From Devosia sp. 2618 (GTDB lineage Bacteria; Pseudomonadota; Alphaproteobacteria; Rhizobiales; Devosiaceae), in the NCBI RefSeq assembly GCF_040546815.1, contig NZ_JBEPOO010000001.1:2294001-2358000 (forward strand): 64,000 bases of DNA, in the 5' to 3' direction. This document shows, one piece after another, positions 1 to 64,000 of the stretch (positions are counted from its first letter, which is position 1; every line of letters begins with the position of its first letter). The notes under the pieces were generated by a model. The model searched no databases and had not been told where the DNA came from. It saw nothing but the letters and a program-made list of their open reading frames with translations. The translations under genes and the position numbers were made by a program.

Positions 1-1085
1 TCGGGGTTGATCTGCCCGGTCACGCGATAGCTATGGAAATTCTCGAACTCACGGATCGCCCGCGCGGTGCCGTCGCCGGGATGCCCGTCGATTGAGCCCA
101 TGTAAAAGCCCAGGCTCGCAAGGCCACGCTGGATCTGGCTGACCAGTTGCGTGTCGTTGGCTGGCGTCAGGACTGGCGCAGGAGCCGCTGCTGCCATCAT
201 CTGTTCGGGCACAGGCGCGGCCTGCACGGCCGTGACCGGCTGCGGCGGCGCAACGGCCGCAGGCAGCGGCTGCGCGGTGCTGGCCATCATCGGCATGGCT
301 GGAATTGGGTTTGCGGCTGGCTGCGACCGGCTGCCATCAACGGCGGCGACAATCGAATCGAGCGTCTGTGCTGCGGCGTTGCCGACCGTATCGACAGCCT
401 GATCAACCGGCGACAGCGTCGGCAATTGCGCAACGACGCGATCGGGCTGCGGCGCTGGCTGAACCGGCGCGACCTGAATCGGCGCGGGTGCTGGCTGCAC
501 GACGGCAACCGGACGCGACGGCGCCCTGCCCGCTCCGTCGGAGCGCAGGATGGCGTCGATGACGGTGCGGCTCAGCGCGCCCGTCGGGTTCATGTTGTTC
601 CGCTGCTCGAACAGTCGAATGGCATTGGCGGTCATCGGGCCATAGAAGCCATCGACCGTGCCGTTGAACAGGCCAAGTTCGGAAAGCTTCTTCTGCACGG
701 CGAACGCGTCGGCATTGCCAACGGGCTGCTCTGGAATCGCCCGCGAGGCGGTCGGCACGCTGCCGGTGGTATCCTGCAGCATTGGTACGGCGACAGCCTG
801 CTCGCGCGTCATGGCGGGCATGGGCTCAGGCACCTGCGCTGGCAGACCGACGCCGACCGGCACATCACGCGCCGGCGTAAAGAACGGCGCCGGGTGGCGC
901 GTGGTCTGGAAATACAGCGCATTGCTGGCGGCCAGCGCCGTCAGCGTCACCATGGCCATCAGCGCCGTCGAGGCCAAGGGCGCGCGCATGTAGCGTTCGA
1001 ATGTCCAGTGACCGGCACGACCGAGTGTGGTCGCAACGGCACTGCCCGCCATCAAGGGCAGGCGCGTGAAGGTTGTTGCCGTCAT
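1..1085 (-). CDS. Membrane-anchored peptidoglycan-binding protein (3' end outside window)
   Basis: The reading frame starts at an ATG at 1085 that overlaps the stop of the upstream sensor kinase (ATGA), so the two are translationally coupled. It runs off the left edge, leaving about 361 codons visible. A single hydrophobic segment lies near residues 42-58, after a basic N-terminus. Two PG_binding_1-like repeats are visible, at about residues 120-170 (with LSELGLFNGTVDGFYG) and 312-361 (with LASLGFYMGSIDGHPG). The stretch between them is rich in Pro, Ala, Gln and Val and is probably disordered. The likely role is anchoring to the cell wall. Coupling to the kinase suggests an envelope or cell-cycle link, but the function is not known. 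Confidence 0.75.
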   Translation of the reverse strand, partial: MTATTFTRLPLMAGSAVATTLGRAGHWTFERYMRAPLASTALMAMVTLTALAASNALYFQTTRHPAPFFTPARDVPVGVGLPAQVPEPMPAMTREQAVAVPMLQDTTGSVPTASRAIPEQPVGNADAFAVQKKLSELGLFNGTVDGFYGPMTANAIRLFEQRNNMNPTGALSRTVIDAILRSDGAGRAPSRPVAVVQPAPAPIQVAPVQPAPQPDRVVAQLPTLSPVDQAVDTVGNAAAQTLDSIVAAVDGSRSQPAANPIPAMPMMASTAQPLPAAVAPPQPVTAVQAAPVPEQMMAAAAPAPVLTPANDTQLVSQIQRGLASLGFYMGSIDGHPGDGTARAIREFENFHSYRVTGQINP

Positions 1086-2893
1086 TGCGCTTTTCTTTTT
1101 TCGTCTTGCCATGGATGGTTCGGTGCGGCGGCTGGTTCTTTGCGGAAGGGTGTTATGGACGCAGTCTCTTCGTTCTTTATTGCTGGACCGTTTATGGGAA
1201 GCAAAACAGTGACGGTTGTCCCCGCTCCGATTTCCGACATAGCCCGCAAAGTCCCATTATGGAGGTCTACGAGGCCCTTCACAATCGAGAGACCAAGTCC
1301 GGTTCCCTCGTAACGACGCGCCAGACCGTCCTGCACCTGGAAGAAGGCCTCGCCGATTCGGCTGAGCGATTCGGGCGCCATGCCGACGCCGTTGTCGCTG
1401 ACCGAGAGATTGAGGCACTGGCCCTGACGTTTCAGGCTGACAGTGACCCGACCACCGGGATGGCTGAACTTGATGGCGTTCGACAACAGGTTCAGCAGGA
1501 TCTGACGGAAGGCGCGCTCATCGGCGACCAGCATTGGCAGGTTTGGCGCAATGTCGGTCGCCAGCCTCACGTCCTGCTTCTGCGCCATGGCCTCGACCAT
1601 TTTGTAGCAGGGCTGGATGGCGTCTTCGGCCACGAAGGGCTCGGTCTGGACTTCAAACTTGCCCGCTTCAATGCGCGACATATCGAGCAGCATGCGCACC
1701 ACTTCGAGCAGGTGCTTGCCGCTCTGGTGGATGAGGCCCGCATATTCGCGATGGGTTGGCGACAGGTCACCGCCGATATTGCTGGTCATCATTTCGGAGA
1801 ACCCGACCACCGCGTTGAGCGGGGTGCGCAGTTCATGACCGATCGTGGCGAGGAAGCGCGACTTGGCCGACGACGCGTCTTCAGCCGAGCGACGGGCCTC
1901 GAGCATGGCCAGCTCATTGTCCTTGCGGCTGGTGACGTCGCGGAACAGCGCTACAACTTCGTGGCGGGTCGCGGCGGCGTCGAGACCGACAACGGGCGAC
2001 AGGCTGATTTCAACCCAGATGAACTTCGGCACGGCGCTGGAAGCGCGGGGATCGTCTTGACGCATGCGCACTTCGATGACGCGCGCCTTGCCGCCCTGGT
2101 TCGCATCGGCGAAGGCCGTCAGATAAACCGGACGATCGAGCACGTGCAGCCGCTCGCCGAGGTTTGCACCCGAGAGTTCGAAGCGGCGGCAGCCAAACAG
2201 CTGCTCGGACGAGCGCGAGGCCAAAAGGATTTCGCCATCGGCGGAGAAGCGGACAACGCCGTCCTGCACATGCTCAATCAGGTGCCGGTACATGGTTAGC
2301 TGGGCCTTGTCGTAAACTTCATAGGCCGTGTTCATGCGGTTGGAGCTGTGCGCAATCAGAGCAACGCCAGCCAGGAACGCGCCAGCGGCCGTCAGCATCA
2401 GCGTCGTGCCATCGACGGGGAAGACGGAGGTCGCAAAGGCGGCGCTCACGCCGGCTAGGCCAATCACGCCAGCCAGCATGATCCAGCTTTGGCGACGCAA
2501 CGTGCCGTGGCCGAGCAGCGAGGCAAGGATTGGCGCCATGGTCGCAACGGCCAGGCCCGCGTCGGCGAACTGGGCATCGGCCAGCGTCAGAATGCAGCCC
2601 ATGGCCAGCAGCAGGTAGACCTGCCCGGCGGCGGATTCGTCAAACAGATTGCGCTGGTGCAGCGTCAGGGTGGTCATGCCGCCAGCCAGGGCCATGGCGG
2701 CAATCGCGAAGGGAACGGCACTGCCGACGATCAGGCCATAGATGGCGAACGGCATCGCGAGCGAGCTGAGCAGAATAAGAATGCGCGAATTGTTAGCAAG
2801 CGTCTTGCGGCGCAGCATTTCCGGCCGATGGCCGCTGCCGGCCACGGTCAGGGGCATCTCTTTGCTTGCGCCAAAAGAGAACACGCTACGCAT
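1082..2893 (-). CDS. Membrane PAS-domain sensor histidine kinase (PleC/DivJ-like)
   Basis: This is a hybrid-free histidine kinase of about 603 residues. Roughly five to six hydrophobic segments fill residues 40-185. A PAS-like region at about 203-325 precedes a HisKA domain with the H-box FLATIGHELRTPLNAVVGF (His about 353) and a HATPase_c domain with an N-box (LLNLLSNAIKFSHPGG), a DNGVG motif and an EGTGLGLSIV G2 box. The H-box resembles the PleC/DivJ/PdhS cell-cycle kinases of alphaproteobacteria, although I cannot assign it to one of them. I chose the ATG at 2893; a TTG two codons upstream and an ATG at about residue 13 are also possible. The downstream gene overlaps it by 4 bp. Confidence 0.85.
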   Translation of the reverse strand: MRSVFSFGASKEMPLTVAGSGHRPEMLRRKTLANNSRILILLSSLAMPFAIYGLIVGSAVPFAIAAMALAGGMTTLTLHQRNLFDESAAGQVYLLLAMGCILTLADAQFADAGLAVATMAPILASLLGHGTLRRQSWIMLAGVIGLAGVSAAFATSVFPVDGTTLMLTAAGAFLAGVALIAHSSNRMNTAYEVYDKAQLTMYRHLIEHVQDGVVRFSADGEILLASRSSEQLFGCRRFELSGANLGERLHVLDRPVYLTAFADANQGGKARVIEVRMRQDDPRASSAVPKFIWVEISLSPVVGLDAAATRHEVVALFRDVTSRKDNELAMLEARRSAEDASSAKSRFLATIGHELRTPLNAVVGFSEMMTSNIGGDLSPTHREYAGLIHQSGKHLLEVVRMLLDMSRIEAGKFEVQTEPFVAEDAIQPCYKMVEAMAQKQDVRLATDIAPNLPMLVADERAFRQILLNLLSNAIKFSHPGGRVTVSLKRQGQCLNLSVSDNGVGMAPESLSRIGEAFFQVQDGLARRYEGTGLGLSIVKGLVDLHNGTLRAMSEIGAGTTVTVLLPINGPAIKNEETASITPFRKEPAAAPNHPWQDEKRKAQ

Positions 2894-3223
2894 ACACAAT
2901 ACTCACTATCACGACGCCAACAGTCATGGGCCCTGGGCTCCACACTTGCGACGACGTAGCCGCAAACTGCCTGAATGGGATCAGGTCTTGTTGCCCCTAC
3001 ACTGATGCCCAAGACCTGAAGGCGAGCTTAAATCCAGCGCCCCCTGCCAGCCCCAAAATGGGCAAACGGGGTCCTTTCTCGGGTTAGCGTAAACAAGGTG
3101 TTTCCCTCGCCAACAACACCGATCGCATTTGCATAAAATTTTATCGAAATGTCCCAGCGCAGTTTAACGAGCTGTCTCTAGTGTCGTTCATGCAGGCCCA
3201 CTCAGTGCCGGCTTTAGATCTGG
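2894..3223. other. Gene-free intergenic region between divergent genes
   Basis: These 330 bp separate the minus-strand kinase from the plus-strand DUF5330 gene and must hold at least one promoter for each. I see no convincing coding frame. The only clear sequence feature is an AT-rich 12-bp palindrome, ATAAAATTTTAT, at 3133-3144, inside an A+T-rich patch that is a reasonable place for the plus-strand promoter. No full-consensus -35/-10 pair or regulator box was found. Confidence 0.5.
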
Positions 3224-3526
3224 ATGAGACCGATGTTTTTCGTAGCGCGTTCCGTATTTTGGCTGACCGTCGCCTATATGGTGATCCGGCCCGGCGTCGA
3301 CTTTGTCGATGCGCAAGCGCTGTCGAACCAGGCCATGGCTGCAGGCAGCCAGATGGTCGCCGAGCAGATCCAGAATATCGAATGTGACAGTTTCCAGTGC
3401 ATCGGCGGCAAGGCCGTTATCGCTGCTGCGCTGCAGTCTTCCCCGTCCGCCGATGCGACCATGCATGTCGCGCCGGTGATCGATCCAATGCCACTTCCAC
3501 GACCACGGCCGGATCGGGCGGGCTAG
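3224..3526 (+). CDS. DUF5330-like small membrane-associated protein
   Basis: This protein has 100 residues. It begins with a short hydrophobic segment containing FFVARSVFWLTVAYMVI, followed by a soluble part with a paired-cysteine stretch (CDSFQC) typical of the Hyphomicrobiales DUF5330 family. The family start usually falls just before the FFVARSVFW-like motif, so the ATG at 3233 is an alternative to the one used here. The strong terminator at 3613-3650 fits a single-gene transcript. The function is unknown; the family is small, conserved and probably exported or membrane-bound. Confidence 0.7.
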   Translation: MRPMFFVARSVFWLTVAYMVIRPGVDFVDAQALSNQAMAAGSQMVAEQIQNIECDSFQCIGGKAVIAAALQSSPSADATMHVAPVIDPMPLPRPRPDRAG

Positions 3527-3612
3527 CGGGCGCTTCTCCTCCAAAGCACCCAAATCAGACCCCAGGGTTTGCGTCCCTTGCCCAGGTGATGCACTCCAAA
3601 ACCCTGGCCCCT

Positions 3613-3650
3613 GGCCGCAAGCACACTGCCCTGTGCTTGCGGCCTTTTTC
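3613..3650 (+). terminator. Intrinsic terminator after the DUF5330 gene
   Basis: A perfect 13-bp stem (3613-3625 with 3632-3644) closes a 6-base loop and is followed by TTTTTC. This is the strongest plus-strand terminator in the window and ends the DUF5330 transcript about 90 bp after its stop codon. Confidence 0.9.
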
Positions 3651-3675
3651 TTGCGCAATGACCGGTTATGGAAAC

Positions 3676-3703
3676 AAAAAAGCCGCCGTGTCGGGGCGGC
3701 TTT
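3676..3703 (-). terminator. Intrinsic terminator after a 48-residue small gene
   Basis: Stem AAAGCCGCC (3679-3687) pairs with GGCGGCTTT (3695-3703). Read on the minus strand it ends in a run of T, directly after the stop codon of the small gene at 3710-3856, which supports that gene being transcribed. Confidence 0.8.
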
Positions 3704-3709
3704 GCATAT

Positions 3710-3856
3710 TCATTTGGTCGGCTGATCGAGGGGCTTGCCTGACGGATCATTCACCGGCCTGCCAAGATCGTCGATATTGTCGTCCTGCTGCTGTCCGGGC
3801 TTGGCCTCGGTAGGCCCACCCTTTTGCGGCTTTGGTTTTTGCGTAGGGCTTTTCAC
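3710..3856 (-). CDS. Small hydrophilic protein of 48 residues, GTG start
   Basis: A GTG start at 3856 sits 6-7 bases after a clean AGGAG ribosome-binding site (around 3863-3867), and the frame ends at a TGA followed within 10 bp by an intrinsic terminator. The predicted protein is very polar, rich in Lys, Pro, Gln and Asp, with an N-terminus like VKSPTQKPKPQKGG and a C-terminal half with DNIDDLGRPVNDPSGK. It has no hydrophobic segment and is probably disordered. I do not recognise a family. The ribosome-binding site plus terminator are the main evidence that it is real. Confidence 0.6.
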   Translation of the reverse strand: MKSPTQKPKPQKGGPTEAKPGQQQDDNIDDLGRPVNDPSGKPLDQPTK

Positions 3857-3874
3857 ATCAAGCTCCTGTTGCAG

Positions 3875-3900
3875 AAAAAGGCCCGGCGCAAGGCCGGGCC
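3875..3900 (-). terminator. Intrinsic terminator after the PRC-barrel gene
   Basis: On the minus strand the 8-bp stem GGCCCGGC / GCCGGGCC (3893-3900 with 3880-3887) closes a 5-base loop and is followed by TTTTTC. It lies 9 bp past the stop of the PRC-barrel gene and also separates it from the small gene at 3710-3856. Confidence 0.85.
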
Positions 3901-3908
3901 GGGTCAGC

Positions 3909-4205
3909 CTAGTGATGATGCTCTGGCATCTTTTCGAGCTGATCTTTCGTCCATGTCGTTACGGCGTGAACGTCGCCCTTGTCGTCGCGCATGAACTCGA
4001 GGTCGCGGATCGGCACGGCCACTGGCTTGGCGCCGAGACCAAGGAAACCGCCGACATCGACGATCACCTGAGCAGTCGCGCCGAAACCGTGCAGATGGGA
4101 TACCTTGCCGACCTTGTGGTCATCCGCGCCATAAATGGTGGCGCCTTCGAGAACTTCGCTGTTGAGTTCGGCGTCGTTCAGGCGGGTGTGGAGCGAGTGG
4201 TCCAT
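3909..4205 (-). CDS. PRC-barrel domain protein
   Basis: The protein has 98 residues and is a single PRC-barrel domain. The typical core is visible: a first strand around GATIYGADDHKVGKV, a glycine-rich turn (GGFLGLGAKPVAVPI) and the strand DLEFMRDDKGDVHAV, ending in HHH. Proteins of this kind in Hyphomicrobiales are small cytoplasmic or envelope-associated proteins, often stress-linked. The start at 4205 has a GAGG element about 10 bases upstream; the frame is open further upstream, but that extension does not resemble the family. The specific role is unknown. Confidence 0.8.
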   Translation of the reverse strand: MDHSLHTRLNDAELNSEVLEGATIYGADDHKVGKVSHLHGFGATAQVIVDVGGFLGLGAKPVAVPIRDLEFMRDDKGDVHAVTTWTKDQLEKMPEHHH

Positions 4206-4366
4206 ATCAAAGCATCCTCGTGTTTCTTGGACTGACACAATCGCTGGGACGCCAATGCGTTCCCATTTGGCGACCGGTTTTTGGCCACTGCCCCCACTCA
4301 CTTTGTCGTTAGCGTCCGCGTTGCTGGCTCTGGTAAAGCCGGCGCACTTTGACTAGATAGTGCCGC

Positions 4367-4792
4367 ATGACCGAGCCCCAAGCCTTCCAGGATATCGCCG
4401 AAAACCTGTCTTTTCTCGACGACTGGGAAGACCGGCTGAATTACGTGATCGAGCTCGGACAGGCGCTGCCGCCGATGGACGACGCGGACAAGACCGACGA
4501 GAACAAGGTCAAGGGCTGCGTCTCCAATGTATGGCTGGTGTCCAGCGTCGACCGCTCCAGCGACCAGCCTGTCATGAGCTTTCGCGGCCAGTCCGACGCC
4601 ATCATCACCAAAGGCCTGGTTGCCGTTCTGTTGGCCCTCTATTCGGGTCGGCCCGCCGCTGAGATCGCCGAAACCGACGCCATCGCCTGGTTCAACAAGG
4701 TCGGTCTCAGCGAACATCTGGGCATGCAGCGCTCCAACGGCCTCGTCGCCATGGTCAATCGCATGCGGTCCGAAGGCAAAGCGCTGAGCTGA
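4367..4792 (+). CDS. sufE: SufE-family cysteine desulfuration protein
   Basis: This 141-residue protein matches SufE over its full length. SufE accepts persulfide sulfur from the cysteine desulfurase SufS and passes it to the Fe-S scaffold SufB. The acceptor cysteine lies in KVKGCVSNVW (Cys about 51), and the C-terminal part (GRPAAEIAETDAIAWFNKVGL, LGMQRSNGL) is typical of the family. It stands alone here, without sufBCDS beside it, as is common in Rhizobiales where sufE is unlinked. It is convergent with the DUF6456 gene downstream. Confidence 0.92.
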   Translation: MTEPQAFQDIAENLSFLDDWEDRLNYVIELGQALPPMDDADKTDENKVKGCVSNVWLVSSVDRSSDQPVMSFRGQSDAIITKGLVAVLLALYSGRPAAEIAETDAIAWFNKVGLSEHLGMQRSNGLVAMVNRMRSEGKALS

Positions 4793-4813
4793 TCTCCTGG
4801 CACGCGCTACCGG

Positions 4814-5269
4814 CTAGGTTCGCGCAATCAGTGGTAGTCGCGCTTCCAGCCAGTTTTGCGCCGTCGCTCCATGAGCACCTGTCGCCTGCGATGTCAGGCC
4901 AAAATTCTGCGCCAGTTGTTCGAGTGCAATGCGCAGCACCAGCTTGGCGCTGCGGCGTGGCCAGCGGCGTTCCAGTTCAATCATCTGCAGGCCCTTGCCC
5001 AGCCCACAATGATCAAACACCACCCCCCAGCAATCCACCGGTAGAATAGCCGCCAGTTTGTTGAGCCGCTGACGCGCCTCGGCCGCGCTTTCCGTGGCGA
5101 TTTCGACGCCATTGCCAGCCTCTCCGCCGACTGCCGCCGGATTGTAGGACATGGTCACGCGCTGGGCGATTTGGGCGCGCTGCACCAGCCGCTCGAACCG
5201 TTCGGCCGCCGCCACGTGATGTGGCGCTAGAAACGCGGCCTTGTCTGCCGGCTGCTTCTTAAGCGGCAT
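4814..5269 (-). CDS. DUF6456 protein
   Basis: This protein of 151 residues contains the DUF6456 signature seen in Hyphomicrobiales: an N-terminal AERFERLVQRAQIAQRVTMSYNP, then a helical region with VDCWGVVFDHCGLGKGL and ELERRWPRRSAKLVLRIALEQLA. The layout suggests a small DNA-associated helical domain. The ATG at 5269 overlaps the end of the upstream DnaA-like gene by 11 bp, so the two are probably co-translated. In other genera, DUF6456 occurs in larger proteins with an N-terminal helix-turn-helix, so this pair may be a split version. The function is unknown. Confidence 0.75.
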   Translation of the reverse strand: MPLKKQPADKAAFLAPHHVAAAERFERLVQRAQIAQRVTMSYNPAAVGGEAGNGVEIATESAAEARQRLNKLAAILPVDCWGVVFDHCGLGKGLQMIELERRWPRRSAKLVLRIALEQLAQNFGLTSQATGAHGATAQNWLEARLPLIART

Positions 5270-5642
5270 CGCTGAGGCTCCCATAAGCGGCGACCAATCC
5301 GGCTTCGAGTTGGCGTTCGAGTTCGCAGACCTCTTCGTCAAAGCGGAGGTCATCACGCATGTCTTCAACCAAGGCGCAGGCATAGGACACCGTCGTCCGG
5401 TCCCTGCCGAAGGCTTCGCCGACTTCCTTGAGGCTGCGGCCGAGCACGACGTGGGAGAGATACATTGCCAACTGGCGGGCGCGGGCCGTGGGCAATCGGC
5501 TGCGGGATTTGTGCATTAATAGGCGGATCGGCACTTTCCTATGCCGCGCCACCAAAGCGATGGCATCGTCGCAAGTACTGCGCCGCGCACTGCGCTGAAC
5601 TGTGTCAGCATACCGCTCGGGACTGGAAAGTGAGTCGTACAT
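5259..5642 (-). CDS. DnaA domain IV-like DNA-binding protein
   Basis: The protein has 127 residues. Residues about 47-95 (RARQLAMYLSHVVLGRSL, EVGEAFGRDRTTVSYACALV) match the C-terminal DNA-binding domain IV of DnaA, including the GRDxTTV signature loop that reads the DnaA box. There is no AAA+ ATPase domain, so it is not an initiator. It could bind DnaA-box-like sites as a regulator. A GAGG ribosome-binding site lies 7 bases before the ATG at 5642. It is coupled to the DUF6456 gene. Confidence 0.8.
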   Translation of the reverse strand: MYDSLSSPERYADTVQRSARRSTCDDAIALVARHRKVPIRLLMHKSRSRLPTARARQLAMYLSHVVLGRSLKEVGEAFGRDRTTVSYACALVEDMRDDLRFDEEVCELERQLEAGLVAAYGSLSDAA

Positions 5643-5724
5643 AGGAGTGCCTCAACGCGTATAAGGAATTTATTCCTATATACTGCGTGAGGCAATGGGA
5701 GACGGGGATAAGTGTCGTCAAATA

Positions 5725-5759
5725 TTCAAACGGCCGCCCACGAGGGACGGCCGTTTGAA
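5725..5759. repeat. Perfect inverted repeat between the MucR and DnaA-like genes
   Basis: TTCAAACGGCCG at 5725-5736 is the exact reverse complement of CGGCCGTTTGAA at 5748-5759, with an 11-base loop. It lies about 60 bp downstream of the mucR stop and is probably its terminator hairpin, though neither side has a good T-run. Confidence 0.6.
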
Positions 5760-5816
5760 GCTTCTTTACCGCCGGGGCCCAGATCGGGCGCGACGTCTCG
5801 TGGCGTAGAGTTGGCG

Positions 5817-6239
5817 TTAGGCTGCCTTGCGACCCAGACCGTTGTCCTTGGCCAATTTCGAGCGGGTTGCAGAGTAGTTTGGAGCAACCATCGGGTAATC
5901 AGCAGGCAGGCCCCACTTCTCGCGGTATTCTTCTGGCGAGAGATTGTAATGGGTACGCAGGTGACGCTTCAAAGATTTGAACTTCTTACCGTCTTCAAGG
6001 CAGATAATGAAGTCAGCAGCAACGGACTTACGGACCGGAACAGCAGGCTTTAGTTCTTCAACAGGAACCTGGACTTCGTTGGTCTGCAAGGCGCGCAGCG
6101 CACCATGAACCTCGGCGATCAGCTTGGGCAGATCGGTCGTGCTCACAGAGTTGTGGCTGACATAGGCTGAGACGATCTCGGTGCTGAGCTCGATTAGTTC
6201 GTGCTCATAACCTGTCGCCGCGCCGGCGGTGTCATTCAT
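5817..6239 (-). CDS. mucR: MucR/Ros family transcriptional regulator
   Basis: The 140-residue protein is a Ros/MucR regulator, a class that controls exopolysaccharide, motility and virulence genes in Rhizobiales and silences A+T-rich promoters. The N-terminal half (about 1-55) matches the oligomerisation region, and the C-terminal zinc-finger region carries CLEDGKKFKSLKRHLRTHY and LSPEEYREKWGLP. The second cysteine position of the classical Ros finger is Asp here (CLED rather than CxxC), as in several MucR homologs that fold without or with altered zinc binding. It is monocistronic, and autoregulation is common in the family. Confidence 0.93.
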   Translation of the reverse strand: MNDTAGAATGYEHELIELSTEIVSAYVSHNSVSTTDLPKLIAEVHGALRALQTNEVQVPVEELKPAVPVRKSVAADFIICLEDGKKFKSLKRHLRTHYNLSPEEYREKWGLPADYPMVAPNYSATRSKLAKDNGLGRKAA

Positions 6240-6361
6240 AATTCAACCTTTCATTATTCTTATTGGGTGGCGACAAAATCAGCCGCTTCCATAGTACATT
6301 ACTAGGACTCTTTACTGGTACCCGCAAGCGGAAGGCACCAATTTACATGTTACCAATAGGA

Positions 6362-6718
6362 CTAATGATGGCCATCTTTAGGCGAGGCTTTAGACTGTAG
6401 ATCGTCGATAACTAGGTTTTTAGAAGAATAATCAATGTTTCGATAACTTACACGCGCCAGGAGGTGCGCGGAGACAGGCGTGGTGATTAATAGGAATAGG
6501 AACCCCATCACCGCTCTGAATGTAACACTGAGGTCAAGACTCACCAGTGCAATGGCGATGAAAATGAGACCGCCACCAACCGCGCCAGCTTTGGAAGCCG
6601 CGTGCATTCTAGTGTAGAGGTCGGGCAGTCTGAGGATGCCTATTGCGGCCGACAGGCTGAAGGCTGCACCCAGCAGCAACACTATACAGCCAGCATAGAT
6701 GGCGATGGCGCTGATCAT
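6362..6718 (-). CDS. mrpG: Mrp Na+/H+ antiporter subunit G
   Basis: The protein has 118 residues with three membrane helices and the family motif GILRLPDLYTRMHAASKAG in the first loop. It is the last gene of the mrpABCDEFG operon. Its ATG at 6718 overlaps the mrpF stop by 4 bp. MrpG is a small subunit required for assembly and activity of the multi-subunit antiporter in the inner membrane. Confidence 0.95.
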   Translation of the reverse strand: MISAIAIYAGCIVLLLGAAFSLSAAIGILRLPDLYTRMHAASKAGAVGGGLIFIAIALVSLDLSVTFRAVMGFLFLLITTPVSAHLLARVSYRNIDYSSKNLVIDDLQSKASPKDGHH

Positions 6719-7014
6719 TGTGCATCCCCCACGGCAAGTCTTTGCCGAGACAGCAGATAGCGGGCCAGCGCAATCGTCGCGAGAAACCCGAGCAGTGCAA
6801 GGGCGATGGCCAAATCCAGATACAGCGTTAGACCGGTGCGAATGGCGATGGCGCCAATAAAGCCCATGGCCGTCACTGCCATCAGGTCCAGCGCCAGTAT
6901 TCGGTCGGACAGCGTTGGCCCCACAATAATGCGAACAACCGAAATCAGCAGCGCCAGGCCAAGCATGCACAGTGCAATGGTCGTCGTGAGCGCAATGGCG
7001 TCTGCAGGTGTCAT
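6715..7014 (-). CDS. mrpF: Mrp Na+/H+ antiporter subunit F
   Basis: This 99-residue, three-helix protein contains RIIVGPTLSDRILALDLMA, the conserved MrpF motif with the buried Asp residues. The ATG at 7014 overlaps the mrpE stop (ATGA). Longer open frames upstream lie inside mrpE and are not the real N-terminus. It sits in the membrane next to MrpE and MrpG. Confidence 0.95.
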   Translation of the reverse strand: MTPADAIALTTTIALCMLGLALLISVVRIIVGPTLSDRILALDLMAVTAMGFIGAIAIRTGLTLYLDLAIALALLGFLATIALARYLLSRQRLAVGDAQ

Positions 7015-7490
7015 GAGTATATCTCCTTCACCGTCGCCTCGAAGCCTTGCGCGATCTCGGCGATCAGTGCCTCGCGCGATGTCAGATTGAGCGTGTGGAT
7101 ATAGAGCACACTGCGGTCGTCGCTGACGTCGATGCTGAGGGTACCCGGCGTCAGCGTGATCAGATTGGCCAGCAGGGTAATTTCGCGGTCCGAGGTGACG
7201 GTGAGGGGATAGGCGATGATCGCCGGGCGAATCGCAGCGCTTAGTCTGGGCGTCCACACCACGATGGCGACGCGGACGGCGCTGGCCATCAGCTCATAGA
7301 GAAACAGTAGGCAGAGCGAAGCGATCCGGCGCAGCCGCAACAGGCTGCGCGATGACTTGAAGACGTCGCGGAGGATAACCGCCGTTACCAGGGCAATGGC
7401 GAGCCCCAGCAGCAGGTTTGCCCCCGAGAAATTGCCGGTAATGGCCGCCCACAGGACCGATAGAGCGATGACGATGGCTGCTAGGCTCAT
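7011..7490 (-). CDS. mrpE: Mrp Na+/H+ antiporter subunit E
   Basis: The protein has 159 residues with two N-terminal membrane helices and a soluble domain carrying the MrpE motif ANLITLTPGTLSIDV. It overlaps both neighbours by 4 bp, as expected for a tightly coupled operon. MrpE is an accessory subunit needed for full antiport activity. Confidence 0.95.
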   Translation of the reverse strand: MSLAAIVIALSVLWAAITGNFSGANLLLGLAIALVTAVILRDVFKSSRSLLRLRRIASLCLLFLYELMASAVRVAIVVWTPRLSAAIRPAIIAYPLTVTSDREITLLANLITLTPGTLSIDVSDDRSVLYIHTLNLTSREALIAEIAQGFEATVKEIYS

Positions 7491-9040
7491 GGCGTCTCTC
7501 CGGCGAGCCCAACAGCGGCGACGTAGCGCGCCGGGTTCAGCAGATCAGGCGCGCCAAGCCGAACCGCCTCAAACAACGGATTGGGCCACAGCCCTGCGAC
7601 CACGATCAGCGCGACCAGCCCACCGGCCGCACCATAGGCGACACGTTTGCCGGCACGCGGGGCCGTTGCTCCAGTCTCCGGCGCAGGACGCCAGAATATA
7701 TGGGCCCATAGCCGCGATCCGGCGATCAGCGTCAACACAGCGTTGACCAACAGCGCAACCGCGATCACCCCGCCAGACCAGCCGCCCTCGCCCACCGCCG
7801 CCTGCACCAGCAGCAGCTTTGGCCAGAACCCCAGCAGTGGCGGCACACCGGCCGTGGCCAGCACAAGTATGAAGAACAGAACCGAGAGTGGCGTGTTGTC
7901 GGCATAGATGCCGCCCATGCGCCGCGTGTCGGTCTCGCCGGTCCACCGCTCGATCAGCCCGGCAACGAGATAGATCGCCGTCATGCTGATGATGGCGTGG
8001 ACGATATAGAGCCCTGCCCCGCTCACCCCGGCCAACGTTGGAATGGCGATACCTGCCAGCACTGCGCCGACGCCGCCGATGACCAGAAAGCCGATGGCGC
8101 GGCGTAGGTTGGTTTCGGCAATCGCTCCGAGCGGTGCCACCAGCAGCGTGCCGACAGCAATTGCCACGAGCACCGGCTCCAGCAGATCGCGGCTTGCTGG
8201 CAGGATCACCACCAGAGATTTGAACAGCGCGTAGATGCCAACCTTGGTCAATAGCCCCGCGAACAGCGCCGACACGACGACCGAAGGCGCATGATAGGAC
8301 GCTGGCAACCAGGCATTGAGCGGGAATGCGGCAGCTTTGATACCAAACGCCAGCAACAGCAACGCCGCAATACCCGCCATTGCGGCAGGGTTGGCTGATG
8401 GCGCCACGCGCATGATGTCGGCCATGTTGAGCGTGCCGAGCAGGCCATAGGTCAGCCCCAGCGACAGCAGGAAGAACGTCGTCGCGAGGAAATTGAGGAA
8501 GCCGTATTTGACGGCCGCATCGAGCTGGATCGGTCGGCCGCCGAGCACGATCAGCCCGAACGAGGCAATCAGCGTCACTTCAAACCACACATAGAGGTTG
8601 AACATGTCGCCGGTCAGGAACGAGCCCGTGACGCCTGCCAGCAAGAGCAGAACCAGTGACGGGAAATTGTCGCGCTCGGCCTCGGGGTCGCGCTCGCTTT
8701 CGGCATAGACCAGCACCACGAGCGTCACGACCGCTGATGTCAGCGCGAAGGCCGCGCCGAATATATCGGCGGCAAAACTAATACCGAAGGGCGGCAGCCA
8801 GCGACCCATGGTCATGCTCAGCGGCCCGCCATCGAGCACGCGCAGCAGCAGACTGATATCGCAGGCAATGACGCCGCACAGCACGATCACCGACAGCACG
8901 AAGGACAGGCCACCGGACTTGCGCAGCATGAGCAACAGCGCGGCGCCCATCAGCGACAGCACCAGCGGCAGCACCAGCACCCAGTCTGCAGCGGCAGTCG
9001 CGGTTTCGATCATGGCGGGCGGGAGGGCGAGATCTTCCAT
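7487..9040 (-). CDS. mrpD: Mrp Na+/H+ antiporter subunit D
   Basis: This 517-residue polytopic protein is homologous to the proton-pumping NuoL/M/N subunits of complex I. The proton_antipo_M core is evident, with the conserved glutamate in the segment FNLYVWFEVTLIASFGL and the lysine-bearing helix in LLLLAFGIKAAAFPLNAWLP. It forms one of the two putative ion channels of the complex. It starts at 9040, one base after mrpC ends, and its stop overlaps mrpE. Confidence 0.96.
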   Translation of the reverse strand: MEDLALPPAMIETATAAADWVLVLPLVLSLMGAALLLMLRKSGGLSFVLSVIVLCGVIACDISLLLRVLDGGPLSMTMGRWLPPFGISFAADIFGAAFALTSAVVTLVVLVYAESERDPEAERDNFPSLVLLLLAGVTGSFLTGDMFNLYVWFEVTLIASFGLIVLGGRPIQLDAAVKYGFLNFLATTFFLLSLGLTYGLLGTLNMADIMRVAPSANPAAMAGIAALLLLAFGIKAAAFPLNAWLPASYHAPSVVVSALFAGLLTKVGIYALFKSLVVILPASRDLLEPVLVAIAVGTLLVAPLGAIAETNLRRAIGFLVIGGVGAVLAGIAIPTLAGVSGAGLYIVHAIISMTAIYLVAGLIERWTGETDTRRMGGIYADNTPLSVLFFILVLATAGVPPLLGFWPKLLLVQAAVGEGGWSGGVIAVALLVNAVLTLIAGSRLWAHIFWRPAPETGATAPRAGKRVAYGAAGGLVALIVVAGLWPNPLFEAVRLGAPDLLNPARYVAAVGLAGETP

Positions 9041-9041
9041 G

Positions 9042-9419
9042 CTAGTAGCTCAACGGTGGGTTGGGCTCATCGACCGGTTCGGTCAGCCGCATGGTGTCGG
9101 TATTGTCGGCATCGAGGCTTTGATAGGCACGGAAGGCCAGCACCAGCAAGAAGCTGAACATGGCAAAGCCAATGACGATGGCTGTCAGGATCAGCGCCTG
9201 CGGCAGCGGATTGGCGATGGGGCCATCGGGCTGCGCCAATCCGGGCGGAATGATCGGAGCAATGTCGCGGGTCAGGCGACCGGCAGTGAAGATTAGCAGG
9301 TTCACGCCATTGCCGAAGATGACCATGCCCAACAGCATGCGGATCACCGAGCGCGACAGGAGCAGGTAGATACCGAGGGCGATAAAGCAGCCGACCAGCG
9401 CAGCGAGCACATAATCCAT
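9042..9419 (-). CDS. mrpC: Mrp Na+/H+ antiporter subunit C
   Basis: The 125-residue protein is a NuoK homolog with three membrane helices. The conserved pattern GIYLLLSRSVIRMLLGM and NGVNLLIFTAG is present, followed by DPLPQALILTAIVIGFA-like sequence (here NPLPQALILTAIVIGFA). It overlaps mrpB by a TGATG junction at 9419. In the complex it bridges MrpA and MrpD. Confidence 0.96.
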   Translation of the reverse strand: MDYVLAALVGCFIALGIYLLLSRSVIRMLLGMVIFGNGVNLLIFTAGRLTRDIAPIIPPGLAQPDGPIANPLPQALILTAIVIGFAMFSFLLVLAFRAYQSLDADNTDTMRLTEPVDEPNPPLSY

Positions 9420-9844
9420 CAGCTTTCCTCCCCGCCATCGCCTTCGAGCCCCAGAGCGATTGCCGCAATGGTGCCGAAGACGACGAGATAGACCCCGAGG
9501 TCAAAGACCAGCGGGGTTGAGAGCGGCACCACATCGTCGCCCAGTGGCAGGTAAAGCCAGATGCTGGTCATGAAGGGCGCTTCGATGAACAGCGACATCA
9601 AGCCGGACAGACCAGCGATGAAAACGCCGAAACCGGCAATGGCCAATGGGTCGACCCGCAGCGCTCGGCGCGCCTCACCGGCACCGCTCGACATGCCGAG
9701 CACGGCGATGGCTGCTGCGCCAATAAGCCCCCCGATGAAACCGCCGCCGGGCTCGTTGTGGCCGCGCAGGCAGATGTAGAGCGAAAACACCAGCATGATG
9801 CCGACGATCAGCGGCGCAAGTGTGCGGAAGATGATGGTGTTCAT
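9419..9844 (-). CDS. mrpB: Mrp Na+/H+ antiporter subunit B
   Basis: This 141-residue, four-helix protein has the MnhB domain, with the conserved loop [15 protein letters not shown]. It is a separate gene rather than fused to mrpA, so the operon has the seven-gene group 1 arrangement and not the fused mrpA'B of the rhizobial pha2-type operons. The ATG at 9844 overlaps the end of mrpA by 4 bp. Confidence 0.95.
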
Positions 9845-12240
9845 GCCGCCACCTTCTTGCGCCGACGCGACGTTGGCTTGGGTGGCGTCGCGGTTGGCTG
9901 CTTCCTGCGGCGCAGCAGCGCCATTATGGCGATGCCTGCGCCCATCACTACGGAGATTTCGCCCAGCGTATCAAAGCCGCGATAGTCGACGAGGATGACG
10001 TTGACGATGTTGGAACCATGCGCGATCGGCACGCTGGTGGCGGTGAAGAAATCCGACAGACGCGTATTAAGCGTCCCGGACAGCACGACCATCAGGAACA
10101 AGCTCACGCCCGCCCCGCAGACCACGGCAATCGTGCCGTCGCGCGCCCAGTCCTCGAACGGGCGGGGGTCGCGTTCGTCGAGCCGCAATCGGGTCATCAC
10201 CAGAGCGAGGATCACCACCGACAGGATTTCGACCATCAACTGGGTAAAAGCCAAATCAGGCGCGGCGTACAGCAGGAAGATCAGCGCCACCGCCATGCCC
10301 TGAATGCCCAGCGCGATGATGGCAAACAACCGGGTCGGCGCAGCCAGCACCGCGCCAAGTCCGATCAGCGCCAACAGCACGACGCCCCATTCATAGAGAT
10401 TGAGGTCGGGCCAACGCAGCCATGCAGACCAGTCGCCGAAATCGGCAGTCGGCAGCAGCACATTGTAGCCGCCGAGCAGCAGGAGCGGTGCAATCAGGGC
10501 GACAGCCAGTCCGATGAAGACAGCAACAAGATAAAGCTCCAGCCGTCCGTGATGCAGCAACCGCGTTATCGCGCCCGAAAAGCGGATCAGCCCGAACATC
10601 ACGACGTCGAACAAGCTATCGGCGCTCCAACCGAGCCCGGACTCCAGTCGCCGCAGCAGTGTGCGCAGCACAGCGGCCTGCCGATAGACCAGCCAGCCCA
10701 GAACCCAGGTTGCGACCGACAGCCACAGCAGCGGGCTCATTGGATTGAGCGCCAGTGTCAGATGGCTTTCGACGGGTTGGCGCAGCACAGCCGATGCGCC
10801 CGGCACCAGTACCGTATGACCCAGCCAGTCGGTCATTACCGCAGCGGCGATTGCGCCGGCACCAAGCAGGACGGGCCCGGCGAGCATGGCCAGCGGCGCT
10901 TCGTGCGCGGACTTCGGTGTCGGCAGAACCGGCCCGAGGAAGGGCTTGACGAGGATCAGCATCGCCACCCCAGCCAGCAGCGCATTGCCGGCAACCAGAA
11001 CCAGCAGCACGGCCATATCAGGCCAGTGCCAGCTCAGCAGGCCCAGATACATTTCTTCCTTGGCGAAATAACCCAGCGTCAGCGGCAGGCCGATCATGGC
11101 CAGACACGCCATGGCTGCGCCGATAAAGGTCACGGGCATCTTGTCGGCCAGTCCGCCCAATACGGTGATGTCGCGCGTGCCCGCCTCGTGATCGATGGCG
11201 CCGACGGCCATAAACAGGCCAGCTTTGTAGGCTGCGTGGGCGACGAAATAGATGATGAATGCCGAGATCGCGGCAGGTGTGCCCAGCCCGATCAGCAGTA
11301 CCGAAAGGCCGAGCGAGGCAATCGTGGTCTGCGCCAGCATCTGCTTGAGATCGATCTGGCGCAGCGCACCGAGCGCCCCCCACAGCAGGGTCGCGCCCCC
11401 GAAGCAGACCAGAATGGCAGTCCACACTTCAGTTCCGCCAAGCCAAGGCGTCGTGCGCGCCAGCAGATAAACGCCGGCCTGCACCATTGTGGCGGAGTGG
11501 AGGAATGCCGAAACCGGCGTTGGCGCCTCCATGGCATTGGGCAGCCAGAAGTGAAACGGCACCTGCGCCGATTTGGTGAAAGCCGCTGCGATGAACAACA
11601 GCAGTACCAGCCCATAGAGCCCGCTGCCGCGCACCTCGTCGCCCAGCGCGCTCATGTCCCACTGTCCTGTCAGCTGATGCACCAGCACCGCGCCAGCCAG
11701 CAGCGCCATGCCACCGATATTGGTGATGACCAGCGCCTGGATTGCGCCACGGCGGGATGCCTGCCGCGTATGGTCAAAGCCGATCAGCAGGAATGAAGTG
11801 ACCGAGGTCAGCTCCCAGAAGATGAACAGCGCCAGCAGATTATCGGCCAGCACCAGCCCCAGCATGGCACCCATGAAGGCGAGCAAAAACGCCAGGAACC
11901 GCCCTAGATGGGGATGACCTTTAAGATAGGCGCCGGAATAGAGCACGATCAGCGCGCCGATGGCCGAGACAGTCAGCGCGAAAGTCAGGCTGAGCCCATC
12001 GATGTAAAATGAGAGAACGAGATCAAACGCGGGCACCCATTCAATGCGCGCGGCCACACTCCCGTTCGCAATAACGGGGTCGATCAACGTCAGTAAAAAG
12101 GCAAAAATCCCAGCCGGAACCAGCGCCAGTATCCAGCCGGCAAAGGGCTTGGCGATGTGCTGCAGCAATGGCGCCAACAGGGCGGCAATGAATGGCGCGA
12201 TGGCCACCAGCGCGATGTTTGCGTCCGTCCCGAATGCCAA
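9841..12240 (-). CDS. mrpA: Mrp Na+/H+ antiporter subunit A
   Basis: The first gene of the operon encodes a 799-residue protein, about the usual MrpA length. The N-terminal two thirds are NuoL-like (proton_antipo N and M domains, with [19 protein letters not shown] near residues 131-149 and the channel helix around [25 protein letters not shown] sequence). The C-terminal third matches the DUF4040/MbhD and MbhE domains ([28 protein letters not shown]). It is the main ion-translocating subunit. The operon promoter should lie in the 173 bp between this gene and the divergent oligopeptidase gene; I see no specific regulator site there. Confidence 0.95.
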
Positions 12241-12413
12241 CCGCCGATTCCCCTCTTGGCTGATTGTCTGGTCGTTTCGGGCGGGACCTTAACGGATGAG
12301 ACCTGTGTCACAAGCCTAATCGGAGCGCCCGCCGACTTTTCCAAAGATTGTCGCCCCCTTTCTTTGCTGGCGCGAGAGTCCTATGTCTGTGCTCCCGCCT
12401 ATCGGAAGCTCTC

Positions 12414-14495
12414 ATGACCAAAATCACTCCGCCTGTCGCTGCCCGGAAGCCTCACGCCGCCACGTTCCACAATGTGACGCGACAAGACCCCTATCACTGG
12501 CTGCGCGCGGACAATTGGCAGGAGGTGATGCAAAAGCCCGAGACGCTGGACCCGGAGATCCGTGCCTATCTCGAAGCCGAAAACGCCTTTTTCGATGAGG
12601 AGTTCGGCGCGCCGACCGAGGCGCTGCAGGACACGATCTACAAGGAAATTCGCGGTCGCATCAAAGAAGACGATAGCGGCATCGCCTCGCCGGACGGCCC
12701 ATTCGCCTATAATTCGCGCATGCTTGAGGGCAAGCAGTATCCCCAGATCGTGCGCACCGCGCGCGATGGCGGTCCCGAGACCGTTTTGCTCGATTGCAAT
12801 ATCGAAGCGGGCGACGAGTATTTCGGCTTCGCCGGCGCCGAGCACGATCGCTCGCACCGCTATCTCGCTTGGGCCGCCGACCGCGCGGGCTCGGAATACT
12901 ATGACATCGTGATCCGCGATCTCGACACCGGCACGGACAGCGCCGAAGTCATCAAGGACACGGCAGGCTCCTATGTCTGGACCAACGATTCCAGCGCAAT
13001 CTATTACACCGAATACGACGACAACCACCGCCCCTATCGGGTCAAGCTGCACACCATCGGCACCGATCAGACCAATGATCCGATCATCTTCGAGGAAAAG
13101 GACCCCGGCTTCTTCGTCGGCGTCGGCCGCACTCTGAGCGACAAGTTCATCGTCATCGACGCGCATGATCACCAGACGTCCGAATGCTGGCTGATCGACG
13201 CGGAAAAGGGCGGCGAGCCGCGCCTTGTCGCGCCGCGCGTCACCGACCGCGAATACGACATTGAAGAGCGCAATGACGTGCTGTTTATCCGCACCAATGC
13301 CGATGGCGCCGAGGACTTCAAAGTCGTCACTGCGCCGGTGAGCGATCCGGCCGCCGACAACTGGACCGACCTCATCCCGCACCAGCAGGGCGTGCTGATC
13401 CTCGACACCATCGTGATCAAGAACCACCTGCTTCGCCTTGAGCGCCATGAAGGCCTGCCGCGCATCATCGTGCGCGACCTGCGCACCGACAAGGAAGAGA
13501 CCGTCAACTTCGCTGAGGAAGCCTATTCGCTTGGTATGTCGGTCGGTTACGAGTTCGACACGTCGGTGTTCCGCCTGACCTATTCGTCGCCAACGACGCC
13601 TTCGCGCACCTATGACGTCGATCTCGACACCGGCACGCGTACCCTGCTCAAGGAGCAGGAAGTTCCGTCCGGCCACAATCCGGACGACTATGAAACGCGC
13701 CGCCTGTTCGCGACCGCGTCGGATGGCGAGCTCGTCCCGGTCACGGTGCTCTATCGCAAGGGCCTCAAGCTCGACGGCACCGCGCCAACCCTGCTCTACG
13801 GCTATGGCGCCTATGGCATGTCGATGCCGGCCGCCTTTTCTATCTCGGCGCTGTCGCTGGTCGACCGTGGCTTTGTACATGCCACCGCCCACATTCGGGG
13901 AGGCATGGAAAAGGGCTATCGCTGGTATGTCGGCGGTCGTCGCGAGAACAAGACCAACACTTTTAGCGATTTCATCGCCTCGGCCGAAATGCTGATCGAG
14001 CAGGGTTACACCTCCAGCGGTCGCATCGTGGCGCAGGGCGGTTCGGCCGGCGGCATGTTGATGGGCGCTATCGCCAATCTGCGGCCAGATCTGTGGGGCG
14101 GCATTCTCGCACAGGTGCCGTTCGTCGATGTGCTCAACACCATGCTCGACGAAACCCTGCCGCTCACCCCACCCGAATGGCCCGAATGGGGCAATCCACT
14201 AGCCTCGGCCGAAGACTATGCGCGTATCGCCGCTTACGCGCCCTATGAACAGGTCGCGGCCATCGACTATCCGCCGATCTTCGCGCTGGCAGGCCTCACC
14301 GATCCGCGCGTGACTTATTGGGAGCCCGCCAAGTGGGTGGCCAAGCTGCGCGCCACCAAGACTGGCACTGCACCGCTCTATCTCAAGACCAATATGGGCG
14401 CTGGCCATGGCGGCGCTTCGGGGCGGTTCGACCGGCTCAAGGAGACGGCGCAGTGCTACGCCTTCGCACTGCAGGTATGCGGCGTGACCGCCTGA
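12414..14495 (+). CDS. ptrB: Oligopeptidase B (S9A family serine peptidase)
   Basis: This 693-residue protein has an N-terminal seven-bladed propeller (to about residue 410) and a C-terminal alpha/beta hydrolase peptidase domain. The catalytic serine lies in QGGSAGG (Ser544), the aspartate in LTDPRVTYWEP (Asp630) and the histidine in GAGHGGASGRF (His665). It cleaves short peptides after basic residues in the cytoplasm. I chose the ATG at 12414 because the sequence MTKITPPVAARKPH is typical of the family and a GGAAG element precedes it by 5 bases. Confidence 0.93.
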   Translation: MTKITPPVAARKPHAATFHNVTRQDPYHWLRADNWQEVMQKPETLDPEIRAYLEAENAFFDEEFGAPTEALQDTIYKEIRGRIKEDDSGIASPDGPFAYNSRMLEGKQYPQIVRTARDGGPETVLLDCNIEAGDEYFGFAGAEHDRSHRYLAWAADRAGSEYYDIVIRDLDTGTDSAEVIKDTAGSYVWTNDSSAIYYTEYDDNHRPYRVKLHTIGTDQTNDPIIFEEKDPGFFVGVGRTLSDKFIVIDAHDHQTSECWLIDAEKGGEPRLVAPRVTDREYDIEERNDVLFIRTNADGAEDFKVVTAPVSDPAADNWTDLIPHQQGVLILDTIVIKNHLLRLERHEGLPRIIVRDLRTDKEETVNFAEEAYSLGMSVGYEFDTSVFRLTYSSPTTPSRTYDVDLDTGTRTLLKEQEVPSGHNPDDYETRRLFATASDGELVPVTVLYRKGLKLDGTAPTLLYGYGAYGMSMPAAFSISALSLVDRGFVHATAHIRGGMEKGYRWYVGGRRENKTNTFSDFIASAEMLIEQGYTSSGRIVAQGGSAGGMLMGAIANLRPDLWGGILAQVPFVDVLNTMLDETLPLTPPEWPEWGNPLASAEDYARIAAYAPYEQVAAIDYPPIFALAGLTDPRVTYWEPAKWVAKLRATKTGTAPLYLKTNMGAGHGGASGRFDRLKETAQCYAFALQVCGVTA

Positions 14496-14536
14496 TCCAT
14501 CTTGCCCGGCGGACGAATGGTCATTAGATTATCCTG

Positions 14537-15526
14537 ATGACCAACAATTCGTCCGCCGCTCATTTGCCCGCTGGCGCATCCCAGGATGCGCTGAGCGAGG
14601 TCCTGCAGGATTTCCGGCTGAGCGGCGTCAATTATGGCCGCCTCGAGCTGCACCATCCGTGGAGCATCGCGTTCCCGGAACAGCCGCTGCTCCGCTTCCA
14701 TTTTGTCAGCCAGGGCCCATGCTGGGTTCATACCGAAGCCGAAGGCTGGCAGGAACTGCAGGAGGGCGATCTCGTGCTCCTGCCACAGGGTGTCGAACAT
14801 CGCCTGTCGAGCGCGCCTGAACTGACCTGCAATTCCATCCCCAGCTGCCAGATCAAGAAGCTGGGCGGCAATGTGTGCGAAGTGATCCAACAGGGCGATG
14901 GCGCGGCCAGCATGTTGTTTTCCGGCTCGATGGCGCTCGGCGCCTATGCGCTGCACCCGCTGATCAGCCTGATGCCAGCCATCATCAAAGGCTGCGATGT
15001 CGCGACCCATGACCCAATGGTCAATCCGCTGATCGAAGCGATGGCCGTCGAAGCCTCTGAACCCCGGATGGGCAGCGCGACCATCCTCTCGCGCATGGCC
15101 GACCTGCTCACAGCCCGCTTGATCCGCTGCTGGGTGAAAAGCCATGATAGTGCGACGACCGGTTGGCTTGCGGCGATCCGCGATCCCCATATCGGTCGCG
15201 CCCTCGTTGCCATGCATCGCGAGCCCGGCAAGAGCTGGAATCTCGAGACGCTGGCCGGTTTGGCCGGACAATCGCGGTCGGTGTTTGCCGAGCGATTCAG
15301 TGCCGTTCTCGGCGAAGGGGCTGCGCGCTATCTCGCCCGGTTGCGGATGCAACTGGCGCAGGAATTGCTGGCGCAGAATGGCATGGCGACCGCGGAAGTG
15401 GCTTCGCGGCTGGGCTATGAGTCCGAGGCGAGCTTTGCCCGGGCCTTCAAGCGCATCACCAATGCCTCGCCCGGCGCGGTACGGAGGGCCACCTCCGGAC
15501 GAATGGACATGGAATTCGGATTATAA
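14537..15526 (+). CDS. AraC-family transcriptional regulator with cupin sensor domain
   Basis: The 329-residue protein has an N-terminal AraC-type cupin domain (Cupin_6 like; residues about 20-200, with EGDLVLLPQGVEHRL) and a C-terminal double helix-turn-helix (about 220-315, with LASRLGYESEASFARAFKR-like sequence). This architecture usually regulates an adjacent gene in response to a small molecule. The MFS transporter starts 60 bp downstream on the same strand and is the likely target. The ligand cannot be read from the sequence. Confidence 0.88.
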   Translation: MTNNSSAAHLPAGASQDALSEVLQDFRLSGVNYGRLELHHPWSIAFPEQPLLRFHFVSQGPCWVHTEAEGWQELQEGDLVLLPQGVEHRLSSAPELTCNSIPSCQIKKLGGNVCEVIQQGDGAASMLFSGSMALGAYALHPLISLMPAIIKGCDVATHDPMVNPLIEAMAVEASEPRMGSATILSRMADLLTARLIRCWVKSHDSATTGWLAAIRDPHIGRALVAMHREPGKSWNLETLAGLAGQSRSVFAERFSAVLGEGAARYLARLRMQLAQELLAQNGMATAEVASRLGYESEASFARAFKRITNASPGAVRRATSGRMDMEFGL

Positions 15527-15586
15527 GACACAGATCGTCCGCCTGAACAGGACTATCAAGCTCCTCCAGATTTTGGAGTTAGCTTC

Positions 15587-16801
15587 GTGACCGATACCCC
15601 CCTCCCCCTCGATGGCGCCGCCATCAACTTTGGTGCCTCGACATCCTCACGGGAGTCGTGGAGTGCCAAGACATGGCTTGCCATGCTCGCCATGTTGGCG
15701 ACCAGCTTCGCGCTGGTCTCAGCCGAATTCCTGCCCGCAGGCCTTCTCACCCCCATGGCCGCCGACCTTGGCATCAGCGAAGGCACGGCCGGTCAGGTGG
15801 TTACCGCCACCGCACTGGTCGGCGCCGTCACCGCGCTGTTGAGCAATGTGCTGATCGGCACGCTCAATCGCAAGTTGGTGCTGCTGGGATTGAGCGCCCT
15901 GGCCATCGTCTCCAACCTGCTCTCCGCCTATGCGACCGAGTTCTGGCTGCTGCTGCTTGGTCGTGCCGGGCTGGGCATTGCGCTCAGTGCCTTCTGGGCA
16001 TTGTCGATGGCCGTGGTCGTTCGCCTCGTCGGCACGAAGTCCATGGGCCGCGGCGTCGCCATGGTCAGCCTTGGCGTGTCGCTGGCCACCATTGCGGCGC
16101 CATCGATGGGCGCATTGATCAGCGATTGGATCGGCTGGCGTCATGCTACCGCCATCACCGCCGGTCTGGCAGGATTTGCCCTTCTGCTGCAGTTGATCAG
16201 CCTGCCAAGCCTGCCCGCTTCGGCTGGCAATAGCCTTGGCGATGTGCTTGGCCTGATGCGTCGTCGCGGCGTTCAGCTCGGCATGCTGGCCATTCTCATG
16301 CTGATGGCGGGCCACATGACCGGTTCGGTCTATGTGCGTCCGTTCCTCGAACAGGTCACATCCCTGTCGACTGGCATGATCGCGCTGGTTCTGGGTGGCT
16401 TCGGCATTGCGGCAGTCGTCGGCACTGTTCTCGCCGGCCGTCTGGCCGATATCGACGCCCGCAAGACGCTGGCACTGACTGGCGGCATCATGGCGCTGGC
16501 CGCTCTTGCCCTCGTGCTGTGGGGCGCAAGCCTTGCCGCAGCCTTCGTTTTCGTCGCGCTTTGGGGTCTGGCTTTCGGCATGGCGCCGGTTGCGCTGCAG
16601 GCCAACCTGTCCCGTTCGGCACCGGATGCGCTTGAAAGCGCCGGCAGCCTGATGGTTGTGTCCTTCCAGGTCGCCATTACGCTGGGCGCACTGGTCGGTG
16701 GCTATATCGTCGACACCTATTCGGCCACCGCAAACATGACGCTCACGGCCATTTTGGCGGCCCTGACGCTGCTTCTTGCCCTGTCGCAGCGCAAGGCCTG
16801 A
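15587..16801 (+). CDS. MFS transporter, DHA1/AraJ-NepI-like
   Basis: The 404-residue protein has 12 predicted membrane helices and the pattern of the drug:H+ antiporter-1 / sugar-efflux branch of the major facilitator superfamily (EFLPAGLLTPMAADLGISEG at the end of helix 1). The GTG start at 15587 follows GGAG by 9 bases. The AraC regulator immediately upstream is the likely controller, a common arrangement for efflux pumps. The substrate is unknown. A hairpin follows at 16813-16848. Confidence 0.88.
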   Translation: MTDTPLPLDGAAINFGASTSSRESWSAKTWLAMLAMLATSFALVSAEFLPAGLLTPMAADLGISEGTAGQVVTATALVGAVTALLSNVLIGTLNRKLVLLGLSALAIVSNLLSAYATEFWLLLLGRAGLGIALSAFWALSMAVVVRLVGTKSMGRGVAMVSLGVSLATIAAPSMGALISDWIGWRHATAITAGLAGFALLLQLISLPSLPASAGNSLGDVLGLMRRRGVQLGMLAILMLMAGHMTGSVYVRPFLEQVTSLSTGMIALVLGGFGIAAVVGTVLAGRLADIDARKTLALTGGIMALAALALVLWGASLAAAFVFVALWGLAFGMAPVALQANLSRSAPDALESAGSLMVVSFQVAITLGALVGGYIVDTYSATANMTLTAILAALTLLLALSQRKA

Positions 16802-16812
16802 TCGCCATCCAT

Positions 16813-16848
16813 GCAGTCGTGCCAATACATTTCGTTAGGCACGACTGC
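16813..16848 (+). terminator. Hairpin after the MFS gene
   Basis: GCAGTCGTGCC (16813-16823) pairs perfectly with GGCACGACTGC (16838-16848). Only a short T-stretch follows, so it may be a weak or Rho-assisted terminator separating the transporter from sodB. Confidence 0.6.
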
Positions 16849-16951
16849 TTTGGAAGGAACATTCAAGCCCAACTGATTGTTGTATCGGGATAATCGGCCT
16901 ATAGCTTTGGTCGGATTTTTTCCTCAGCGTTACACAAAATGGAGGCTACTC

Positions 16952-17557
16952 ATGTCCACCAAGTTCACTCTGCCACCCCTGCCCTACGCCTACGATGCTC
17001 TGGGCCCCTACATGTCGGCGGAGACGCTTGAGTATCACCACGACAAGCACCATCAGGCTTATGTCACCAATGGTGAAAAGCTTCTGGAAGGCTCGGGCCT
17101 TGAGATTCTGGCCCTCGAAGACATCGTCAAGGAAGCCTATGGCAAGAATGCCGGCCTCTTCAACAATGCCGGCCAGCACTACAACCACGTGCACTTCTGG
17201 AACTGGATGAAGCCAAACGGCGGCGGCAACAAGCTGCCCGGCGCTCTGGCCAAGAAGATCGACGAAGACCTCGGCGGCTTCGACAAGTTCCGCTCTGACT
17301 TCATCGCAGCCGGCACCACGCAGTTCGGTTCGGGCTGGGCCTGGCTGTCGCTCAAGGACGGCAAGCTGGAGGTCTCCAAGACCGCCAATGGCGAGTCGCC
17401 ACTGATCCACAACGCGCATCCACTGCTCGGCGTCGACGTCTGGGAACATTCCTATTACATCGACTACCGCAATGCCCGTCCGAAGTACCTCGAAGCCTGG
17501 TTCGACAACCTGGTGAACTGGGAACACGTTGAGCTGCTGTACGAAGAAGCCAAGTAA
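16952..17557 (+). CDS. sodB: Superoxide dismutase, Fe/Mn family (Fe-type glutamine)
   Basis: The 201-residue enzyme dismutates superoxide in the cytoplasm. The four metal ligands are His29, His79, Asp162 and His166 (DVWEHSYY). The outer-sphere glutamine is in the N-terminal domain (NNAGQHYNH, Gln75), the position typical of iron enzymes rather than manganese ones, although cambialistic use is possible. The start at 16952 follows GGAGG by 6 bases; an upstream extension of the frame lacks any homology. A strong terminator follows directly. Confidence 0.95.
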   Translation: MSTKFTLPPLPYAYDALGPYMSAETLEYHHDKHHQAYVTNGEKLLEGSGLEILALEDIVKEAYGKNAGLFNNAGQHYNHVHFWNWMKPNGGGNKLPGALAKKIDEDLGGFDKFRSDFIAAGTTQFGSGWAWLSLKDGKLEVSKTANGESPLIHNAHPLLGVDVWEHSYYIDYRNARPKYLEAWFDNLVNWEHVELLYEEAK

Positions 17558-17575
17558 GTCTTCTTACTCGACCGG

Positions 17576-17609
17576 AAAGCCCGCCGCGCCTCGCGCCGGC
17601 GGGCTTTTC
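17576..17609 (+). terminator. Intrinsic terminator after sodB
   Basis: AAAGCCCGCCG (17576-17586) pairs with CGGCGGGCTTT (17597-17607), and the T-run continues. It ends the monocistronic sodB transcript about 20 bp after the stop codon. Confidence 0.9.
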
Positions 17610-17737
17610 TTTGCGCAGTAGGACGTCAGACTGACGTCCCAAGCAGCCTTTCCCCAGCAATTAGCTATTTCTGGAACGCGACACTTCTACCATTCGTTAA
17701 CCCGTGGTAACGATCTATTTACTATTAGGGGAAATGC

Positions 17738-18283
17738 GTGTCCGAGCCTGCCAAGGTCGTTGCCATCATTGCGGCGAATCCTGCCCTGTCGTCCCTCTTG
17801 GCGATGGTGGTAGCAGGCGACTCACATCTCAAGGTCCGCCAGTTCGAGAGCGAGATCGAGCTCATCGCCTATATGCGGATCGCGCCCGTCGACATGCTGG
17901 TCTGCGATTTCGACCGCGAAGGTCGCCCCGCCTATGAAATGGTCGAGGGCATTCGCCTCAATGGCGATCTGATCAGCCAGGACGTGCCGGTGATCGCGTT
18001 GACGCGCACCATCACCCCGCCAATGCGGCATCAGGCGATCAGCGCCGGGATCGATGAAGTCATCATCAAGCCGATGTCGCCGCGCCATTTGCTGCAGCGT
18101 ATTCAGGCCCGCCTGCGCGGTCGCAGCGTTGTAGGTGTGTTAGGCGGCTACCGCGGCCCGGACCGTCGCAACCGCGTTGCCGTGCCACCACCGCAGCCAT
18201 TTCCATCGCGCCGTTTCAGCGACAATGTCGTCCAGTTGTTCCCCGACCGGCGCAAGCCGCGCCATCCGGGTCTTGAAGGCTAG
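17738..18283 (+). CDS. Receiver-domain protein with degenerate acidic pocket
   Basis: The 181-residue protein is a CheY-like receiver domain (about 5-125) with a short basic, proline-rich tail containing two DRR motifs. Asp57 (LVCDFD), Thr89 and Lys111 (IIKPMS) match the phosphoacceptor, switch threonine and conserved lysine. However, the pair of acidic residues normally found after the first strand is missing (IIAANP), so Mg2+ binding and phosphorylation are doubtful. The GTG start at 17738 follows GGGGA. There is no output domain; it may be a protein-interaction or pseudo-receiver module. Confidence 0.8.
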   Translation: MSEPAKVVAIIAANPALSSLLAMVVAGDSHLKVRQFESEIELIAYMRIAPVDMLVCDFDREGRPAYEMVEGIRLNGDLISQDVPVIALTRTITPPMRHQAISAGIDEVIIKPMSPRHLLQRIQARLRGRSVVGVLGGYRGPDRRNRVAVPPPQPFPSRRFSDNVVQLFPDRRKPRHPGLEG

Positions 18284-18969
18284 GTCGTCCGCCAGGCATA
18301 GCCGGTTCGCGGCCCCAGCTGGGCCCGCACATACGACGCCATAAACACTCTCGTCGCTTCGATGGTCACCGCCTGCAACTGCACGTCGGTTGGCAGTGCC
18401 GCATTGCCCAGCAGCATGACCCGGTTGACCGGTTCCGCCATCACCAGCCAGTTGAACGTTGTCGCCGCAACGACGGGATCATCGCAGGCCAGCAGCCCCT
18501 GCTCCGTCAAACGCCCAAAAGCCTCGGCCAGCACATTGATGGCGCGCTGCGGTCCCCGCTCGTGCAGCACGCGCGCCAGATCGGGGAAGCGGGGGACCTC
18601 GCCGATCACCAGCCGCCGCAACTGCATCAACTCGGGCGTCATCGCCACCTTGAGCTGGCGGTAGCCATAGTCGAGCAGGTAGCGCTGCAACTCTTCGCGC
18701 GTCTTGGGGTCGGGCGGCGCGGTATGCACCAGACTGTCGGTAGCGCCCATCATGGCGCTGACGATCTCGATGAACAGCGCTTCCTTGCTGCCGAAATGCT
18801 TGTAGACCGTCTGCTTGGACACACTCGACCGCGCTGCGATCTCGTCCATATTGGTGCCGAGAAAGCCGGTACGCAGAAACATCTCGGTGGCGGCCTCAAG
18901 GATGGCGGCCCGCTTGCGCGCCGAACGCCCCGGAGTCTCGTCACCGTCTGTCTCGATCACCACTGCCAT
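18280..18969 (-). CDS. TetR-family transcriptional repressor
   Basis: The 229-residue protein has an N-terminal TetR helix-turn-helix (about 20-65, with MDEIAARSSVSKQTVYKHFGSKEALF) and a C-terminal TetR_C/AefR-like ligand domain. The ATG at 18969 has a GGGG element 6 bases upstream and is preferred over the ATG 11 codons earlier, which has none. It is divergent from the DUF6958 gene, and a palindromic operator lies between them. The end overlaps the receiver gene by 4 bp on the opposite strand. The ligand is unknown. Confidence 0.88.
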   Translation of the reverse strand: MAVVIETDGDETPGRSARKRAAILEAATEMFLRTGFLGTNMDEIAARSSVSKQTVYKHFGSKEALFIEIVSAMMGATDSLVHTAPPDPKTREELQRYLLDYGYRQLKVAMTPELMQLRRLVIGEVPRFPDLARVLHERGPQRAINVLAEAFGRLTEQGLLACDDPVVAATTFNWLVMAEPVNRVMLLGNAALPTDVQLQAVTIEATRVFMASYVRAQLGPRTGYAWRTT

Positions 18970-19028
18970 CACGCGCCCCAGATTGCATTGCTTGACAATC
19001 ATACTGACCAGTCTAGTTTAAATCAAAT

Positions 19029-19046
19029 CTGGACTGAGTAGTCCAG
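19029..19046. promoter_or_regulatory. Palindromic operator, probably of the adjacent TetR regulator
   Basis: CTGGACT at 19029-19035 and AGTCCAG at 19040-19046 form a perfect 7-bp inverted repeat with a 4-bp centre. A second related site, with ACTGACCAGTC, lies at about 19003-19014. Both are in the divergent promoter region between the TetR gene and the plus-strand gene at 19103. A TTGACA hexamer at 18992-18997 could be a plus-strand -35. The layout fits autorepression and control of the neighbour. Confidence 0.6.
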
Positions 19047-19102
19047 TTTGACAACGCGGGTCTTGGTGCGTCCGCGCACGTGCACCGAACAGGAGGTTGA
19101 AC

Positions 19103-19408
19103 ATGGCCAAGAAGGATGACGGCGAAAAGTACGTGATGGAGAATGTCGTCTCGCCCGGTCACACGACGCGGGTCGACGCCGCCAAGTTCATGGCGATGAA
19201 GGCCGCTGTGCTGGCGGTACTACCCAGTGAAGCGCCCGGCATCACGCCTGCCGAATTGCGCGAACGCATCACGCCGATCCTGTCGCAGGAGCATTTCCCC
19301 GGAGGCGAAAAAGCCGGATGGTGGATGAAGGGCGTCCAGCTCGACCTTGAGGCCAAGGGTACAATCGCCCGTGGCAGCCCTAAACCGGTCAAGCTCTACA
19401 AGCTCTAG
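19103..19408 (+). CDS. DUF6958-like protein
   Basis: The 101-residue protein resembles the DUF6958 family of small cytoplasmic proteins with a winged-helix-like fold, visible as MKAAVLAVLPSEAPGITPAEL and GGEKAGWWMKGVQLDLEAKG. The ATG at 19103 is chosen because AGGAGG lies 6 bases upstream; the TTG at 19097 is too close to it. It is probably regulated by the divergent TetR protein. The function is unknown. Confidence 0.75.
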   Translation: MAKKDDGEKYVMENVVSPGHTTRVDAAKFMAMKAAVLAVLPSEAPGITPAELRERITPILSQEHFPGGEKAGWWMKGVQLDLEAKGTIARGSPKPVKLYKL

Positions 19409-19974
19409 CGCGCTTCGCTGACCAGTCGGCTCAACCGCGCCCACAGATCTTCTATCGTGTCGGCGAACTGCACGACCCGATCGTAACCCGCAAGGCCGGG
19501 CGACAGCACGTCGGCTGCATAGCCGCGCACCACTTCATAGGCCCGATGGCGGTTGAGCATGACGACTGGTGGCTTGCGGCCCTGTGCCTTGGCCAAGGTC
19601 CAGGTGCCAAACAGCGCCGTGGTCGATGCCAGCGAGCCCGGCAGCGCGACATAGGCTTCGGCAAGTTCAGCGATACGCGCCATCCGCTCGTCGCGAGTTT
19701 CGAGCACTTCGGTATTGATCCCGGCGAGTGCTGGCGGAAGAGCGAGGCTATTGTCGGCGATGATCTGCACCGTGCCACCAGCCGCGCGGGCCGCGGTGAT
19801 CAGTGGCGTCGGGATCAGGCCGCGCTCGGCGAGACACACGATACGCCCACCACGCTTGGCGATATAGGTGCCGGCCTGGCTCATCAGCGAAGCGCGTTCC
19901 GGATCGCCCGGACCGCGATCCGAGGCAAAGATGGCGATGACCGGCGCTGGGTTCAGATGATCGACCATGCTCAA
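19405..19974 (-). CDS. SLOG/LOG-like Rossmann nucleotide-binding protein
   Basis: The 189-residue protein resembles the TIGR00725/LOG group: [19 protein letters not shown] at the N-terminus, then [19 protein letters not shown], and the region [19 protein letters not shown] where classical LOG enzymes have PGGxGT. Classical LOG proteins are cytokinin-activating phosphoribohydrolases; the altered PGG motif makes that reaction uncertain here. Its start overlaps the stop of the HerA-like ATPase by 4 bp, so the two are co-transcribed. Confidence 0.75.
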
Positions 19975-21485
19975 CGACCGCGCTTCAGGCCGCCGAGGAT
20001 ACCGCGCACCAGCGCGTTCCCTAGACGATTGGCGACGGTGCGGGCCAGCGAGTTCATCGCAGCTTCCGCTGGAGTCTGGCGCGTCGACGCACGGGGCGCG
20101 CTTGGGGCGCGCGTCGTGGTCGGGGCACTGCGCTCCTGCTTGGCGCGTTCGTCGTCAATGCGCTTCTGCTCGGCGGCGTCCTGCTGTGTCTTGGCCTTGC
20201 GGGCCAGCACTTCAAAAGCCGAGTCGCGGTCGATCATGGTGTCGTAGAGCCCAGCCACTGGCGAATTGGCCATGATGGCGCGGCGTTCTTCCGGTAGTAG
20301 CGGCCCCACCTGTGCGGAGGGCGGACGGATCAGTGTGCGGCCAACCATGGACGGAATGCCCTTGGCTTCGAGCACCGAGACCAGCGCCTCGCCGATCCCC
20401 AACTGGGTGATGACTTCGGCGGTTGAGAAATCTGGATTGGGGCGGAACGTGTCGGCGGCGACCTTCACTGCCTTCTGCTCGCGCGGCGTATAGGCGCGCA
20501 GCGCGTGCTGCACCCGGTTGGACAGCTGCGCTAGCACGGCCTCTGGAATATCAACCGGGTTCTGCGTCACGAAATAGACGCCGACGCCCTTGGAGCGCAC
20601 CAGCTTGACCACCTGCTCGACCTTGTCGATCAGCACCTTTGGCGCGCCGTCAAACAGCAGGTGCGCTTCGTCAAAGAAGAACACCAGCTTTGGCTTGTCC
20701 GGGTCGCCGACTTCCGGCAGCGCCTCGAATAGCTCACTCAGCATCCAGAGCAGGAAGGTCGCGTAGAGACGCGGCGCGCGCATCAACTCGTCGGCTGCGA
20801 GAATCGAAATGAATCCGCGACCATCGCGATCGGTGCGCATCAGGTCGGCAATTTCGAGCGCCCGCTCGCCAAAGAAGTTCTCGGCGCCCTGCTGTTCCAG
20901 CACGAGCAATGCGCGCTGCACGGCGCCAATCGAAGCGGTGGTGACATTGCCGTACTTGACCGAAATGTCCTTGGCTCGCTGCTGAATGTCGATCAGCAGC
21001 GCCCGCAGATCCTTCATGTCGAGCAGCAGCAGACCTTCGTCATCGGCTACCTTGAAGGCGATGTTGAGCACGCCTTCCTGTGTATCGTTGAGTTCGAGCA
21101 TCCGGCTCAGCAGCAGCGCGCCCATCTCGGAAATGGTCGCACGGATCGGATGGCCCTGACGGCCGAACAGGTCCCAGAAGATCACCGGGAACACGTCGTC
21201 CTTGTAATCGTCGAAGCCGATTTCCTTGGCGCGCTCGGTCTGCCAGCCTTGCGCCTTGCCCATTTTGGCAACGCCGGACAGGTCACCCTTGATGTCGGCG
21301 GCAAACACCGGAACGCCCGCAGCGGAAAAGCCCTCGGCCAACACCTGAAGCGTCACCGTCTTGCCGGTACCCGTCGCGCCCGTCACCAGGCCATGCCGGT
21401 TGCCGTATTTCAGCGCCAGATATTCGGGATGCGTGCTGTTTCCGAGGTAGATCTTGTCGTCAGCGAGCATTGGGGCACCCATCAT
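19971..21485 (-). CDS. DUF853/YjgR, HerA-like ATPase
   Basis: The protein has about 504 residues and belongs to the DUF853 (YjgR) family of HerA/FtsK-like P-loop ATPases. Walker A is GATGTGKT near residue 36 and Walker B is [15 protein letters not shown] near residue 240; an alanine-, arginine- and threonine-rich linker precedes a short C-terminal helix. The start is uncertain: tandem ATGs at 21485 or the ATG at 21470 ([10 protein letters not shown]) are both plausible, and none has a strong ribosome-binding site. The cellular role of the family is not established. Confidence 0.85.
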
Positions 21486-21587
21486 TCGTGTTGCGTTCTT
21501 ATAGACGTCCCCACTGCATTGGGACAACTCGTAACTCTGTTTTCCATTGTTGATAGCGAGTGCGTCGCTGCCAAGGCATGATACGGC

Positions 21588-22904
21588 ATGACCCAGACGA
21601 TGCTCTCAAATCGCCGTCGCGTCCTCGCTGGAATTGCGACTTTCGCCCTTGTGACCCCGGTCGCCGCGCAATCGGTGCTCGACGCCACGACTGTTGGCCT
21701 CGTCGGCAATAGCGATGCGGACCAGAGTCCAGCGTTGCAACGCGCGCTGGATACGGCGGCGGCAGCGGGCCAGACCTTGCGCCTGCCCGGAGGCAGGATC
21801 GTCGCCGGCAATATCCAGTTTCCAAGCAATCTCATTGTCGAAGGCGTCCCCGGCAGCACACAACTGGTGTCAGCCTTTGGCAATCCCGTCGGCGGAATCA
21901 CCGGCCGCACCGCCGTCATCCTGCGCGACATTGCCTTCGTCGCCGCGCCAGCCGGCAACAAGGAAGCCCCTGCTCTGTTCGGCATTGAGGCCAGCGAGGC
22001 CATCACGCTCGAGCGCTGTAGCTTCAGCGGCGCATCGACCGGGCTGATGATCACCGACGCCGCCGTCACCATCCGCGATTGCCGGTTCACCGATCTTGGC
22101 GACGCGGCCATTCATTCAATGAACAGCCGCGGTCTGCTGATCGCCGGCAATCGCATCACAGGCTGCGGCAATGCCGGCATCCGCATCTGGCGCTCGGACA
22201 ATGGCTCTGACGGCTCGATCGTCACCGACAACCACATCGCCAAGATCGGCTGGGTCGGCGGCGGCAATGGTCAGAACGGCAATGGCATCAACGTGTTCAA
22301 GGCCGACGAGGTCATCGTCGCCAACAATCACATCGCCGATTGCGCCTTCACTGCCGTGCGCCTCAATTCGACGAACAACACCCAGATCAGCGGCAATACC
22401 TGCCTGCGCTCGGGGGAAGTCGCGATCTTTTCCGAGTTCGCCTTTTCCGGCTCTGTCATCGCCAACAATATCGTCGATGGCGCTGCAAGCGGCATTTCGA
22501 TGACCAATCTCGACAGCAATGGCCAGTTGGCCGTCTGTACCGGCAATATCGTGCGCAACATCACGCCGCTGTCACTGGTCAATCCCGACACGACCCCAAT
22601 CGGCATTTTCGCCGAGGCCGATGCCGCCATAACCGGCAACACGGTTCAGAAAGTGCCGGGCGTAGGCATCGTCGCCGGGTTCGGTCCGTTCCTGCGCAAT
22701 GTGATGATCTCGGGCAATGTCGTCACCGCCAGCAATATCGGCATCGGCGTCAGCGTCGTCGACGGCGCCGGCAAGGTCAAAATCGCCGGCAACCTCGTCG
22801 ACGCCCGCGACCATGCCGTGGTCGGGCTGGCCTGGGACCAGATCATGGAACCGGACCTGCTTAGCAACGCCAGCCGCTATGGCAACGTCACGGTCAGCCC
22901 GTAG
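21588..22904 (+). CDS. Tat-exported right-handed beta-helix repeat protein (TIGR03808-like)
   Basis: The 438-residue protein starts with a twin-arginine signal ([21 protein letters not shown]) and continues as a parallel beta-helix, with many NNHI/GNxI-type turns spaced about 20-25 residues apart, as in pectate-lyase-like folds. It corresponds to the Hyphomicrobiales family of twin-arginine translocated repeat proteins (TIGR03808). It should be folded in the cytoplasm and exported to the periplasm or cell surface. I cannot identify catalytic residues; the role may be polysaccharide binding or cleavage. Confidence 0.85.
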
Positions 22905-22916
22905 CGAACAAGTCGG

Positions 22917-23918
22917 TCACGCAACCGCCGAACGGAGTTCACCCACCTCGGCGCCGCGTACGCTCTTGATGGTCTGGTGGGCCAGGCTTTCCAGCACGGC
23001 GCGCTGCTCGTCGTTAGGGTCGGCCAGCTTGAGCAGCATGCCCGCGAGCATTGCCTGCGACGCGGCGATATTGCCATCGTCGCATTTAAGGGCATAGCCC
23101 CAGCCCTTGTCGCGAATGGCGCCGCATTGCACGCCTTCCGCGCCGACCTTTTGCATCAGGCGGCCGCCAAACACGTCCATCAGCCGCGTGTCGGCATGGC
23201 CGGTTCCAGCAACAAGATGGGGATGGCTGGTGGCGGCATCGAACAGGCGTGTGGCCGCTGTCGCCAGTTCTGGCGAAATACCCTTGCCTGTGGCCATGCG
23301 GGCAAAGCCAAAAGCAAAGGCGCGCAGCGGCGCGGCGAACGTTGGGATGGAGCAGCCATCGGTGCCGCATTTGCCTTCGGTCAGTTGCTCGCCGATCACT
23401 GCTTCGACGGCAGCGCGGACTGCCTTTTGCACCTCGTGTTCGCGCCCGACATAACCTGCCGTTGGTACGCCCATCGCCAGCGCAACGCTCAGCATGCCCG
23501 AATGCTTGCCGGAGCAGTTGTTGTGCAACGGGCTCGCTTCAAGGCCGCTGGCGCGCAACGCATCGCGCGCCGCTGCGTTGGTCGGCGCGTGGGCACCACA
23601 TTCAAGATCGGCTGCCGACAGGCCGATGCGGGTCAGCAGCCCATTGGCCGTGGCCACGTGGTCGGCCTCGCCGTGATGGGAGGCGCAGGCCAGCGCGAGT
23701 TCTTCGGAGGTGTGGTGGAACTGGTCTTCAGCATGCCGGGCAAAAATCGGCAGAGCCTGCATGGACTTGATGGCGGAGCGCGGAAAAATCGCGCGGTCGA
23801 TGTCACCGGCGGACGCGATGATCGTGCCATCGGCATCGACCACGACATAGGCGCCGCGATGGCGGTTCTCGATCCAGTTGCCGCGAATGGTTTCGGCAAG
23901 AATGGGATTGGCATCCAT
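22917..23918 (-). CDS. ansA: L-asparaginase II, zinc-dependent R. etli type
   Basis: The 333-residue protein belongs to the Rhizobium etli asparaginase family (unrelated to E. coli AnsB), which hydrolyses asparagine to aspartate and ammonia. With the ATG at 23918 the numbering agrees with the R. etli inducible enzyme: Ser48 and Lys51 (PRSAIKSM) as the catalytic pair, and Cys135, Lys138 (NNCSGKHSG) and Cys189 (KCGTDGCS) as zinc ligands. A TTG one codon upstream is possible. The Shine-Dalgarno GGAG sits 7 bases upstream, inside the 3' arm of a terminator-like hairpin, which suggests attenuation. Confidence 0.92.
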   Translation of the reverse strand: MDANPILAETIRGNWIENRHRGAYVVVDADGTIIASAGDIDRAIFPRSAIKSMQALPIFARHAEDQFHHTSEELALACASHHGEADHVATANGLLTRIGLSAADLECGAHAPTNAAARDALRASGLEASPLHNNCSGKHSGMLSVALAMGVPTAGYVGREHEVQKAVRAAVEAVIGEQLTEGKCGTDGCSIPTFAAPLRAFAFGFARMATGKGISPELATAATRLFDAATSHPHLVAGTGHADTRLMDVFGGRLMQKVGAEGVQCGAIRDKGWGYALKCDDGNIAASQAMLAGMLLKLADPNDEQRAVLESLAHQTIKSVRGAEVGELRSAVA

Positions 23919-23919
23919 C

Positions 23920-23965
23920 AAAAAAACTCCGGTCCAGACTGTCTTGAGAACAGTGCAGGACCGGA
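23920..23965 (-). terminator. Terminator-like hairpin overlapping the asparaginase ribosome-binding site
   Basis: Read on the minus strand, TCCGGTCC (23965-23958) pairs with GGACCGGA (23935-23928), and an inner 5-bp stem (ACTGT/ACAGT) caps it. Seven T residues (23926-23920) follow immediately. This is a good intrinsic terminator, but it ends only a few bases before the asparaginase start and includes the GGAG that serves as its Shine-Dalgarno. It may terminate the upstream SH3 gene transcript or act as an attenuator. Confidence 0.7.
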
Positions 23966-24047
23966 AAAGTCAACATGCATGGTCAGGAGGCAGGCACGGC
24001 GTTCAGAAAGGGAGAGGAATTCGCAGAGCGCAGCGGCGGCGCTAAAC

Positions 24048-24377
24048 TCAGTTGGATACCGCGCTCAGATAGCGCGAGTTGACCCAGCCCTGGGTGTATT
24101 TGGTGTGGACCAGGCACCAGTCGGCGCCGGTATTGGCTTCAATGCAGCGCTCGACCCAGACCTGGCTGCCGGTATTCAGAGCGCCGACCTGCTGCGAATA
24201 GGCGGCTGGCCATTTGCGCACGTTGAGCTTGTCCCAGTGCGCGACGCCGGTCACCTGGGCGACCTGGGCCACATTGTATCCGGCGGCCATGGCTGGCTGC
24301 ACGGCAAATGCGCCGGCGGCGACCATCACCATGCCGCACAAAGCGGCGACCAAAACTTTTTCCTGTTGCTTGTTCAT
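24048..24377 (-). CDS. Exported SH3b-domain protein
   Basis: The 109-residue protein has a Sec signal peptide (hydrophobic core about residues 9-27, cleavage after PAMAA around residue 32) and a single bacterial SH3 domain (LNVRKWPAAYSQQVGAL, GWVNSRYL). Such domains bind peptidoglycan or other envelope ligands. Two cysteines (RCIEAN, DWCLV) could form a disulfide in the periplasm. Its role is unknown. Confidence 0.8.
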   Translation of the reverse strand: MNKQQEKVLVAALCGMVMVAAGAFAVQPAMAAGYNVAQVAQVTGVAHWDKLNVRKWPAAYSQQVGALNTGSQVWVERCIEANTGADWCLVHTKYTQGWVNSRYLSAVSN

Positions 24378-24501
24378 TGTGTCTCTCCCTCAAGAGCATC
24401 TGTCATTTCTTGATTGTGAGCTTGCCACCAAAGCCTTGAACCCATCCTGAGGCTGGCGTTCAGAATCGGTTCATCTTGGAGGTAAAGCCCGTGGCGTGCG
24501 G

Positions 24502-24930
24502 TCATCGCATGTCGCGCTGGTGGACATAGAGGATGATGGTGCCGCCGCTGCCGAAGCGGACCGAGACAACATCATGCTGGTCATAGTTCTGGGACCGCAG
24601 CGCGCCGATCAGGCCGGGATTGCGGGCGATGGGATTGCGCAGCAGTTCGGCATTGCCGTTGACGAACAGGGAGCCATAGTCGTTCTTGCGAGCAACAGTG
24701 CGATCTTCGCAAACGGGAATGATGGCAATCCGCTGCGCTACGAGGCCGAGAATTTCTGCGGCCTTGGGCGTGCGCATGAAGCCCATCAGTTCGCTACAGT
24801 CGGGATCGCTGCTGGGTGATTCAGGCCGTTGATCATCGCGCGGGCCGTTCCAGACGGAGGCATGGCTGGCGGTGCTGGCGAAGGCCGTAACGAGGCCGAG
24901 GATGACTGCGACAGTGGTCAGCTTGTACAT
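24502..24930 (-). CDS. Small exported protein of unknown function
   Basis: The protein has 142 residues and a clear Sec signal peptide (MYKLTTVAVILGLVTAFAST, cleavage near residue 23). The mature part has two cysteines (PDCSEL and PVCEDR) that could pair in the periplasm. I do not recognise a family. I chose the ATG at 24930 because GGAG lies 7 bases upstream and it is followed directly by the signal peptide; the frame is open further upstream but without signal features. It is probably a single gene. Confidence 0.65.
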   Translation of the reverse strand: MYKLTTVAVILGLVTAFASTASHASVWNGPRDDQRPESPSSDPDCSELMGFMRTPKAAEILGLVAQRIAIIPVCEDRTVARKNDYGSLFVNGNAELLRNPIARNPGLIGALRSQNYDQHDVVSVRFGSGGTIILYVHQRDMR

Positions 24931-25078
24931 TTCAACTCTCCAGTAATTCGGTTCACCGGAGCGGCCCTGCGCCGTTCCTGACGCCATAAGGCGCCGGGCC
25001 GCTTGAACTGGCCGTGATGGCCGCGTTCATCTGGCATTTACCGTGGTGGGGAGTTGGCGAGCCGCGGCCCGGTCAATC

Positions 25079-25113
25079 AAATGGCCGAGCAGGTGGTCCC
25101 CGCCCGGCCATTT
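25079..25113 (-). terminator. Hairpin after the urocanase-like gene
   Basis: AAATGGCC (25079-25086) and GGCCATTT (25106-25113) form an inverted repeat with a G+C-rich loop, 34 bp past the stop of the last gene of the catabolic cluster. On the minus strand it is followed by GATT rather than a full T-run, so it is a probable but weak terminator of the operon. Confidence 0.5.
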
Positions 25114-25146
25114 GCCGAAGGTCAGTTGAAGCTGGCAGACGGGCCG

Positions 25147-26808
25147 TCAGTCGACGGCGATGTGGCCGATGCCTTTCTTTTCGATTTCGTCAAAGCTGGC
25201 TTGATAGCCCGCATCGGCGTAGCGCATCACGCCCAGTGCCGTGTCATTGGTCAGCGCATGGTCGAGCCGTTCGTCGCCCTCAGGCGTGCCGTCGGCCACC
25301 ACGGTCACGCCTGCCGAGGTCATGTACCCCGCATAGCCGCCGCCACCGGAATGCACCACCACCAGATCAGCCATCGATGAGCACAGCAGCATGGCATCGA
25401 GCAGTGGCCAGTCAGCGATGGCGTCCGAGCCATCCTTCATGTTCTCGGTCATGATGTTGGGATGAGCCATGGCACCGGCATCTAGGTGGTCGCGGCTGAA
25501 AGCGACCGGCCCCTTGAGCGTGCCATCGGCAACCATGGCATTGACCGCGCGGGCAAGCGCCGTGCGCTCGCCATGGCCGAGCCAGGCGATACGCGCCGGC
25601 AGGCCCTCAAACGGCACATGTTTCCGCGCCAACGCGATCCAGTTGGTGACGATGTAGTTGTCCGGAAACATTTCGAGCAGCTTGTCGTCGATCTTGGCGA
25701 TATCGGACGGATCGCCCGACAGCGCCATCCAGCGGAACGGCCCGATGGCCCGCGCAAATAGCGGCCGCAGATAGGCTTCGGTAAAAATCTTGATGTCGAA
25801 GGCGTTCTCCACGCCGCCAGCCTTGGCGTGGGTGCGGATCAGATTGCCATTGTCGAACACTTCCGAGCCCGCCGCCTGAAAGGCCAGCATGGCGCGGACA
25901 TGGTCGACAATCGAGGCGCGGCTTGCTGCCATCAGCTGGCCGGGGCCTTCGACGCGCAAGCGTTTGACCTCGTCCAGCGACATGCCCTTGGGCACGTAGC
26001 CATAGACCAGATCATGCGCCGAGGTCTGGTCGGTGACGATGTCGGGCATGATGCCGCGACGGGCGATCTCGGGGTAGATTTCGGCCGCATTGCCGACCAG
26101 ACCAATTGAGGTGGCGCGCTTTTCAGCGACCGCCTTGTCGATCATCGCCAGCGCCGTATCGAGGTCGGGCGCGATCTCTTCGAGATAGCCGATCTCCTTG
26201 CGCTTGCGGGCGCGCTCGGCGTCGATATCGACGCATAGGATCGCGGCCCCCGCCATGCGACCGGCCAGTGGCTGCGCCCCGCCCATGCCGCCAAGCCCCG
26301 CCGTCAGAATGAACCGCCCGGCCAGCGAACCACCGAAACGGTTCTCGGCAATACGCATGAAAATCTCGTAGGTGCCCTGAATGACGCCCTGGCTGCCGAT
26401 ATATTGCCAGGCCCCTGCCGTCAGCCCGCCCCAGCAGATCAGGCCCTTCTTTTCGAGCTCATAGAACACCTCGGCCTTGGCCCACTGCCCGACAATGTTG
26501 CAATTGGCCATGATGACCAGCGGCGCCTTGGAGTGGGTCTTGAGCAGACCAATCGGCTTGCCGGACTGGATGATGAGCGTCTGATCCTCGTCCATCTTGA
26601 GCAGGGTTTCGACAATCGCCTTGTGGCTCGCCCAATTGCGCGCTGCCTTGCCGAGCGCGGCATAGACGATCAGCTCGTCGGGGTTCTCGCCGACGCTGAG
26701 CACGTTTTCCAGCAGGCGCAGCAGCGCCTCCTGCCGCCACCCCTTGGCGCGCAGTTCCGGGCCGCCCGGAATGGGGAAATTGGGATGGCGTGGATTGGGT
26801 GTGGGCAT
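25147..26808 (-). CDS. Urocanase-family hydratase, predicted thiourocanate hydratase
   Basis: The 553-residue protein aligns with urocanase (HutU) along its length, including the NAD+-binding loop TAGLGGMGGAQP (about 169-180) and the C-terminal NMKDGSDAIADWPLLDAML. Two conserved HutU features differ. The segment that normally reads ARICW, with the essential Cys (Cys410 in P. putida), is ARIAW here (Ala408), and the usual HHGGGVGMGYSQHAG loop is HSGGGGYAGYMTSAG. The neighbours (MIO-less HutH homolog, DUF917, hydantoinase, carbamoylase) and the absence of hutI argue that it hydrates thiourocanate rather than urocanate. Canonical HutU remains the alternative. It is the last gene of the cluster, separated from DUF917 by a palindromic repeat. 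Confidence 0.8.
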   Translation of the reverse strand: MPTPNPRHPNFPIPGGPELRAKGWRQEALLRLLENVLSVGENPDELIVYAALGKAARNWASHKAIVETLLKMDEDQTLIIQSGKPIGLLKTHSKAPLVIMANCNIVGQWAKAEVFYELEKKGLICWGGLTAGAWQYIGSQGVIQGTYEIFMRIAENRFGGSLAGRFILTAGLGGMGGAQPLAGRMAGAAILCVDIDAERARKRKEIGYLEEIAPDLDTALAMIDKAVAEKRATSIGLVGNAAEIYPEIARRGIMPDIVTDQTSAHDLVYGYVPKGMSLDEVKRLRVEGPGQLMAASRASIVDHVRAMLAFQAAGSEVFDNGNLIRTHAKAGGVENAFDIKIFTEAYLRPLFARAIGPFRWMALSGDPSDIAKIDDKLLEMFPDNYIVTNWIALARKHVPFEGLPARIAWLGHGERTALARAVNAMVADGTLKGPVAFSRDHLDAGAMAHPNIMTENMKDGSDAIADWPLLDAMLLCSSMADLVVVHSGGGGYAGYMTSAGVTVVADGTPEGDERLDHALTNDTALGVMRYADAGYQASFDEIEKKGIGHIAVD

Positions 26809-26824
26809 AAAAACCTCGTTCTTT

Positions 26825-26958
26825 CTTCACCTCTCCCTCCGGGGGAGAGGTCGACCGCCTTCGGTCGGGTGAGGGGGCCTTTTCTTGGTGCGGTGCGAGG
26901 GATAGGCCCCCTCACCCGGCGCTTCGCGCCGACCTCTCCCCCAAGGGGAGAGGTGAAG
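26825..26958. repeat. REP-like paired palindrome, family R1
   Basis: The element is about 134 bp and is framed by CTTCACCTCTCCC and its complement GGGAGAGGTGAAG. Each half carries a hairpin (CTCTCCC..GGGAGAG) followed by a second one around GGTCGGGTGAGGGGGCC or its complement. Other copies lie at 42681, 44136, 48542 and, inside cydD, 53267. This copy lies within the catabolic operon between the DUF917 and urocanase-like genes. Confidence 0.85.
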
Positions 26959-26963
26959 TCGTG

Positions 26964-28076
26964 CTAGGTGTCGCTTCTCCGCCGCCCCTGATCCAGCGCA
27001 TATTTCGCCAGTTCGATCCCCATGCGGTCCTCCACAAATGGATAAACCGCCGGATCGAGCACGCTGGAACTCAAGGGAATAATCGCTTTGGGCACATGCA
27101 GCACGAAGACATACATGCCGCGCCCCAGCTGCCCCACCGATAGCGCCTGCCCGGCAGCGTCGAGCGTCGTCAGCACATCGGGGAAGGTCGCGAGGCGATT
27201 GCCGCCCGCATCATCCACCGCCATATATTCGTTCATCACATGCAGTGTCGTGGCCTTGTCCCCCTCACCCACCGTGATGCGGCCGATGTCGAAGGCTTCC
27301 TTGGTGTAGACCACGTTTATATCGGTGATGTAGCCCTTGGTCAGGATCACCCCGCCCGTCGTATCGACGATGGCGTCGATCATCTTGCCCGGGCCCTTAC
27401 CCTCAGCTGCGATCATCGCCTCGCCCAGCTTGAGCGCCAGCGAAATGCCGCCAAGCGCCGCGTGCTTTTGCACATAGCTTGCACGCAACGGGTTGCGGCA
27501 CGAGGCGATGAAACCGCCCGACATATCTGCCGCCGTGCGCAGGATCGGCGAGACTTTCGCCGTCGCGCCGCGCGTTACCAGCTCGATATAGCGGTTCTCA
27601 TCGCGATTGCCGCCGACTGCTGTCTGGATCATCTGTTCGGGCGAGCCAGCCATGCCGATGGAGCCCATATCGCCGGTCGGATGGGCGCGGATATCGCCCA
27701 CCGCATCGACCACCTTGGTACCCAGAATGGCCGATGGCAGCCAACCGTTCAGCGTCGATGATTTGCCGTTCTGGCCAACCATCAGGCCAGTCAGCTTGTC
27801 GCCCAGTGCGTCCTGCAGCAATTGCACGGCTTTGACATAGTCCACGCCCTGCATTTCCCAGGGCGTCGTCGAGGCCGGCGCGCCGATGGCGGCGGCTGTC
27901 GCCACCCAATCGTTGGCGTCCAGTTCTTCGATACTGACCAGTTCAGGCTTACCGATGCTGACGGCGGCCTTACCGAGCATACGGCCATGATCGGCCCATC
28001 CGCCACCGCCCGCCGCATAGACGGAGCCGCCACGCACGGCGGCCTCGACGTCCTTTTCGGTGAGAATTCGGCCCAT
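26964..28076 (-). CDS. DUF917 family protein, predicted thiohydantoin desulfurase
   Basis: The 370-residue protein belongs to the DUF917 family, now named for S-methyl-thiohydantoin desulfurase. The family N-terminus (MGRILTEKDVEAAVRGGSVY, AAGGGGWADHGRML), the glycine-rich MSGGFIASCRNPLR region and the C-terminal domain starting near KGYITDINVVY are all visible. In this cluster it would convert the thiohydantoin propionate made by the urocanase-like enzyme (or its S-methyl form) into hydantoin-5-propionate. The ATG at 28076 overlaps the upstream carbamoylase stop (TGATG). The assignment rests on family and context; the exact substrate is an inference. Confidence 0.8.
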   Translation of the reverse strand: MGRILTEKDVEAAVRGGSVYAAGGGGWADHGRMLGKAAVSIGKPELVSIEELDANDWVATAAAIGAPASTTPWEMQGVDYVKAVQLLQDALGDKLTGLMVGQNGKSSTLNGWLPSAILGTKVVDAVGDIRAHPTGDMGSIGMAGSPEQMIQTAVGGNRDENRYIELVTRGATAKVSPILRTAADMSGGFIASCRNPLRASYVQKHAALGGISLALKLGEAMIAAEGKGPGKMIDAIVDTTGGVILTKGYITDINVVYTKEAFDIGRITVGEGDKATTLHVMNEYMAVDDAGGNRLATFPDVLTTLDAAGQALSVGQLGRGMYVFVLHVPKAIIPLSSSVLDPAVYPFVEDRMGIELAKYALDQGRRRSDT

Positions 28077-29329
28077 CAGTTCGTCTCCTGCAATTTGGTG
28101 TCGAGCGCGAGCACAGCGTCCAACAGGACCGCCGCGCCCAGCGCAATATCTTCAGTGGTGGCGAATTCATCCGGCGTGTGGCTACGGCCATCGACGCAAG
28201 GCACAAAGATCATCGCCGCCTTGGTAATCCGCGCCATCCAGGCCGTGTCGTGCCCTGCACCCGACGCCATGCGCCGATGCCGCGCGCCGACGGTGTCGCA
28301 AGCCGCATCGAGCACATCCAACAGGTCCGCATGGCCCGGCGTTGGCTGATTGTCCGAGACGATGCGCGGTTCGCTCACTGTGACGCCGGTCTTTTCCGCA
28401 ATGGCGGCAACGCCCTTGCCCAATTCTTCGATAAACCGCTCCATGTCGGCGCGTAGCTCAGCGCGGGCGTCTATGAGCATACGGACGCGGGCGGGCACTA
28501 CGTTTGCGGCGTTCGGGGTCATCTCGAACTCACCGACGGTCGCGGCGAAATGTTCTTCGCCACTGGCCAGCGCCTTGCCCAGTTCCTCGACGCCCAGCGT
28601 GATCCAGGCCGCGGTGGTCAACGCGTCCTTACGCGCGCCCATCGGGGTCGTGCCGGCGTGATCGGCGCGGCCATCGACGATGATCTCGATGCGGGTAATG
28701 CCGGCAATTGCCGTCACAACGCCGATATCGAGCTGCTCATTTTGCAGCACCGGGCCCTGTTCGATATGCAGTTCGAGGAAAGCCTTGATGTCGTCGCGCG
28801 GCGTGGTCTCGAACGGATCGCCGCCAACCGCGGCAATGGCGCGTTCGAGCGTGACATCATCGTTAGTGCGCTTGAGCCATTCGGCCGGACGGGTGCCGCT
28901 CATGCCGCGGCTGCCGATACAGGACACGCCGAAAATGGACACTTCCTCGGCGAGGAAATCGACCACTTCGAGCGTATGGTCCAGCGTCAGGCCCTGATCC
29001 TTTAGCGCCCGCGCCACTTCGAGCCCTGCGACCACGCCCGCAATGCCGTCAAATCGGCCTCCGTCCGGCACAGTGTCGGAGTGCGAGCCGAGCATGATGG
29101 TGCCCAGTTCGGGCCGCCTGCCAGCAATGGTGCCGATCAGGTTACCGGCTGCGTCAATGCGCGTTTCAGCGCCAAGCTGCTGGAGCGCTTGCTCCAGCCA
29201 TTTGCGACCTTCGAGGAATTTGGGCGTGAAGGCGCGACGGGTCCAGGGACGACCAGGTTCGGTGATGGCCGCAAGGGCGTCGATATCGGCAGCGATCCGG
29301 TCGGCGCGGATGGGGGAATTTGGGATCAT
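28076..29329 (-). CDS. N-carbamoyl-L-amino acid hydrolase (M20 family), predicted N-carbamoylglutamate hydrolase
   Basis: The 417-residue protein is a binuclear zinc M20 hydrolase of the beta-ureidopropionase/carbamoylase group. Metal ligands are visible in GSHSDTVPDGGRFDG (His83, Asp94) and FLAEEV (Glu129), with further ones in LELHIEQGP and GRSHTPDEF. The dimerisation domain follows TAIAGITRIEI. In the proposed pathway it splits N-carbamoylglutamate into glutamate, ammonia and CO2. It lies 34 bp downstream of the cyclic amidase gene and is coupled to DUF917. Allantoate amidohydrolase is a related alternative, but no purine genes are nearby. Confidence 0.85.
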   Translation of the reverse strand: MIPNSPIRADRIAADIDALAAITEPGRPWTRRAFTPKFLEGRKWLEQALQQLGAETRIDAAGNLIGTIAGRRPELGTIMLGSHSDTVPDGGRFDGIAGVVAGLEVARALKDQGLTLDHTLEVVDFLAEEVSIFGVSCIGSRGMSGTRPAEWLKRTNDDVTLERAIAAVGGDPFETTPRDDIKAFLELHIEQGPVLQNEQLDIGVVTAIAGITRIEIIVDGRADHAGTTPMGARKDALTTAAWITLGVEELGKALASGEEHFAATVGEFEMTPNAANVVPARVRMLIDARAELRADMERFIEELGKGVAAIAEKTGVTVSEPRIVSDNQPTPGHADLLDVLDAACDTVGARHRRMASGAGHDTAWMARITKAAMIFVPCVDGRSHTPDEFATTEDIALGAAVLLDAVLALDTKLQETN

Positions 29330-29363
29330 TGGAACACGTCTTTCGGGGTATCCGCCAAAAACC

Positions 29364-30722
29364 TCACGCCCGAACCTCCGGCCGAACGAACCGTCCTACC
29401 CCAGGCTCAGCAACTTTGACCCCATCAAACACCTGCTTGCCCCGCAGATAGGTCAGGCCCACCGTCCATGGCAGTTTGATGCCATTATACGGCGACCAAC
29501 CCACCACATTGTGGCCGCTGGCGGCAGCGTCATAGACCTGCGGGCGCGGGAAAAGCACCGTAATATCGGCGTCCTTGCCCGAGGTTAGCGCGCCCTTCGT
29601 ATGGTCGATGCGGAAATGCTTGGCCGGGTTCTGCGCCATCAGTTTTGCCGCCCAGCTCAGCGGAACATCGCGCTCCACCGCGCCCTTGATAAACAGCGGC
29701 ACCATGACTTCGAGCCCCGGCACGCCAGACGAATTGGCCAGCATGTTTGGGTTGGTCTTGCGGTTTTCCGACCAGCTGACGTGGTCGGTCGAGACCATGG
29801 TCACATTGCCCTTGCGCACATGCTCCCAGAGCTTTTCGACTTCTGCGCGTGGGCGGATCGGTGGGTTGATCTTGGCCTTGCCGCCAAGCCGGGCCACGTC
29901 GTGTTCTTCATCCAGCGTCAGATAGTGGATGCAGCACTCTATGGTCGCGTCAAAACCCTGATCGCGATAGCTGCGGGCGATGTCATAGCCACGGCCGAGC
30001 GAGCAGTGAACGACATGGGCGCGGCACCCAGTTTCGGCGCCGGTTTCGTAAATCTGCAGCGACGCCAGCAGCTCGGTCAGCGGCGGACGGCTGAGGCCAT
30101 GGGCGCGGCAATCGGTGATGCCGGCTGCCTCGACCTTGGCCATGGCCGCGCGGACCATTTCGTCGTCTTCGTTGTGGACGCCTGCGGCCAGACCGGTCTT
30201 GGCGACTTCGGCAAAGCACTCTTCGAGCAGCGCCGGGGGAATGCGCGGGAAGCGGATTGGGTCGGTGCCGAAGGTCGAGAACTTGAACGCTGCAACGCCG
30301 GCTTCGGCCTGCTCAGCGATGCGGCTAGCGCGTTCCTCGGGATTGATCGTGCCATAAAGCGCAAAATCGACCCGCGCCTGCGGTTGCGCATGGGCGACCT
30401 TGATGCGGACGGCTTCAGCCGAGCACACCAGATTGCCCTCGTCATAAGGCATATCGACGATGGTCGTGACGCCACCAGCGGCGGCAGAGCGGGTCGACCA
30501 GATGAAATCTTCCTGGTTCTTCTGGCTCAGCGAATGGGTCTGCGCATCGATGGCGCCGGGCAGGATAAGCACGTTGCCAAGTTCATGCCGCTCATGGGCA
30601 TGGGGGGCAACGCCTTCGCCGACATGCACGACCTTACCATCGCGCACGGCAACATAGCCGTTTTCGACGATGAGATCGGGCAGCACGACCGTGCCGGACA
30701 GAACGAGATCAAAATCGGACAT
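29364..30722 (-). CDS. Cyclic amidase of the hydantoinase/allantoinase family, predicted hydantoin-5-propionate hydrolase
   Basis: The 452-residue amidohydrolase fits the D-hydantoinase/allantoinase/dihydroorotase group. Candidate metal ligands are Lys147 (AFKFSTFG, usually carbamylated), His183 (GVHNEDDE), His239 (AHVVHC) and Asp313 (STDHVSW). The first HxH motif, normally DxHxH, reads DAQTH, so one metal ligand is Gln61. It would open the ring of hydantoin-5-propionate to N-carbamoylglutamate in the cytoplasm. GGAAG precedes the ATG at 30722. Allantoinase is a possible alternative identity. Confidence 0.83.
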   Translation of the reverse strand: MSDFDLVLSGTVVLPDLIVENGYVAVRDGKVVHVGEGVAPHAHERHELGNVLILPGAIDAQTHSLSQKNQEDFIWSTRSAAAGGVTTIVDMPYDEGNLVCSAEAVRIKVAHAQPQARVDFALYGTINPEERASRIAEQAEAGVAAFKFSTFGTDPIRFPRIPPALLEECFAEVAKTGLAAGVHNEDDEMVRAAMAKVEAAGITDCRAHGLSRPPLTELLASLQIYETGAETGCRAHVVHCSLGRGYDIARSYRDQGFDATIECCIHYLTLDEEHDVARLGGKAKINPPIRPRAEVEKLWEHVRKGNVTMVSTDHVSWSENRKTNPNMLANSSGVPGLEVMVPLFIKGAVERDVPLSWAAKLMAQNPAKHFRIDHTKGALTSGKDADITVLFPRPQVYDAAASGHNVVGWSPYNGIKLPWTVGLTYLRGKQVFDGVKVAEPGVGRFVRPEVRA

Positions 30723-30750
30723 CTAGTGCTTCCACAAACTCGGACCGGGC

Positions 30751-30853
30751 TTCCCTCCCCCTTGTGGGGAGGGAGTGAGGGTGGGGGTAAAGACTGGGTG
30801 CCGAGCATGTGGCTCACCCCCACCCTTGATCCCTCCCCACAAGGGGGAGGGAG
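30751..30853. repeat. Paired palindrome, family R2
   Basis: Two mirrored hairpin arms, CCCTCCCCCTTGTGGGGAGG and its complement, flank a 20-bp spacer; each is followed or preceded by a GGGTGGGGG / CCCCCACCC block. Related copies lie at 56860 and 59987. This one separates the transporter genes from the cyclic amidase gene on the same strand and could influence mRNA stability. Confidence 0.8.
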
Positions 30854-30874
30854 ACGAAAGAGCCGATGGCTTCA

Positions 30875-31627
30875 TCACGCCGCAGCCCTCCCCAATTGCC
30901 CGGTGCGCGCCATCAAAAACCGCTCCAGCGCCGAAAGCGCGTCATAGATCAGCACGGCCAGCACGCCGACGATGAGGCCACCTTGCAGCACGAAGGCCGT
31001 GTTGCTCGACAGCAGCCCCGCGATGATGACTTCGCCCAGCGTGCGGGCGGCGACGGTCGAGCCAATGGTGGCGGTGGCCAGCGAAATGACGACAGATAGA
31101 CGAATACCGGCCAGGATCACCGGCAGCGCTAGCGGCAGTTCCACCTTGATCAGACGCTGCCAGCCAGTCATGCCGACGCCTTTGGCGGCATCGGTGACGG
31201 CGGGCGGCAAGTTGGTCAACCCCGTCAGTGTGTTCTCAAAAATCGGCAGCAGACCGTAGAGAAACAGCGCCACCAGCGTTGGGGCCGTACCGAAGCCCAG
31301 CATGGGAACAGCCAGCGCCAGCACAGCCACCGGTGGAAAGGTCTGGCCGATATTGGCGAGCGACCGCGACAGCGGCAGGAATTCGGCGCCGAACGGGCGG
31401 GTGACGATAATCGCCAGACCGACCGCGATAATGGTCGAGGCGACCGCCGCCGCCAGCACGATACCCAGATGGTTGAGCGTGATATCGAGCAGGCTGCCCT
31501 GATTGTAGATGGCGGGCTGGTTGTTCTTGGTGAACAGGCCGAAGAACCCGCTGAACAGGTCGGGGTTCACCAGAAACAGGATGAGCAGCGCAAAGACCGC
31601 GATGCGGATCAGATTGCCGATCTTCAT
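30875..31627 (-). CDS. Betaine-type ABC transporter permease (OpuC/YehW-like)
   Basis: The 250-residue permease has about five membrane helices and the EAA-like loop of the quaternary-amine (QAT) importer family (DAAKGVGMTGWQRLIKVELP). The ATG at 31627 overlaps the ATPase stop (ATGA). Together with the second permease, ATPase and binding protein it forms an importer. The context of enzymes for a trimethylated betaine predicts ergothioneine or a close analogue as substrate; glycine betaine or choline cannot be excluded. Confidence 0.88.
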   Translation of the reverse strand: MKIGNLIRIAVFALLILFLVNPDLFSGFFGLFTKNNQPAIYNQGSLLDITLNHLGIVLAAAVASTIIAVGLAIIVTRPFGAEFLPLSRSLANIGQTFPPVAVLALAVPMLGFGTAPTLVALFLYGLLPIFENTLTGLTNLPPAVTDAAKGVGMTGWQRLIKVELPLALPVILAGIRLSVVISLATATIGSTVAARTLGEVIIAGLLSSNTAFVLQGGLIVGVLAVLIYDALSALERFLMARTGQLGRAAA

Positions 31628-32559
31628 TGCGGCCTCGCGGCGAGGCGGGCGAGTGCGCCCAGCGTCACCTGCCCCACGATCTGCCCATCGCGGCGCACCG
31701 GCAATGCCGGGCGCCCCGACCACAGCAGTTCGGCATAGGCATCGCGCAGCGAGGCGCTGGCCTCGATGGGCTCACCGCTGACCTCACCGGCCTCGATATG
31801 ATCGGAGACCTTGGCCAGCGACAGCAGGCGGAATGGCCGCTCGCTGGTGCCGATCAGTTCGGCGACGAATGGCGTGGCTGGATTGGCGATGATCTCGGCG
31901 GGCTTGGCGCATTGCAGCAGCTTGCCCTTGTCCATCACGGCAATGGTATCGCCGAGATGGATGGCCTCTTCCATGTCATGGGTCACCAGCACGACGGTGG
32001 TGCCGAACTTGCGCTGGATGGCGAGCAGGTCTTCCTGTGCCTTGGCGCGGATGACCGGATCGAGCGCGCCATAAGGCTCGTCCATCAGCAGGATATTGGG
32101 GGACGCAGCGAGCGCCCGCGCCACACCGACACGTTGCTGCTGGCCGCCGGACAGTTCATGCGGCAGGCGGTTTTTGAACTGGGCTGGATCGAGCTGGAAC
32201 AGGCTCAGCAGTTCATCGACGCGGGCCGAAATCTTGGCCTTGTCCCAGCCAAGCAGCTTGGGCACGGTCGCCACGTTCTGGCCCACCGTGCGATGCGGAA
32301 AAAGACCGTGGCCCTGAATGGCGTAGCCAATGCGGCGGCGCAGCTCATACGCCGGAATGCCGGAAATATCCTCACCATCGATGCGGATATGGCCCGAGGT
32401 GGGCGTCACCAGCTTGTTGATCATGCGCATCAGCGTGGTCTTGCCCGAGCCGGACGTGCCCACGATGACGCAGATGCTGCGTGGCTGAATGGTCAGGGTC
32501 ACATGATCGACAACCGTGGTCTGGTCGTAGGTCTTGGTGATGTCGTCGATTTCGATCAT
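31624..32559 (-). CDS. Betaine-type ABC transporter ATPase (ProV/OpuCA-like)
   Basis: The 311-residue ATPase has Walker A GTSGSGKT (about 34-41), the Q-loop in YAIQGHGLFPHRTVGQN, the signature LSGGQQQR and Walker B ILLMDEPYGALDP. A C-terminal region of about 60 residues resembles a single CBS half (LRDAYAELLWSGRPALPVRR), as found in OpuCA/ProV where it senses ionic strength. It overlaps both permease genes by 4 bp. It energises import by the neighbouring permeases. Confidence 0.9.
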   Translation of the reverse strand: MIEIDDITKTYDQTTVVDHVTLTIQPRSICVIVGTSGSGKTTLMRMINKLVTPTSGHIRIDGEDISGIPAYELRRRIGYAIQGHGLFPHRTVGQNVATVPKLLGWDKAKISARVDELLSLFQLDPAQFKNRLPHELSGGQQQRVGVARALAASPNILLMDEPYGALDPVIRAKAQEDLLAIQRKFGTTVVLVTHDMEEAIHLGDTIAVMDKGKLLQCAKPAEIIANPATPFVAELIGTSERPFRLLSLAKVSDHIEAGEVSGEPIEASASLRDAYAELLWSGRPALPVRRDGQIVGQVTLGALARLAARPQ

Positions 32560-33749
32560 GGACGGCGTCCCCCGCGTGAAGTCATTTCAACAATTGCGTC
32601 GAGCACCACGGCGGCAGCGAAGGCCAGCGCCACGGTCGGCACGGCGCCAAGCAGCACCAGATCCATCGCCGTCTGGCCGATGCCCTGAAACACGAAAACG
32701 CCAAAGCCGCCGCCCCCGATCAGCGCAGCGATGGTGGCAAGGCCGATGTTCTGCACCAAGACGATGCGCAGGCCAGTGAGGATCACTGGAAATGCCAATG
32801 GCAGTTCAATGGCCGACAGGCGCTGTGCGCCGGTCATGCCCATGCCCTTGGCCGCATCGATGGCGGCAGGTGACACGCTTTGCAGGCCAACGACCGTATT
32901 GGAAACGATGGGCAGCAGCGAATAGGCAAACAGCGCGACCAAAGCGGGGGCTGCGCCGATGCCGGAAATGCCGATGGCCGATGCGCCGGGAATGTTGGCA
33001 GCGACCCATGCCAGCGGCGCGATGAGCAGGCCGAACAGAGCAATGGACGGAATGGTCTGAACGATGTTGAGGACGTTCAGCACGCCCGCGCGCAGTGGAC
33101 GGACCTTGTAGCAGAGGATGCCAATGGGCACGCCAACTACGGTGGCAATCGCCACCGAGCCAAAGGCCAGCGCCAGATGGGTGCGCGCTTCAGCCCAGAA
33201 GGCAGGGGCGCGGGTACTGTATTCCTTGAGGATCGACAGCGAATTCCAGCTACCGCTCCACAGCAGCAGGCCGATGGCGGCGGAAACGGCTACGAGAATG
33301 GCTATGCGTACCCACGGGCCGAAACGCAGCCGGGTGAGGGCATCAGTCACCAGCAGCGCGAAGGCGAAAACCAGCAGCCAGAACCCGGCGCCGGGTGAGA
33401 CGCGAGCAAAGGTGTCGCCCTCTGGGGTGAGATAGGTGGCCGAGATGCCGATCATCACAAACAGCGCTGCCAGGGCAACAAAGCCAGCGACGAGTTTGGC
33501 CGTGATCGGAAAGCGCAGCAGCGCGATGATGTAGGCGACGAGCAGTATGGCGATCAGGACGACCATCGGCAGCGTCGGCAATGCCTCGAGGATCGACCGA
33601 GATTCGCCCGGCACGATGCGGTTGGCGCGGAACAGCGCGAAGGGCAGCAGCGCCCCCGCGATGGCGATCAATGCAATCAACACGCCGAGCTTGTCGAAGG
33701 CGAGCCAGTTGGGTCGGGATGGGGCATGCGATATTTCTGCGATGCTCAT
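32556..33749 (-). CDS. Betaine-type ABC transporter permease, long form (YehY-like)
   Basis: The 397-residue permease has a four-helix N-terminal extension (to about residue 165) before the conserved permease core with the EAA-like loop DAAKGMGMTGAQRLSAIELP, as in YehY. It pairs with the shorter permease to form a heterodimeric channel. The ribosome-binding site is weak. It is translationally coupled to the ATPase gene. Confidence 0.88.
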   Translation of the reverse strand: MSIAEISHAPSRPNWLAFDKLGVLIALIAIAGALLPFALFRANRIVPGESRSILEALPTLPMVVLIAILLVAYIIALLRFPITAKLVAGFVALAALFVMIGISATYLTPEGDTFARVSPGAGFWLLVFAFALLVTDALTRLRFGPWVRIAILVAVSAAIGLLLWSGSWNSLSILKEYSTRAPAFWAEARTHLALAFGSVAIATVVGVPIGILCYKVRPLRAGVLNVLNIVQTIPSIALFGLLIAPLAWVAANIPGASAIGISGIGAAPALVALFAYSLLPIVSNTVVGLQSVSPAAIDAAKGMGMTGAQRLSAIELPLAFPVILTGLRIVLVQNIGLATIAALIGGGGFGVFVFQGIGQTAMDLVLLGAVPTVALAFAAAVVLDAIVEMTSRGGRRP

Positions 33750-33803
33750 GCTGGCTCAGTGCTCCGTCAATGGCGTCGCGGCGGGAGGCTTTCCCGGATC
33801 AGT

Positions 33804-33842
33804 CCCCTCTCCCCTGAGGGGAGAGGGTTAGGGTGAGGGTTC
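33804..33842. repeat. Single palindromic arm related to family R1
   Basis: CCCTCTCCCCTGAGGGGAGAGGG forms one hairpin with the R1-like tail TTAGGGTGAGGGTT after it, but the second half of the element is missing or degenerate. It lies between the binding-protein and permease genes. Confidence 0.6.
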
Positions 33843-33884
33843 AGCCTCCCGGCATGGCCGAGATCGTGCCCTCTCCCGGTCGAG

Positions 33885-34796
33885 CTACTTCAGAAAACCA
33901 CCCTTGGTCAGGTAGTCGGTAGCGACGGTTGCGGCAGCTTCGCCACCGACCTGCACGCGACCATTGAGATCCTGCAGCACTTCGAGCGTCAGGCCTTCGA
34001 AGACGGGCTTGAGCAGCTCTTCGATCTGGGGATACTTGGTCAGCACAACTTCGCGGATGATTGGCGCTGGCTGGTAAACGGGCTGCACGCCCTTGTCGTC
34101 CTGCAGAACCTTGAGACCCGATGGAGCGATGCCGCCGTCGGTGCCGTAAACCATGGCGGCGTTGACGCCGTTGGTCTGCTGCGCAGCTGCCGCGATGGTT
34201 GCGGCGGTGTCGCCACCCGAAAGCGTCACCAGCTGATCCGGCGTCAGCTTGAAGCCATAGACTTCTTCAAACTTTGGCAGCGCGGCAGGCGAGTTCACGA
34301 ACTCGGCAGACGCAGCCAGCTTGACCTCGCCACCACCGGCAACCCAGGCACCAAATTCGGAGAATGTGTTGAGATTGTTGGCTTCGGCAACATCGTTGCG
34401 GATGGCGACGGCCCAGGTGTTGTTGGCTGGCGATGGGGTCAGCCAGACGATCTTGTTGGCGTCGAAATCGAGCTTTGCGGCTTCGGCATAAGCGGAAGCT
34501 GCGTCATTCCAGATCGGATCATCTGCCTTGTCGAAGAAGAAGGCGGCGTTGCCGGTATATTCTGGATAGATGTCGATTTCGCCCGCCGTGATGGCTTCGC
34601 GCACGATGGGCGTGCCGCCCAGCTGAATACGGTCGGTGACGGGAATGTCGTTGGACTCGAGCACCTGCTTGATGATGTTACCCAAAACGCCACCCTCGGT
34701 GTCGATCTTGGACGACACGACGACCTGGGCATTGGCAGCGGTCACCGAAATGGCGAGCGCGGCGACGGCGCTAAGAAGCGTGGATTTGAGGCGCAT
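33885..34796 (-). CDS. Betaine-type ABC transporter substrate-binding protein (OpuAC/OsmF-like)
   Basis: The 303-residue protein has a Sec signal peptide (cleavage after ANAQ, near residue 24) and the two-lobed OpuAC fold, with the conserved GEIDIYPEYTGNAAFF segment. GGAG precedes the ATG at 34796. The same fold is used by the ergothioneine-binding proteins of the EgtUV type, which fits the enzymes encoded in this cluster. The aromatic cage that would bind a trimethylammonium group cannot be checked without a structural alignment. Confidence 0.88.
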   Translation of the reverse strand: MRLKSTLLSAVAALAISVTAANAQVVVSSKIDTEGGVLGNIIKQVLESNDIPVTDRIQLGGTPIVREAITAGEIDIYPEYTGNAAFFFDKADDPIWNDAASAYAEAAKLDFDANKIVWLTPSPANNTWAVAIRNDVAEANNLNTFSEFGAWVAGGGEVKLAASAEFVNSPAALPKFEEVYGFKLTPDQLVTLSGGDTAATIAAAAQQTNGVNAAMVYGTDGGIAPSGLKVLQDDKGVQPVYQPAPIIREVVLTKYPQIEELLKPVFEGLTLEVLQDLNGRVQVGGEAAATVATDYLTKGGFLK

Positions 34797-34879
34797 TGGT
34801 TTCTCCGTTTTCTCCGAACCCCGTGGGTCCGGCTGTCCCTAAACTAACCTGTTATCGGAATAGGGCGAGGACGCTGATG

Positions 34880-36439
34880 CTAACCAACGGGGCCCAGAGC
34901 GAAAAACTCGTCCAACTCCATAATCGTTGAGTGAGAAATTAGTTCGTTCATCAGTTCGTCAGAGGCCAAAGCCTGTTCTATGGCCTCCACCTCGGCCGAT
35001 AGGGGGCGGTCCTGCCAATAGGTGTCAGCATGCTTGCGCACGAGGGCATAAATGATGCCCGGAACGTTGCCGGGACGGTCGCCGGAAATGTCCATCGCCT
35101 GCGCGGCCAGCATAGCTTCCAGAGCCGCGAGACGACGCAGTGCCAGCACCTGGCGCTCGAAACGCTCGACCACCAGCGGCAGGAAGGTTGCTTCGTCCTC
35201 AATGCCGCCTGCCACGACCATGGAATTGGCTGAAATCGGATTGGTCATGGTCAGCACGCGGGCAAACAGTTCGCCGGCCAGCTTGATGATCGGGCCAAAG
35301 CCGGTGGCGATGGCGCCAGGCTGCACCAGATTGACCGGCAGGCCACGCCGATTGCCGTTGCCGAGCAGCACGCAGCGATTGAACGAATTGCGCGCGATAT
35401 GGGCGAGACCGAGCTGCGCGGTCTGCAGGAACACCGTGACATCGAGCGGCAACGAACCACCCGAGGTCAGCACCTGCCCGCCCGCGACCACCGGATTATC
35501 ATCGGTGCGGCCGGTTGCGGCCAGGAGGGTCTTGCCAGCGGCGACGAGCGTTTCAAAGCCGGTGGCAAACACCTGGCTCATCATGCGAAGCGATAGCGGG
35601 TCCTGAATGTGGGTGGCGTCGGGCCAGTCCCAGCCCTTGGCGTTGAAATAGAGCCAGGCGCCAACGCCCGCTTCGCGCTCGGTGCCGACATGGGCCACGG
35701 CTTTCCACGGGTCGCGCGAGGCGCCGAGGGCACCGGCTGTGGTGAGACCGGTAGCCAGCATGACGCGAACGGTGCCCGCGGCTTCGCGAATGGCGGTCGC
35801 GGCGGCGGCGTAACCGACGGCATTGGTTGAAATTGAGGCGAGGCTATCGCGCGGCGCCAACCGGAATGGTTTGAGCCCCGCTGCGCTCAGCGCTTCGCTG
35901 GCGGGTTGCCGATGGCCATCGAACACCGCTTCGCCCGAGCCGGTGAGCACGGCGCCGATCTGGCCCATCAAGCCAATGTCGGCACACCCGATCGAGCCGG
36001 TGCGGCGGACGACCGGCACCACATCAGCCGACAGCAGTGCCAGATAGGCATTGACCAGATCGGTGGTGCAGCCGACGCGGCCGGTGAGCGCCATGTTGAC
36101 CCGGATCGCCATGGCGGTGCGGACAATATCGCCGGAAAACGCCTCGCCGGTCCCGAAGTGGTGGGCGCGGACCAGACCCATGTTGAAATCATCGAGCTGG
36201 TCGGGCGTCCACTCGACATCCTTCATCGCGCCAACGCCGGTGGTCGATCCGTATACCGGCTGGCCATTGGCGATGGCCTGTTCGACCACGATGCGGGCCT
36301 GGGCGACGCGCTGCATGGCGGCATCGTCGGCCACCAGATGCGCCCGGCGGGCACCAATGCGGGCAATGTCGGAAAAGCTCAGCGGCTTACCGCTGAGGGT
36401 GATCGAACCGCCTTGGACCATTCTTGCCAGCTCATTCAT
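34880..36439 (-). CDS. HutH-fold lyase lacking the MIO motif, predicted ergothionase
   Basis: The 519-residue protein aligns with histidine/phenylalanine ammonia-lyases (YGSTTGVG near residue 63, SFNRC and GNGNRRGLP regions). The invariant Ala-Ser-Gly triad that cyclises to the MIO electrophile is absent: where HutH has GSVGASGDLAPLAH this protein has GSIGCADIGLMGQ (Cys152-Ala153-Asp154). It should therefore not be a histidine ammonia-lyase. Ergothionase, which eliminates trimethylamine from ergothioneine without MIO, is a HutH-fold enzyme, and every neighbouring gene fits that reaction. It is the first gene of the cluster, divergent from the LysR regulator. Confidence 0.82.
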   Translation of the reverse strand: MNELARMVQGGSITLSGKPLSFSDIARIGARRAHLVADDAAMQRVAQARIVVEQAIANGQPVYGSTTGVGAMKDVEWTPDQLDDFNMGLVRAHHFGTGEAFSGDIVRTAMAIRVNMALTGRVGCTTDLVNAYLALLSADVVPVVRRTGSIGCADIGLMGQIGAVLTGSGEAVFDGHRQPASEALSAAGLKPFRLAPRDSLASISTNAVGYAAAATAIREAAGTVRVMLATGLTTAGALGASRDPWKAVAHVGTEREAGVGAWLYFNAKGWDWPDATHIQDPLSLRMMSQVFATGFETLVAAGKTLLAATGRTDDNPVVAGGQVLTSGGSLPLDVTVFLQTAQLGLAHIARNSFNRCVLLGNGNRRGLPVNLVQPGAIATGFGPIIKLAGELFARVLTMTNPISANSMVVAGGIEDEATFLPLVVERFERQVLALRRLAALEAMLAAQAMDISGDRPGNVPGIIYALVRKHADTYWQDRPLSAEVEAIEQALASDELMNELISHSTIMELDEFFALGPVG

Positions 36440-36469
36440 AGGGACACGCTATTGGATAGTTCGGAAACA

Positions 36470-36481
36470 TGGGATATCCCA
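36470..36481. promoter_or_regulatory. Perfect palindrome in the divergent promoter of the catabolic cluster
   Basis: TGGGATATCCCA is a perfect 12-bp palindrome located 31 bp upstream of the HutH-like gene and 62 bp upstream of the LysR gene. The A+T-rich flanks (AAACA on one side, AAATATTGAAC on the other) make it the best candidate for the LysR binding site or an overlapping promoter. Confidence 0.5.
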
Positions 36482-36543
36482 AATATTGAACAGGCTATGC
36501 GGTTTCTGTGTGCAGAGACCACCCCTGCATCAATGGTGAGCAA

Positions 36544-37677
36544 ATGGACACATTTACCCTCATTGCCACGGAGAGCGTTTTGCGGCTCGGCAGCATTCGC
36601 GCGGCCGCCCGCGAACTGGCCCGCCCCGCCTCGACCATTGCCGCATCCATATCCCGCTTCGAGGCGGAAATCTCGGTTCGTCTGGTGGAGCGGGCGGGCT
36701 CGGGACTGGTGACAACACTGGAGGCCGTACGCCTCGAGGCCGAGATTTCCGCCGCCTCCGACATGGCCCGCGCCATCACACCGACGCACACGATCAAGCT
36801 GGAAGCGCTGGACCGATTTGTGCAGGTGACCAGTCAGGGCAGCATCCGCAAAGCGGCGCGCGGCATGGGTCTGGGACAACCGCAATTGACCCGCCAGATC
36901 GCTCAACTTGAAACCATTGTCGGCTCGCCTCTGCTGGAGCGCGGCGCCGACGGCTCGACCGTGACGCCTGCAGGAGCACGGCTGGTGACCATCTGCGAGC
37001 GACTGCTGGCCGCGTGGCAGAAACTCTCCCGCGCATCGGACGAACGCTTCCGCAAAACCGCAACGACCTCGCGCCTCGGATCGGTGATCCCGCTCGGCTA
37101 CGAGAGCGAAATCGCGCGCATGCTGGCCAACCTTGCGGCGCGGTGGCTGGCAGCCCGCCCCCGCGCCCCACTATTCGTCAGCTCCACAACCGCCGACGAT
37201 CTGCTGGCAGGGCTAAAATCGGGCCTGTTCGACGTGGCCTTCCTCGATACAGAACGCCTGCCTGCCGAGTTTGATGGCCAGGTGGTGGCGCAGACCTCGC
37301 TCGCCGTGGTCGGCGTGCCCGATGGCTGCGCCAACATCGCCGATGCCCTGCTCTCAGCGCCGCTGGCCGTGCCCAGCGCCCGCAGCGGCCTGCGTCAGCG
37401 GATCAATCGCATCCTCGATCACCACCTCACCGATATCGAGCGCAATGCCGTCCGGCTGATCGAGATCGACTCCATTCCGGTCATTCTCAATCTGGTGCTG
37501 CACCACGGCTTTGTCTCGGTCCTGCCCAAGGCCTCGGTCACCCGCATCCGCAGCGATCTCCGGCAATTGCCGCTCGGACCACAATACGACATGAGCTTCT
37601 GGCTGTGCTGGCCACACGGCAATGCCACCATCGCTCGCGCGATCATTGAACTACTCGACGAAAGTAGCGCGCCTTAA
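36544..37677 (+). CDS. LysR-family regulator with two N-terminal helix-turn-helix domains
   Basis: The 377-residue protein is longer than a usual LysR protein (about 300). A normal LysR layout (HTH with SIRKAARGMGLGQPQLTRQI, then an effector domain) starts near residue 80, and a second, related HTH segment (GSIRAAARELARPASTIAAS) precedes it at residues 1-70. The ATG at 36544 gives an N-terminus that begins directly with the first HTH. It is divergent from the HutH-like gene and is the likely regulator of the cluster. Its effector is probably the pathway substrate or thiourocanate, by analogy with urocanate as inducer of hut genes. Confidence 0.83.
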   Translation: MDTFTLIATESVLRLGSIRAAARELARPASTIAASISRFEAEISVRLVERAGSGLVTTLEAVRLEAEISAASDMARAITPTHTIKLEALDRFVQVTSQGSIRKAARGMGLGQPQLTRQIAQLETIVGSPLLERGADGSTVTPAGARLVTICERLLAAWQKLSRASDERFRKTATTSRLGSVIPLGYESEIARMLANLAARWLAARPRAPLFVSSTTADDLLAGLKSGLFDVAFLDTERLPAEFDGQVVAQTSLAVVGVPDGCANIADALLSAPLAVPSARSGLRQRINRILDHHLTDIERNAVRLIEIDSIPVILNLVLHHGFVSVLPKASVTRIRSDLRQLPLGPQYDMSFWLCWPHGNATIARAIIELLDESSAP

Positions 37678-37745
37678 CGTCTCATTGCCAAATCTGCGCG
37701 CCGCGCGCCTCAATGGCATAATGGGCTCATGGAGGGCTCTCATCC

Positions 37746-39011
37746 TTGATCAATACTATGCCCGCAGACCATCCCTATCGCGCCGCCGTCATGGCGGAGG
37801 TACACGCACGTCCGGTCGAAATCATTCCAGATGTATGCCGCCTGCGTCGGCTGGTCTTTGTCATGCCCGCCCGTCCCGGCGCGATGATGGATGTGTTTCG
37901 CCGCTTTGAAACCATCTGCACCGACCGTGGCGTTGCGCCCCCTTCCCCGACCAGCCGCCAGCACAGCTTTGACAGCGGCTCACGCCACGTCACCTGGGAA
38001 TTTCACACCGAGTTCGTCACCGTCACCTGGCGCACAGATCTGGGCGACAAGAAAAACTGGCCGGACGATCTGGGACTTGAGGCGCTTGGCGACGGCCTGC
38101 TGATCGGCGCCATGCGCATCGACATCATCGCCGACAGCACCATTCCCGACCGGCTGGTGCCGGGCTTTAATCTGGCCAGCCTGTGCCTCGCCGACATCGA
38201 AAACGGCAAAGGCCAGGTCGCGACCGACTTTGTGCCCGACGCCGACAAGTTCACCCGCTTCGAACTGGCCGCCGGCAACCTCTCCGGCCTGCGCCGCTCG
38301 ATCATTGCCCGGCGCCTGCTGGAAGTCGAAACCTACCGCACCATGGCCCTGCTCGGCCTGCCTTTGGCGCGTGAGGCGTCGCCCGAACTGCGCGTCATCG
38401 AGAACGAACTGACTGAACTGCTTGAGGGCCTGTCGGAAGCCGTAACGCTATCGGCCGTGCAGGAGGCGCTGACGGCGCTGCACACCCTTTCCGTGCGCTC
38501 CGGCCAGCTCGCCGAACGGCTCGACTATCGTTTCGCCGCCGGCCACGCCTATGGCGACATTCTGCGGACCCGCCTCGGCGGCCTGCGTGAAAGCGGCACC
38601 ACGCGCGGCTCGACGTTGACGCACTACATCGGCAATCGCGTCGATCCGGGTCTTGCCACCTGCCGCGCCATGGAAAAGCGCATCAACGTGCTCGCCGGCA
38701 AGACCGAGCGCGCCATCAGCCTGCTCAATGTCCGCATCGGCGTTGATATGCAGGTCCAGAACTCTGCCGTACTCGACCGCATCGCTGCCACCGCCCGCAG
38801 CCAGTTCCTGCTGCAGCGCACCGTCGAGGGCCTCTCGACCATCGCCATCAGCTACTACCTGCTCGGCATCCTCAGCTACGCCTTCGCCGGCCCGCTCGAA
38901 GAACTGCACTGGCCCAAGACCATGACGCTGTCGATCGCCGCGCCATTCGTGGTGCTGGCCGTGTGGTTGATGGCAAGGGCGGTGCGGAAAGCGCACGAGC
39001 CGAAGGACTGA
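37746..39011 (+). CDS. DUF3422 family membrane protein
   Basis: The 421-residue protein matches DUF3422: the N-terminal HPYRAAVMAEVHARP motif, a central helical region, and two C-terminal membrane helices (about 372-390 and 396-415) separated by a short loop with LEELHWPK. A TTG start at 37746 sits about 9 bases after GGAGG; the ATG at 37758 is the alternative. The family is widespread in proteobacteria and of unknown function, probably an inner-membrane protein with a large cytoplasmic part. It does not appear to belong to either neighbouring pathway. Confidence 0.88.
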   Translation: MINTMPADHPYRAAVMAEVHARPVEIIPDVCRLRRLVFVMPARPGAMMDVFRRFETICTDRGVAPPSPTSRQHSFDSGSRHVTWEFHTEFVTVTWRTDLGDKKNWPDDLGLEALGDGLLIGAMRIDIIADSTIPDRLVPGFNLASLCLADIENGKGQVATDFVPDADKFTRFELAAGNLSGLRRSIIARRLLEVETYRTMALLGLPLAREASPELRVIENELTELLEGLSEAVTLSAVQEALTALHTLSVRSGQLAERLDYRFAAGHAYGDILRTRLGGLRESGTTRGSTLTHYIGNRVDPGLATCRAMEKRINVLAGKTERAISLLNVRIGVDMQVQNSAVLDRIAATARSQFLLQRTVEGLSTIAISYYLLGILSYAFAGPLEELHWPKTMTLSIAAPFVVLAVWLMARAVRKAHEPKD

Positions 39012-39018
39012 GATCTTG

Positions 39019-39147
39019 CCACGCCCTCGTGGTTCGAGGGTCGCTGCGCTCCCACCTCACCATGAGGTCTACTGAAATACTGACCCCAAAGTAGTCCTCG
39101 TGGTGAGGTGCTTTGCTCTCGCAAAGCCTCGAACCACGAGGGCGTGT
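39019..39147. repeat. Long palindromic repeat, family R3, copy 1
   Basis: The element of about 129 bp is framed by GCCACGCCCTCGTGGTTCGAGG and its complement and has an inner inverted pair, CACCTCACCATGAGG / CTCGTGGTGAGGTG. A second copy with the same design lies at 55729-55862. Both are downstream of a plus-strand gene that ends shortly before (DUF3422 here, cydC there) and between convergent genes. Confidence 0.8.
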
Positions 39148-39167
39148 CCCGGGGCTATCGCGCCCCC

Positions 39168-39500
39168 TTACTTCATCCAAAACATCGGCACCAAATCCAC
39201 CGACACCGGCTCGTTCTTCTCATTGGTCGCCATCACATCGGCCATGTGCGCCCACCACCGCTGCATCACCGCGGTCGCGGGCAGCCCAGCCATGGTATGA
39301 TCGCGCCGCCGCCACAGCACGCCAAACAAGACGCCAGTCTCTTCGTCCAGATGGATCGAATAGTCCCTCACCCCCGCCTCATGCAGCAGGTCGACAAGCT
39401 CCGGAAAAATCTCGTCATGGCGCTTCTTGTACTCAGCCGCCATCCCCGGATTAAGCAGCATCTTGAATGCGTGCTTCTCGTAATCCCCATCCTCAATCAC
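39168..39500 (-). CDS. rhaM: L-rhamnose mutarotase
   Basis: The 110-residue protein matches RhaM, which interconverts alpha- and beta-L-rhamnopyranose. The family sequence is visible from [20 protein letters not shown] to the C-terminal [10 protein letters not shown], including the His and Tyr active-site region (YSIHLDEE). The GTG start at 39500 has GGAGG 8 bases upstream. It lies just downstream of rhaR on the same strand, probably as an operon. Confidence 0.9.
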
Positions 39501-39552
39501 GCCCGCTGCCTCCACATCTTGAAGAGGATTGGTGGATGCACAGCGCCGGTCA

Positions 39553-40359
39553 TCACGCGACCGTTGCCTGACGCTCGCTGAAGGCACTTGTCTCCGCTAC
39601 GATGAGCCGCACGCCTACTGTTTCCAGCATTTGGCGGTCTTCGTCGCGGATACCGCTGTCGGTGATGACAGCGGAAATTCGGTCGAGCCCGCACAGGATG
39701 AGGCTCGATCTCCCCGAAAACTTTGATGAGTCAGCCAGAACGATCAGCTCGTCGGCCTGCCCGATCAAGCCCAGCTCGGACTGGACGATCATGGGGTCGG
39801 CCTCCATCAGTCCGTGCTCGCCGATGCCCTGGCAGCCGATGAACATGCGCTTGGCATAAAAGTGGCTCGCGACCACGCCGCCGAACGGCGACAGGATGAC
39901 GTTTTGCTCGCGATAGATCGTGCCGCCCGGAATGACGACTGAGTTGCGCGAGTTGTGGATGAGGAATTCGGCGATGGCGAAGCTATTGGTGAACACGCTC
40001 AGCCGGCGCCCGGTCAGGTGGTGCACCATCTGATAGGTGGTGGTGCCGCCATTGATGATGATCGGCTCGCCATCGCGGCACAGTTCGGCCGCCGTGCGGG
40101 CAATCGCGCGCTTCTGAGCGATGTTGATTGTTTCGTTGACGGAAAATGGCCGCCCCATGAGTGCGGCCTGTTCGGGCGGATTGACCGCCTCGGCCCCACC
40201 ACGCACCCGGCGCAGTTCGCCCCGCACATGCAGGGCCGCAATGTCCCGGCGAATGGTGGCTTCTGACGAACCCGTCATATCGCAAAGCTCGGCAACGGTC
40301 ACCACTGGCCGGGTCTGTACGGCGGCGACGATCACTCTTTGGCGTTCAGTTTCGTGCAA
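39553..40359 (-). CDS. rhaR: DeoR-family regulator of L-rhamnose utilisation
   Basis: The protein of about 268 residues has an N-terminal DeoR winged helix ([20 protein letters not shown]) and a C-terminal DeoR sensor domain ([24 protein letters not shown]). I favour the TTG start at 40359, preceded by GGAG 9 bases upstream. A GTG at 40410 would place the start inside the operator. It is divergent from rhaD and should repress the locus until the inducer binds. Confidence 0.82.
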
Positions 40360-40397
40360 GGCAGCTATCTCCGTGGCGCAATGCTTCACAGCAAATT

Positions 40398-40482
40398 CAA
40401 TCACTGTCAATCACACATCAGTCACATTCGACAACCGATGACGATATATGCGTGGTCGTGATTGTTTGTGATTGACAGTGAT
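40398..40482. promoter_or_regulatory. Mirrored operator pair between rhaR and rhaD
   Basis: The left half has two direct CAATCAC heptamers 10 bp apart (40398-40404 and 40408-40414); the right half has the mirror image, two GTGATTG heptamers 10 bp apart (40458-40464 and 40468-40474). The 16-bp segments 40400-40415 and 40467-40482 are perfect reverse complements. Spacing by one helical turn and mirrored placement around a 51-bp centre suit a DeoR oligomer that controls both divergent promoters. Confidence 0.8.
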
Positions 40483-40542
40483 GGATGGCCGTGGCCATCT
40501 CCCATCAATCATCCAATCTCACTACCTCCGGGAGGAGTCTAT

Positions 40543-42642
40543 ATGTCGACCACCGCGCCCAAGCGCCTCGCGAACCTCTGGGACGACGCCAAGGCCGCCG
40601 CCATGAGCGAGCCGGAACGCCTCGTCTATCGGTCAAATCTGCTTGGCTCGGACAAGCGCGTGACCAATTATGGTGGCGGCAATACATCCTCCAAAATCAT
40701 CCAGAAGGACCCGCTGACCGGTCAGGATGTTGAAGTCCTCTGGGTAAAGGGTTCGGGCGGTGACAGCGCATCAATCAAGCTCGATGGTTTCGCCACCCTC
40801 TATATGGACAAGCTGCGAGCGCTCAAGGGCCTCTATCGCGGCCTCGAATTTGAAGATGAAATGGTGGGCTACCTTCCCCATGCGACCTTCAACCTGAACC
40901 CGCGCGCCGCTTCGATCGACACCCCGCTCCATGCCTATGTGAACCACGCCTTTGTCGATCACATGCACCCCGACGCGATCATCGCGATCGCCGCGTCGAA
41001 GAACTCCAAGGAACTCACAAGCCAAATCTTCGGCGACACCATCGGCTGGCTGCCCTGGAAAAAGCCGGGCTTTGAACTGGGCCTGTGGCTGGGCAAATAT
41101 TGCGAGGAGAACCCCAATTCCAAGGGCCTGATCCTTGAAAGCCACGGCCTCTTCACCTGGGGTGATACGCCGAAGGACTGCTACGAAACCACCATCGGCA
41201 TCATCAATCAGGCCATCGAGTGGTTTGAGGGTCAGACCGAAGGCAAGACCATTTTTGGTGGGGCAGCGGTGCAGTCGCTGCCCGCCGAGCAGCGCCGCGC
41301 CATTGCGGCCAAGCTGATGCCAAAAATCCGAGGCCTGATCTCGGAAGACAGCCATAAGCCGGGCCATTTCGACGACAGCGAGGCCGTGCTGGAATTCGTC
41401 AATTCCAAGGACTTGCGGCCGCTGGCGGCGCTGGGCACCTCCTGCCCCGACCATTTCCTGCGCACCAAGATCCGCCCGCTGGTGATCGAATTCGATCCGG
41501 CAAATCCCGATGTGGATGCGGTGGTCGCAAAGATCCCCGCGGATATCGCTGCCTATCGGGTCGACTACCAAGCTTATTACGACCGCTGCAAACACGACAA
41601 TTCGCCCGCCGTTCGCGATCCGAATGCCGTCGTGTATCTGATGCCGGGCGTCGGCATGTTTACCTTCGCCAAGGACAAGGCTACCGCCCGCATTTCCGGC
41701 GAGTTCTATGTCAATGCCATCAACGTGATGCGTGGCGCCTCGACGGTCTCGACTTATGTCGGCCTGCCCGAGCAGGAAGCCTTCGACATCGAGTATTGGT
41801 TGCTTGAAGAGGCCAAGCTGGCCCGCATGCCCAAGCCAAAATCGCTTGCTGGCAAGATCGCACTCGTCACCGGGGGCGCTGGCGGCATTGGCAAGGCCAC
41901 CGCCGTGCGCCTCCTGCGTGAAGGCGCCTGCGTCGTCCTCGCCGATATCGATGATAGCGCGCTGGCCAATGCCAATGAGGAACTCTCCAAGGCCTTCGGC
42001 GCCGACTTCGTCCGCCCAATTAAGATCAACGTGACGCAGGAAGAGCAGGTTATCGCGGGCTTTGCCCATGCGGTGGTCGAATTCGGCGGCATCGACATTC
42101 TGGTTTCCAATGCCGGCCTCGCCTCCTCGGCGCCGATCGAAGAAACGACGCTCGAACTGTGGAACAAGAATATGGACATCCTGTCCACGGGCTATTTCCT
42201 CGTCTCCCGCGAGGCCTTCCGCCTGTTCCGCGCGCAAAAGATCGGCGGCAATGTCGTCTTCGTTGCCTCCAAGAATGGCCTTGCCGCTTCGCCAAACGCT
42301 TCGGCCTATTGCACCGCCAAGGCCGCCGAAATCCACCTCGCCCGCTGTCTGGCCCTTGAAGGCGCCAGCGAGCAAATCCGCGTCAACACCGTCAATCCAG
42401 ACGCCGTGCTGCGTGGCTCCAAGATCTGGGCCGGCGAATGGCTTGAGCAGCGCGCCTCGACCTACAAGACCGACAAGGATGGCCTTGAGGAAATGTATCG
42501 CGAACGCTCGATGCTCAAGCGATCGGTGTTCCCCGAAGACATCGCCGAAGCGATCTATTTCTTCGCCTCGGACGCTTCAGCGAAATCCACCGGCAACATC
42601 ATCAACGTAGACGCGGGCAACGCCCAGTCGTTCACGCGGTAG
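40543..42642 (+). CDS. rhaD: Bifunctional rhamnulose-1-phosphate aldolase / short-chain dehydrogenase
   Basis: The 699-residue protein has an N-terminal class II aldolase domain (to about residue 400; NYGGGNTSSKI and HAYVNHAFVDHMHPDAI) and a C-terminal short-chain dehydrogenase domain (LVTGGAGGIGKAT at about 446, catalytic Tyr-x3-Lys in SAYCTAKAAE). The aldolase splits L-rhamnulose-1-phosphate to dihydroxyacetone phosphate and L-lactaldehyde, which the dehydrogenase domain may then oxidise. The ATG at 40543 follows GGAGG by 7 bases. It is the first gene of the rhaD-rhaI unit and sits beside the mirrored operator. Confidence 0.93.
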   Translation: MSTTAPKRLANLWDDAKAAAMSEPERLVYRSNLLGSDKRVTNYGGGNTSSKIIQKDPLTGQDVEVLWVKGSGGDSASIKLDGFATLYMDKLRALKGLYRGLEFEDEMVGYLPHATFNLNPRAASIDTPLHAYVNHAFVDHMHPDAIIAIAASKNSKELTSQIFGDTIGWLPWKKPGFELGLWLGKYCEENPNSKGLILESHGLFTWGDTPKDCYETTIGIINQAIEWFEGQTEGKTIFGGAAVQSLPAEQRRAIAAKLMPKIRGLISEDSHKPGHFDDSEAVLEFVNSKDLRPLAALGTSCPDHFLRTKIRPLVIEFDPANPDVDAVVAKIPADIAAYRVDYQAYYDRCKHDNSPAVRDPNAVVYLMPGVGMFTFAKDKATARISGEFYVNAINVMRGASTVSTYVGLPEQEAFDIEYWLLEEAKLARMPKPKSLAGKIALVTGGAGGIGKATAVRLLREGACVVLADIDDSALANANEELSKAFGADFVRPIKINVTQEEQVIAGFAHAVVEFGGIDILVSNAGLASSAPIEETTLELWNKNMDILSTGYFLVSREAFRLFRAQKIGGNVVFVASKNGLAASPNASAYCTAKAAEIHLARCLALEGASEQIRVNTVNPDAVLRGSKIWAGEWLEQRASTYKTDKDGLEEMYRERSMLKRSVFPEDIAEAIYFFASDASAKSTGNIINVDAGNAQSFTR

Positions 42643-42680
42643 TCAGCATCGGGGAGGTTCTCTCGCCGAAAAAAATAACA

Positions 42681-42802
42681 AGGCCCCTCACCGCCGCTAT
42701 GCGGCGACCTCTCCCCCAAAGGGAGAGGTGGGCATCGAGCGCCTCTTCACCTCTCCCTTTGGGGGAGAGGTCGGCCCTCTTGGGCCGGTGAGGGGGCCTT
42801 TT
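42681..42802. repeat. REP-like paired palindrome, family R1, between rhaD and rhaI
   Basis: This copy has its two hairpin halves in the reverse order relative to the others: AGGCCCCTCACC and CCTCTCCCCCAAAGGGAGAGG first, then the mirrored half ending in GGTGAGGGGGCCTTTT. It fills most of the 192-bp gap between the two co-directional rhamnose genes, and its final hairpin plus TTTT could terminate or attenuate before rhaI. Confidence 0.85.
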
Positions 42803-42834
42803 CGGTGGAGAGGCCATTCGGGAGGAGCCCCAAC

Positions 42835-44124
42835 ATGACCGACAAAATCATCGATCCAGCTGTCGTCGAAGCCGAAAACGCCAAGCATCTGGCGGACCTG
42901 AATGTCGACTATGATACCCTCGGCGAGCGCCTGGACCGGCGCGGCATTTCGATTGACGCCATCAAGGCCAAGGTCGCTGCGTTCAACATCGCCGTCCCCT
43001 CCTGGGGCGTCGGCACCGGCGGCACACGCTTTGCCCGTTTTCCAGGCAAGGGCGAACCGCGCGACATCTTCGACAAGATCGAAGACTGCGCCGTCATCGC
43101 TCAGCTCACCCAGGCCACCAACACCGTTTCCATGCACATCCCATGGGACAAGGCCGACCCCAATCGTCTCCAGCAGGCAGCATCGCGCTTCGGCCTTGGC
43201 TTTGACGCGATGAATTCCAACACTTTCTCGGACGCCAAGGGGCAGCTTCAGTCCTACAAGTTCGGCTCGCTTTCGGCGGCCGACGCGGCGACCCGCCAGC
43301 AGGCCATCGAGCACAATCTGGAATGCATCGAGATCGGCAAGACCCTCGGCTCCAAGGCCCTGACGATCTGGCTTGGCGACGGCTCCAATTTCCCCGGTCA
43401 GGTCAATTTCGCCAACCAGTTCGAGCACTATCTGGACTCAGCCAAGGAAATTTACGCCGCCCTGCCCGATGACTGGCGCGTCTATACCGAACACAAGATG
43501 TACGAACCGGCCTTTTACTCCACGGTCGTGCAGGACTGGGGCACCAATTACATCATCGCCAAGGAACTGGGCGACAAGGCCTATTGCCTCGTCGATCTCG
43601 GCCACCATGCGCCCAACGTCAATATCGAGATGATCGTCTCCCGCCTGGCCCAGTTCGGCAAGCTTGGCGGTTTTCATTTCAACGACAGCAAATATGGCGA
43701 CGACGACCTCGACGCTGGCGCCATCGACCCCTACCGCCTGTTCCTCGTCTTCAATGAACTGGTCGATATCGAGACCAATGATGCCGACTTCCATCCGGCC
43801 CATATGCTGGACCAATCCCACAACGTCACCGACCCCATCGAGTCGCTGATGCTGTCGGCCAGCGACGTGCAGCGGGCCTATGCGCAGGCTTTGCTGGTAG
43901 ATCGCGAAGCCCTCAAAGCGGCGCAGGAAAGCAACGACGCATTGGCCGCAACCCAGGCTCTTCGCGTCGCCTACCGCACCGATGTCGAACCAATCCTGGC
44001 CATGTCGCGCCTCGACAAAGGCGGCGCCATCGACCTGCTCGGCACCTACCGCGCCGCCGGCTACCGCGCCAAGGTCGCAGATATCCGCCCGGCCGTAGAA
44101 GGCGGTTCGGGCGGGATTATCTGA
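42835..44124 (+). CDS. rhaI: L-rhamnose isomerase, Pseudomonas/Rhizobium type
   Basis: The 429-residue protein matches the RhaI type of L-rhamnose isomerase, which makes L-rhamnulose. Typical segments are WGVGTGGTRFARFPG, WLGDGSNFPGQ, YTEHKMYEPAFYSTVVQDWG and GHHAPNVNIE, which carry the metal-binding Glu, Asp and His residues of the TIM barrel. GGAGGAG lies 7-8 bases before the ATG at 42835. No rhamnulokinase gene is seen in the window, so the middle step of the pathway must be encoded elsewhere. Confidence 0.93.
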   Translation: MTDKIIDPAVVEAENAKHLADLNVDYDTLGERLDRRGISIDAIKAKVAAFNIAVPSWGVGTGGTRFARFPGKGEPRDIFDKIEDCAVIAQLTQATNTVSMHIPWDKADPNRLQQAASRFGLGFDAMNSNTFSDAKGQLQSYKFGSLSAADAATRQQAIEHNLECIEIGKTLGSKALTIWLGDGSNFPGQVNFANQFEHYLDSAKEIYAALPDDWRVYTEHKMYEPAFYSTVVQDWGTNYIIAKELGDKAYCLVDLGHHAPNVNIEMIVSRLAQFGKLGGFHFNDSKYGDDDLDAGAIDPYRLFLVFNELVDIETNDADFHPAHMLDQSHNVTDPIESLMLSASDVQRAYAQALLVDREALKAAQESNDALAATQALRVAYRTDVEPILAMSRLDKGGAIDLLGTYRAAGYRAKVADIRPAVEGGSGGII

Positions 44125-44135
44125 GGACATCTCTT

Positions 44136-44270
44136 TCTCACCTCTCCCTCCAGGGGGAGAGGTAGACTGTCTTCAGTCGGGTGAGGGGGTCTTCGTCTCG
44201 CACCCAGCCCAGAAAAGGCCCCCTCACCCGTCGCTACGCGCCGACCTCTCCCCCAAGGGGAGAGGTGAAG
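44136..44270. repeat. REP-like paired palindrome, family R1, between rhaI and mmsA
   Basis: It has the standard R1 order: a CACCTCTCCCTCCAGGGGGAGAGG half, a short spacer, then CCCCCTCACCCGTCGCTACGCG and a closing GGGAGAGGTGAAG. It fills the space between the convergent rhaI and mmsA genes, a usual site for bidirectional termination. Confidence 0.85.
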
Positions 44271-44276
44271 GCCGCT

Positions 44277-45773
44277 CTACTTCATCGTCGGCATCTGAAA
44301 CTCGGCCCCGTCCTTGATCCCGCTCGGCCAGCGCGCGGTGACCGTCTTGGTCTTGGTCCAGAACTTGATCCCGTCCGTGCCGTGCTGGTTCAGATCGCCG
44401 AACGAGCTCGCCTTCCAGCCGCCGAAGCTGTGATAGGCCAGTGGCACCGGCACCGGCACGTTGATGCCGACCATGCCAACATTGACCCGCGCCGCAAAGT
44501 CGCGCGCCGCGTCGCCGTCGCGGGTGAAGATGGCCGTGCCATTGCCATAGGGGTTATCCATGGTCAGCTTCAGCGCCTCCTCATAGGTGGTGGTCCGCAC
44601 CACGCTGAGCACCGGCCCGAAGATTTCTTCCTGATAGATGTCCATGTCGGCGGTGACATGGTCGAACAGCGTCGGCCCGACGAAATAGCCATTTTCATAG
44701 CCCTGCAGGCTAAAGCCGCGCCCATCGACGGCAAGCGTTGCGCCCTGCTCCACGCCCTTTTCGACCAACGCATTGATCCGCTCCTTGGCCGCCTTGGTTA
44801 TCACAGGACCCATTTCGCTGGCCTTGTCACTCGCTGGACCAACCTTGAGCGCGTCGATACGGGGCTTGAGCGCAGCAACGATCCGATCAGCCGTTTCCGC
44901 GCCCACCGGCACAGCCACCGAAACCGCCATGCAGCGCTCGCCAGCCGAGCCGAAGCCTGCGCCCATCAAGGCGTCGGCAGCCTTGTCCATGTCTGCGTCG
45001 GGCATGATGATCATGTGGTTCTTGGCGCCGCCAAAGGCCTGCACGCGCTTGCCCTCGCCTGCCGCCGTTGCATAGACGTAGCGGGCAATCGGGGTCGAGC
45101 CGACAAAGCTGATCGCCTCGATCTTAGGGTGATGCAGAATGCCATCCACCACCGACTTGCCGCCATGCACGACGTTGAGGATGCCCTTGGGCAGTCCCGC
45201 CTCAATAGCCAGCTGCGCCAGCTTGACCGGCACGGATGGGTCGCGTTCGGATGGCTTGAGGATAAACGCATTGCCCGCCGCAATCGCCGGCGACAGCATC
45301 CACAGCGGGATCATGGCCGGGAAGTTGAACGGGGTAATCCCCGCGCCGATACCGACCGGTTGGCGCATGGAATACATGTCGATCCCCGGCCCTGCCCCGT
45401 CGGTGAATTCGCCCTTGAGCAGATGCGGCGCACCAGCAACAAATTCGGCCACTTCCAGCCCGCGCAGAATGTCGCCCTTGGAGTCTTCCACCGTCTTGCC
45501 GTGCTCGGCGCTGAGCAGTTCGGCGAGTTGCTGCATGTCGCGATTGATCAGCGCCACGAAGTTGAAGAACACCCGCGCCCGACGCTGTGGGTTGGTCGCG
45601 GCCCAGCCGGGCTGTGCTGCGGCGGCAGAATCCACGGCGGCATCGAGATCGGCCTCGGTCGCCAGCGCCACCCGCGCCTGCACTTCGCCGGTCGCCGGAT
45701 TGAACACGTCTTGAAACGCGGCGCTATTGCCCGATGTTTCGACGCCGTCGATGAAATGTCCAATGGTGCGCAT
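44277..45773 (-). CDS. mmsA: CoA-acylating methylmalonate-semialdehyde dehydrogenase
   Basis: The 498-residue protein is an aldehyde dehydrogenase of the MmsA/IolA type, which converts (methyl)malonate semialdehyde with CoA and NAD+ to propionyl- or acetyl-CoA in valine or inositol breakdown. The catalytic Cys281 lies in GAGFGSAGERCMAVSV, and the GITPFNFPAMIPLWM segment is characteristic. The ATG at 45773 (MRTIGHFIDG) is the family start; the longer open frame upstream runs over the divergent LysR gene. That regulator at 45900 may control it. Confidence 0.93.
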   Translation of the reverse strand: MRTIGHFIDGVETSGNSAAFQDVFNPATGEVQARVALATEADLDAAVDSAAAAQPGWAATNPQRRARVFFNFVALINRDMQQLAELLSAEHGKTVEDSKGDILRGLEVAEFVAGAPHLLKGEFTDGAGPGIDMYSMRQPVGIGAGITPFNFPAMIPLWMLSPAIAAGNAFILKPSERDPSVPVKLAQLAIEAGLPKGILNVVHGGKSVVDGILHHPKIEAISFVGSTPIARYVYATAAGEGKRVQAFGGAKNHMIIMPDADMDKAADALMGAGFGSAGERCMAVSVAVPVGAETADRIVAALKPRIDALKVGPASDKASEMGPVITKAAKERINALVEKGVEQGATLAVDGRGFSLQGYENGYFVGPTLFDHVTADMDIYQEEIFGPVLSVVRTTTYEEALKLTMDNPYGNGTAIFTRDGDAARDFAARVNVGMVGINVPVPVPLAYHSFGGWKASSFGDLNQHGTDGIKFWTKTKTVTARWPSGIKDGAEFQMPTMK

Positions 45774-45899
45774 GGTTCTCTCTCCTTGTTTGACGGCATC
45801 ATGCGCGCTACGAAGGATGACGTTCAACGCGATAGATTTTGCATCTGTTGTGCGTAGATTATAGTGCGAAGGGTACTCCGATGCCTCAGAGGACCACAC

Positions 45900-46775
45900 A
45901 TGAACTGGGACGACGCCCGCATTTTCCTCGCCGTAGCCCGTAGCGGCCAGATTCTCGGCGCGGCCAAAACGCTTAATCTCAACCACGCCACCGTCGCCCG
46001 CCGCCTCACCGCACTGGAAGTCGCACTCGGCAGCAAGCTGTTCACCCGCAAAACCAACGGCTCCGAACTCTCTGGCGAGGGCGAGCGCTTCCTCGTCCAT
46101 GCCGAACGCATGGAAAGCGCCATGCTGGCCGCAAGTGAATCTGCCGGCGCCGATAGCGCCATTGAAGGCACCGTGCGCGTCGGCGCGCCGGACGGGTTCG
46201 GCGTTGCCTTCCTCGCCCCGCGACTGGGTGAACTCACCGAGCGCCACAAGGGCCTCCGCGTTGAACTGGTCCCGGTTCCCCGCGCCTTTTCGCTATCGCG
46301 CCGGGAGGCCGACATCGCCGTCACGTTGGAGCGACCGCGCGAAGGGCGACTGGTCGCCCGCAAGCTGACCGACTACCGGCTGGGCCTCTACGCCGCGCAA
46401 AGCTATCTCGACCGCAAGGGCGTCCCTGCCTCGGCCAGCGATCTCGCGCATCATAGCCTCGTCGGCTATGTCGAAGACCTGCTCTATACCGCCTCGCTCG
46501 ATTACACCGCCGAATTCCTCAAGGGCTGGCGCTCCACCCTAGCCGTGTCCTCGGCCATGGGGCAGACCGAGGCGGTGCGGGCCGGTGCGGGCATCGGCAT
46601 CCTCCATGCCTTCATGGCTAGCCGCGACGCCGGGCTGGTGCCGATTTTGCCCCAGCACATTGTCACCCGCAGCTATTGGACCGTCGTGCATGAAGACCTG
46701 CGCTCCATTCGCCGCGTGGCGCTGGTGGCGGAGTTTCTTGCCGAAATCGTCGGCCGCGACCGCACGATCTTCTAG
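45900..46775 (+). CDS. LysR-family regulator, divergent from mmsA
   Basis: The 291-residue protein has a LysR HTH (ARIFLAVARSGQILGAAKTL) and a substrate-binding domain. The ATG at 45900 follows GAGG by 7 bases. The 126 bp between it and mmsA would carry both promoters, so mmsA is its most likely target. Its end overlaps the next, convergent LysR gene by 4 bp. Confidence 0.87.
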   Translation: MNWDDARIFLAVARSGQILGAAKTLNLNHATVARRLTALEVALGSKLFTRKTNGSELSGEGERFLVHAERMESAMLAASESAGADSAIEGTVRVGAPDGFGVAFLAPRLGELTERHKGLRVELVPVPRAFSLSRREADIAVTLERPREGRLVARKLTDYRLGLYAAQSYLDRKGVPASASDLAHHSLVGYVEDLLYTASLDYTAEFLKGWRSTLAVSSAMGQTEAVRAGAGIGILHAFMASRDAGLVPILPQHIVTRSYWTVVHEDLRSIRRVALVAEFLAEIVGRDRTIF

Positions 46776-47671
46776 CTCTCGCCGCGCAGGGGCTTGGTCG
46801 CCTCGAGCATCCAGTCGCGAAAGCGCTTGATCTTGGGCGCATTGCGGCGGCTTTCGGGATAGACGAGATAATAGCCCCAGCCCGCCGACGCCAGCAGTGG
46901 AAACGGCTGGATCAGTCGCCCCGAGGCAATCTCGTCGCGGAAGAAGGCCGGCGTCAGCATGGCCACGCCACGGCCCGCCATGGCCGCCGCACCCAACAGG
47001 CTTTGCAGTCCCAGCATGCTCAATGGCCGTCCCTCGGTCGTGTAGCCCGGCACGCCCGCCGTCGCGAACCACAGATCGAGCCACTCATCCTCCGGATCGA
47101 GAACGGGCAGTTTCAGCAAGTCCTCGGGCTTTTTGACGCCCCCGATCGTCTCGGCCAGTTTTGGGCTGAGCAGCGGCGAAAAATCGGCTTTCAGTAGTAA
47201 ATGCGAGACAATGCCCACCGATTGCGGCGAGGGCAGCGTGCGGATACCGATGTCAAATTGGTCATGCACCAGGTCCACCAGGCCGCTGGAGCTATCCAGC
47301 CGCACGGCAATATCGGGATGGGCGATCTGGAACAGGCCAAGGTTCTGCGCCAACCACTGACTGGCAAAGGTCGGCACGGACGTGATGGACAGCAGATTGC
47401 TCACCTCGCCGCGCGTGTCGGCGAAAGCGGTGCGCATCAGCTCGAACGCCTGTTCCACCTGCGGCGCCAGTTTGGCTCCGACCTCGCTCAACGCAATCTG
47501 GCGAGGCTTGCGCAGGAATAGCGGCGTGCCGACGCGCTCCTCCAAAATCTTGATCTGATAGCTGACCGCTGCCTGGCTCATGCCCAGTTCCTCGGCCGCC
47601 CTGGTAAAGCTCAGATGCCGCGCAACGGCCTCGAAGGCCCGCACGGCCGTCAGAGGCGGGAGAGCGCTCAT
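46772..47671 (-). CDS. LysR-family regulator, GcvA-like
   Basis: The 299-residue protein matches the GcvA branch of LysR regulators (LPPLTAVRAFEAVARHLSFT, AAEELGMSQAAVSYQI) with an effector domain ending in RNAPKIKRFRDWMLE. It is divergent from the small DUF1127-like gene at 47791, and such divergent LysR proteins often regulate that neighbour. The effector is not evident. Confidence 0.87.
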   Translation of the reverse strand: MSALPPLTAVRAFEAVARHLSFTRAAEELGMSQAAVSYQIKILEERVGTPLFLRKPRQIALSEVGAKLAPQVEQAFELMRTAFADTRGEVSNLLSITSVPTFASQWLAQNLGLFQIAHPDIAVRLDSSSGLVDLVHDQFDIGIRTLPSPQSVGIVSHLLLKADFSPLLSPKLAETIGGVKKPEDLLKLPVLDPEDEWLDLWFATAGVPGYTTEGRPLSMLGLQSLLGAAAMAGRGVAMLTPAFFRDEIASGRLIQPFPLLASAGWGYYLVYPESRRNAPKIKRFRDWMLEATKPLRGES

Positions 47672-47790
47672 GCATCAAACCTCCTTATGCGTACCCACTG
47701 AGCATTAGTTGGATATGGCGCGTAATTCCAGTCATTTTGGCCGCACGAACAATGATGCAGGAGCCATCCTCTATAAGGGTGGTCATAGCC

Positions 47791-47970
47791 ATGACAGCCC
47801 TCACCAAGTCCCTCACCACGCCATTTCGCCTCCCGGTGCTGCACTGGCCACGCTTTAACAATTCCGAGCGCAAGCGCCGGCAAACCACGATTGACCTGAT
47901 CCATTCCTCGCCGCATCTGCTGCGCGATATCGGGGCGACCGAAGGGCGCATGGTGCAGCGGGGGCGGTAG
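47791..47970 (+). CDS. DUF1127-like small protein
   Basis: The 59-residue protein ends in SPHLLRDIGATEGRMV, the C-terminal DUF1127 pattern (LRDIGL-type). The N-terminal part is basic (RLPVLHWPRFNNSERKRRQ). The ATG at 47791 is chosen over an upstream in-frame start because the extension lacks similarity to small DUF1127 proteins. In Rhizobiales such proteins act as RNA-binding or phosphate-linked regulators. It is divergent from the GcvA-like LysR gene, its possible regulator. Confidence 0.65.
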   Translation: MTALTKSLTTPFRLPVLHWPRFNNSERKRRQTTIDLIHSSPHLLRDIGATEGRMVQRGR

Positions 47971-48065
47971 TGCAACGCGCGGCGTCTGGCTGGATTATCG
48001 CTTCCACCGTAAGGACGCTGTGCTAGGATTTGTCCTCACGTCCTAAGCATTGTTCAGACCATTCC

Positions 48066-48539
48066 ATGTCCAAAACCACGCCCGCCACTCTCGCCCTCAC
48101 CAAGGCCGGTGTCGCCTTCGCAACCGCCACCTATGACTACGACCCGGACGCGGACCGCGTTGGGCTGCAGGCGGCTGACGCCATGGGCGTGTCGCCCTCG
48201 ATCGTCCTCAAGACCTTGATGGCCGAAGTCGATGGCAGGCCGGTTTGCGTCGTCGTGCCGTCGGACGAGGAAGTGAACATGAAAAAGCTGGCGGCCGCGT
48301 TCGGCGGCAAGTCGGCCCATATGATGAAGCCGGCCGATGCGGAACGACTGACGGGCTACAAGGTGGGCGGGATCAGCCCGTTTGGGCAGAAGAAGCCGGT
48401 GCCTACGGCCGTCGAAGAACTGGCAACGCTGGAGGAGGAGGTCTTCCTCAATGGCGGCCAGCGTGGATTGCAGATCCGGATGAAGCCGGACGATCTGGTA
48501 GCGGTGCTTGGTGGGCTGGCGGCGGACTTGATCCGGTAG
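48066..48539 (+). CDS. ybaK: Cys-tRNA(Pro) deacylase YbaK
   Basis: The 157-residue protein is a YbaK/EbsC trans-editing enzyme that removes cysteine from mischarged tRNA-Pro. The conserved VFKTL-like segment (VLKTLMAEVDGRPVCVVVP), the lysine of KKLAAAFGGKSAHMM and GYKVGGISPFGQKK are present. The ATG at 48066 gives the typical N-terminus (TPATLALTKAGVAF). It stands alone, followed by an R1 repeat. Confidence 0.93.
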   Translation: MSKTTPATLALTKAGVAFATATYDYDPDADRVGLQAADAMGVSPSIVLKTLMAEVDGRPVCVVVPSDEEVNMKKLAAAFGGKSAHMMKPADAERLTGYKVGGISPFGQKKPVPTAVEELATLEEEVFLNGGQRGLQIRMKPDDLVAVLGGLAADLIR

Positions 48540-48541
48540 CG

Positions 48542-48676
48542 CTTCACCTCTCCCTTGGGGGAGAGGTCGACCCTCTTTGGGGTCGGGTGAGGGGGCCTTT
48601 ACTGGGTGAGGCGCATGCCAAAGGCCCCCTCACCCGGCGCTACGCGCCGACCTCTCCCCCGAAGGGAGAGGTGAAG
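48542..48676. repeat. REP-like paired palindrome, family R1, after ybaK
   Basis: This copy starts two bases after the ybaK stop codon (CTTCACCTCTCCCTTGGGGG) and ends with GGGAGAGGTGAAG, in the standard orientation. It lies between convergent genes and probably doubles as the ybaK terminator. Confidence 0.85.
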
Positions 48677-48712
48677 AATACCCTCAACAAAAACAGACCC
48701 CAGAAAAGACAA

Positions 48713-48734
48713 AAGGCGCCCAAGTGGACGCCTT
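48713..48734 (-). terminator. Weak hairpin after the DUF1127 gene
   Basis: On the minus strand AAGGCG (48734-48729) pairs with CGCCTT (48718-48713), with a bulged G+C-rich inner stem, and TTTTGTCTTTT follows. It lies 30 bp past the stop of the 48-residue DUF1127 gene. Confidence 0.55.
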
Positions 48735-48763
48735 CATCTCAAGTCTGATACGGCAGGCTAGTT

Positions 48764-48910
48764 TCAGTTAGTATAGGTGCCGCGAGCGATGTTCTTGATG
48801 TCGCCCTTGGTGATGCCGAGATCATTGAGCTGACGAGCGTCGAGAGCGTTAAGCTCGCGGATCGTGCGCTGATACTGAGCAAACTGTGCGATTTTCTGGC
48901 GGATGTTCAT
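48764..48910 (-). CDS. DUF1127 protein
   Basis: The 48-residue protein matches the short DUF1127 class (RTIRELNALDARQLNDLGI, TKGDIKNIARG), with an arginine/lysine-rich profile consistent with RNA binding. A GGGGAACCGAA element precedes the ATG at 48910, which is preferred over an upstream in-frame ATG. In Agrobacterium and related genera the small DUF1127 proteins affect phosphate, motility and small-RNA phenotypes. It is monocistronic. Confidence 0.85.
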   Translation of the reverse strand: MNIRQKIAQFAQYQRTIRELNALDARQLNDLGITKGDIKNIARGTYTN

Positions 48911-49099
48911 TTCGGTTCCCCTTCGTTTGATGACCTCTATGTAGACCCGGCCCGTCGTGATTAGAAGGTGGACTCTGTGCACATCCGTTATGCACTACGT
49001 GCAAACAAAAGAGGCAGACCGTTCATATTCGCTTCATGTGACGGGTAATGCCGGGTGCACAATTGGCAGGCATGACCCGGCTCAAGCCATTGCACTTAA

Positions 49100-49132
49100 A
49101 AGAGAAAACGGGCGCCGATTGCTCGGCACCCG
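49100..49132 (-). terminator. Intrinsic terminator of the cydABX operon
   Basis: On the minus strand CGGGTGCCGA (49132-49123) pairs with TCGGCGCCCG (49119-49110) around a 3-base loop, with one mismatch-like G-T pair, and TTTTCTCTTTT follows. It lies 40 bp past the cydX stop. Confidence 0.85.
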
Positions 49133-49171
49133 CGTTAATCAATTCTTGACCATCTGGTAAAGAGCCATGCG

Positions 49172-49303
49172 CTAGCGCTGGGTCGGTTCGCGCCCTTCTT
49201 CATGCGCGATTCGCCGATCCTCGCGCATTTCAAACCACATGGCGTTCAGAATGGCGAAGCTGCAGGCCAGGCCAACGCCCAAAATCCAGGAAAAATACCA
49301 CAT
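49172..49303 (-). CDS. cydX: Cytochrome bd oxidase small subunit CydX
   Basis: This 43-residue protein is one membrane helix (MWYFSWILGVGLACSFAILN) followed by a charged tail (FEMREDRRIAHEEGREPTQR). The W-Y-F-x-W-I-L-G start and the helix-then-EMR layout are the CydX pattern. It begins 10 bp after cydB, as the third gene of the oxidase operon. CydX stabilises the haem site of CydAB. It is too short for many gene finders. Confidence 0.92.
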   Translation of the reverse strand: MWYFSWILGVGLACSFAILNAMWFEMREDRRIAHEEGREPTQR

Positions 49304-49312
49304 GAGCGTCTC

Positions 49313-50461
49313 CTAATAAGCGTTGGGGTTCTTTTCGAGCGACTGCGTCGTCACCGGGCCACGCATCACGCGGAACACCCAGGCGGTGTAGGCGATGATG
49401 ATGGGTAGGAAGAAGCAGGTCACCAGAAGCATGATGAACAGCGTGAGGTGGCTCGACGAGGCATCCCACAGCGTCAGGCTCGATACTGGCACCGTCGACG
49501 ACGGCAGCAAAAATGGGAACAACGACAGGCCCGCCGTCGAGACAATGCCGAAGATGGCAGTGCTCGATGCCAGCAGGGTCATCAGGCGCCACCGGGCCTG
49601 GAAGCCAATCACCGCCACGAGCAGTCCGACAAAGCCGATTACCGGTGCCGCGATCATCCAGGGATAGATGCCGTAATTGGCCATCCAACCGCCACGCGTC
49701 AGTTCCACCGTCTTGGCCAGCGGGTTGATCGCCGCATTGCCGTCGACGACGCTGGTGATGGTGTAGCCATCAATGCCCAGCGCGATCCAAACGCCCGCCA
49801 GTGCGAACAGCACGATGGTCGAGATGCCCGCTATGATGCCGTATTGGCGACCGCGAACTGCGAGATCACCCACGGCCCGGCCGGCGATGACGGCAGCACC
49901 CTGTGTCACGATCATGCCAAGGCTCACCAGTCCGCACAGCAAGGCGAATGGCGTCAGCAGACCGAAGAAGTTGCCGACATAGAAGGCACGCATGGTGTTA
50001 TCGAGATGGAATGGTGCACCGAGCAGCACGTTACCGACCGCCACGCCAAAGATCAGCGCCGGCACGAAGCCGCCGACGAACAGGGCCCAGTCCCACACGG
50101 CGCGCCAGCGATCATCCTTGATCTTGCCGCGGAACTTGAAGCCGACAGGCCGCAGGATCAGCGCCAGCAGGATCACGATCATCGCCAGATAAAAGCCGGA
50201 GAAGCTGACGGCATAGAGTGGCGGGAAGGCCGCAAAGATGGCGCCGCCGCCCAGGATCAGCCACACCTGATTGCCTTCCCAGGTCGGTCCGACCATGTTG
50301 AGCAGCACGCGGCGTTCTTCATCGGTGCGGGCGGCGAAAGGCAGCAGCGCGCCGACGCCCATATCGCGGCCACCCATGATGGCAAAGCCGATCAGCAGAA
50401 CGCCGAGCAGAAGCCACCAGATCAGGCGCAGGGTTTCGTAGTCGAGTGGAATAGTGTTCAC
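49313..50461 (-). CDS. cydB: Cytochrome bd ubiquinol oxidase subunit II
   Basis: The 382-residue polytopic protein matches Cyd[21 protein letters not shown] at the N-terminus, then [14 protein letters not shown] and [20 protein letters not shown], which are the most conserved stretches of the family. Subunit II supports the haem pocket and quinol oxidation by CydA. Its ATG overlaps the cydA stop by 4 bp. Confidence 0.96.
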
Positions 50462-52065
50462 GATCCGAGCTCCTTGTTGGCGGGTGTGGCGGGAAGGGCC
50501 GCGACGACAAAGTCTTCGTCATCGCCTTCATCGGCAGCGGTAAACAGCTTGTCCTGTGGCCCCGCCTTGATGATCTTGACCATCAGCATGATCATGATGA
50601 TCAGCAGCACGGAATAGAGCGCCACAAAGAAGCTCAGCGAGATCACGAGGTCCCAGAAATGGAGACCCGACGCGGCATAGAAGGTCGGCAACACGCCCTC
50701 TACCACCCAAGGCTGTCGCCCGTATTCGGCGATGAACCAGCCGGATTCGATGGCCACCCATGGCAGCGGCAGCGTCGCAAAGCCGATCCACAGCATGGTC
50801 CGGTTGGTGTCCAGCCAGCCGCGTGTGGCGCGGTAGAACCAGACGATGAAGAAGGCGATGAAGAAGAAGCCTAGCCCCATCATGATGCGGAAGGTCCAGA
50901 ACAGCGGCCATACGTCTGGCACGGTGTCGGCTGCCGCCATCGCGATCTGTTCGTCGGTCGCGTTGCCGACGTCTTCACGATACATCTTGAGCAGCAGGCC
51001 ATAGCCAAGGTCCGCCCAATGCTCGTCGAACACCTGGCGCGCGGCGGCATTGCTGCCATCGGCCCGGATTTCCTGCAGCGCGTCATAGGCAACCATGCCG
51101 GAGCGGATGCGGGTCTGGGCGTGTTCGACGAGTTCGTCGATGCCGGGCAATTGCTGGTCGAGCGAACGCGTGGTGATCAGGCCACCAACCCACGGGATCT
51201 GGATCGACCAGGTCGGGGCGCCGCCATCAGGTCCGGGCAGTGCGAAAATGGTCCACGGCGCCGGAGCCGGCTCGGTGTGATAGCTGGCCTCCATGGCCGC
51301 GATCTTCATCTTCTGGTGTTCAGTCGCGACATAGCCGCTTTCGTCACCCAGCACGACAACGGACAGCGCCGAAGCCAGACCAAAGCTGGCCGCAACCACC
51401 ATCGAGCGCTTGGCCAGTTCGACATGCTTGCCGCGCAGCAGGAAGAAGCACGAAACCGCAAAAACGAATACCGCGCCGCAGACATAGCCGGCGCTGACGG
51501 TGTGCACGAACTTGGCCTGCGCCACCTGATTGAAGATCACCGCGATAAAGTCGGTCACTTCCATGCGCATGGTGTCGGGGTTGAACTTGGCGCCGACCGG
51601 GTTCTGCATCCAGCCATTGGCCACCAGAATCCATAGTGCCGAAAAGTTCGCACCCAGCGCCATCAGCCAAGTCACGACCAGGTGGCCCACCTTGCTCAGG
51701 CGTTCCCAGCCAAAGAAAAACAGGCCGATAAAGGTCGCTTCCATGAAGAAGGCCATCAGCCCTTCAATGGCCAGCGGCGCGCCGAACACGTCGCCCACAT
51801 AATGGCTGTAATAGCTCCAGTTCATGCCGAACTGGAATTCCATCACGATGCCGGTGGCCACGCCCATGGCGAAATTGACGCCGAACAGCGTGCCCCAGAA
51901 CAGGGTCGCCTTGCGCCAGACCTCACGGCCCGTCATCACATAAACGCTCTCCATGATGGCGATCATCACGGACAGGCCGATAGTCAGCGGTACGAAAATA
52001 AAATGATACATGGCGGTGGCGGCGAATTGCCACCGCGAGAGTTCGACAACGGTCATGTCGATCAT
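50458..52065 (-). CDS. cydA: Cytochrome bd ubiquinol oxidase subunit I
   Basis: The 535-residue protein carries the haem ligands: His19 ([14 protein letters not shown]), His near 186 (FVHTVSAGY) and the methionine of RIMMGLGFF for haem b558. The [13 protein letters not shown] segment marks the quinol-binding region, and the length indicates the long Q-loop class. It reduces oxygen to water at low O2 with very high affinity. The perfect FNR box at 52148 lies 83 bp upstream of its start. The cydABX operon is followed by a strong terminator. Confidence 0.96.
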
Positions 52066-52147
52066 GGCGCTACTGCCCCTATGGTTGGCAGCGCCCGAGT
52101 CGGCGCCGTCACTGGCTACCCTATGCTCTTTGAGCTTCGATCATGCC

Positions 52148-52161
52148 TTGATTCAGATCAA
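52148..52161. promoter_or_regulatory. Perfect FNR/FixK box between cydABX and cydDC
   Basis: TTGATTCAGATCAA matches the consensus TTGAT-N4-ATCAA exactly. It lies 83 bp upstream of cydA (minus) and 121 bp upstream of cydD (plus), so one site could serve both promoters, or activate one and affect the other. The fnrN gene 3.7 kb away is the obvious candidate activator under low oxygen. Confidence 0.85.
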
Positions 52162-52281
52162 GGGCATGTCGAGTACGGTGAGATAAAGAACGCGTATGTG
52201 CATTTCAGTTGTCGCCGCATACGCCCACCGGCTCCCTTCCCCCTGCGGGGAGGGTACAGTCCGGCACATGCGGAACCCATC

Positions 52282-54081
52282 ATGACCACCACCGACCGCC
52301 AGAACGGCAAGACCCTCAGCGGCCTGAGCCGACGCGCCGGACCGTGGCTCCCCTTGGCCATCGGCGCGCCGCTGCTCGGCGGCGCCCTGCTCATCTGGCA
52401 AGCCTGGACCCTCGCCGACGTGCTGGGCCGCGCCATCGAATCCGGGGCAGCGCTCGACACGCTGACGCCCGCAATCCTCCTTATTCTCGGCCTGCTGATC
52501 ACCCGCGCCGCCCTCGCCGCCATCGGTGATCGCGCCGGCACCGCCGCAGCCGAAACCATCAAGCAAAGCGTCCGCGCCGCCTTGTTTGCCAATCTGCTCG
52601 CCCGCTCGCCCCGCACCGCCGAGCAACCGCAATCGGGCGCGGCATCGTCCGCCCTCATCGATCAGGTCGAAGCGCTGGATGGATTCTTCGCGCGTTATCT
52701 GCCGGCGATGATCCAGGCCACCTTCCTGCCCATCGCCTTTGGAGTGGTCATCTTCCCGGTCGATTGGGTCGCGGGGATCCTGTTCCTCGTCACCGCGCCG
52801 CTCATTCCGGTGTTCATGGCGCTGGCCGGTTGGGGCGCACAAATCGCCACCCGCAAGCAGGCCCGTGCTTTGTCGCTGCTCACCGGCCGCTTTGCTGATC
52901 GGCTGCGCGGCCTAACCACGCTAAAACTGTTCGGACGTGCCGAGGCAGAAACGGCGGGCATTGTCGCCGCCAGCGACGAGCTGCGCCGCCGCACCCTGCG
53001 CGTGTTGCGGATCGCTTTCCTCTCTTCCGCCGTGCTGGAATTCTTCGCGGCGCTCGGCGTCGCCGGGATCGCGCTTTATGTCGGCCTGACCTTCATCGAG
53101 TTCCTGCATCTGCGCTCAACGCCGCTGACGCTGGAACTGGGCCTGTTCCTGCTGTTGATGGCGCCCGAGGTCTATAGTCCCCTGCGCCTGCTCGCCTCCC
53201 ACTATCACGACCGCGCCTCGGCCAAAGCCGCCATCGGCGAAATCGAAGCCCAGCTTGGCCCGCTGTCTTCACCTCTCCCTTTGGGGGAGAGGTCGACCCT
53301 CTTGGGTCGGGTGAGGGGGCCTTCCCCAGCATCTAACCAGGAAAAGGCCCCTCTATCTCTCCCCCAAGGACGACGTGAAGCAAACGACGCGTTGGCGGTC
53401 ACGCTCACCAACCTGACCCTGCGTACGCCCGATCATGCCCGCGTCATTCTAGCCAACACCGCCCTCACCGTCGCTCCCGGCGAGCACATCGCCATTCTCG
53501 GCCCCAGCGGCATTGGCAAATCGACCCTGCTCGAAGCCATTGCCCGCCTGCGCGATCATGGCGGCGACATTACCCTTGGCAATCGTCCGCTCGCGGATTT
53601 TCCGGAGGCGGAGCTGCGCAACAGCGTCACCATGCTCGGCCAGAAACCGCGCATTTTCGCGGGGTCGCTGGCCTACAATATCGGCCTCGCCCGCCCCGGT
53701 GCGTCGACCGAGGACATCCGCCGCGCCGCCGAGCATGCCCATGTCGCAAACTTTGCCGACGCCCTGCCCGACGGGCTCGACACAATGCTGGGCGAAGGTG
53801 GCCTCGGCCTTTCCGGCGGTCAGGCGCAGCGCATTGCGCTGGCTCGCATCTACCTGCGCGATCCGGGGCTGATCCTCCTCGATGAACCAACCGCCCATCT
53901 CGATGCCGAACTGGAGCAGGATGTGCTCGACGAGCTCAAGCAGTTCGCGCGCGGCCGCACCCTGATCATCGTCACCCATTCGCTCGCCGTCGCGGCGCGG
54001 ATGGACAAGGCCTGGCGCATTGCTGGCGAGGCGCTGCTGCCCACGCCCCTGCCCGCCCGCAAACGGAGTAACGTCGGATGA
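52282..54081 (+). CDS. cydD: Cysteine/glutathione exporter subunit CydD with a repeat-derived linker
   Basis: The 599-residue protein is an ABC exporter half: six membrane helices (to about residue 320) and an ATPase domain with Walker A GPSGIGKST (about 409-417), signature LSGGQAQR and Walker B LILLDEPTAHLD. CydDC exports thiols needed to assemble cytochrome bd. Residues about 329-366 are encoded by a 114-bp R1 palindromic repeat that keeps the frame and lies between the membrane and ATPase domains, where CydD normally has a short linker. The start at 52282 has GGAA upstream, and a small hairpin lies in the leader at 52230-52254. Confidence 0.92.
   Translation: MTTTDRQNGKTLSGLSRRAGPWLPLAIGAPLLGGALLIWQAWTLADVLGRAIESGAALDTLTPAILLILGLLITRAALAAIGDRAGTAAAETIKQSVRAALFANLLARSPRTAEQPQSGAASSALIDQVEALDGFFARYLPAMIQATFLPIAFGVVIFPVDWVAGILFLVTAPLIPVFMALAGWGAQIATRKQARALSLLTGRFADRLRGLTTLKLFGRAEAETAGIVAASDELRRRTLRVLRIAFLSSAVLEFFAALGVAGIALYVGLTFIEFLHLRSTPLTLELGLFLLLMAPEVYSPLRLLASHYHDRASAKAAIGEIEAQLGPLSSPLPLGERSTLLGRVRGPSPASNQEKAPLSLPQGRREANDALAVTLTNLTLRTPDHARVILANTALTVAPGEHIAILGPSGIGKSTLLEAIARLRDHGGDITLGNRPLADFPEAELRNSVTMLGQKPRIFAGSLAYNIGLARPGASTEDIRRAAEHAHVANFADALPDGLDTMLGEGGLGLSGGQAQRIALARIYLRDPGLILLDEPTAHLDAELEQDVLDELKQFARGRTLIIVTHSLAVAARMDKAWRIAGEALLPTPLPARKRSNVG
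53267..53380. repeat. R1 palindromic repeat inserted in frame within cydD
   Basis: The segment starts with CTTCACCTCTCCCTTTGGGG and ends with GTGAAG like the intergenic copies, with both halves present. Its 114 bp are exactly 38 codons and contain no in-frame stop. The second half is more diverged (CCCCTCTATCTCTCCCCCAA), losing some of the palindrome, consistent with drift under selection to stay open. Confidence 0.85.
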
Positions 54082-55727
54082 AGTCCCTACTGACCTTCCG
54101 CGCCCTGTTTGCCAGCCAGTCCAAGGGCTTCCTGCTGGCTTTGCTGCTGTCGCTGATCACGCTCGCGGCAGGCGTCGCGCTGCTCGGCACCTCTGGCTGG
54201 TTCATCACCTCCGCCGCGCTCACCACTGCAGGCCTCGCCTTCAATCTCTTCGTGCCTTCGTCGCTGGTGCGCGCTTTCTCGTTCATCCGCATTCTTGCGC
54301 GCTATGGCGAACGCCTCGTCGGTCATGACGCCACGTTGCGCCTATTGGCCGATCTGCGCGGCTGGCTGTTTGCCCGCCTGTTCCCGCGCTTGCCCCTCTC
54401 CGACCGCAGCCTGCGCCACGGCGATCTCGTCAGCCGCCTCACCGCCGATGTCGATGCGCTCGACACCGCCTTCCTCGTCGCTATAGGCCCCGTCGCCGCT
54501 GCCGTCCTGATCGGCGGCTCGCTGACCGGCGTCCTTGCCTGGCTCCTGCCCAGCGCCGCCCTGCTTTATGGCCTCTGCTTTGCTGCCGCTGTCTTGATGG
54601 TCCCCGCCGGGCTGGTCCTGATCAGCCGCCGCGCCGGTCGCGATGTTGTTACCCGCGCCGCCGATGCCCGCGCCAGCGTGCTCGACGGTATCGAGGGCCA
54701 TGCCGATCTCACGGTGTTCGGCGTGCTCGGCTTAGCGCAGGCCGGTTTCGTCGACACTTCCAAGCGTCTCAGCCAAGCCAAGGGCCGCCTCGCCACCCTC
54801 ACCGGCATCGCCGCCTTCGGCGTGCAGGCTCTAGCCGCCATCGCCCTGGCCGGCTCCATCTATCTTGGCCTCGCGGCCTTCTCTGCCGGTAGTGTCGATG
54901 GCCCCGTCCTGGCCGGCCTCCTGCTCGCCATCATGGGCAGCTTCGAGGCCAGCAACGCCATCGTCCGCAGCGTCGGCAAGCTCACGACCTCAATGGCCGC
55001 CGCCGAGCGCCTCACCGATATCGCCGAAAGCCCGCTGCGCGTGGTCGATCCGGCCATGCCCGCCGAGTTGCCCGCCGATACCACCATCACTCTGACCGAT
55101 GTGACCTTCGGCTATGGTGGCCCGCCGGTGCTGAGTAATCTGGACCTGACGGTCAAACCGGGCGAACATGTCGCCATCATCGGCCCCAGCGGTATCGGCA
55201 AGTCGAGCCTGCTCACACTGCTCCTGCGGCTGGCCGATCCGCAATTGGGCACGATTTCGCTCGGCGGCGCGCCGCTGGCGACGCTGCAGCAGTCCGATAT
55301 TCACGCCAGCATGGCGCTCCTCAGCCAGGACAGCCCCCTGTTCAACGACACCATCCGCGCCAATCTGCTGATCGCGCGCGAGGACGCCGATGACGACGCC
55401 CTCTGGTCGGCTCTCACTGCCGCTGGCATTGCCGACTTCGTCCGCGCCCTGCCCGGCGGCCTCGATACGCTCATCGGCGAAGGTGGCCGCACGGTCTCAA
55501 CCGGCCAGGCCCGTCGTCTCTGCCTCGCGCGGGTGTTGCTATCGAACGCAAGCATCCTGCTGCTCGACGAGCCCACAACCGGGCTCGACCGCACCGCCGA
55601 ACTGGCCTTTTTCGAAACGCTGCGCGTAGCCGCGCGTGGGCGGACGGTAATCGTCGTTACCCACGCCGCGATCCCTGAGGGCACCATGGATCGGGTACTG
55701 ACAATGCGGAACGGGATGTTGGGGTAG
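54078..55727 (+). CDS. cydC: Cysteine/glutathione exporter subunit CydC
   Basis: The 549-residue ABC exporter half has six membrane helices (to about residue 310) and an ATPase domain with Walker A GPSGIGKSS and Walker B ILLLDEPTTGLD. The signature reads VSTGQARR instead of LSGGQ, the usual CydC variation. It overlaps cydD by 4 bp, and the two form the heterodimer. An R3 repeat starts just after its stop codon. Confidence 0.93.
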   Translation: MKSLLTFRALFASQSKGFLLALLLSLITLAAGVALLGTSGWFITSAALTTAGLAFNLFVPSSLVRAFSFIRILARYGERLVGHDATLRLLADLRGWLFARLFPRLPLSDRSLRHGDLVSRLTADVDALDTAFLVAIGPVAAAVLIGGSLTGVLAWLLPSAALLYGLCFAAAVLMVPAGLVLISRRAGRDVVTRAADARASVLDGIEGHADLTVFGVLGLAQAGFVDTSKRLSQAKGRLATLTGIAAFGVQALAAIALAGSIYLGLAAFSAGSVDGPVLAGLLLAIMGSFEASNAIVRSVGKLTTSMAAAERLTDIAESPLRVVDPAMPAELPADTTITLTDVTFGYGGPPVLSNLDLTVKPGEHVAIIGPSGIGKSSLLTLLLRLADPQLGTISLGGAPLATLQQSDIHASMALLSQDSPLFNDTIRANLLIAREDADDDALWSALTAAGIADFVRALPGGLDTLIGEGGRTVSTGQARRLCLARVLLSNASILLLDEPTTGLDRTAELAFFETLRVAARGRTVIVVTHAAIPEGTMDRVLTMRNGMLG

Positions 55728-55728
55728 T

Positions 55729-55862
55729 GCCACGCCCTCGGGGTTCGAGGCTCGTAAGAACTCGCACCTCACCATGAGGGCTACTTTTAGCTCAAGGTTT
55801 CAACAGCCCTCATGGTGAGGTGCTTTGCCCTTCGCAAAGCCTCGAACCACGAGGGCGTGGCA
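55729..55862. repeat. Long palindromic repeat, family R3, copy 2
   Basis: Framed by GCCACGCCCTCGGGGTTCGAGG and its near complement CCTCGAACCACGAGGGCGTGG, with the inner pair CACCTCACCATGAGGGCT / AGCCCTCATGGTGAGGTG. It matches the element at 39019-39147. It fills the gap between cydC and the convergent fnrN gene. Confidence 0.8.
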
Positions 55863-55868
55863 CAAAGC

Positions 55869-56588
55869 CTACCCGCAGCGCACCCTCAACCGCGCCACAT
55901 CCGGCACGGACACATGCCGGTAATTCTCGATCTCGATCACCCCATCCGCCTTGAGCTTGCTCATCTGGCGGCTGACGGTTTCGATGGTCAGGCCAAGGAA
56001 GTCGCCGATATCGGCGCGGCTAAGCGGCAGGTCGAAGGTGGTGACTTCCTCCTGCGTCGGATCGATGTGGCTGGCGATGAGATAGAGAAAGCTTGCGACC
56101 TTTTCGGCAGCGGTCTTGCGGCCCAGCGTCACCATCCAGTCGCGGGCTTCGTCGAGTTCGCGCAGGGTCTGCAGCATCACGCGATGCTCCAGCGCCGGGT
56201 TCTCGCGCACCAACGCTTCCATGGCCGATTTCGGCACCATGCAGAGATCGACGTCGGAGGCCGCTTCGGCCGTCACCCGGCTTTCATTGGCAAACAGCCG
56301 CCCCAGCAGATCAGGCGCAAACTGCAGCCCCACCACCTGCTGGCGGCCGTCTTCGAGCACTTTTGACAGCTTGACCACGCCGCGCAGCACATTGCCGTAG
56401 CTGGTGATCGGCTCGGCATCGGCGAGCAGTTCGTCGCCTGCTTCATGATGGGTTCGGCGGGTGTGGCGCGACAGCGCGAGCAATTGCTCGGGGGTCAACG
56501 CGCCGCAAATCCCCTGATGACGGGACTCGCAACTCTGGCAGAGCACGGGAAGTTCGGAATTGTGAATGTCGTTGCGGACGGGCTGCAT
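55869..56588 (-). CDS. fnrN: FNR-type oxygen sensor, FnrN/FixK family
   Basis: The 239-residue protein has the four cysteines of an oxygen-labile [4Fe-4S] cluster: Cys17, Cys20 and Cys28 in CQSCESRHQGICG, and Cys116 in DLCMVP. A CRP-like sensor region precedes a helix-turn-helix with ETVSRQMSKL, the FNR recognition helix (E-x2-SR) that reads TTGAT-N4-ATCAA. It should activate the cyd genes at low oxygen through the box at 52148. I see no FNR box at its own promoter. Confidence 0.92.
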   Translation of the reverse strand: MQPVRNDIHNSELPVLCQSCESRHQGICGALTPEQLLALSRHTRRTHHEAGDELLADAEPITSYGNVLRGVVKLSKVLEDGRQQVVGLQFAPDLLGRLFANESRVTAEAASDVDLCMVPKSAMEALVRENPALEHRVMLQTLRELDEARDWMVTLGRKTAAEKVASFLYLIASHIDPTQEEVTTFDLPLSRADIGDFLGLTIETVSRQMSKLKADGVIEIENYRHVSVPDVARLRVRCG

Positions 56589-56786
56589 GGCAATCGCCTC
56601 CTGACGCCCCCGATATAGGCCCGTCCGACCAACAGTTTAACCTGCAGAACTGTCGCAGTGCCATCCTGCCGCACTTGCGACCGGCGCCCGCGCGAAATCG
56701 CTCCAGTGAAGCGATTTCAGGTCGCAGGGCCATGAGGGCTAGGCCCGAATGGCCCAGACGCCCAGCAAACTCGATCCGCCTGCCAT

Positions 56787-56835
56787 GCCCTCCTTCGACG
56801 AGCCTCGAACCGTCCTGAGTCCGTCGAAGGAGGGC
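56787..56835. repeat. Perfect 14-bp inverted repeat upstream of the copper genes
   Basis: GCCCTCCTTCGACG at 56787-56800 is the reverse complement of CGTCGAAGGAGGGC at 56822-56835. The loop contains CCTCGAAC, also present in the R3 family, so it may be a related mobile palindrome. It lies in the 523-bp gene-poor stretch between fnrN and copA. Confidence 0.7.
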
Positions 56836-56859
56836 GCGTCGCAAATCCCTCAGTCGTCC

Positions 56860-57003
56860 ACCCTCCCCCTTGAGGGGAGGGAAGCGAGATAGGACTTAGC
56901 GTTTGCTAAGTCAGTCAATCGAGCAGGAAGGGGGGTGTCCCTCCGAGAGTGCGGTGCCCGTGACTCACCCCCTCCCTTGATCCCTCCCCTCAAGGGGGAG
57001 GGT
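56860..57003. repeat. Paired palindrome, family R2, upstream of copA
   Basis: Two mirrored arms, CCCTCCCCCTTGAGGGGAGGG and its complement CCTCCCCTCAAGGGGGAGGG, are separated by about 95 bp that include TTAGCGTTTGCTAA, a small palindrome. The CTCACCCCCTCCCTTGATCC block before the right arm matches the copy at 30751. Apart from this and the 56787 hairpin, the region from 56589 to 57059 shows no gene. Confidence 0.75.
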
Positions 57004-57059
57004 GTCGACTACGCTTTCTGAACCAAAGCCGCGGTGAGACGATTTCTCGAAATCCCCCC

Positions 57060-57090
57060 TTGACCTTCCCATCATGGGAACCCTTATATG
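57060..57090 (+). promoter_or_regulatory. CueR-type copper promoter with 19-bp spacer
   Basis: A TTGACC -35 (57060-57065) and a TATATG -10 (57085-57090) are separated by exactly 19 bp, the long spacing that MerR-family activators correct. The spacer contains the perfect dyad TTCCCAT-C-ATGGGAA (57066-57080). Transcription should start near 57097, which places any copA start codon at 57088 inside the promoter and supports the start at 57112. Confidence 0.88.
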
Positions 57091-57111
57091 CTTGAGGACG
57101 AGGTAAAACCC

Positions 57112-59366
<2,255 letters not shown>

Positions 59367-59370
<4 letters not shown>

Positions 59371-59777
59371 ATATCGGCGAAGCGTCAAACGCCTCGGGCG
59401 TCTCGGCCAAGATGATCCGCTATTACGAATCCATCGGCCTTATCCAGGCGCCTCTCCGCACCGGCAGCAACTACCGGGTTTATGGCGCCGACGAGGTGCA
59501 CGTCCTGCGCTTTGTCAAACGCGCCCGGACCCTGGGCTTTTCGGTGGAAGAAACCTCAACCCTTCTCGGGCTCTGGCAGGACAAGACCCGCGCCAGCGCC
59601 GAAGTGAAGGACATTGCAACCGGCCATATCCAGGCGCTCGAAACCAAGATCGACGAACTGCAGGGCATGGTCAAAACCCTCAAGCACCTCGCCCATTGCT
59701 GCGGCGGCGACAACCGACCCGACTGCCCGATCCTTGATGATCTGGCCGGCGAATTCCCAATTTCGAAAGGACACTGA
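59367..59777 (+). CDS. cueR: CueR/HmrR copper-responsive MerR regulator
   Basis: The 136-residue protein has a MerR winged helix ([20 protein letters not shown]) and the Cu+-binding loop [11 protein letters not shown] with Cys112 and Cys120, the same positions as in E. coli CueR. It overlaps copA by 4 bp, so it is co-transcribed with its own target. It should activate the promoter at 57060 by untwisting the 19-bp spacer when Cu+ binds. HmrR is the rhizobial name for the same protein. Confidence 0.94.
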
Positions 59778-59778
59778 A

Positions 59779-59979
59779 ATGAGCGACCAAACCGTTTTCA
59801 CCGTCAACGACATGACCTGCGGCCACTGCGTCGGCACCGTGCGCAAGGCGCTCGAAGAAGCGCTGCCCGGCGCCGAGATTTCGGTCAACCTGGCAACGCA
59901 CAAGGTGAGCTTCACCGGCGATCGGGCGGTTGGTGAAGAGGCGATCAAGGAAGCTGGGTATACCCCGGAAGCGGCCTAA
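59779..59979 (+). CDS. copZ: Copper chaperone CopZ
   Basis: The 66-residue protein is a single heavy-metal-associated domain with the metal site MTCGHC (Cys14, Cys17). It would carry Cu+ in the cytoplasm to CopA. It starts one base after the cueR stop, with AAGGA upstream, and closes the copper operon. Confidence 0.94.
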   Translation: MSDQTVFTVNDMTCGHCVGTVRKALEEALPGAEISVNLATHKVSFTGDRAVGEEAIKEAGYTPEAA

Positions 59980-59986
59980 GAACAGG

Positions 59987-60105
59987 ATACCCCCACCCCA
60001 CCTCCCCCTGAAAAGGGGGAGGAGTTCGCCAAGTGGATGAACTAGATCCAGCCACACACCGGCCGGATTCCTCCCCCTTTTCAGGGGGAGGCTAGGTGGG
60101 GGTAT
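59987..60105. repeat. Paired palindrome, family R2, after the copper operon
   Basis: Mirrored arms (ACCTCCCCCTGAAAAGGGGG and CCCCCTTTTCAGGGGGAGG) are framed by ATACCCCCACC and GGTGGGGGTAT. It fills the gap between copZ and the convergent DUF1428 gene and may serve as a bidirectional terminator. Confidence 0.8.
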
Positions 60106-60129
60106 TCTATTCTTCTTCCCCCATCCCCC

Positions 60130-60843
60130 TCACACGTCCAACAACGGCACAAACCCACCAAACACCCGCCGCTTCTCATCGCCCGGTGAATTGTCTTCCA
60201 TCATGCGCGGGTCGTTCATCAGCTTCTCCCAGGCCGCGTCGCGCACCGTCTTGGATGGCCATTCCAGAAACGAGAACACCACCGTTTCGTCGGCCGCCGC
60301 GTTCACCGCCTTTTTGAAATCGGTCAGCTTGCCATCGGGCACCATGTCGCCCCACGCATCGACAAACCGGGTCGCGCCCAGCTCGTCAAAGATTGCCGCC
60401 TGTCGTTTCAACTGCGCCAGATAGTCGGCCTTGCGCGCGGTTTTCACCGGCAGCAGCGATCCATCGAAATAGCCGGCCTTGCCGCCCGTACCATGGTCGT
60501 ACAGCGCGTCGAAACTGCCATAGATCATCCGCGCACCGTCAAACGGCATCTTGGCGCCCATGTCCTTCATGCGCGGATCGGCGTTCATCTTGGTATTGGC
60601 CGCGTCGGCGGCCGCCTTGTCGGTAAATTCCTGCCAGGAAAAGACGATCTTCTCATCCGGCTTGGCCTGCACGGCGCGGCGGAAATCGGTCACCGTGCCG
60701 CTATTGACATCATCTTCCCAGGTATCCACCAACCGGGTGGCGCCGTATGACTTGAACATCTCCACCGAGTCGTCGGCGAAGCCTTTGTAGGCCTGCTTGT
60801 TGGCGGCCGGAACCGCCGATACGAAACCAGCAAAATAGGTCAT
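60130..60843 (-). CDS. Tandem-duplicated DUF1428 protein
   Basis: The 237-residue protein consists of two homologous DUF1428 domains, about 1-118 and 120-237. Each repeat has the LAT/GATRLVDTWED or GATRFVDAWGD strand, then a helix (TDFRRAVQAKPDEKIVF / TDFKKAVNAAADETVVF) and the loop DPRMKD or DPRMME. DUF1428 has a ferredoxin-like dimeric alpha/beta barrel fold, so the duplication probably makes an internal pseudo-dimer. The ATG at 60843 (MTYFAGF) is the family start. The function is unknown. Confidence 0.85.
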   Translation of the reverse strand: MTYFAGFVSAVPAANKQAYKGFADDSVEMFKSYGATRLVDTWEDDVNSGTVTDFRRAVQAKPDEKIVFSWQEFTDKAAADAANTKMNADPRMKDMGAKMPFDGARMIYGSFDALYDHGTGGKAGYFDGSLLPVKTARKADYLAQLKRQAAIFDELGATRFVDAWGDMVPDGKLTDFKKAVNAAADETVVFSFLEWPSKTVRDAAWEKLMNDPRMMEDNSPGDEKRRVFGGFVPLLDV

Positions 60844-61060
60844 GACAGTCTCCCTTGGCTCCTCCGCCGCCGGACCAGTCCAGCACCAGAAAAGCTCCGC
60901 TGGCACTCTGACAGCTAAACGCGTCAGCCCAATGGCAGCGGGATAAAAAGGGAGATTGGTGAGCCTCAACGGCACCAATAGTCCGGCGTCATCAAAGGCT
61001 CAGATCGGAAATGCGAGCGATGGCAATTGGTTCCGCGGATTTTTGTCGGCAAGCCCCCCC

Positions 61061-61093
61061 AAAAAAACAAAGGGCGCCTCGCGGCGCCCTTTG
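61061..61093 (-). terminator. Intrinsic terminator of the sugar ABC operon
   Basis: CAAAGGGCGCC (61068-61078) pairs with GGCGCCCTTTG (61083-61093), followed on the minus strand by a run of seven T. It lies 24 bp past the binding-protein gene, the last gene of the operon. Confidence 0.9.
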
Positions 61094-61116
61094 CATAGTC
61101 AGCTATTCAGAACAGA

Positions 61117-62064
61117 TCAGAATGGGCTGTCTGGGAAGTAGAACTGGGCAGCGTTTTCCTGGGTGATCAGTGGCGAACCCAGGATATAGGTGCCGCCGAC
61201 CGGGCCATTGGAGGTGAAGTGCGCCACGGTCACGTCCATTGCGGTCGCGATCTGTGCAGGTGGATACAGCACGTCGACTGGAACCAGCGCATTGCCGTCC
61301 ATCACGCCCTTGACGATTTCCTTCATGCCGGCGCCGCCAACCACGAACATTTCGCTTTCGCGACCTGCCTGCTTGATGGCTTCGACAACGCCGAGGGTGA
61401 TGTCGTCGTCCTGTGCCCATACGCCCTTGATGTCGGGGAAGCGCGACAGGAAGTCCTGCATCACTTCAAAGCCGTCATCGCGGTTCCAGTTGGCGAACTT
61501 GTTGTCCAGCACGTTGATGCCGGTGCCTTCGATGGCGCCCATGAAGGCGTCGAAGCGTTCGGTGTCGAGCACAGTCGGAATGCCGCGCAGGATGACGATG
61601 TTGTCGCCGTCGCCGAGACGGGTCTTCATGTACTCAGCCGAGTTCACGCCCATTTCGGTGTTGTTGCCCGAAACATAGACGTCCTGGATGGTTTCGTCGG
61701 TCAGGCCGCGGTCAACCACGGTGATGAACGCGCCGGTCTGCTTGACGGCACGGACTGGCTCGGTCAGTGGCTCGGATTCAAATGGCAGCACGACGAGTGC
61801 CTGGATCTGGTGCACCGAAACGAGGTCTTCCAGATCGCTGGCCTGATCGGCTGGGCCGTCGGCGGTCACGATGATGATGTCGATATTTGGATGGGCAGCT
61901 TCCAGGCGCTTTTCAGCTTCAGCGGCATGCCAGTTCAGGCCACCCATGAAGCCGTGCGTAGCCGCAGGAATGGAAACGCCAATCTTGATCTTGTCCTGCG
62001 CAACGGCTGCGCCGGCTAGAGCGCTCGTGACCAACAGGCCCAGTGCAATTGCCTTCAAAGACAT
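61117..62064 (-). CDS. Sugar ABC transporter substrate-binding protein, RbsB-like
   Basis: The 315-residue protein has a Sec signal peptide (cleavage after AVA near residue 22) and the Peripla_BP_4 fold of ribose/xylose-type binding proteins (GVSIPAATHGFMGGLNWHAA, LVVLPFESEPLTEPVR, VWAQDDDITLGVVEA). It is the last of three genes (ATPase-permease-binding protein) on the minus strand. The sugar is not evident; no sugar-metabolic gene adjoins it in the window. Confidence 0.88.
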   Translation of the reverse strand: MSLKAIALGLLVTSALAGAAVAQDKIKIGVSIPAATHGFMGGLNWHAAEAEKRLEAAHPNIDIIIVTADGPADQASDLEDLVSVHQIQALVVLPFESEPLTEPVRAVKQTGAFITVVDRGLTDETIQDVYVSGNNTEMGVNSAEYMKTRLGDGDNIVILRGIPTVLDTERFDAFMGAIEGTGINVLDNKFANWNRDDGFEVMQDFLSRFPDIKGVWAQDDDITLGVVEAIKQAGRESEMFVVGGAGMKEIVKGVMDGNALVPVDVLYPPAQIATAMDVTVAHFTSNGPVGGTYILGSPLITQENAAQFYFPDSPF

Positions 62065-62150
62065 ATTTAGTCCTCCCTACCAATGTTTGGCGTCTGACGC
62101 GACGCCGGTGATCCCGCCCCTTTCGAGGGACGTGGAATTTCTGTGTTTGA

Positions 62151-63170
62151 TTAGTCAGCCTTCTTGCGACGGCCGCGGAGCGAACCGCGCTGCAGGTAGA
62201 CTGCTGCGATGATGATCACGCCCTGCACTGCCCCGTTGAGGTAGTTCGAGATGATCTCGGTCAGGTTCAGAATATTGCCGATCGAGGTGAGGATCAGGGC
62301 GCCAATCACCGTGCCGCCGATGCGACCGAAGCCGCCCTTGAGCATGGTGCCGCCGATGATCACGGCCGCAATGGCTTCGAGTTCCCACAGCACGCCGGTG
62401 GCCGACGAGGCCGAACCCAGACGCGGCACATAGATGATGGTGGCCAGCGATACGCACAGACCCTGCAGAATGTAGGTGGCGGTGCGGACGCGGTCGACCT
62501 TGATCGCCGAATAGCGGGCCACGTGTTCGTTGGAGCCGATGGCCATACAGTAGCGGCCGAAGGCGGTGCGGTTCATCAGCACCCAGCCAAGGATGGCGAC
62601 GAAAATGAACACCCAGACCGGGAACGGAATGCGCAGGAAGCTGTCGTAATAGACCGGGCGATAGATTTCGCGGGCGGCGTTGTTGAGCGACAGCGTGCCG
62701 CCATCGGCAAAGTAGGTCACGAGCGAGCGATAAATGCCCATGGTGCCCAGCGTCACGATGAAGGCTTCGATCTTGGCCTTGGTGGTGAGGAACCCGTTGA
62801 TGAAACCGGCACCAATGCCCAGGATCAGCGAACAGCCGATGCCCAGCAGCACCGTCCACACAGAGGCGCCCATCGCCCCGACAGCGCCGTTCATGATGAT
62901 GATCATCACGCCGGCGATGAAGGCTGCCATCGAGCCAACCGACAGATCGATGCCGCCGGCGGTGATGACGAAGGTGGCGCCCACCGCGATGATGCCGATA
63001 AAGGCCGAGCGGGTCAGGATGTTGGTGATATTGCCTTCATTGAGGAAGGCGGGATTGAGCGAATAGCCCAGAACCACCAGCAAGATCAGAGCGAGCAGCG
63101 GGCCCGCAGTCTTGAGGTCGATCCGAAACCCCTTGGAAGGCTTTGCAGCCTCATGCGCTGATACGCTCAT
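62151..63170 (-). CDS. Sugar ABC transporter permease, RbsC-like
   Basis: The 339-residue permease has 8-10 membrane helices and the pattern of the ribose/xylose/galactose group (VITAGGIDLSVGSMAAFIAG, NGFLTTKAKIEAFIVTLGTM, GGTMLKGGFGRIGGTVIGAL). The ATG at 63170 is preceded by GGTGGGGA and overlaps the upstream ATPase gene by 20 bp. It forms the channel for the binding protein at 61117. Confidence 0.9.
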   Translation of the reverse strand: MSVSAHEAAKPSKGFRIDLKTAGPLLALILLVVLGYSLNPAFLNEGNITNILTRSAFIGIIAVGATFVITAGGIDLSVGSMAAFIAGVMIIIMNGAVGAMGASVWTVLLGIGCSLILGIGAGFINGFLTTKAKIEAFIVTLGTMGIYRSLVTYFADGGTLSLNNAAREIYRPVYYDSFLRIPFPVWVFIFVAILGWVLMNRTAFGRYCMAIGSNEHVARYSAIKVDRVRTATYILQGLCVSLATIIYVPRLGSASSATGVLWELEAIAAVIIGGTMLKGGFGRIGGTVIGALILTSIGNILNLTEIISNYLNGAVQGVIIIAAVYLQRGSLRGRRKKAD

Positions 63171-64000
63171 TGTCCCCACCCTGCTTGATGCCTGCGGCGT
63201 ACCGCATAATTTCTGATTCAGTGATTTCGGCGCCTTCGAGCTTTCCAGCCAGGCGTCCGTTGCGCATCACCAGCACGCGATGGCTCAGCCCGATCACTTC
63301 CTGCATCTCCGATGAGATCAGAATGATCGACTTACCCTCGGCGGCCAGCGCCGCGATGATGTGATAAATCTGCTGCTTGGTGCCGACATCGATGCCGCGC
63401 GTCGGCTCATCCATGATGATGATGTCCGGTTCGGCTTCCATGGTCTTGCCCAGCATCAGCTTTTGCTGATTGCCGCCTGACAGTTGGCCAACGCGCACCG
63501 AGGTGTCGCGGGCCCGAATGTCGAAGCGGCGCGTCGCGCGCTCCATCGCATCGGCTTCGCTCTTGCTGTCGAGGAAAATGCCGCGCAGATGCTTCTTGAT
63601 GGTCAACAGAGTGAGGTTTGGCTGCAGGCCAATATTGAGCAGCAGCCCCCGGCCCTTGCGGTCCTTGGTCATATAGGCCAGGCCCGCATCGACCGACTTG
63701 CCGACATCGGTGAAGTTGACCGGCTTGCCCTCGACTTCGATATCGCCTTCGGTCTTGAGGTTCAGCCCGACAATGGCCTCGGCCACCGCCGTCCGGCCCG
63801 AACCGATCAGACCGGCAAAACCCAGGATTTCGCCCCGGCGCAGGTCAAACGACATGTCCTGCACGCCCGGCGCCTTGAGGCCACGCACCGACAGCACCAC
63901 TGGCGCGTCGACATCGGGTTCATGCTTGGGCGGATAGAGATTGGAGAGTTCGCGGCCCACCATCATCTGCGCGATGGAGTCGGGCGTCAGTGCTTCTGTG
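63151..64000 (-). CDS. Sugar ABC transporter ATPase, RbsA-like (5' end outside window)
   Basis: Only the C-terminal 282 residues or so are inside the window. They correspond to the second nucleotide-binding domain of a duplicated RbsA-type ATPase: a degenerate Walker A (GLIGSGRTAVAE), the signature LSGGNQQKLML and Walker B IIIMDEPTRGIDVGTK. The frame continues to the edge with TEALTPDSIAQMMVG, typical of the linker between domains. It is the first visible gene of the operon. Confidence 0.9.
   Translation of the reverse strand, partial: TEALTPDSIAQMMVGRELSNLYPPKHEPDVDAPVVLSVRGLKAPGVQDMSFDLRRGEILGFAGLIGSGRTAVAEAIVGLNLKTEGDIEVEGKPVNFTDVGKSVDAGLAYMTKDRKGRGLLLNIGLQPNLTLLTIKKHLRGIFLDSKSEADAMERATRRFDIRARDTSVRVGQLSGGNQQKLMLGKTMEAEPDIIIMDEPTRGIDVGTKQQIYHIIAALAAEGKSIILISSEMQEVIGLSHRVLVMRNGRLAGKLEGAEITESEIMRYAAGIKQGGDNERISA

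Follow-up and report, generated by a model that had tools for sequence, protein, structure and literature searches.

The Devosia locus described here is, on the evidence of its sequence, very probably an ergothioneine utilisation (ert) operon, predicted to convert ergothioneine to glutamate and to encode a likely importer alongside a divergent regulator. It lies within the analysed window, the whole 64-kb stretch of DNA, where nine genes run in one direction on the minus strand (25147-36439) and a LysR-type regulator gene is divergent from them in the list of open reading frames (ORFs). Read in the direction of transcription, the nine genes encode the lyase, the binding protein, a permease, the ATPase, a second permease, ErtD, ErtE, the desulfurase and the hydratase. 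The earlier note had described this arrangement; every ORF lay where that note had placed it, and all of its family calls were confirmed with Pfam and NCBIfam. What was established directly is which genes and families are present, the signature of the active site, the synteny and the co-occurrence; the substrates in Devosia, the ligand of the importer and the effector and site of the regulator are predicted.

Gene content of the probable ert operon

Ergothioneine catabolism follows five steps of known order, and a candidate gene is present for each of them, as had been claimed: NCBIfam equivalog cut-offs were exceeded by thiourocanate hydratase, thiohydantoin desulfurase, ErtD and ErtE, and the fifth enzyme, the lyase, has the MIO-less active site of ergothionase. 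Ergothioneine would be taken up by an OsmF-type ABC importer encoded on the minus strand, as are all the enzymes, and consisting of a substrate-binding protein (33885-34796; NF049931, 491 bits, cut-off 400; best PDB match 4nd9, 472 bits), two permeases (32556-33749 and 30875-31723; both PF00528) and an ATPase of the betaine/choline family (31624-32559; PF00005), whose best NCBIfam model, proV, scored 272 bits, under its cut-off of 327. The second permease probably starts at an internal ATG near 31627, judged by eye from the ORF list.

The ergothionase-type lyase without MIO (519 residues; 34880-36439) would then eliminate trimethylamine from ergothioneine to form thiourocanate, which thiourocanate hydratase (25147-26808; NF058530, 1052 bits, cut-off 930) would convert to a thiohydantoin propionate. 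Removal of the sulfur, presumably as sulfide, by the thiohydantoin desulfurase of the DUF917/S-Me-THD family (26964-28076; NF058529, 586 bits, cut-off 440) would yield hydantoin-5-propionate, the ring of which would be opened by the cyclic amidase ErtD, hydantoin-5-propionate amidohydrolase (29364-30722; NF058538, 773 bits, cut-off 600), with glutamate released by the carbamoylase ErtE, N-carbamoyl-L-glutamate amidohydrolase (28076-29329; NF058540, 594 bits, cut-off 520). On ErtE, a generic Zn-hydrolase model (644 bits, cut-off 486) outscored NF058540.

The route, which the earlier note had pieced together by inference, is already in print, with Ert enzyme names in NCBIfam; five-step bacterial catabolism of ergothioneine was reconstituted in vitro by Beliaeva, Leisinger and Seebeck in 2021, as cited in PMC9732360. 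The Devosia enzymes belong to the same families, four over their cut-offs and the lyase with the ergothionase signature, but here the genes for all five adjoin those of an ABC importer and of a two-headed LysR protein. The chemistry itself being known, what this analysis adds is the linkage to an OsmF/YehZYXW-type importer, the regulator with two HTH domains, its predicted operator and a variant locus with a replaced lyase.

An Rfam scan of the 64-kb window gave no match. Between 24900 and 37800 no sigma-70-like site was present and terminator-like sites were not in excess (12 observed, 9.1 expected), two scans that say little for this phylum.

Conservation of the locus

Synteny was assessed in a set of named loci, found with the desulfurase and comprising the best 80 of 370 confirmed stretches, and the detected genes stood in the Devosia order on one strand in all 80, which is beyond what chance would give. 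ErtD was undetected in 5 of these best 80 of 370, in 2/20 same-genus and in 2/14 other-genus loci, and ErtE in 1/80, 1/20 and 3/14, respectively, so the enzyme set is not always complete at one place.

The earlier note had called for a co-occurrence check, and the outcome agreed with its proposal. Among 75 genomes of the genus, 35 carried both a lyase orthologue and a hydratase over cut-off, four the lyase only, one the hydratase only and 35 neither; the lyase thus accompanies the hydratase in 35/36 hydratase-positive genomes, although these genomes are related and the counts are not independent events.

The importer

The binding protein exceeds the OsmF equivalog cut-off and is accompanied, as in OsmF/YehZYXW importers, by two permeases and one ATPase; the Devosia module differs in being embedded in the ert operon. 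The poor fit of the OsmF/YehZYXW family to glycine betaine is an open puzzle. The importer proposal of the earlier note is supported in part: its class suits a betaine with three methyl groups, yet the binding protein is indistinguishable from the stand-alone OsmF of hydratase-negative genomes, a resemblance that keeps the ligand a prediction.

A serious alternative, to which we give somewhat less than an even chance, is that the enzymes do degrade ergothioneine whereas the operon has captured an importer of general betaine type that lacks specificity for ergothioneine. It is favoured, beyond the OsmF score, by a tree of 40 importers in which ert-linked (26) and stand-alone (14) copies were interleaved, and by the finding that a single weak column of the binding protein (G/A at 61), leaning either way, parts the two groups, so that importer specificity is not arguable from sequence. 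OsmF over cut-off was also absent from 3/36 hydratase-positive genomes, and all 13 OsmF neighbourhoods fetched from the 26 hydratase-negative genomes with OsmF were modules without a nearby ert gene. Against a general betaine importer stands the fixed position of the module between the lyase and ErtD, giving the full nine-gene order in 14/20 same-genus and 5/14 other-genus loci, together with the enrichment of OsmF in hydratase-positive genomes of the genus (33/36 vs 26/39 others, p 0.011). Counting against the ert reading itself are those 3/36 genomes and the absence of the importer from most of the named loci, where the binding protein was detected in 17 of the best 80 of 370.

Ergothioneine, the ligand predicted for the Devosia module, has a described importer in EgtUV, which broadly shares the quaternary-amine importer class with it, and the EgtUC pocket residues include an invariant G244 (PMC9732360). 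The Devosia system differs in having its binding protein encoded by a separate gene and in having two permeases, and its binding protein is far nearer the OsmF type (4nd9, 472 bits) than EgtUC chains (at most 104 bits). A literature search for ergothioneine with OsmF or YehZ returned the word ergothioneine in none of the matches listed.

Six loci were surveyed for conserved neighbours, and 18 proteins from four of them were scanned. One locus (L086) had its LysR gene next to acyl-CoA and beta-keto acid genes, another (L091) a polyamine-type ABC system and an SDR gene, and a third (L094) an MFS protein; none of these neighbours was shown to be an ergothioneine importer. A candidate EgtUV fusion beside the lyase in Rhizobium-type loci (L094) proved wrong, as the genes are UbiB-like and UbiE-like.

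The lyase and the substrate of the pathway

The lyase is assigned as a putative ergothionase, combining the HAL fold with the absence of the MIO triad and standing nearest to a known ergothionase. Its best PDB match was the T. denticola ergothionase (6s7j and 6s7q; 191 bits, next 143). Compared with histidine ammonia-lyase, its ASG (MIO) triad has been lost by a one-residue deletion, N195 is replaced by S and Y280 by L, and the T. denticola enzyme has the same triad loss, S195 and L280. This signature was found in 84/84 distinct ert-linked lyases, whereas, among 11 further genes of the lyase family examined as controls in the genus, 8 retain ASG, N195 and Y280. The Devosia lyase is only 28% identical to the T. 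denticola ergothionase, and residue 329, which is F there and S in the ert lyases, counts against the assignment. In one relative (G063), the same ert core carries a replacement lyase, 27% identical, for which ergothionase was again the top match (194 bits, next 141), with the same MIO-less signature; its importer differs from that of the Devosia window.

Four substrates were set aside: ergothioneine sulfonate, S-methyl-ergothioneine, histidine and hercynine. Ergothioneine sulfonate, which is an oxidised form of the molecule, has a very small chance of being the substrate; PMC13405746 cites an in vitro pathway for it from Agrobacterium radiobacter, a member of a related bacterial order. That pathway would presumably need a lyase and a hydratase too, but if its sulfur leaves as sulfite at the hydratase step, the desulfurase, which here exceeds its cut-off, would be superfluous.

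Slightly more improbable is S-methyl-ergothioneine, in which case the desulfurase would liberate methanethiol. The earlier note had allowed for either ergothioneine or this S-methyl form, which draws on the same protein families, and Pfam names the desulfurase family after the S-methyl enzyme. The plain form gained support, as the plain NCBIfam models were passed by both the hydratase (1052 bits, cut-off 930) and the desulfurase (586 bits, cut-off 440), whereas the two S-methyl models fell under cut-off (745 bits against 880 and 278 against 450, respectively).

Least probable is a degenerate histidine (hut) or hercynine pathway: the HutH and HutU folds are shared with the classical hut locus and the hydratase also exceeds the hutU cut-off (689 bits, cut-off 375), but the lyase has lost the MIO triad and scored 214 bits with the hutH model, far under its cut-off of 539, the ert lyase and ert hydratase are the only matches to their families in the genome, HutI reached at best 52 bits genome-wide against a cut-off of 298, in line with the earlier claim that hutI is missing, and two Ert hydrolases and a desulfurase are present.

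A search for EgtD gave no match at E 0.001, in a search without a full positive control, as 0/14 control genomes were over cut-off either. On the fate of trimethylamine, an FMO-like search gave a single short hit (26 bits, with 66 of 532 positions covered), barely above the Pfam cut-off of 22, which does not show a trimethylamine oxidation gene.

The regulator and its predicted operator

The divergent gene (plus strand, 36508-37677) encodes a LysR-type protein with HTH_1 and LysR_substrate domains, HTH_1 occurring in two stretches instead of one. The ORF opens at GTG 36508, and ATG 36544 is the likelier start. Orthologues were present in 19/75 genomes of the genus, in 19/36 hydratase-positive genomes and in 0/39 others. 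A literature search on LysR proteins with two HTH domains gave nothing on point by title among the matches listed.

The likely operator is a perfect palindrome, TGGGATATCCCA (36470-36481); no other site in the 64 kb matches it with one mismatch or none. The motif occurred within two mismatches upstream of 60 of 87 distinct lyases, compared with 9/1960 shuffles. The two-headed regulator would control the operon by binding this predicted site.

Implications

Ergothioneine, a sulfur-containing dietary antioxidant, is produced by fungi and by some bacteria. A wider and speculative reading, which we consider unlikely as a whole, is that ergothioneine is a natural ligand of the OsmF/YehZYXW importer family and that a LysR protein of new architecture, with two DNA-binding heads reading TGGGATATCCCA, switches the operon. 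If this were true, ergothioneine imported by OsmF would be food in the ert operon and an antioxidant where the module stands alone.

A 2026 paper (PMC13405746) reports a BLAST-P search with one ergothionase that found similarity to ammonia-lyases only, judges the enzyme rare, and allows for divergent or poorly annotated homologues. The lyase orthologue is present in 39/75 genomes of the genus, carried under names such as histidine ammonia-lyase, and the MIO-deletion signature, taken with the adjoining ert genes, indicates that roughly half of the genus would have an ergothionase. Identifying soil bacteria that would consume ergothioneine and give off trimethylamine and sulfur fills part of the ergothioneine cycle.

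Enzymes of the probable ert operon

The genome of Devosia sp. 2618 (4.26 Mb over 3 contigs; completeness 100%) carries nine co-directional ert genes on the minus strand (25147-36439) and a divergent plus-strand LysR gene (36508..37677), and an ORF check confirmed the coordinates and gene content claimed in the earlier note. Most junctions are overlapping or short; the gaps preceding the hydratase (155 bp), ErtD (152 bp) and permease 1 (135 bp) contain REP-like palindromes. These palindromes (CTCCCC..GGGGAG) occur at about 13 places in the window (39 overlapping matches against 2.9 expected), five of them inside operon gaps (26831-26849, 26934-26952, 30755-30771, 30833-30849 and 33807-33825) and a further eight at sites up to 57000.

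The proposed hydratase, desulfurase, hydantoinase and carbamoylase genes were borne out by four proteins exceeding NCBIfam equivalog cut-offs: thiourocanate hydratase (1052, cut-off 930), thiohydantoin desulfurase (586, cut-off 440), ErtD (773, cut-off 600) and ErtE (594, cut-off 520). A generic Zn-hydrolase model scored higher on ErtE (644, cut-off 486), and the hydratase also passed the hutU model (689, cut-off 375). The earlier note's reading of the locus was upheld, and the S-methyl-ergothioneine alternative was dropped, as both S-methyl models fell below cut-off on the window proteins (hydratase 745 against 880; desulfurase 278 against 450). The lyase matched no NCBIfam ergothionase model and remained under the hutH cut-off (214 against 539).

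The predicted absence of hutI held across the genome, in which the best match reached 52 bits against a cut-off of 298. The ert hydratase is the single urocanase-family match in this genome, and the lyase family also has a single match, in a search that detected other HAL-like genes in related genomes. EgtD gave no match in the genome search, for which the control was weak.

Active site of the lyase

Among named matches, Devosia proteins are closest to the window lyase (34880..36439, minus strand), which in the PDB scores highest with T. denticola ergothionase (191 bits; runner-up 143); its identity is 28% to this enzyme and 26% to P. putida HAL. Aligned to HAL, it has lost the A142-S143-G144 triad with a one-residue deletion, has N195 replaced by S and Y280 by L, and retains Y53, R283 and E414. 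The triad loss with deletion, S195 and L280 are common to T. denticola ergothionase. Ergothionase is described as lacking MIO in PMC13405746.

In an alignment of ert-linked lyases (95 rows including the window, 84 distinct; pieces below 420 residues left out), the gap at 144, S195, L280, R283 and E414 are present in all 84 distinct sequences, the Q277 position is divided between Q (45 sequences) and H (39), and residue 329 is S in all 84, unlike the F of T. denticola ergothionase. One row (L096) is a broken lyase gene with an odd motif. Eight of 11 other lyase-family genes in nine fetched regions of the genus retain ASG, N195 and Y280; the other three, which have no triad, are the G063 replacement lyase and the second lyases from two hut operons. 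These comparisons indicate that the signature sets ergothionases apart from histidine ammonia-lyases, a distinction counted as added by this analysis.

In G063, a genome of the genus, the ert core genes adjoin a lyase 27% identical to that of the window, with ergothionase as top PDB match (194 bits; runner-up 141) and with the deletion, S195 and L280 present. Its neighbours are a two-HTH LysR gene and a Dpp/Opp-type importer, and a stand-alone OsmF module lies elsewhere in the genome. That the core genes are here paired with another lyase sharing this signature supports the substrate assignment.

Other HutH-like lyases were seen in relatives. Classical hut operons (L186:8404-12666 in G016; L188 in G044), in which HutU, HutC, HutF, HutI and an ordinary HutH exceed their cut-offs, include a betaine-type ABC importer together with an additional HutH-like lyase. 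In this lyase the MIO triad is deleted (GSVGY---LAH), Y280 is replaced by L and N195 is retained. Among 150 genomes of the order, nine have relatives of it at E 1e-100, all without the triad, and it is a candidate trimethylamine lyase for hercynine that would supply urocanate to hut. Intact-ASG lyases adjoin ErtD-like (56%) and ErtE-like (45%) genes at L193:3-3420 (G074) and an ErtE-like gene (33%) at L194 (G021), clusters that perhaps degrade another modified histidine via hydantoin.

Distribution and gene order

Thiourocanate hydratase exceeded its cut-off in 36/75 genomes of the genus, 17/297 of the order and 6/398 of the phylum, samples which share members; 34 of the 75 had no match whatever. 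Genus scores over the cut-off were at least 1019, and beneath the cut-off came a fragment at 909 bits, part of a broken copy at 724 bits and then values of at most 691. A lyase orthologue was present in 39/75 genomes, fragments counted. The co-occurrence check suggested in the earlier note found lyase and hydratase together in 35 genomes, lyase alone in 4, hydratase alone in 1 (G063) and neither in 35 (Fisher p 1e-15, relatedness of genomes ignored). Three lyase-only genomes (G053, G057 and G069) have hydratase pieces, and the fourth (G060) is 55% complete. At G053:C1:3559886-3571321 (genome 84% complete), the hydratase and OsmF genes appear as broken pieces and the lyase is intact, reflecting either decay or sequencing error.

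A desulfurase scan of named genomes yielded 370 confirmed stretches, of which the best 80 were taken, with record titles naming Devosia, Rhizobium, Ensifer, Sinorhizobium, Shinella, Pararhizobium, Mycoplana, Martelella, Metarhizobium and other Rhizobiales. Among these best 80 of 370, the order lyase-ErtD-ErtE-desulfurase-hydratase without importer was found in 54, the complete nine-gene order in 11 and an out-of-order locus in none, loci at contig ends being incomplete in such counts. The complete order was present in 14/20 same-genus and 5/14 other-genus loci, some genomes occurring in both the 80-locus and 20-locus sets; L046 is the sole same-genus locus with the lyase downstream. ErtD was undetected in 5 of the best 80 of 370, 2/20 same-genus and 2/14 other-genus loci. 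Several Devosia loci (L047, L077, L073, L074 and L057/L131) have no ErtD, or neither ErtD nor ErtE, between importer and desulfurase. In Devosia genome G009 the operon lies on two contigs, one with lyase and importer (L174) and the other (L040) with ErtD-ErtE-desulfurase-hydratase, the predicted operator palindrome and a LysR gene.

Importer

The window binding protein scored 491 bits with the OsmF model (cut-off 400), and its top PDB match is 4nd9 (472 bits), against at most 104 for EgtUC. OsmF exceeded its cut-off in 59/75 genomes of the genus, comprising 33/36 hydratase-positive against 26/39 other genomes (p 0.011). No ert gene was found near OsmF in 15/20 fetched neighbourhoods (those of 13 hydratase-negative genomes, of G063 and of the second G022 copy), and stand-alone and ert-linked importers are intermixed in the tree. 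Sequence comparison assigns the importer to the OsmF type, an addition to the known chemistry, and ergothioneine is its candidate ligand.

Regulator and predicted operator

Two HTH_1 stretches were detected in the window LysR protein and 8/10 scanned relatives, and one in two shorter relatives; the L191 relative has two and the L087 relative one. LysR orthologues (E 1e-40 or better) were present in 19/75 genomes, comprising 19/36 hydratase-positive and 0/39 others (p 3e-8, relatedness ignored). Of the best 80 of 370 loci, 65 allowed a check for a divergent copy next to the lyase; 43 of these have one and 22 show none.

The predicted operator, TGGGATATCCCA (36470-36481), is the window's only site within one mismatch. 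Across 87 distinct lyase upstreams, window included, it occurs with at most two mismatches in 60 and at most one in 33, and mononucleotide shuffles gave it within two mismatches in 9/1960. ErtD upstreams have it within two mismatches in 6/104, five of them within one (L040, L087, L046, L122 and L144; L040 and L087 are one genome present twice), and in these five no lyase directly precedes ErtD. No site within two mismatches was found upstream of binding protein (58), ErtE (110), desulfurase (117) or hydratase (111) genes, and the fetched loci L166-L184 (338,462 bases) have none within one mismatch.

A site within one mismatch was present in 10/11 same-genus loci with the regulator and 0/9 without it. 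Against this pairing, the 98 lyase upstreams include 19 with a site and no nearby LysR match and nine with LysR and no site, and G063 has the regulator without the site. The two-headed regulator and its likely operator are additions to the known chemistry.

Relation to known ergothioneine catabolism

The breakdown pathway of ergothioneine has reportedly been published already. Among the papers listed for ergothionase, thiourocanate, desulfurase, hydantoinase or the catabolism of ergothioneine, no title or abstract opening reports this operon together with importer and regulator; the lists were limited in length and subscription literature was thinly covered, so this absence is no proof that the operon is unpublished. 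The chemistry of the locus is known, and the additions made here are the importer type, the two-headed regulator, the likely operator and the lyase signature.
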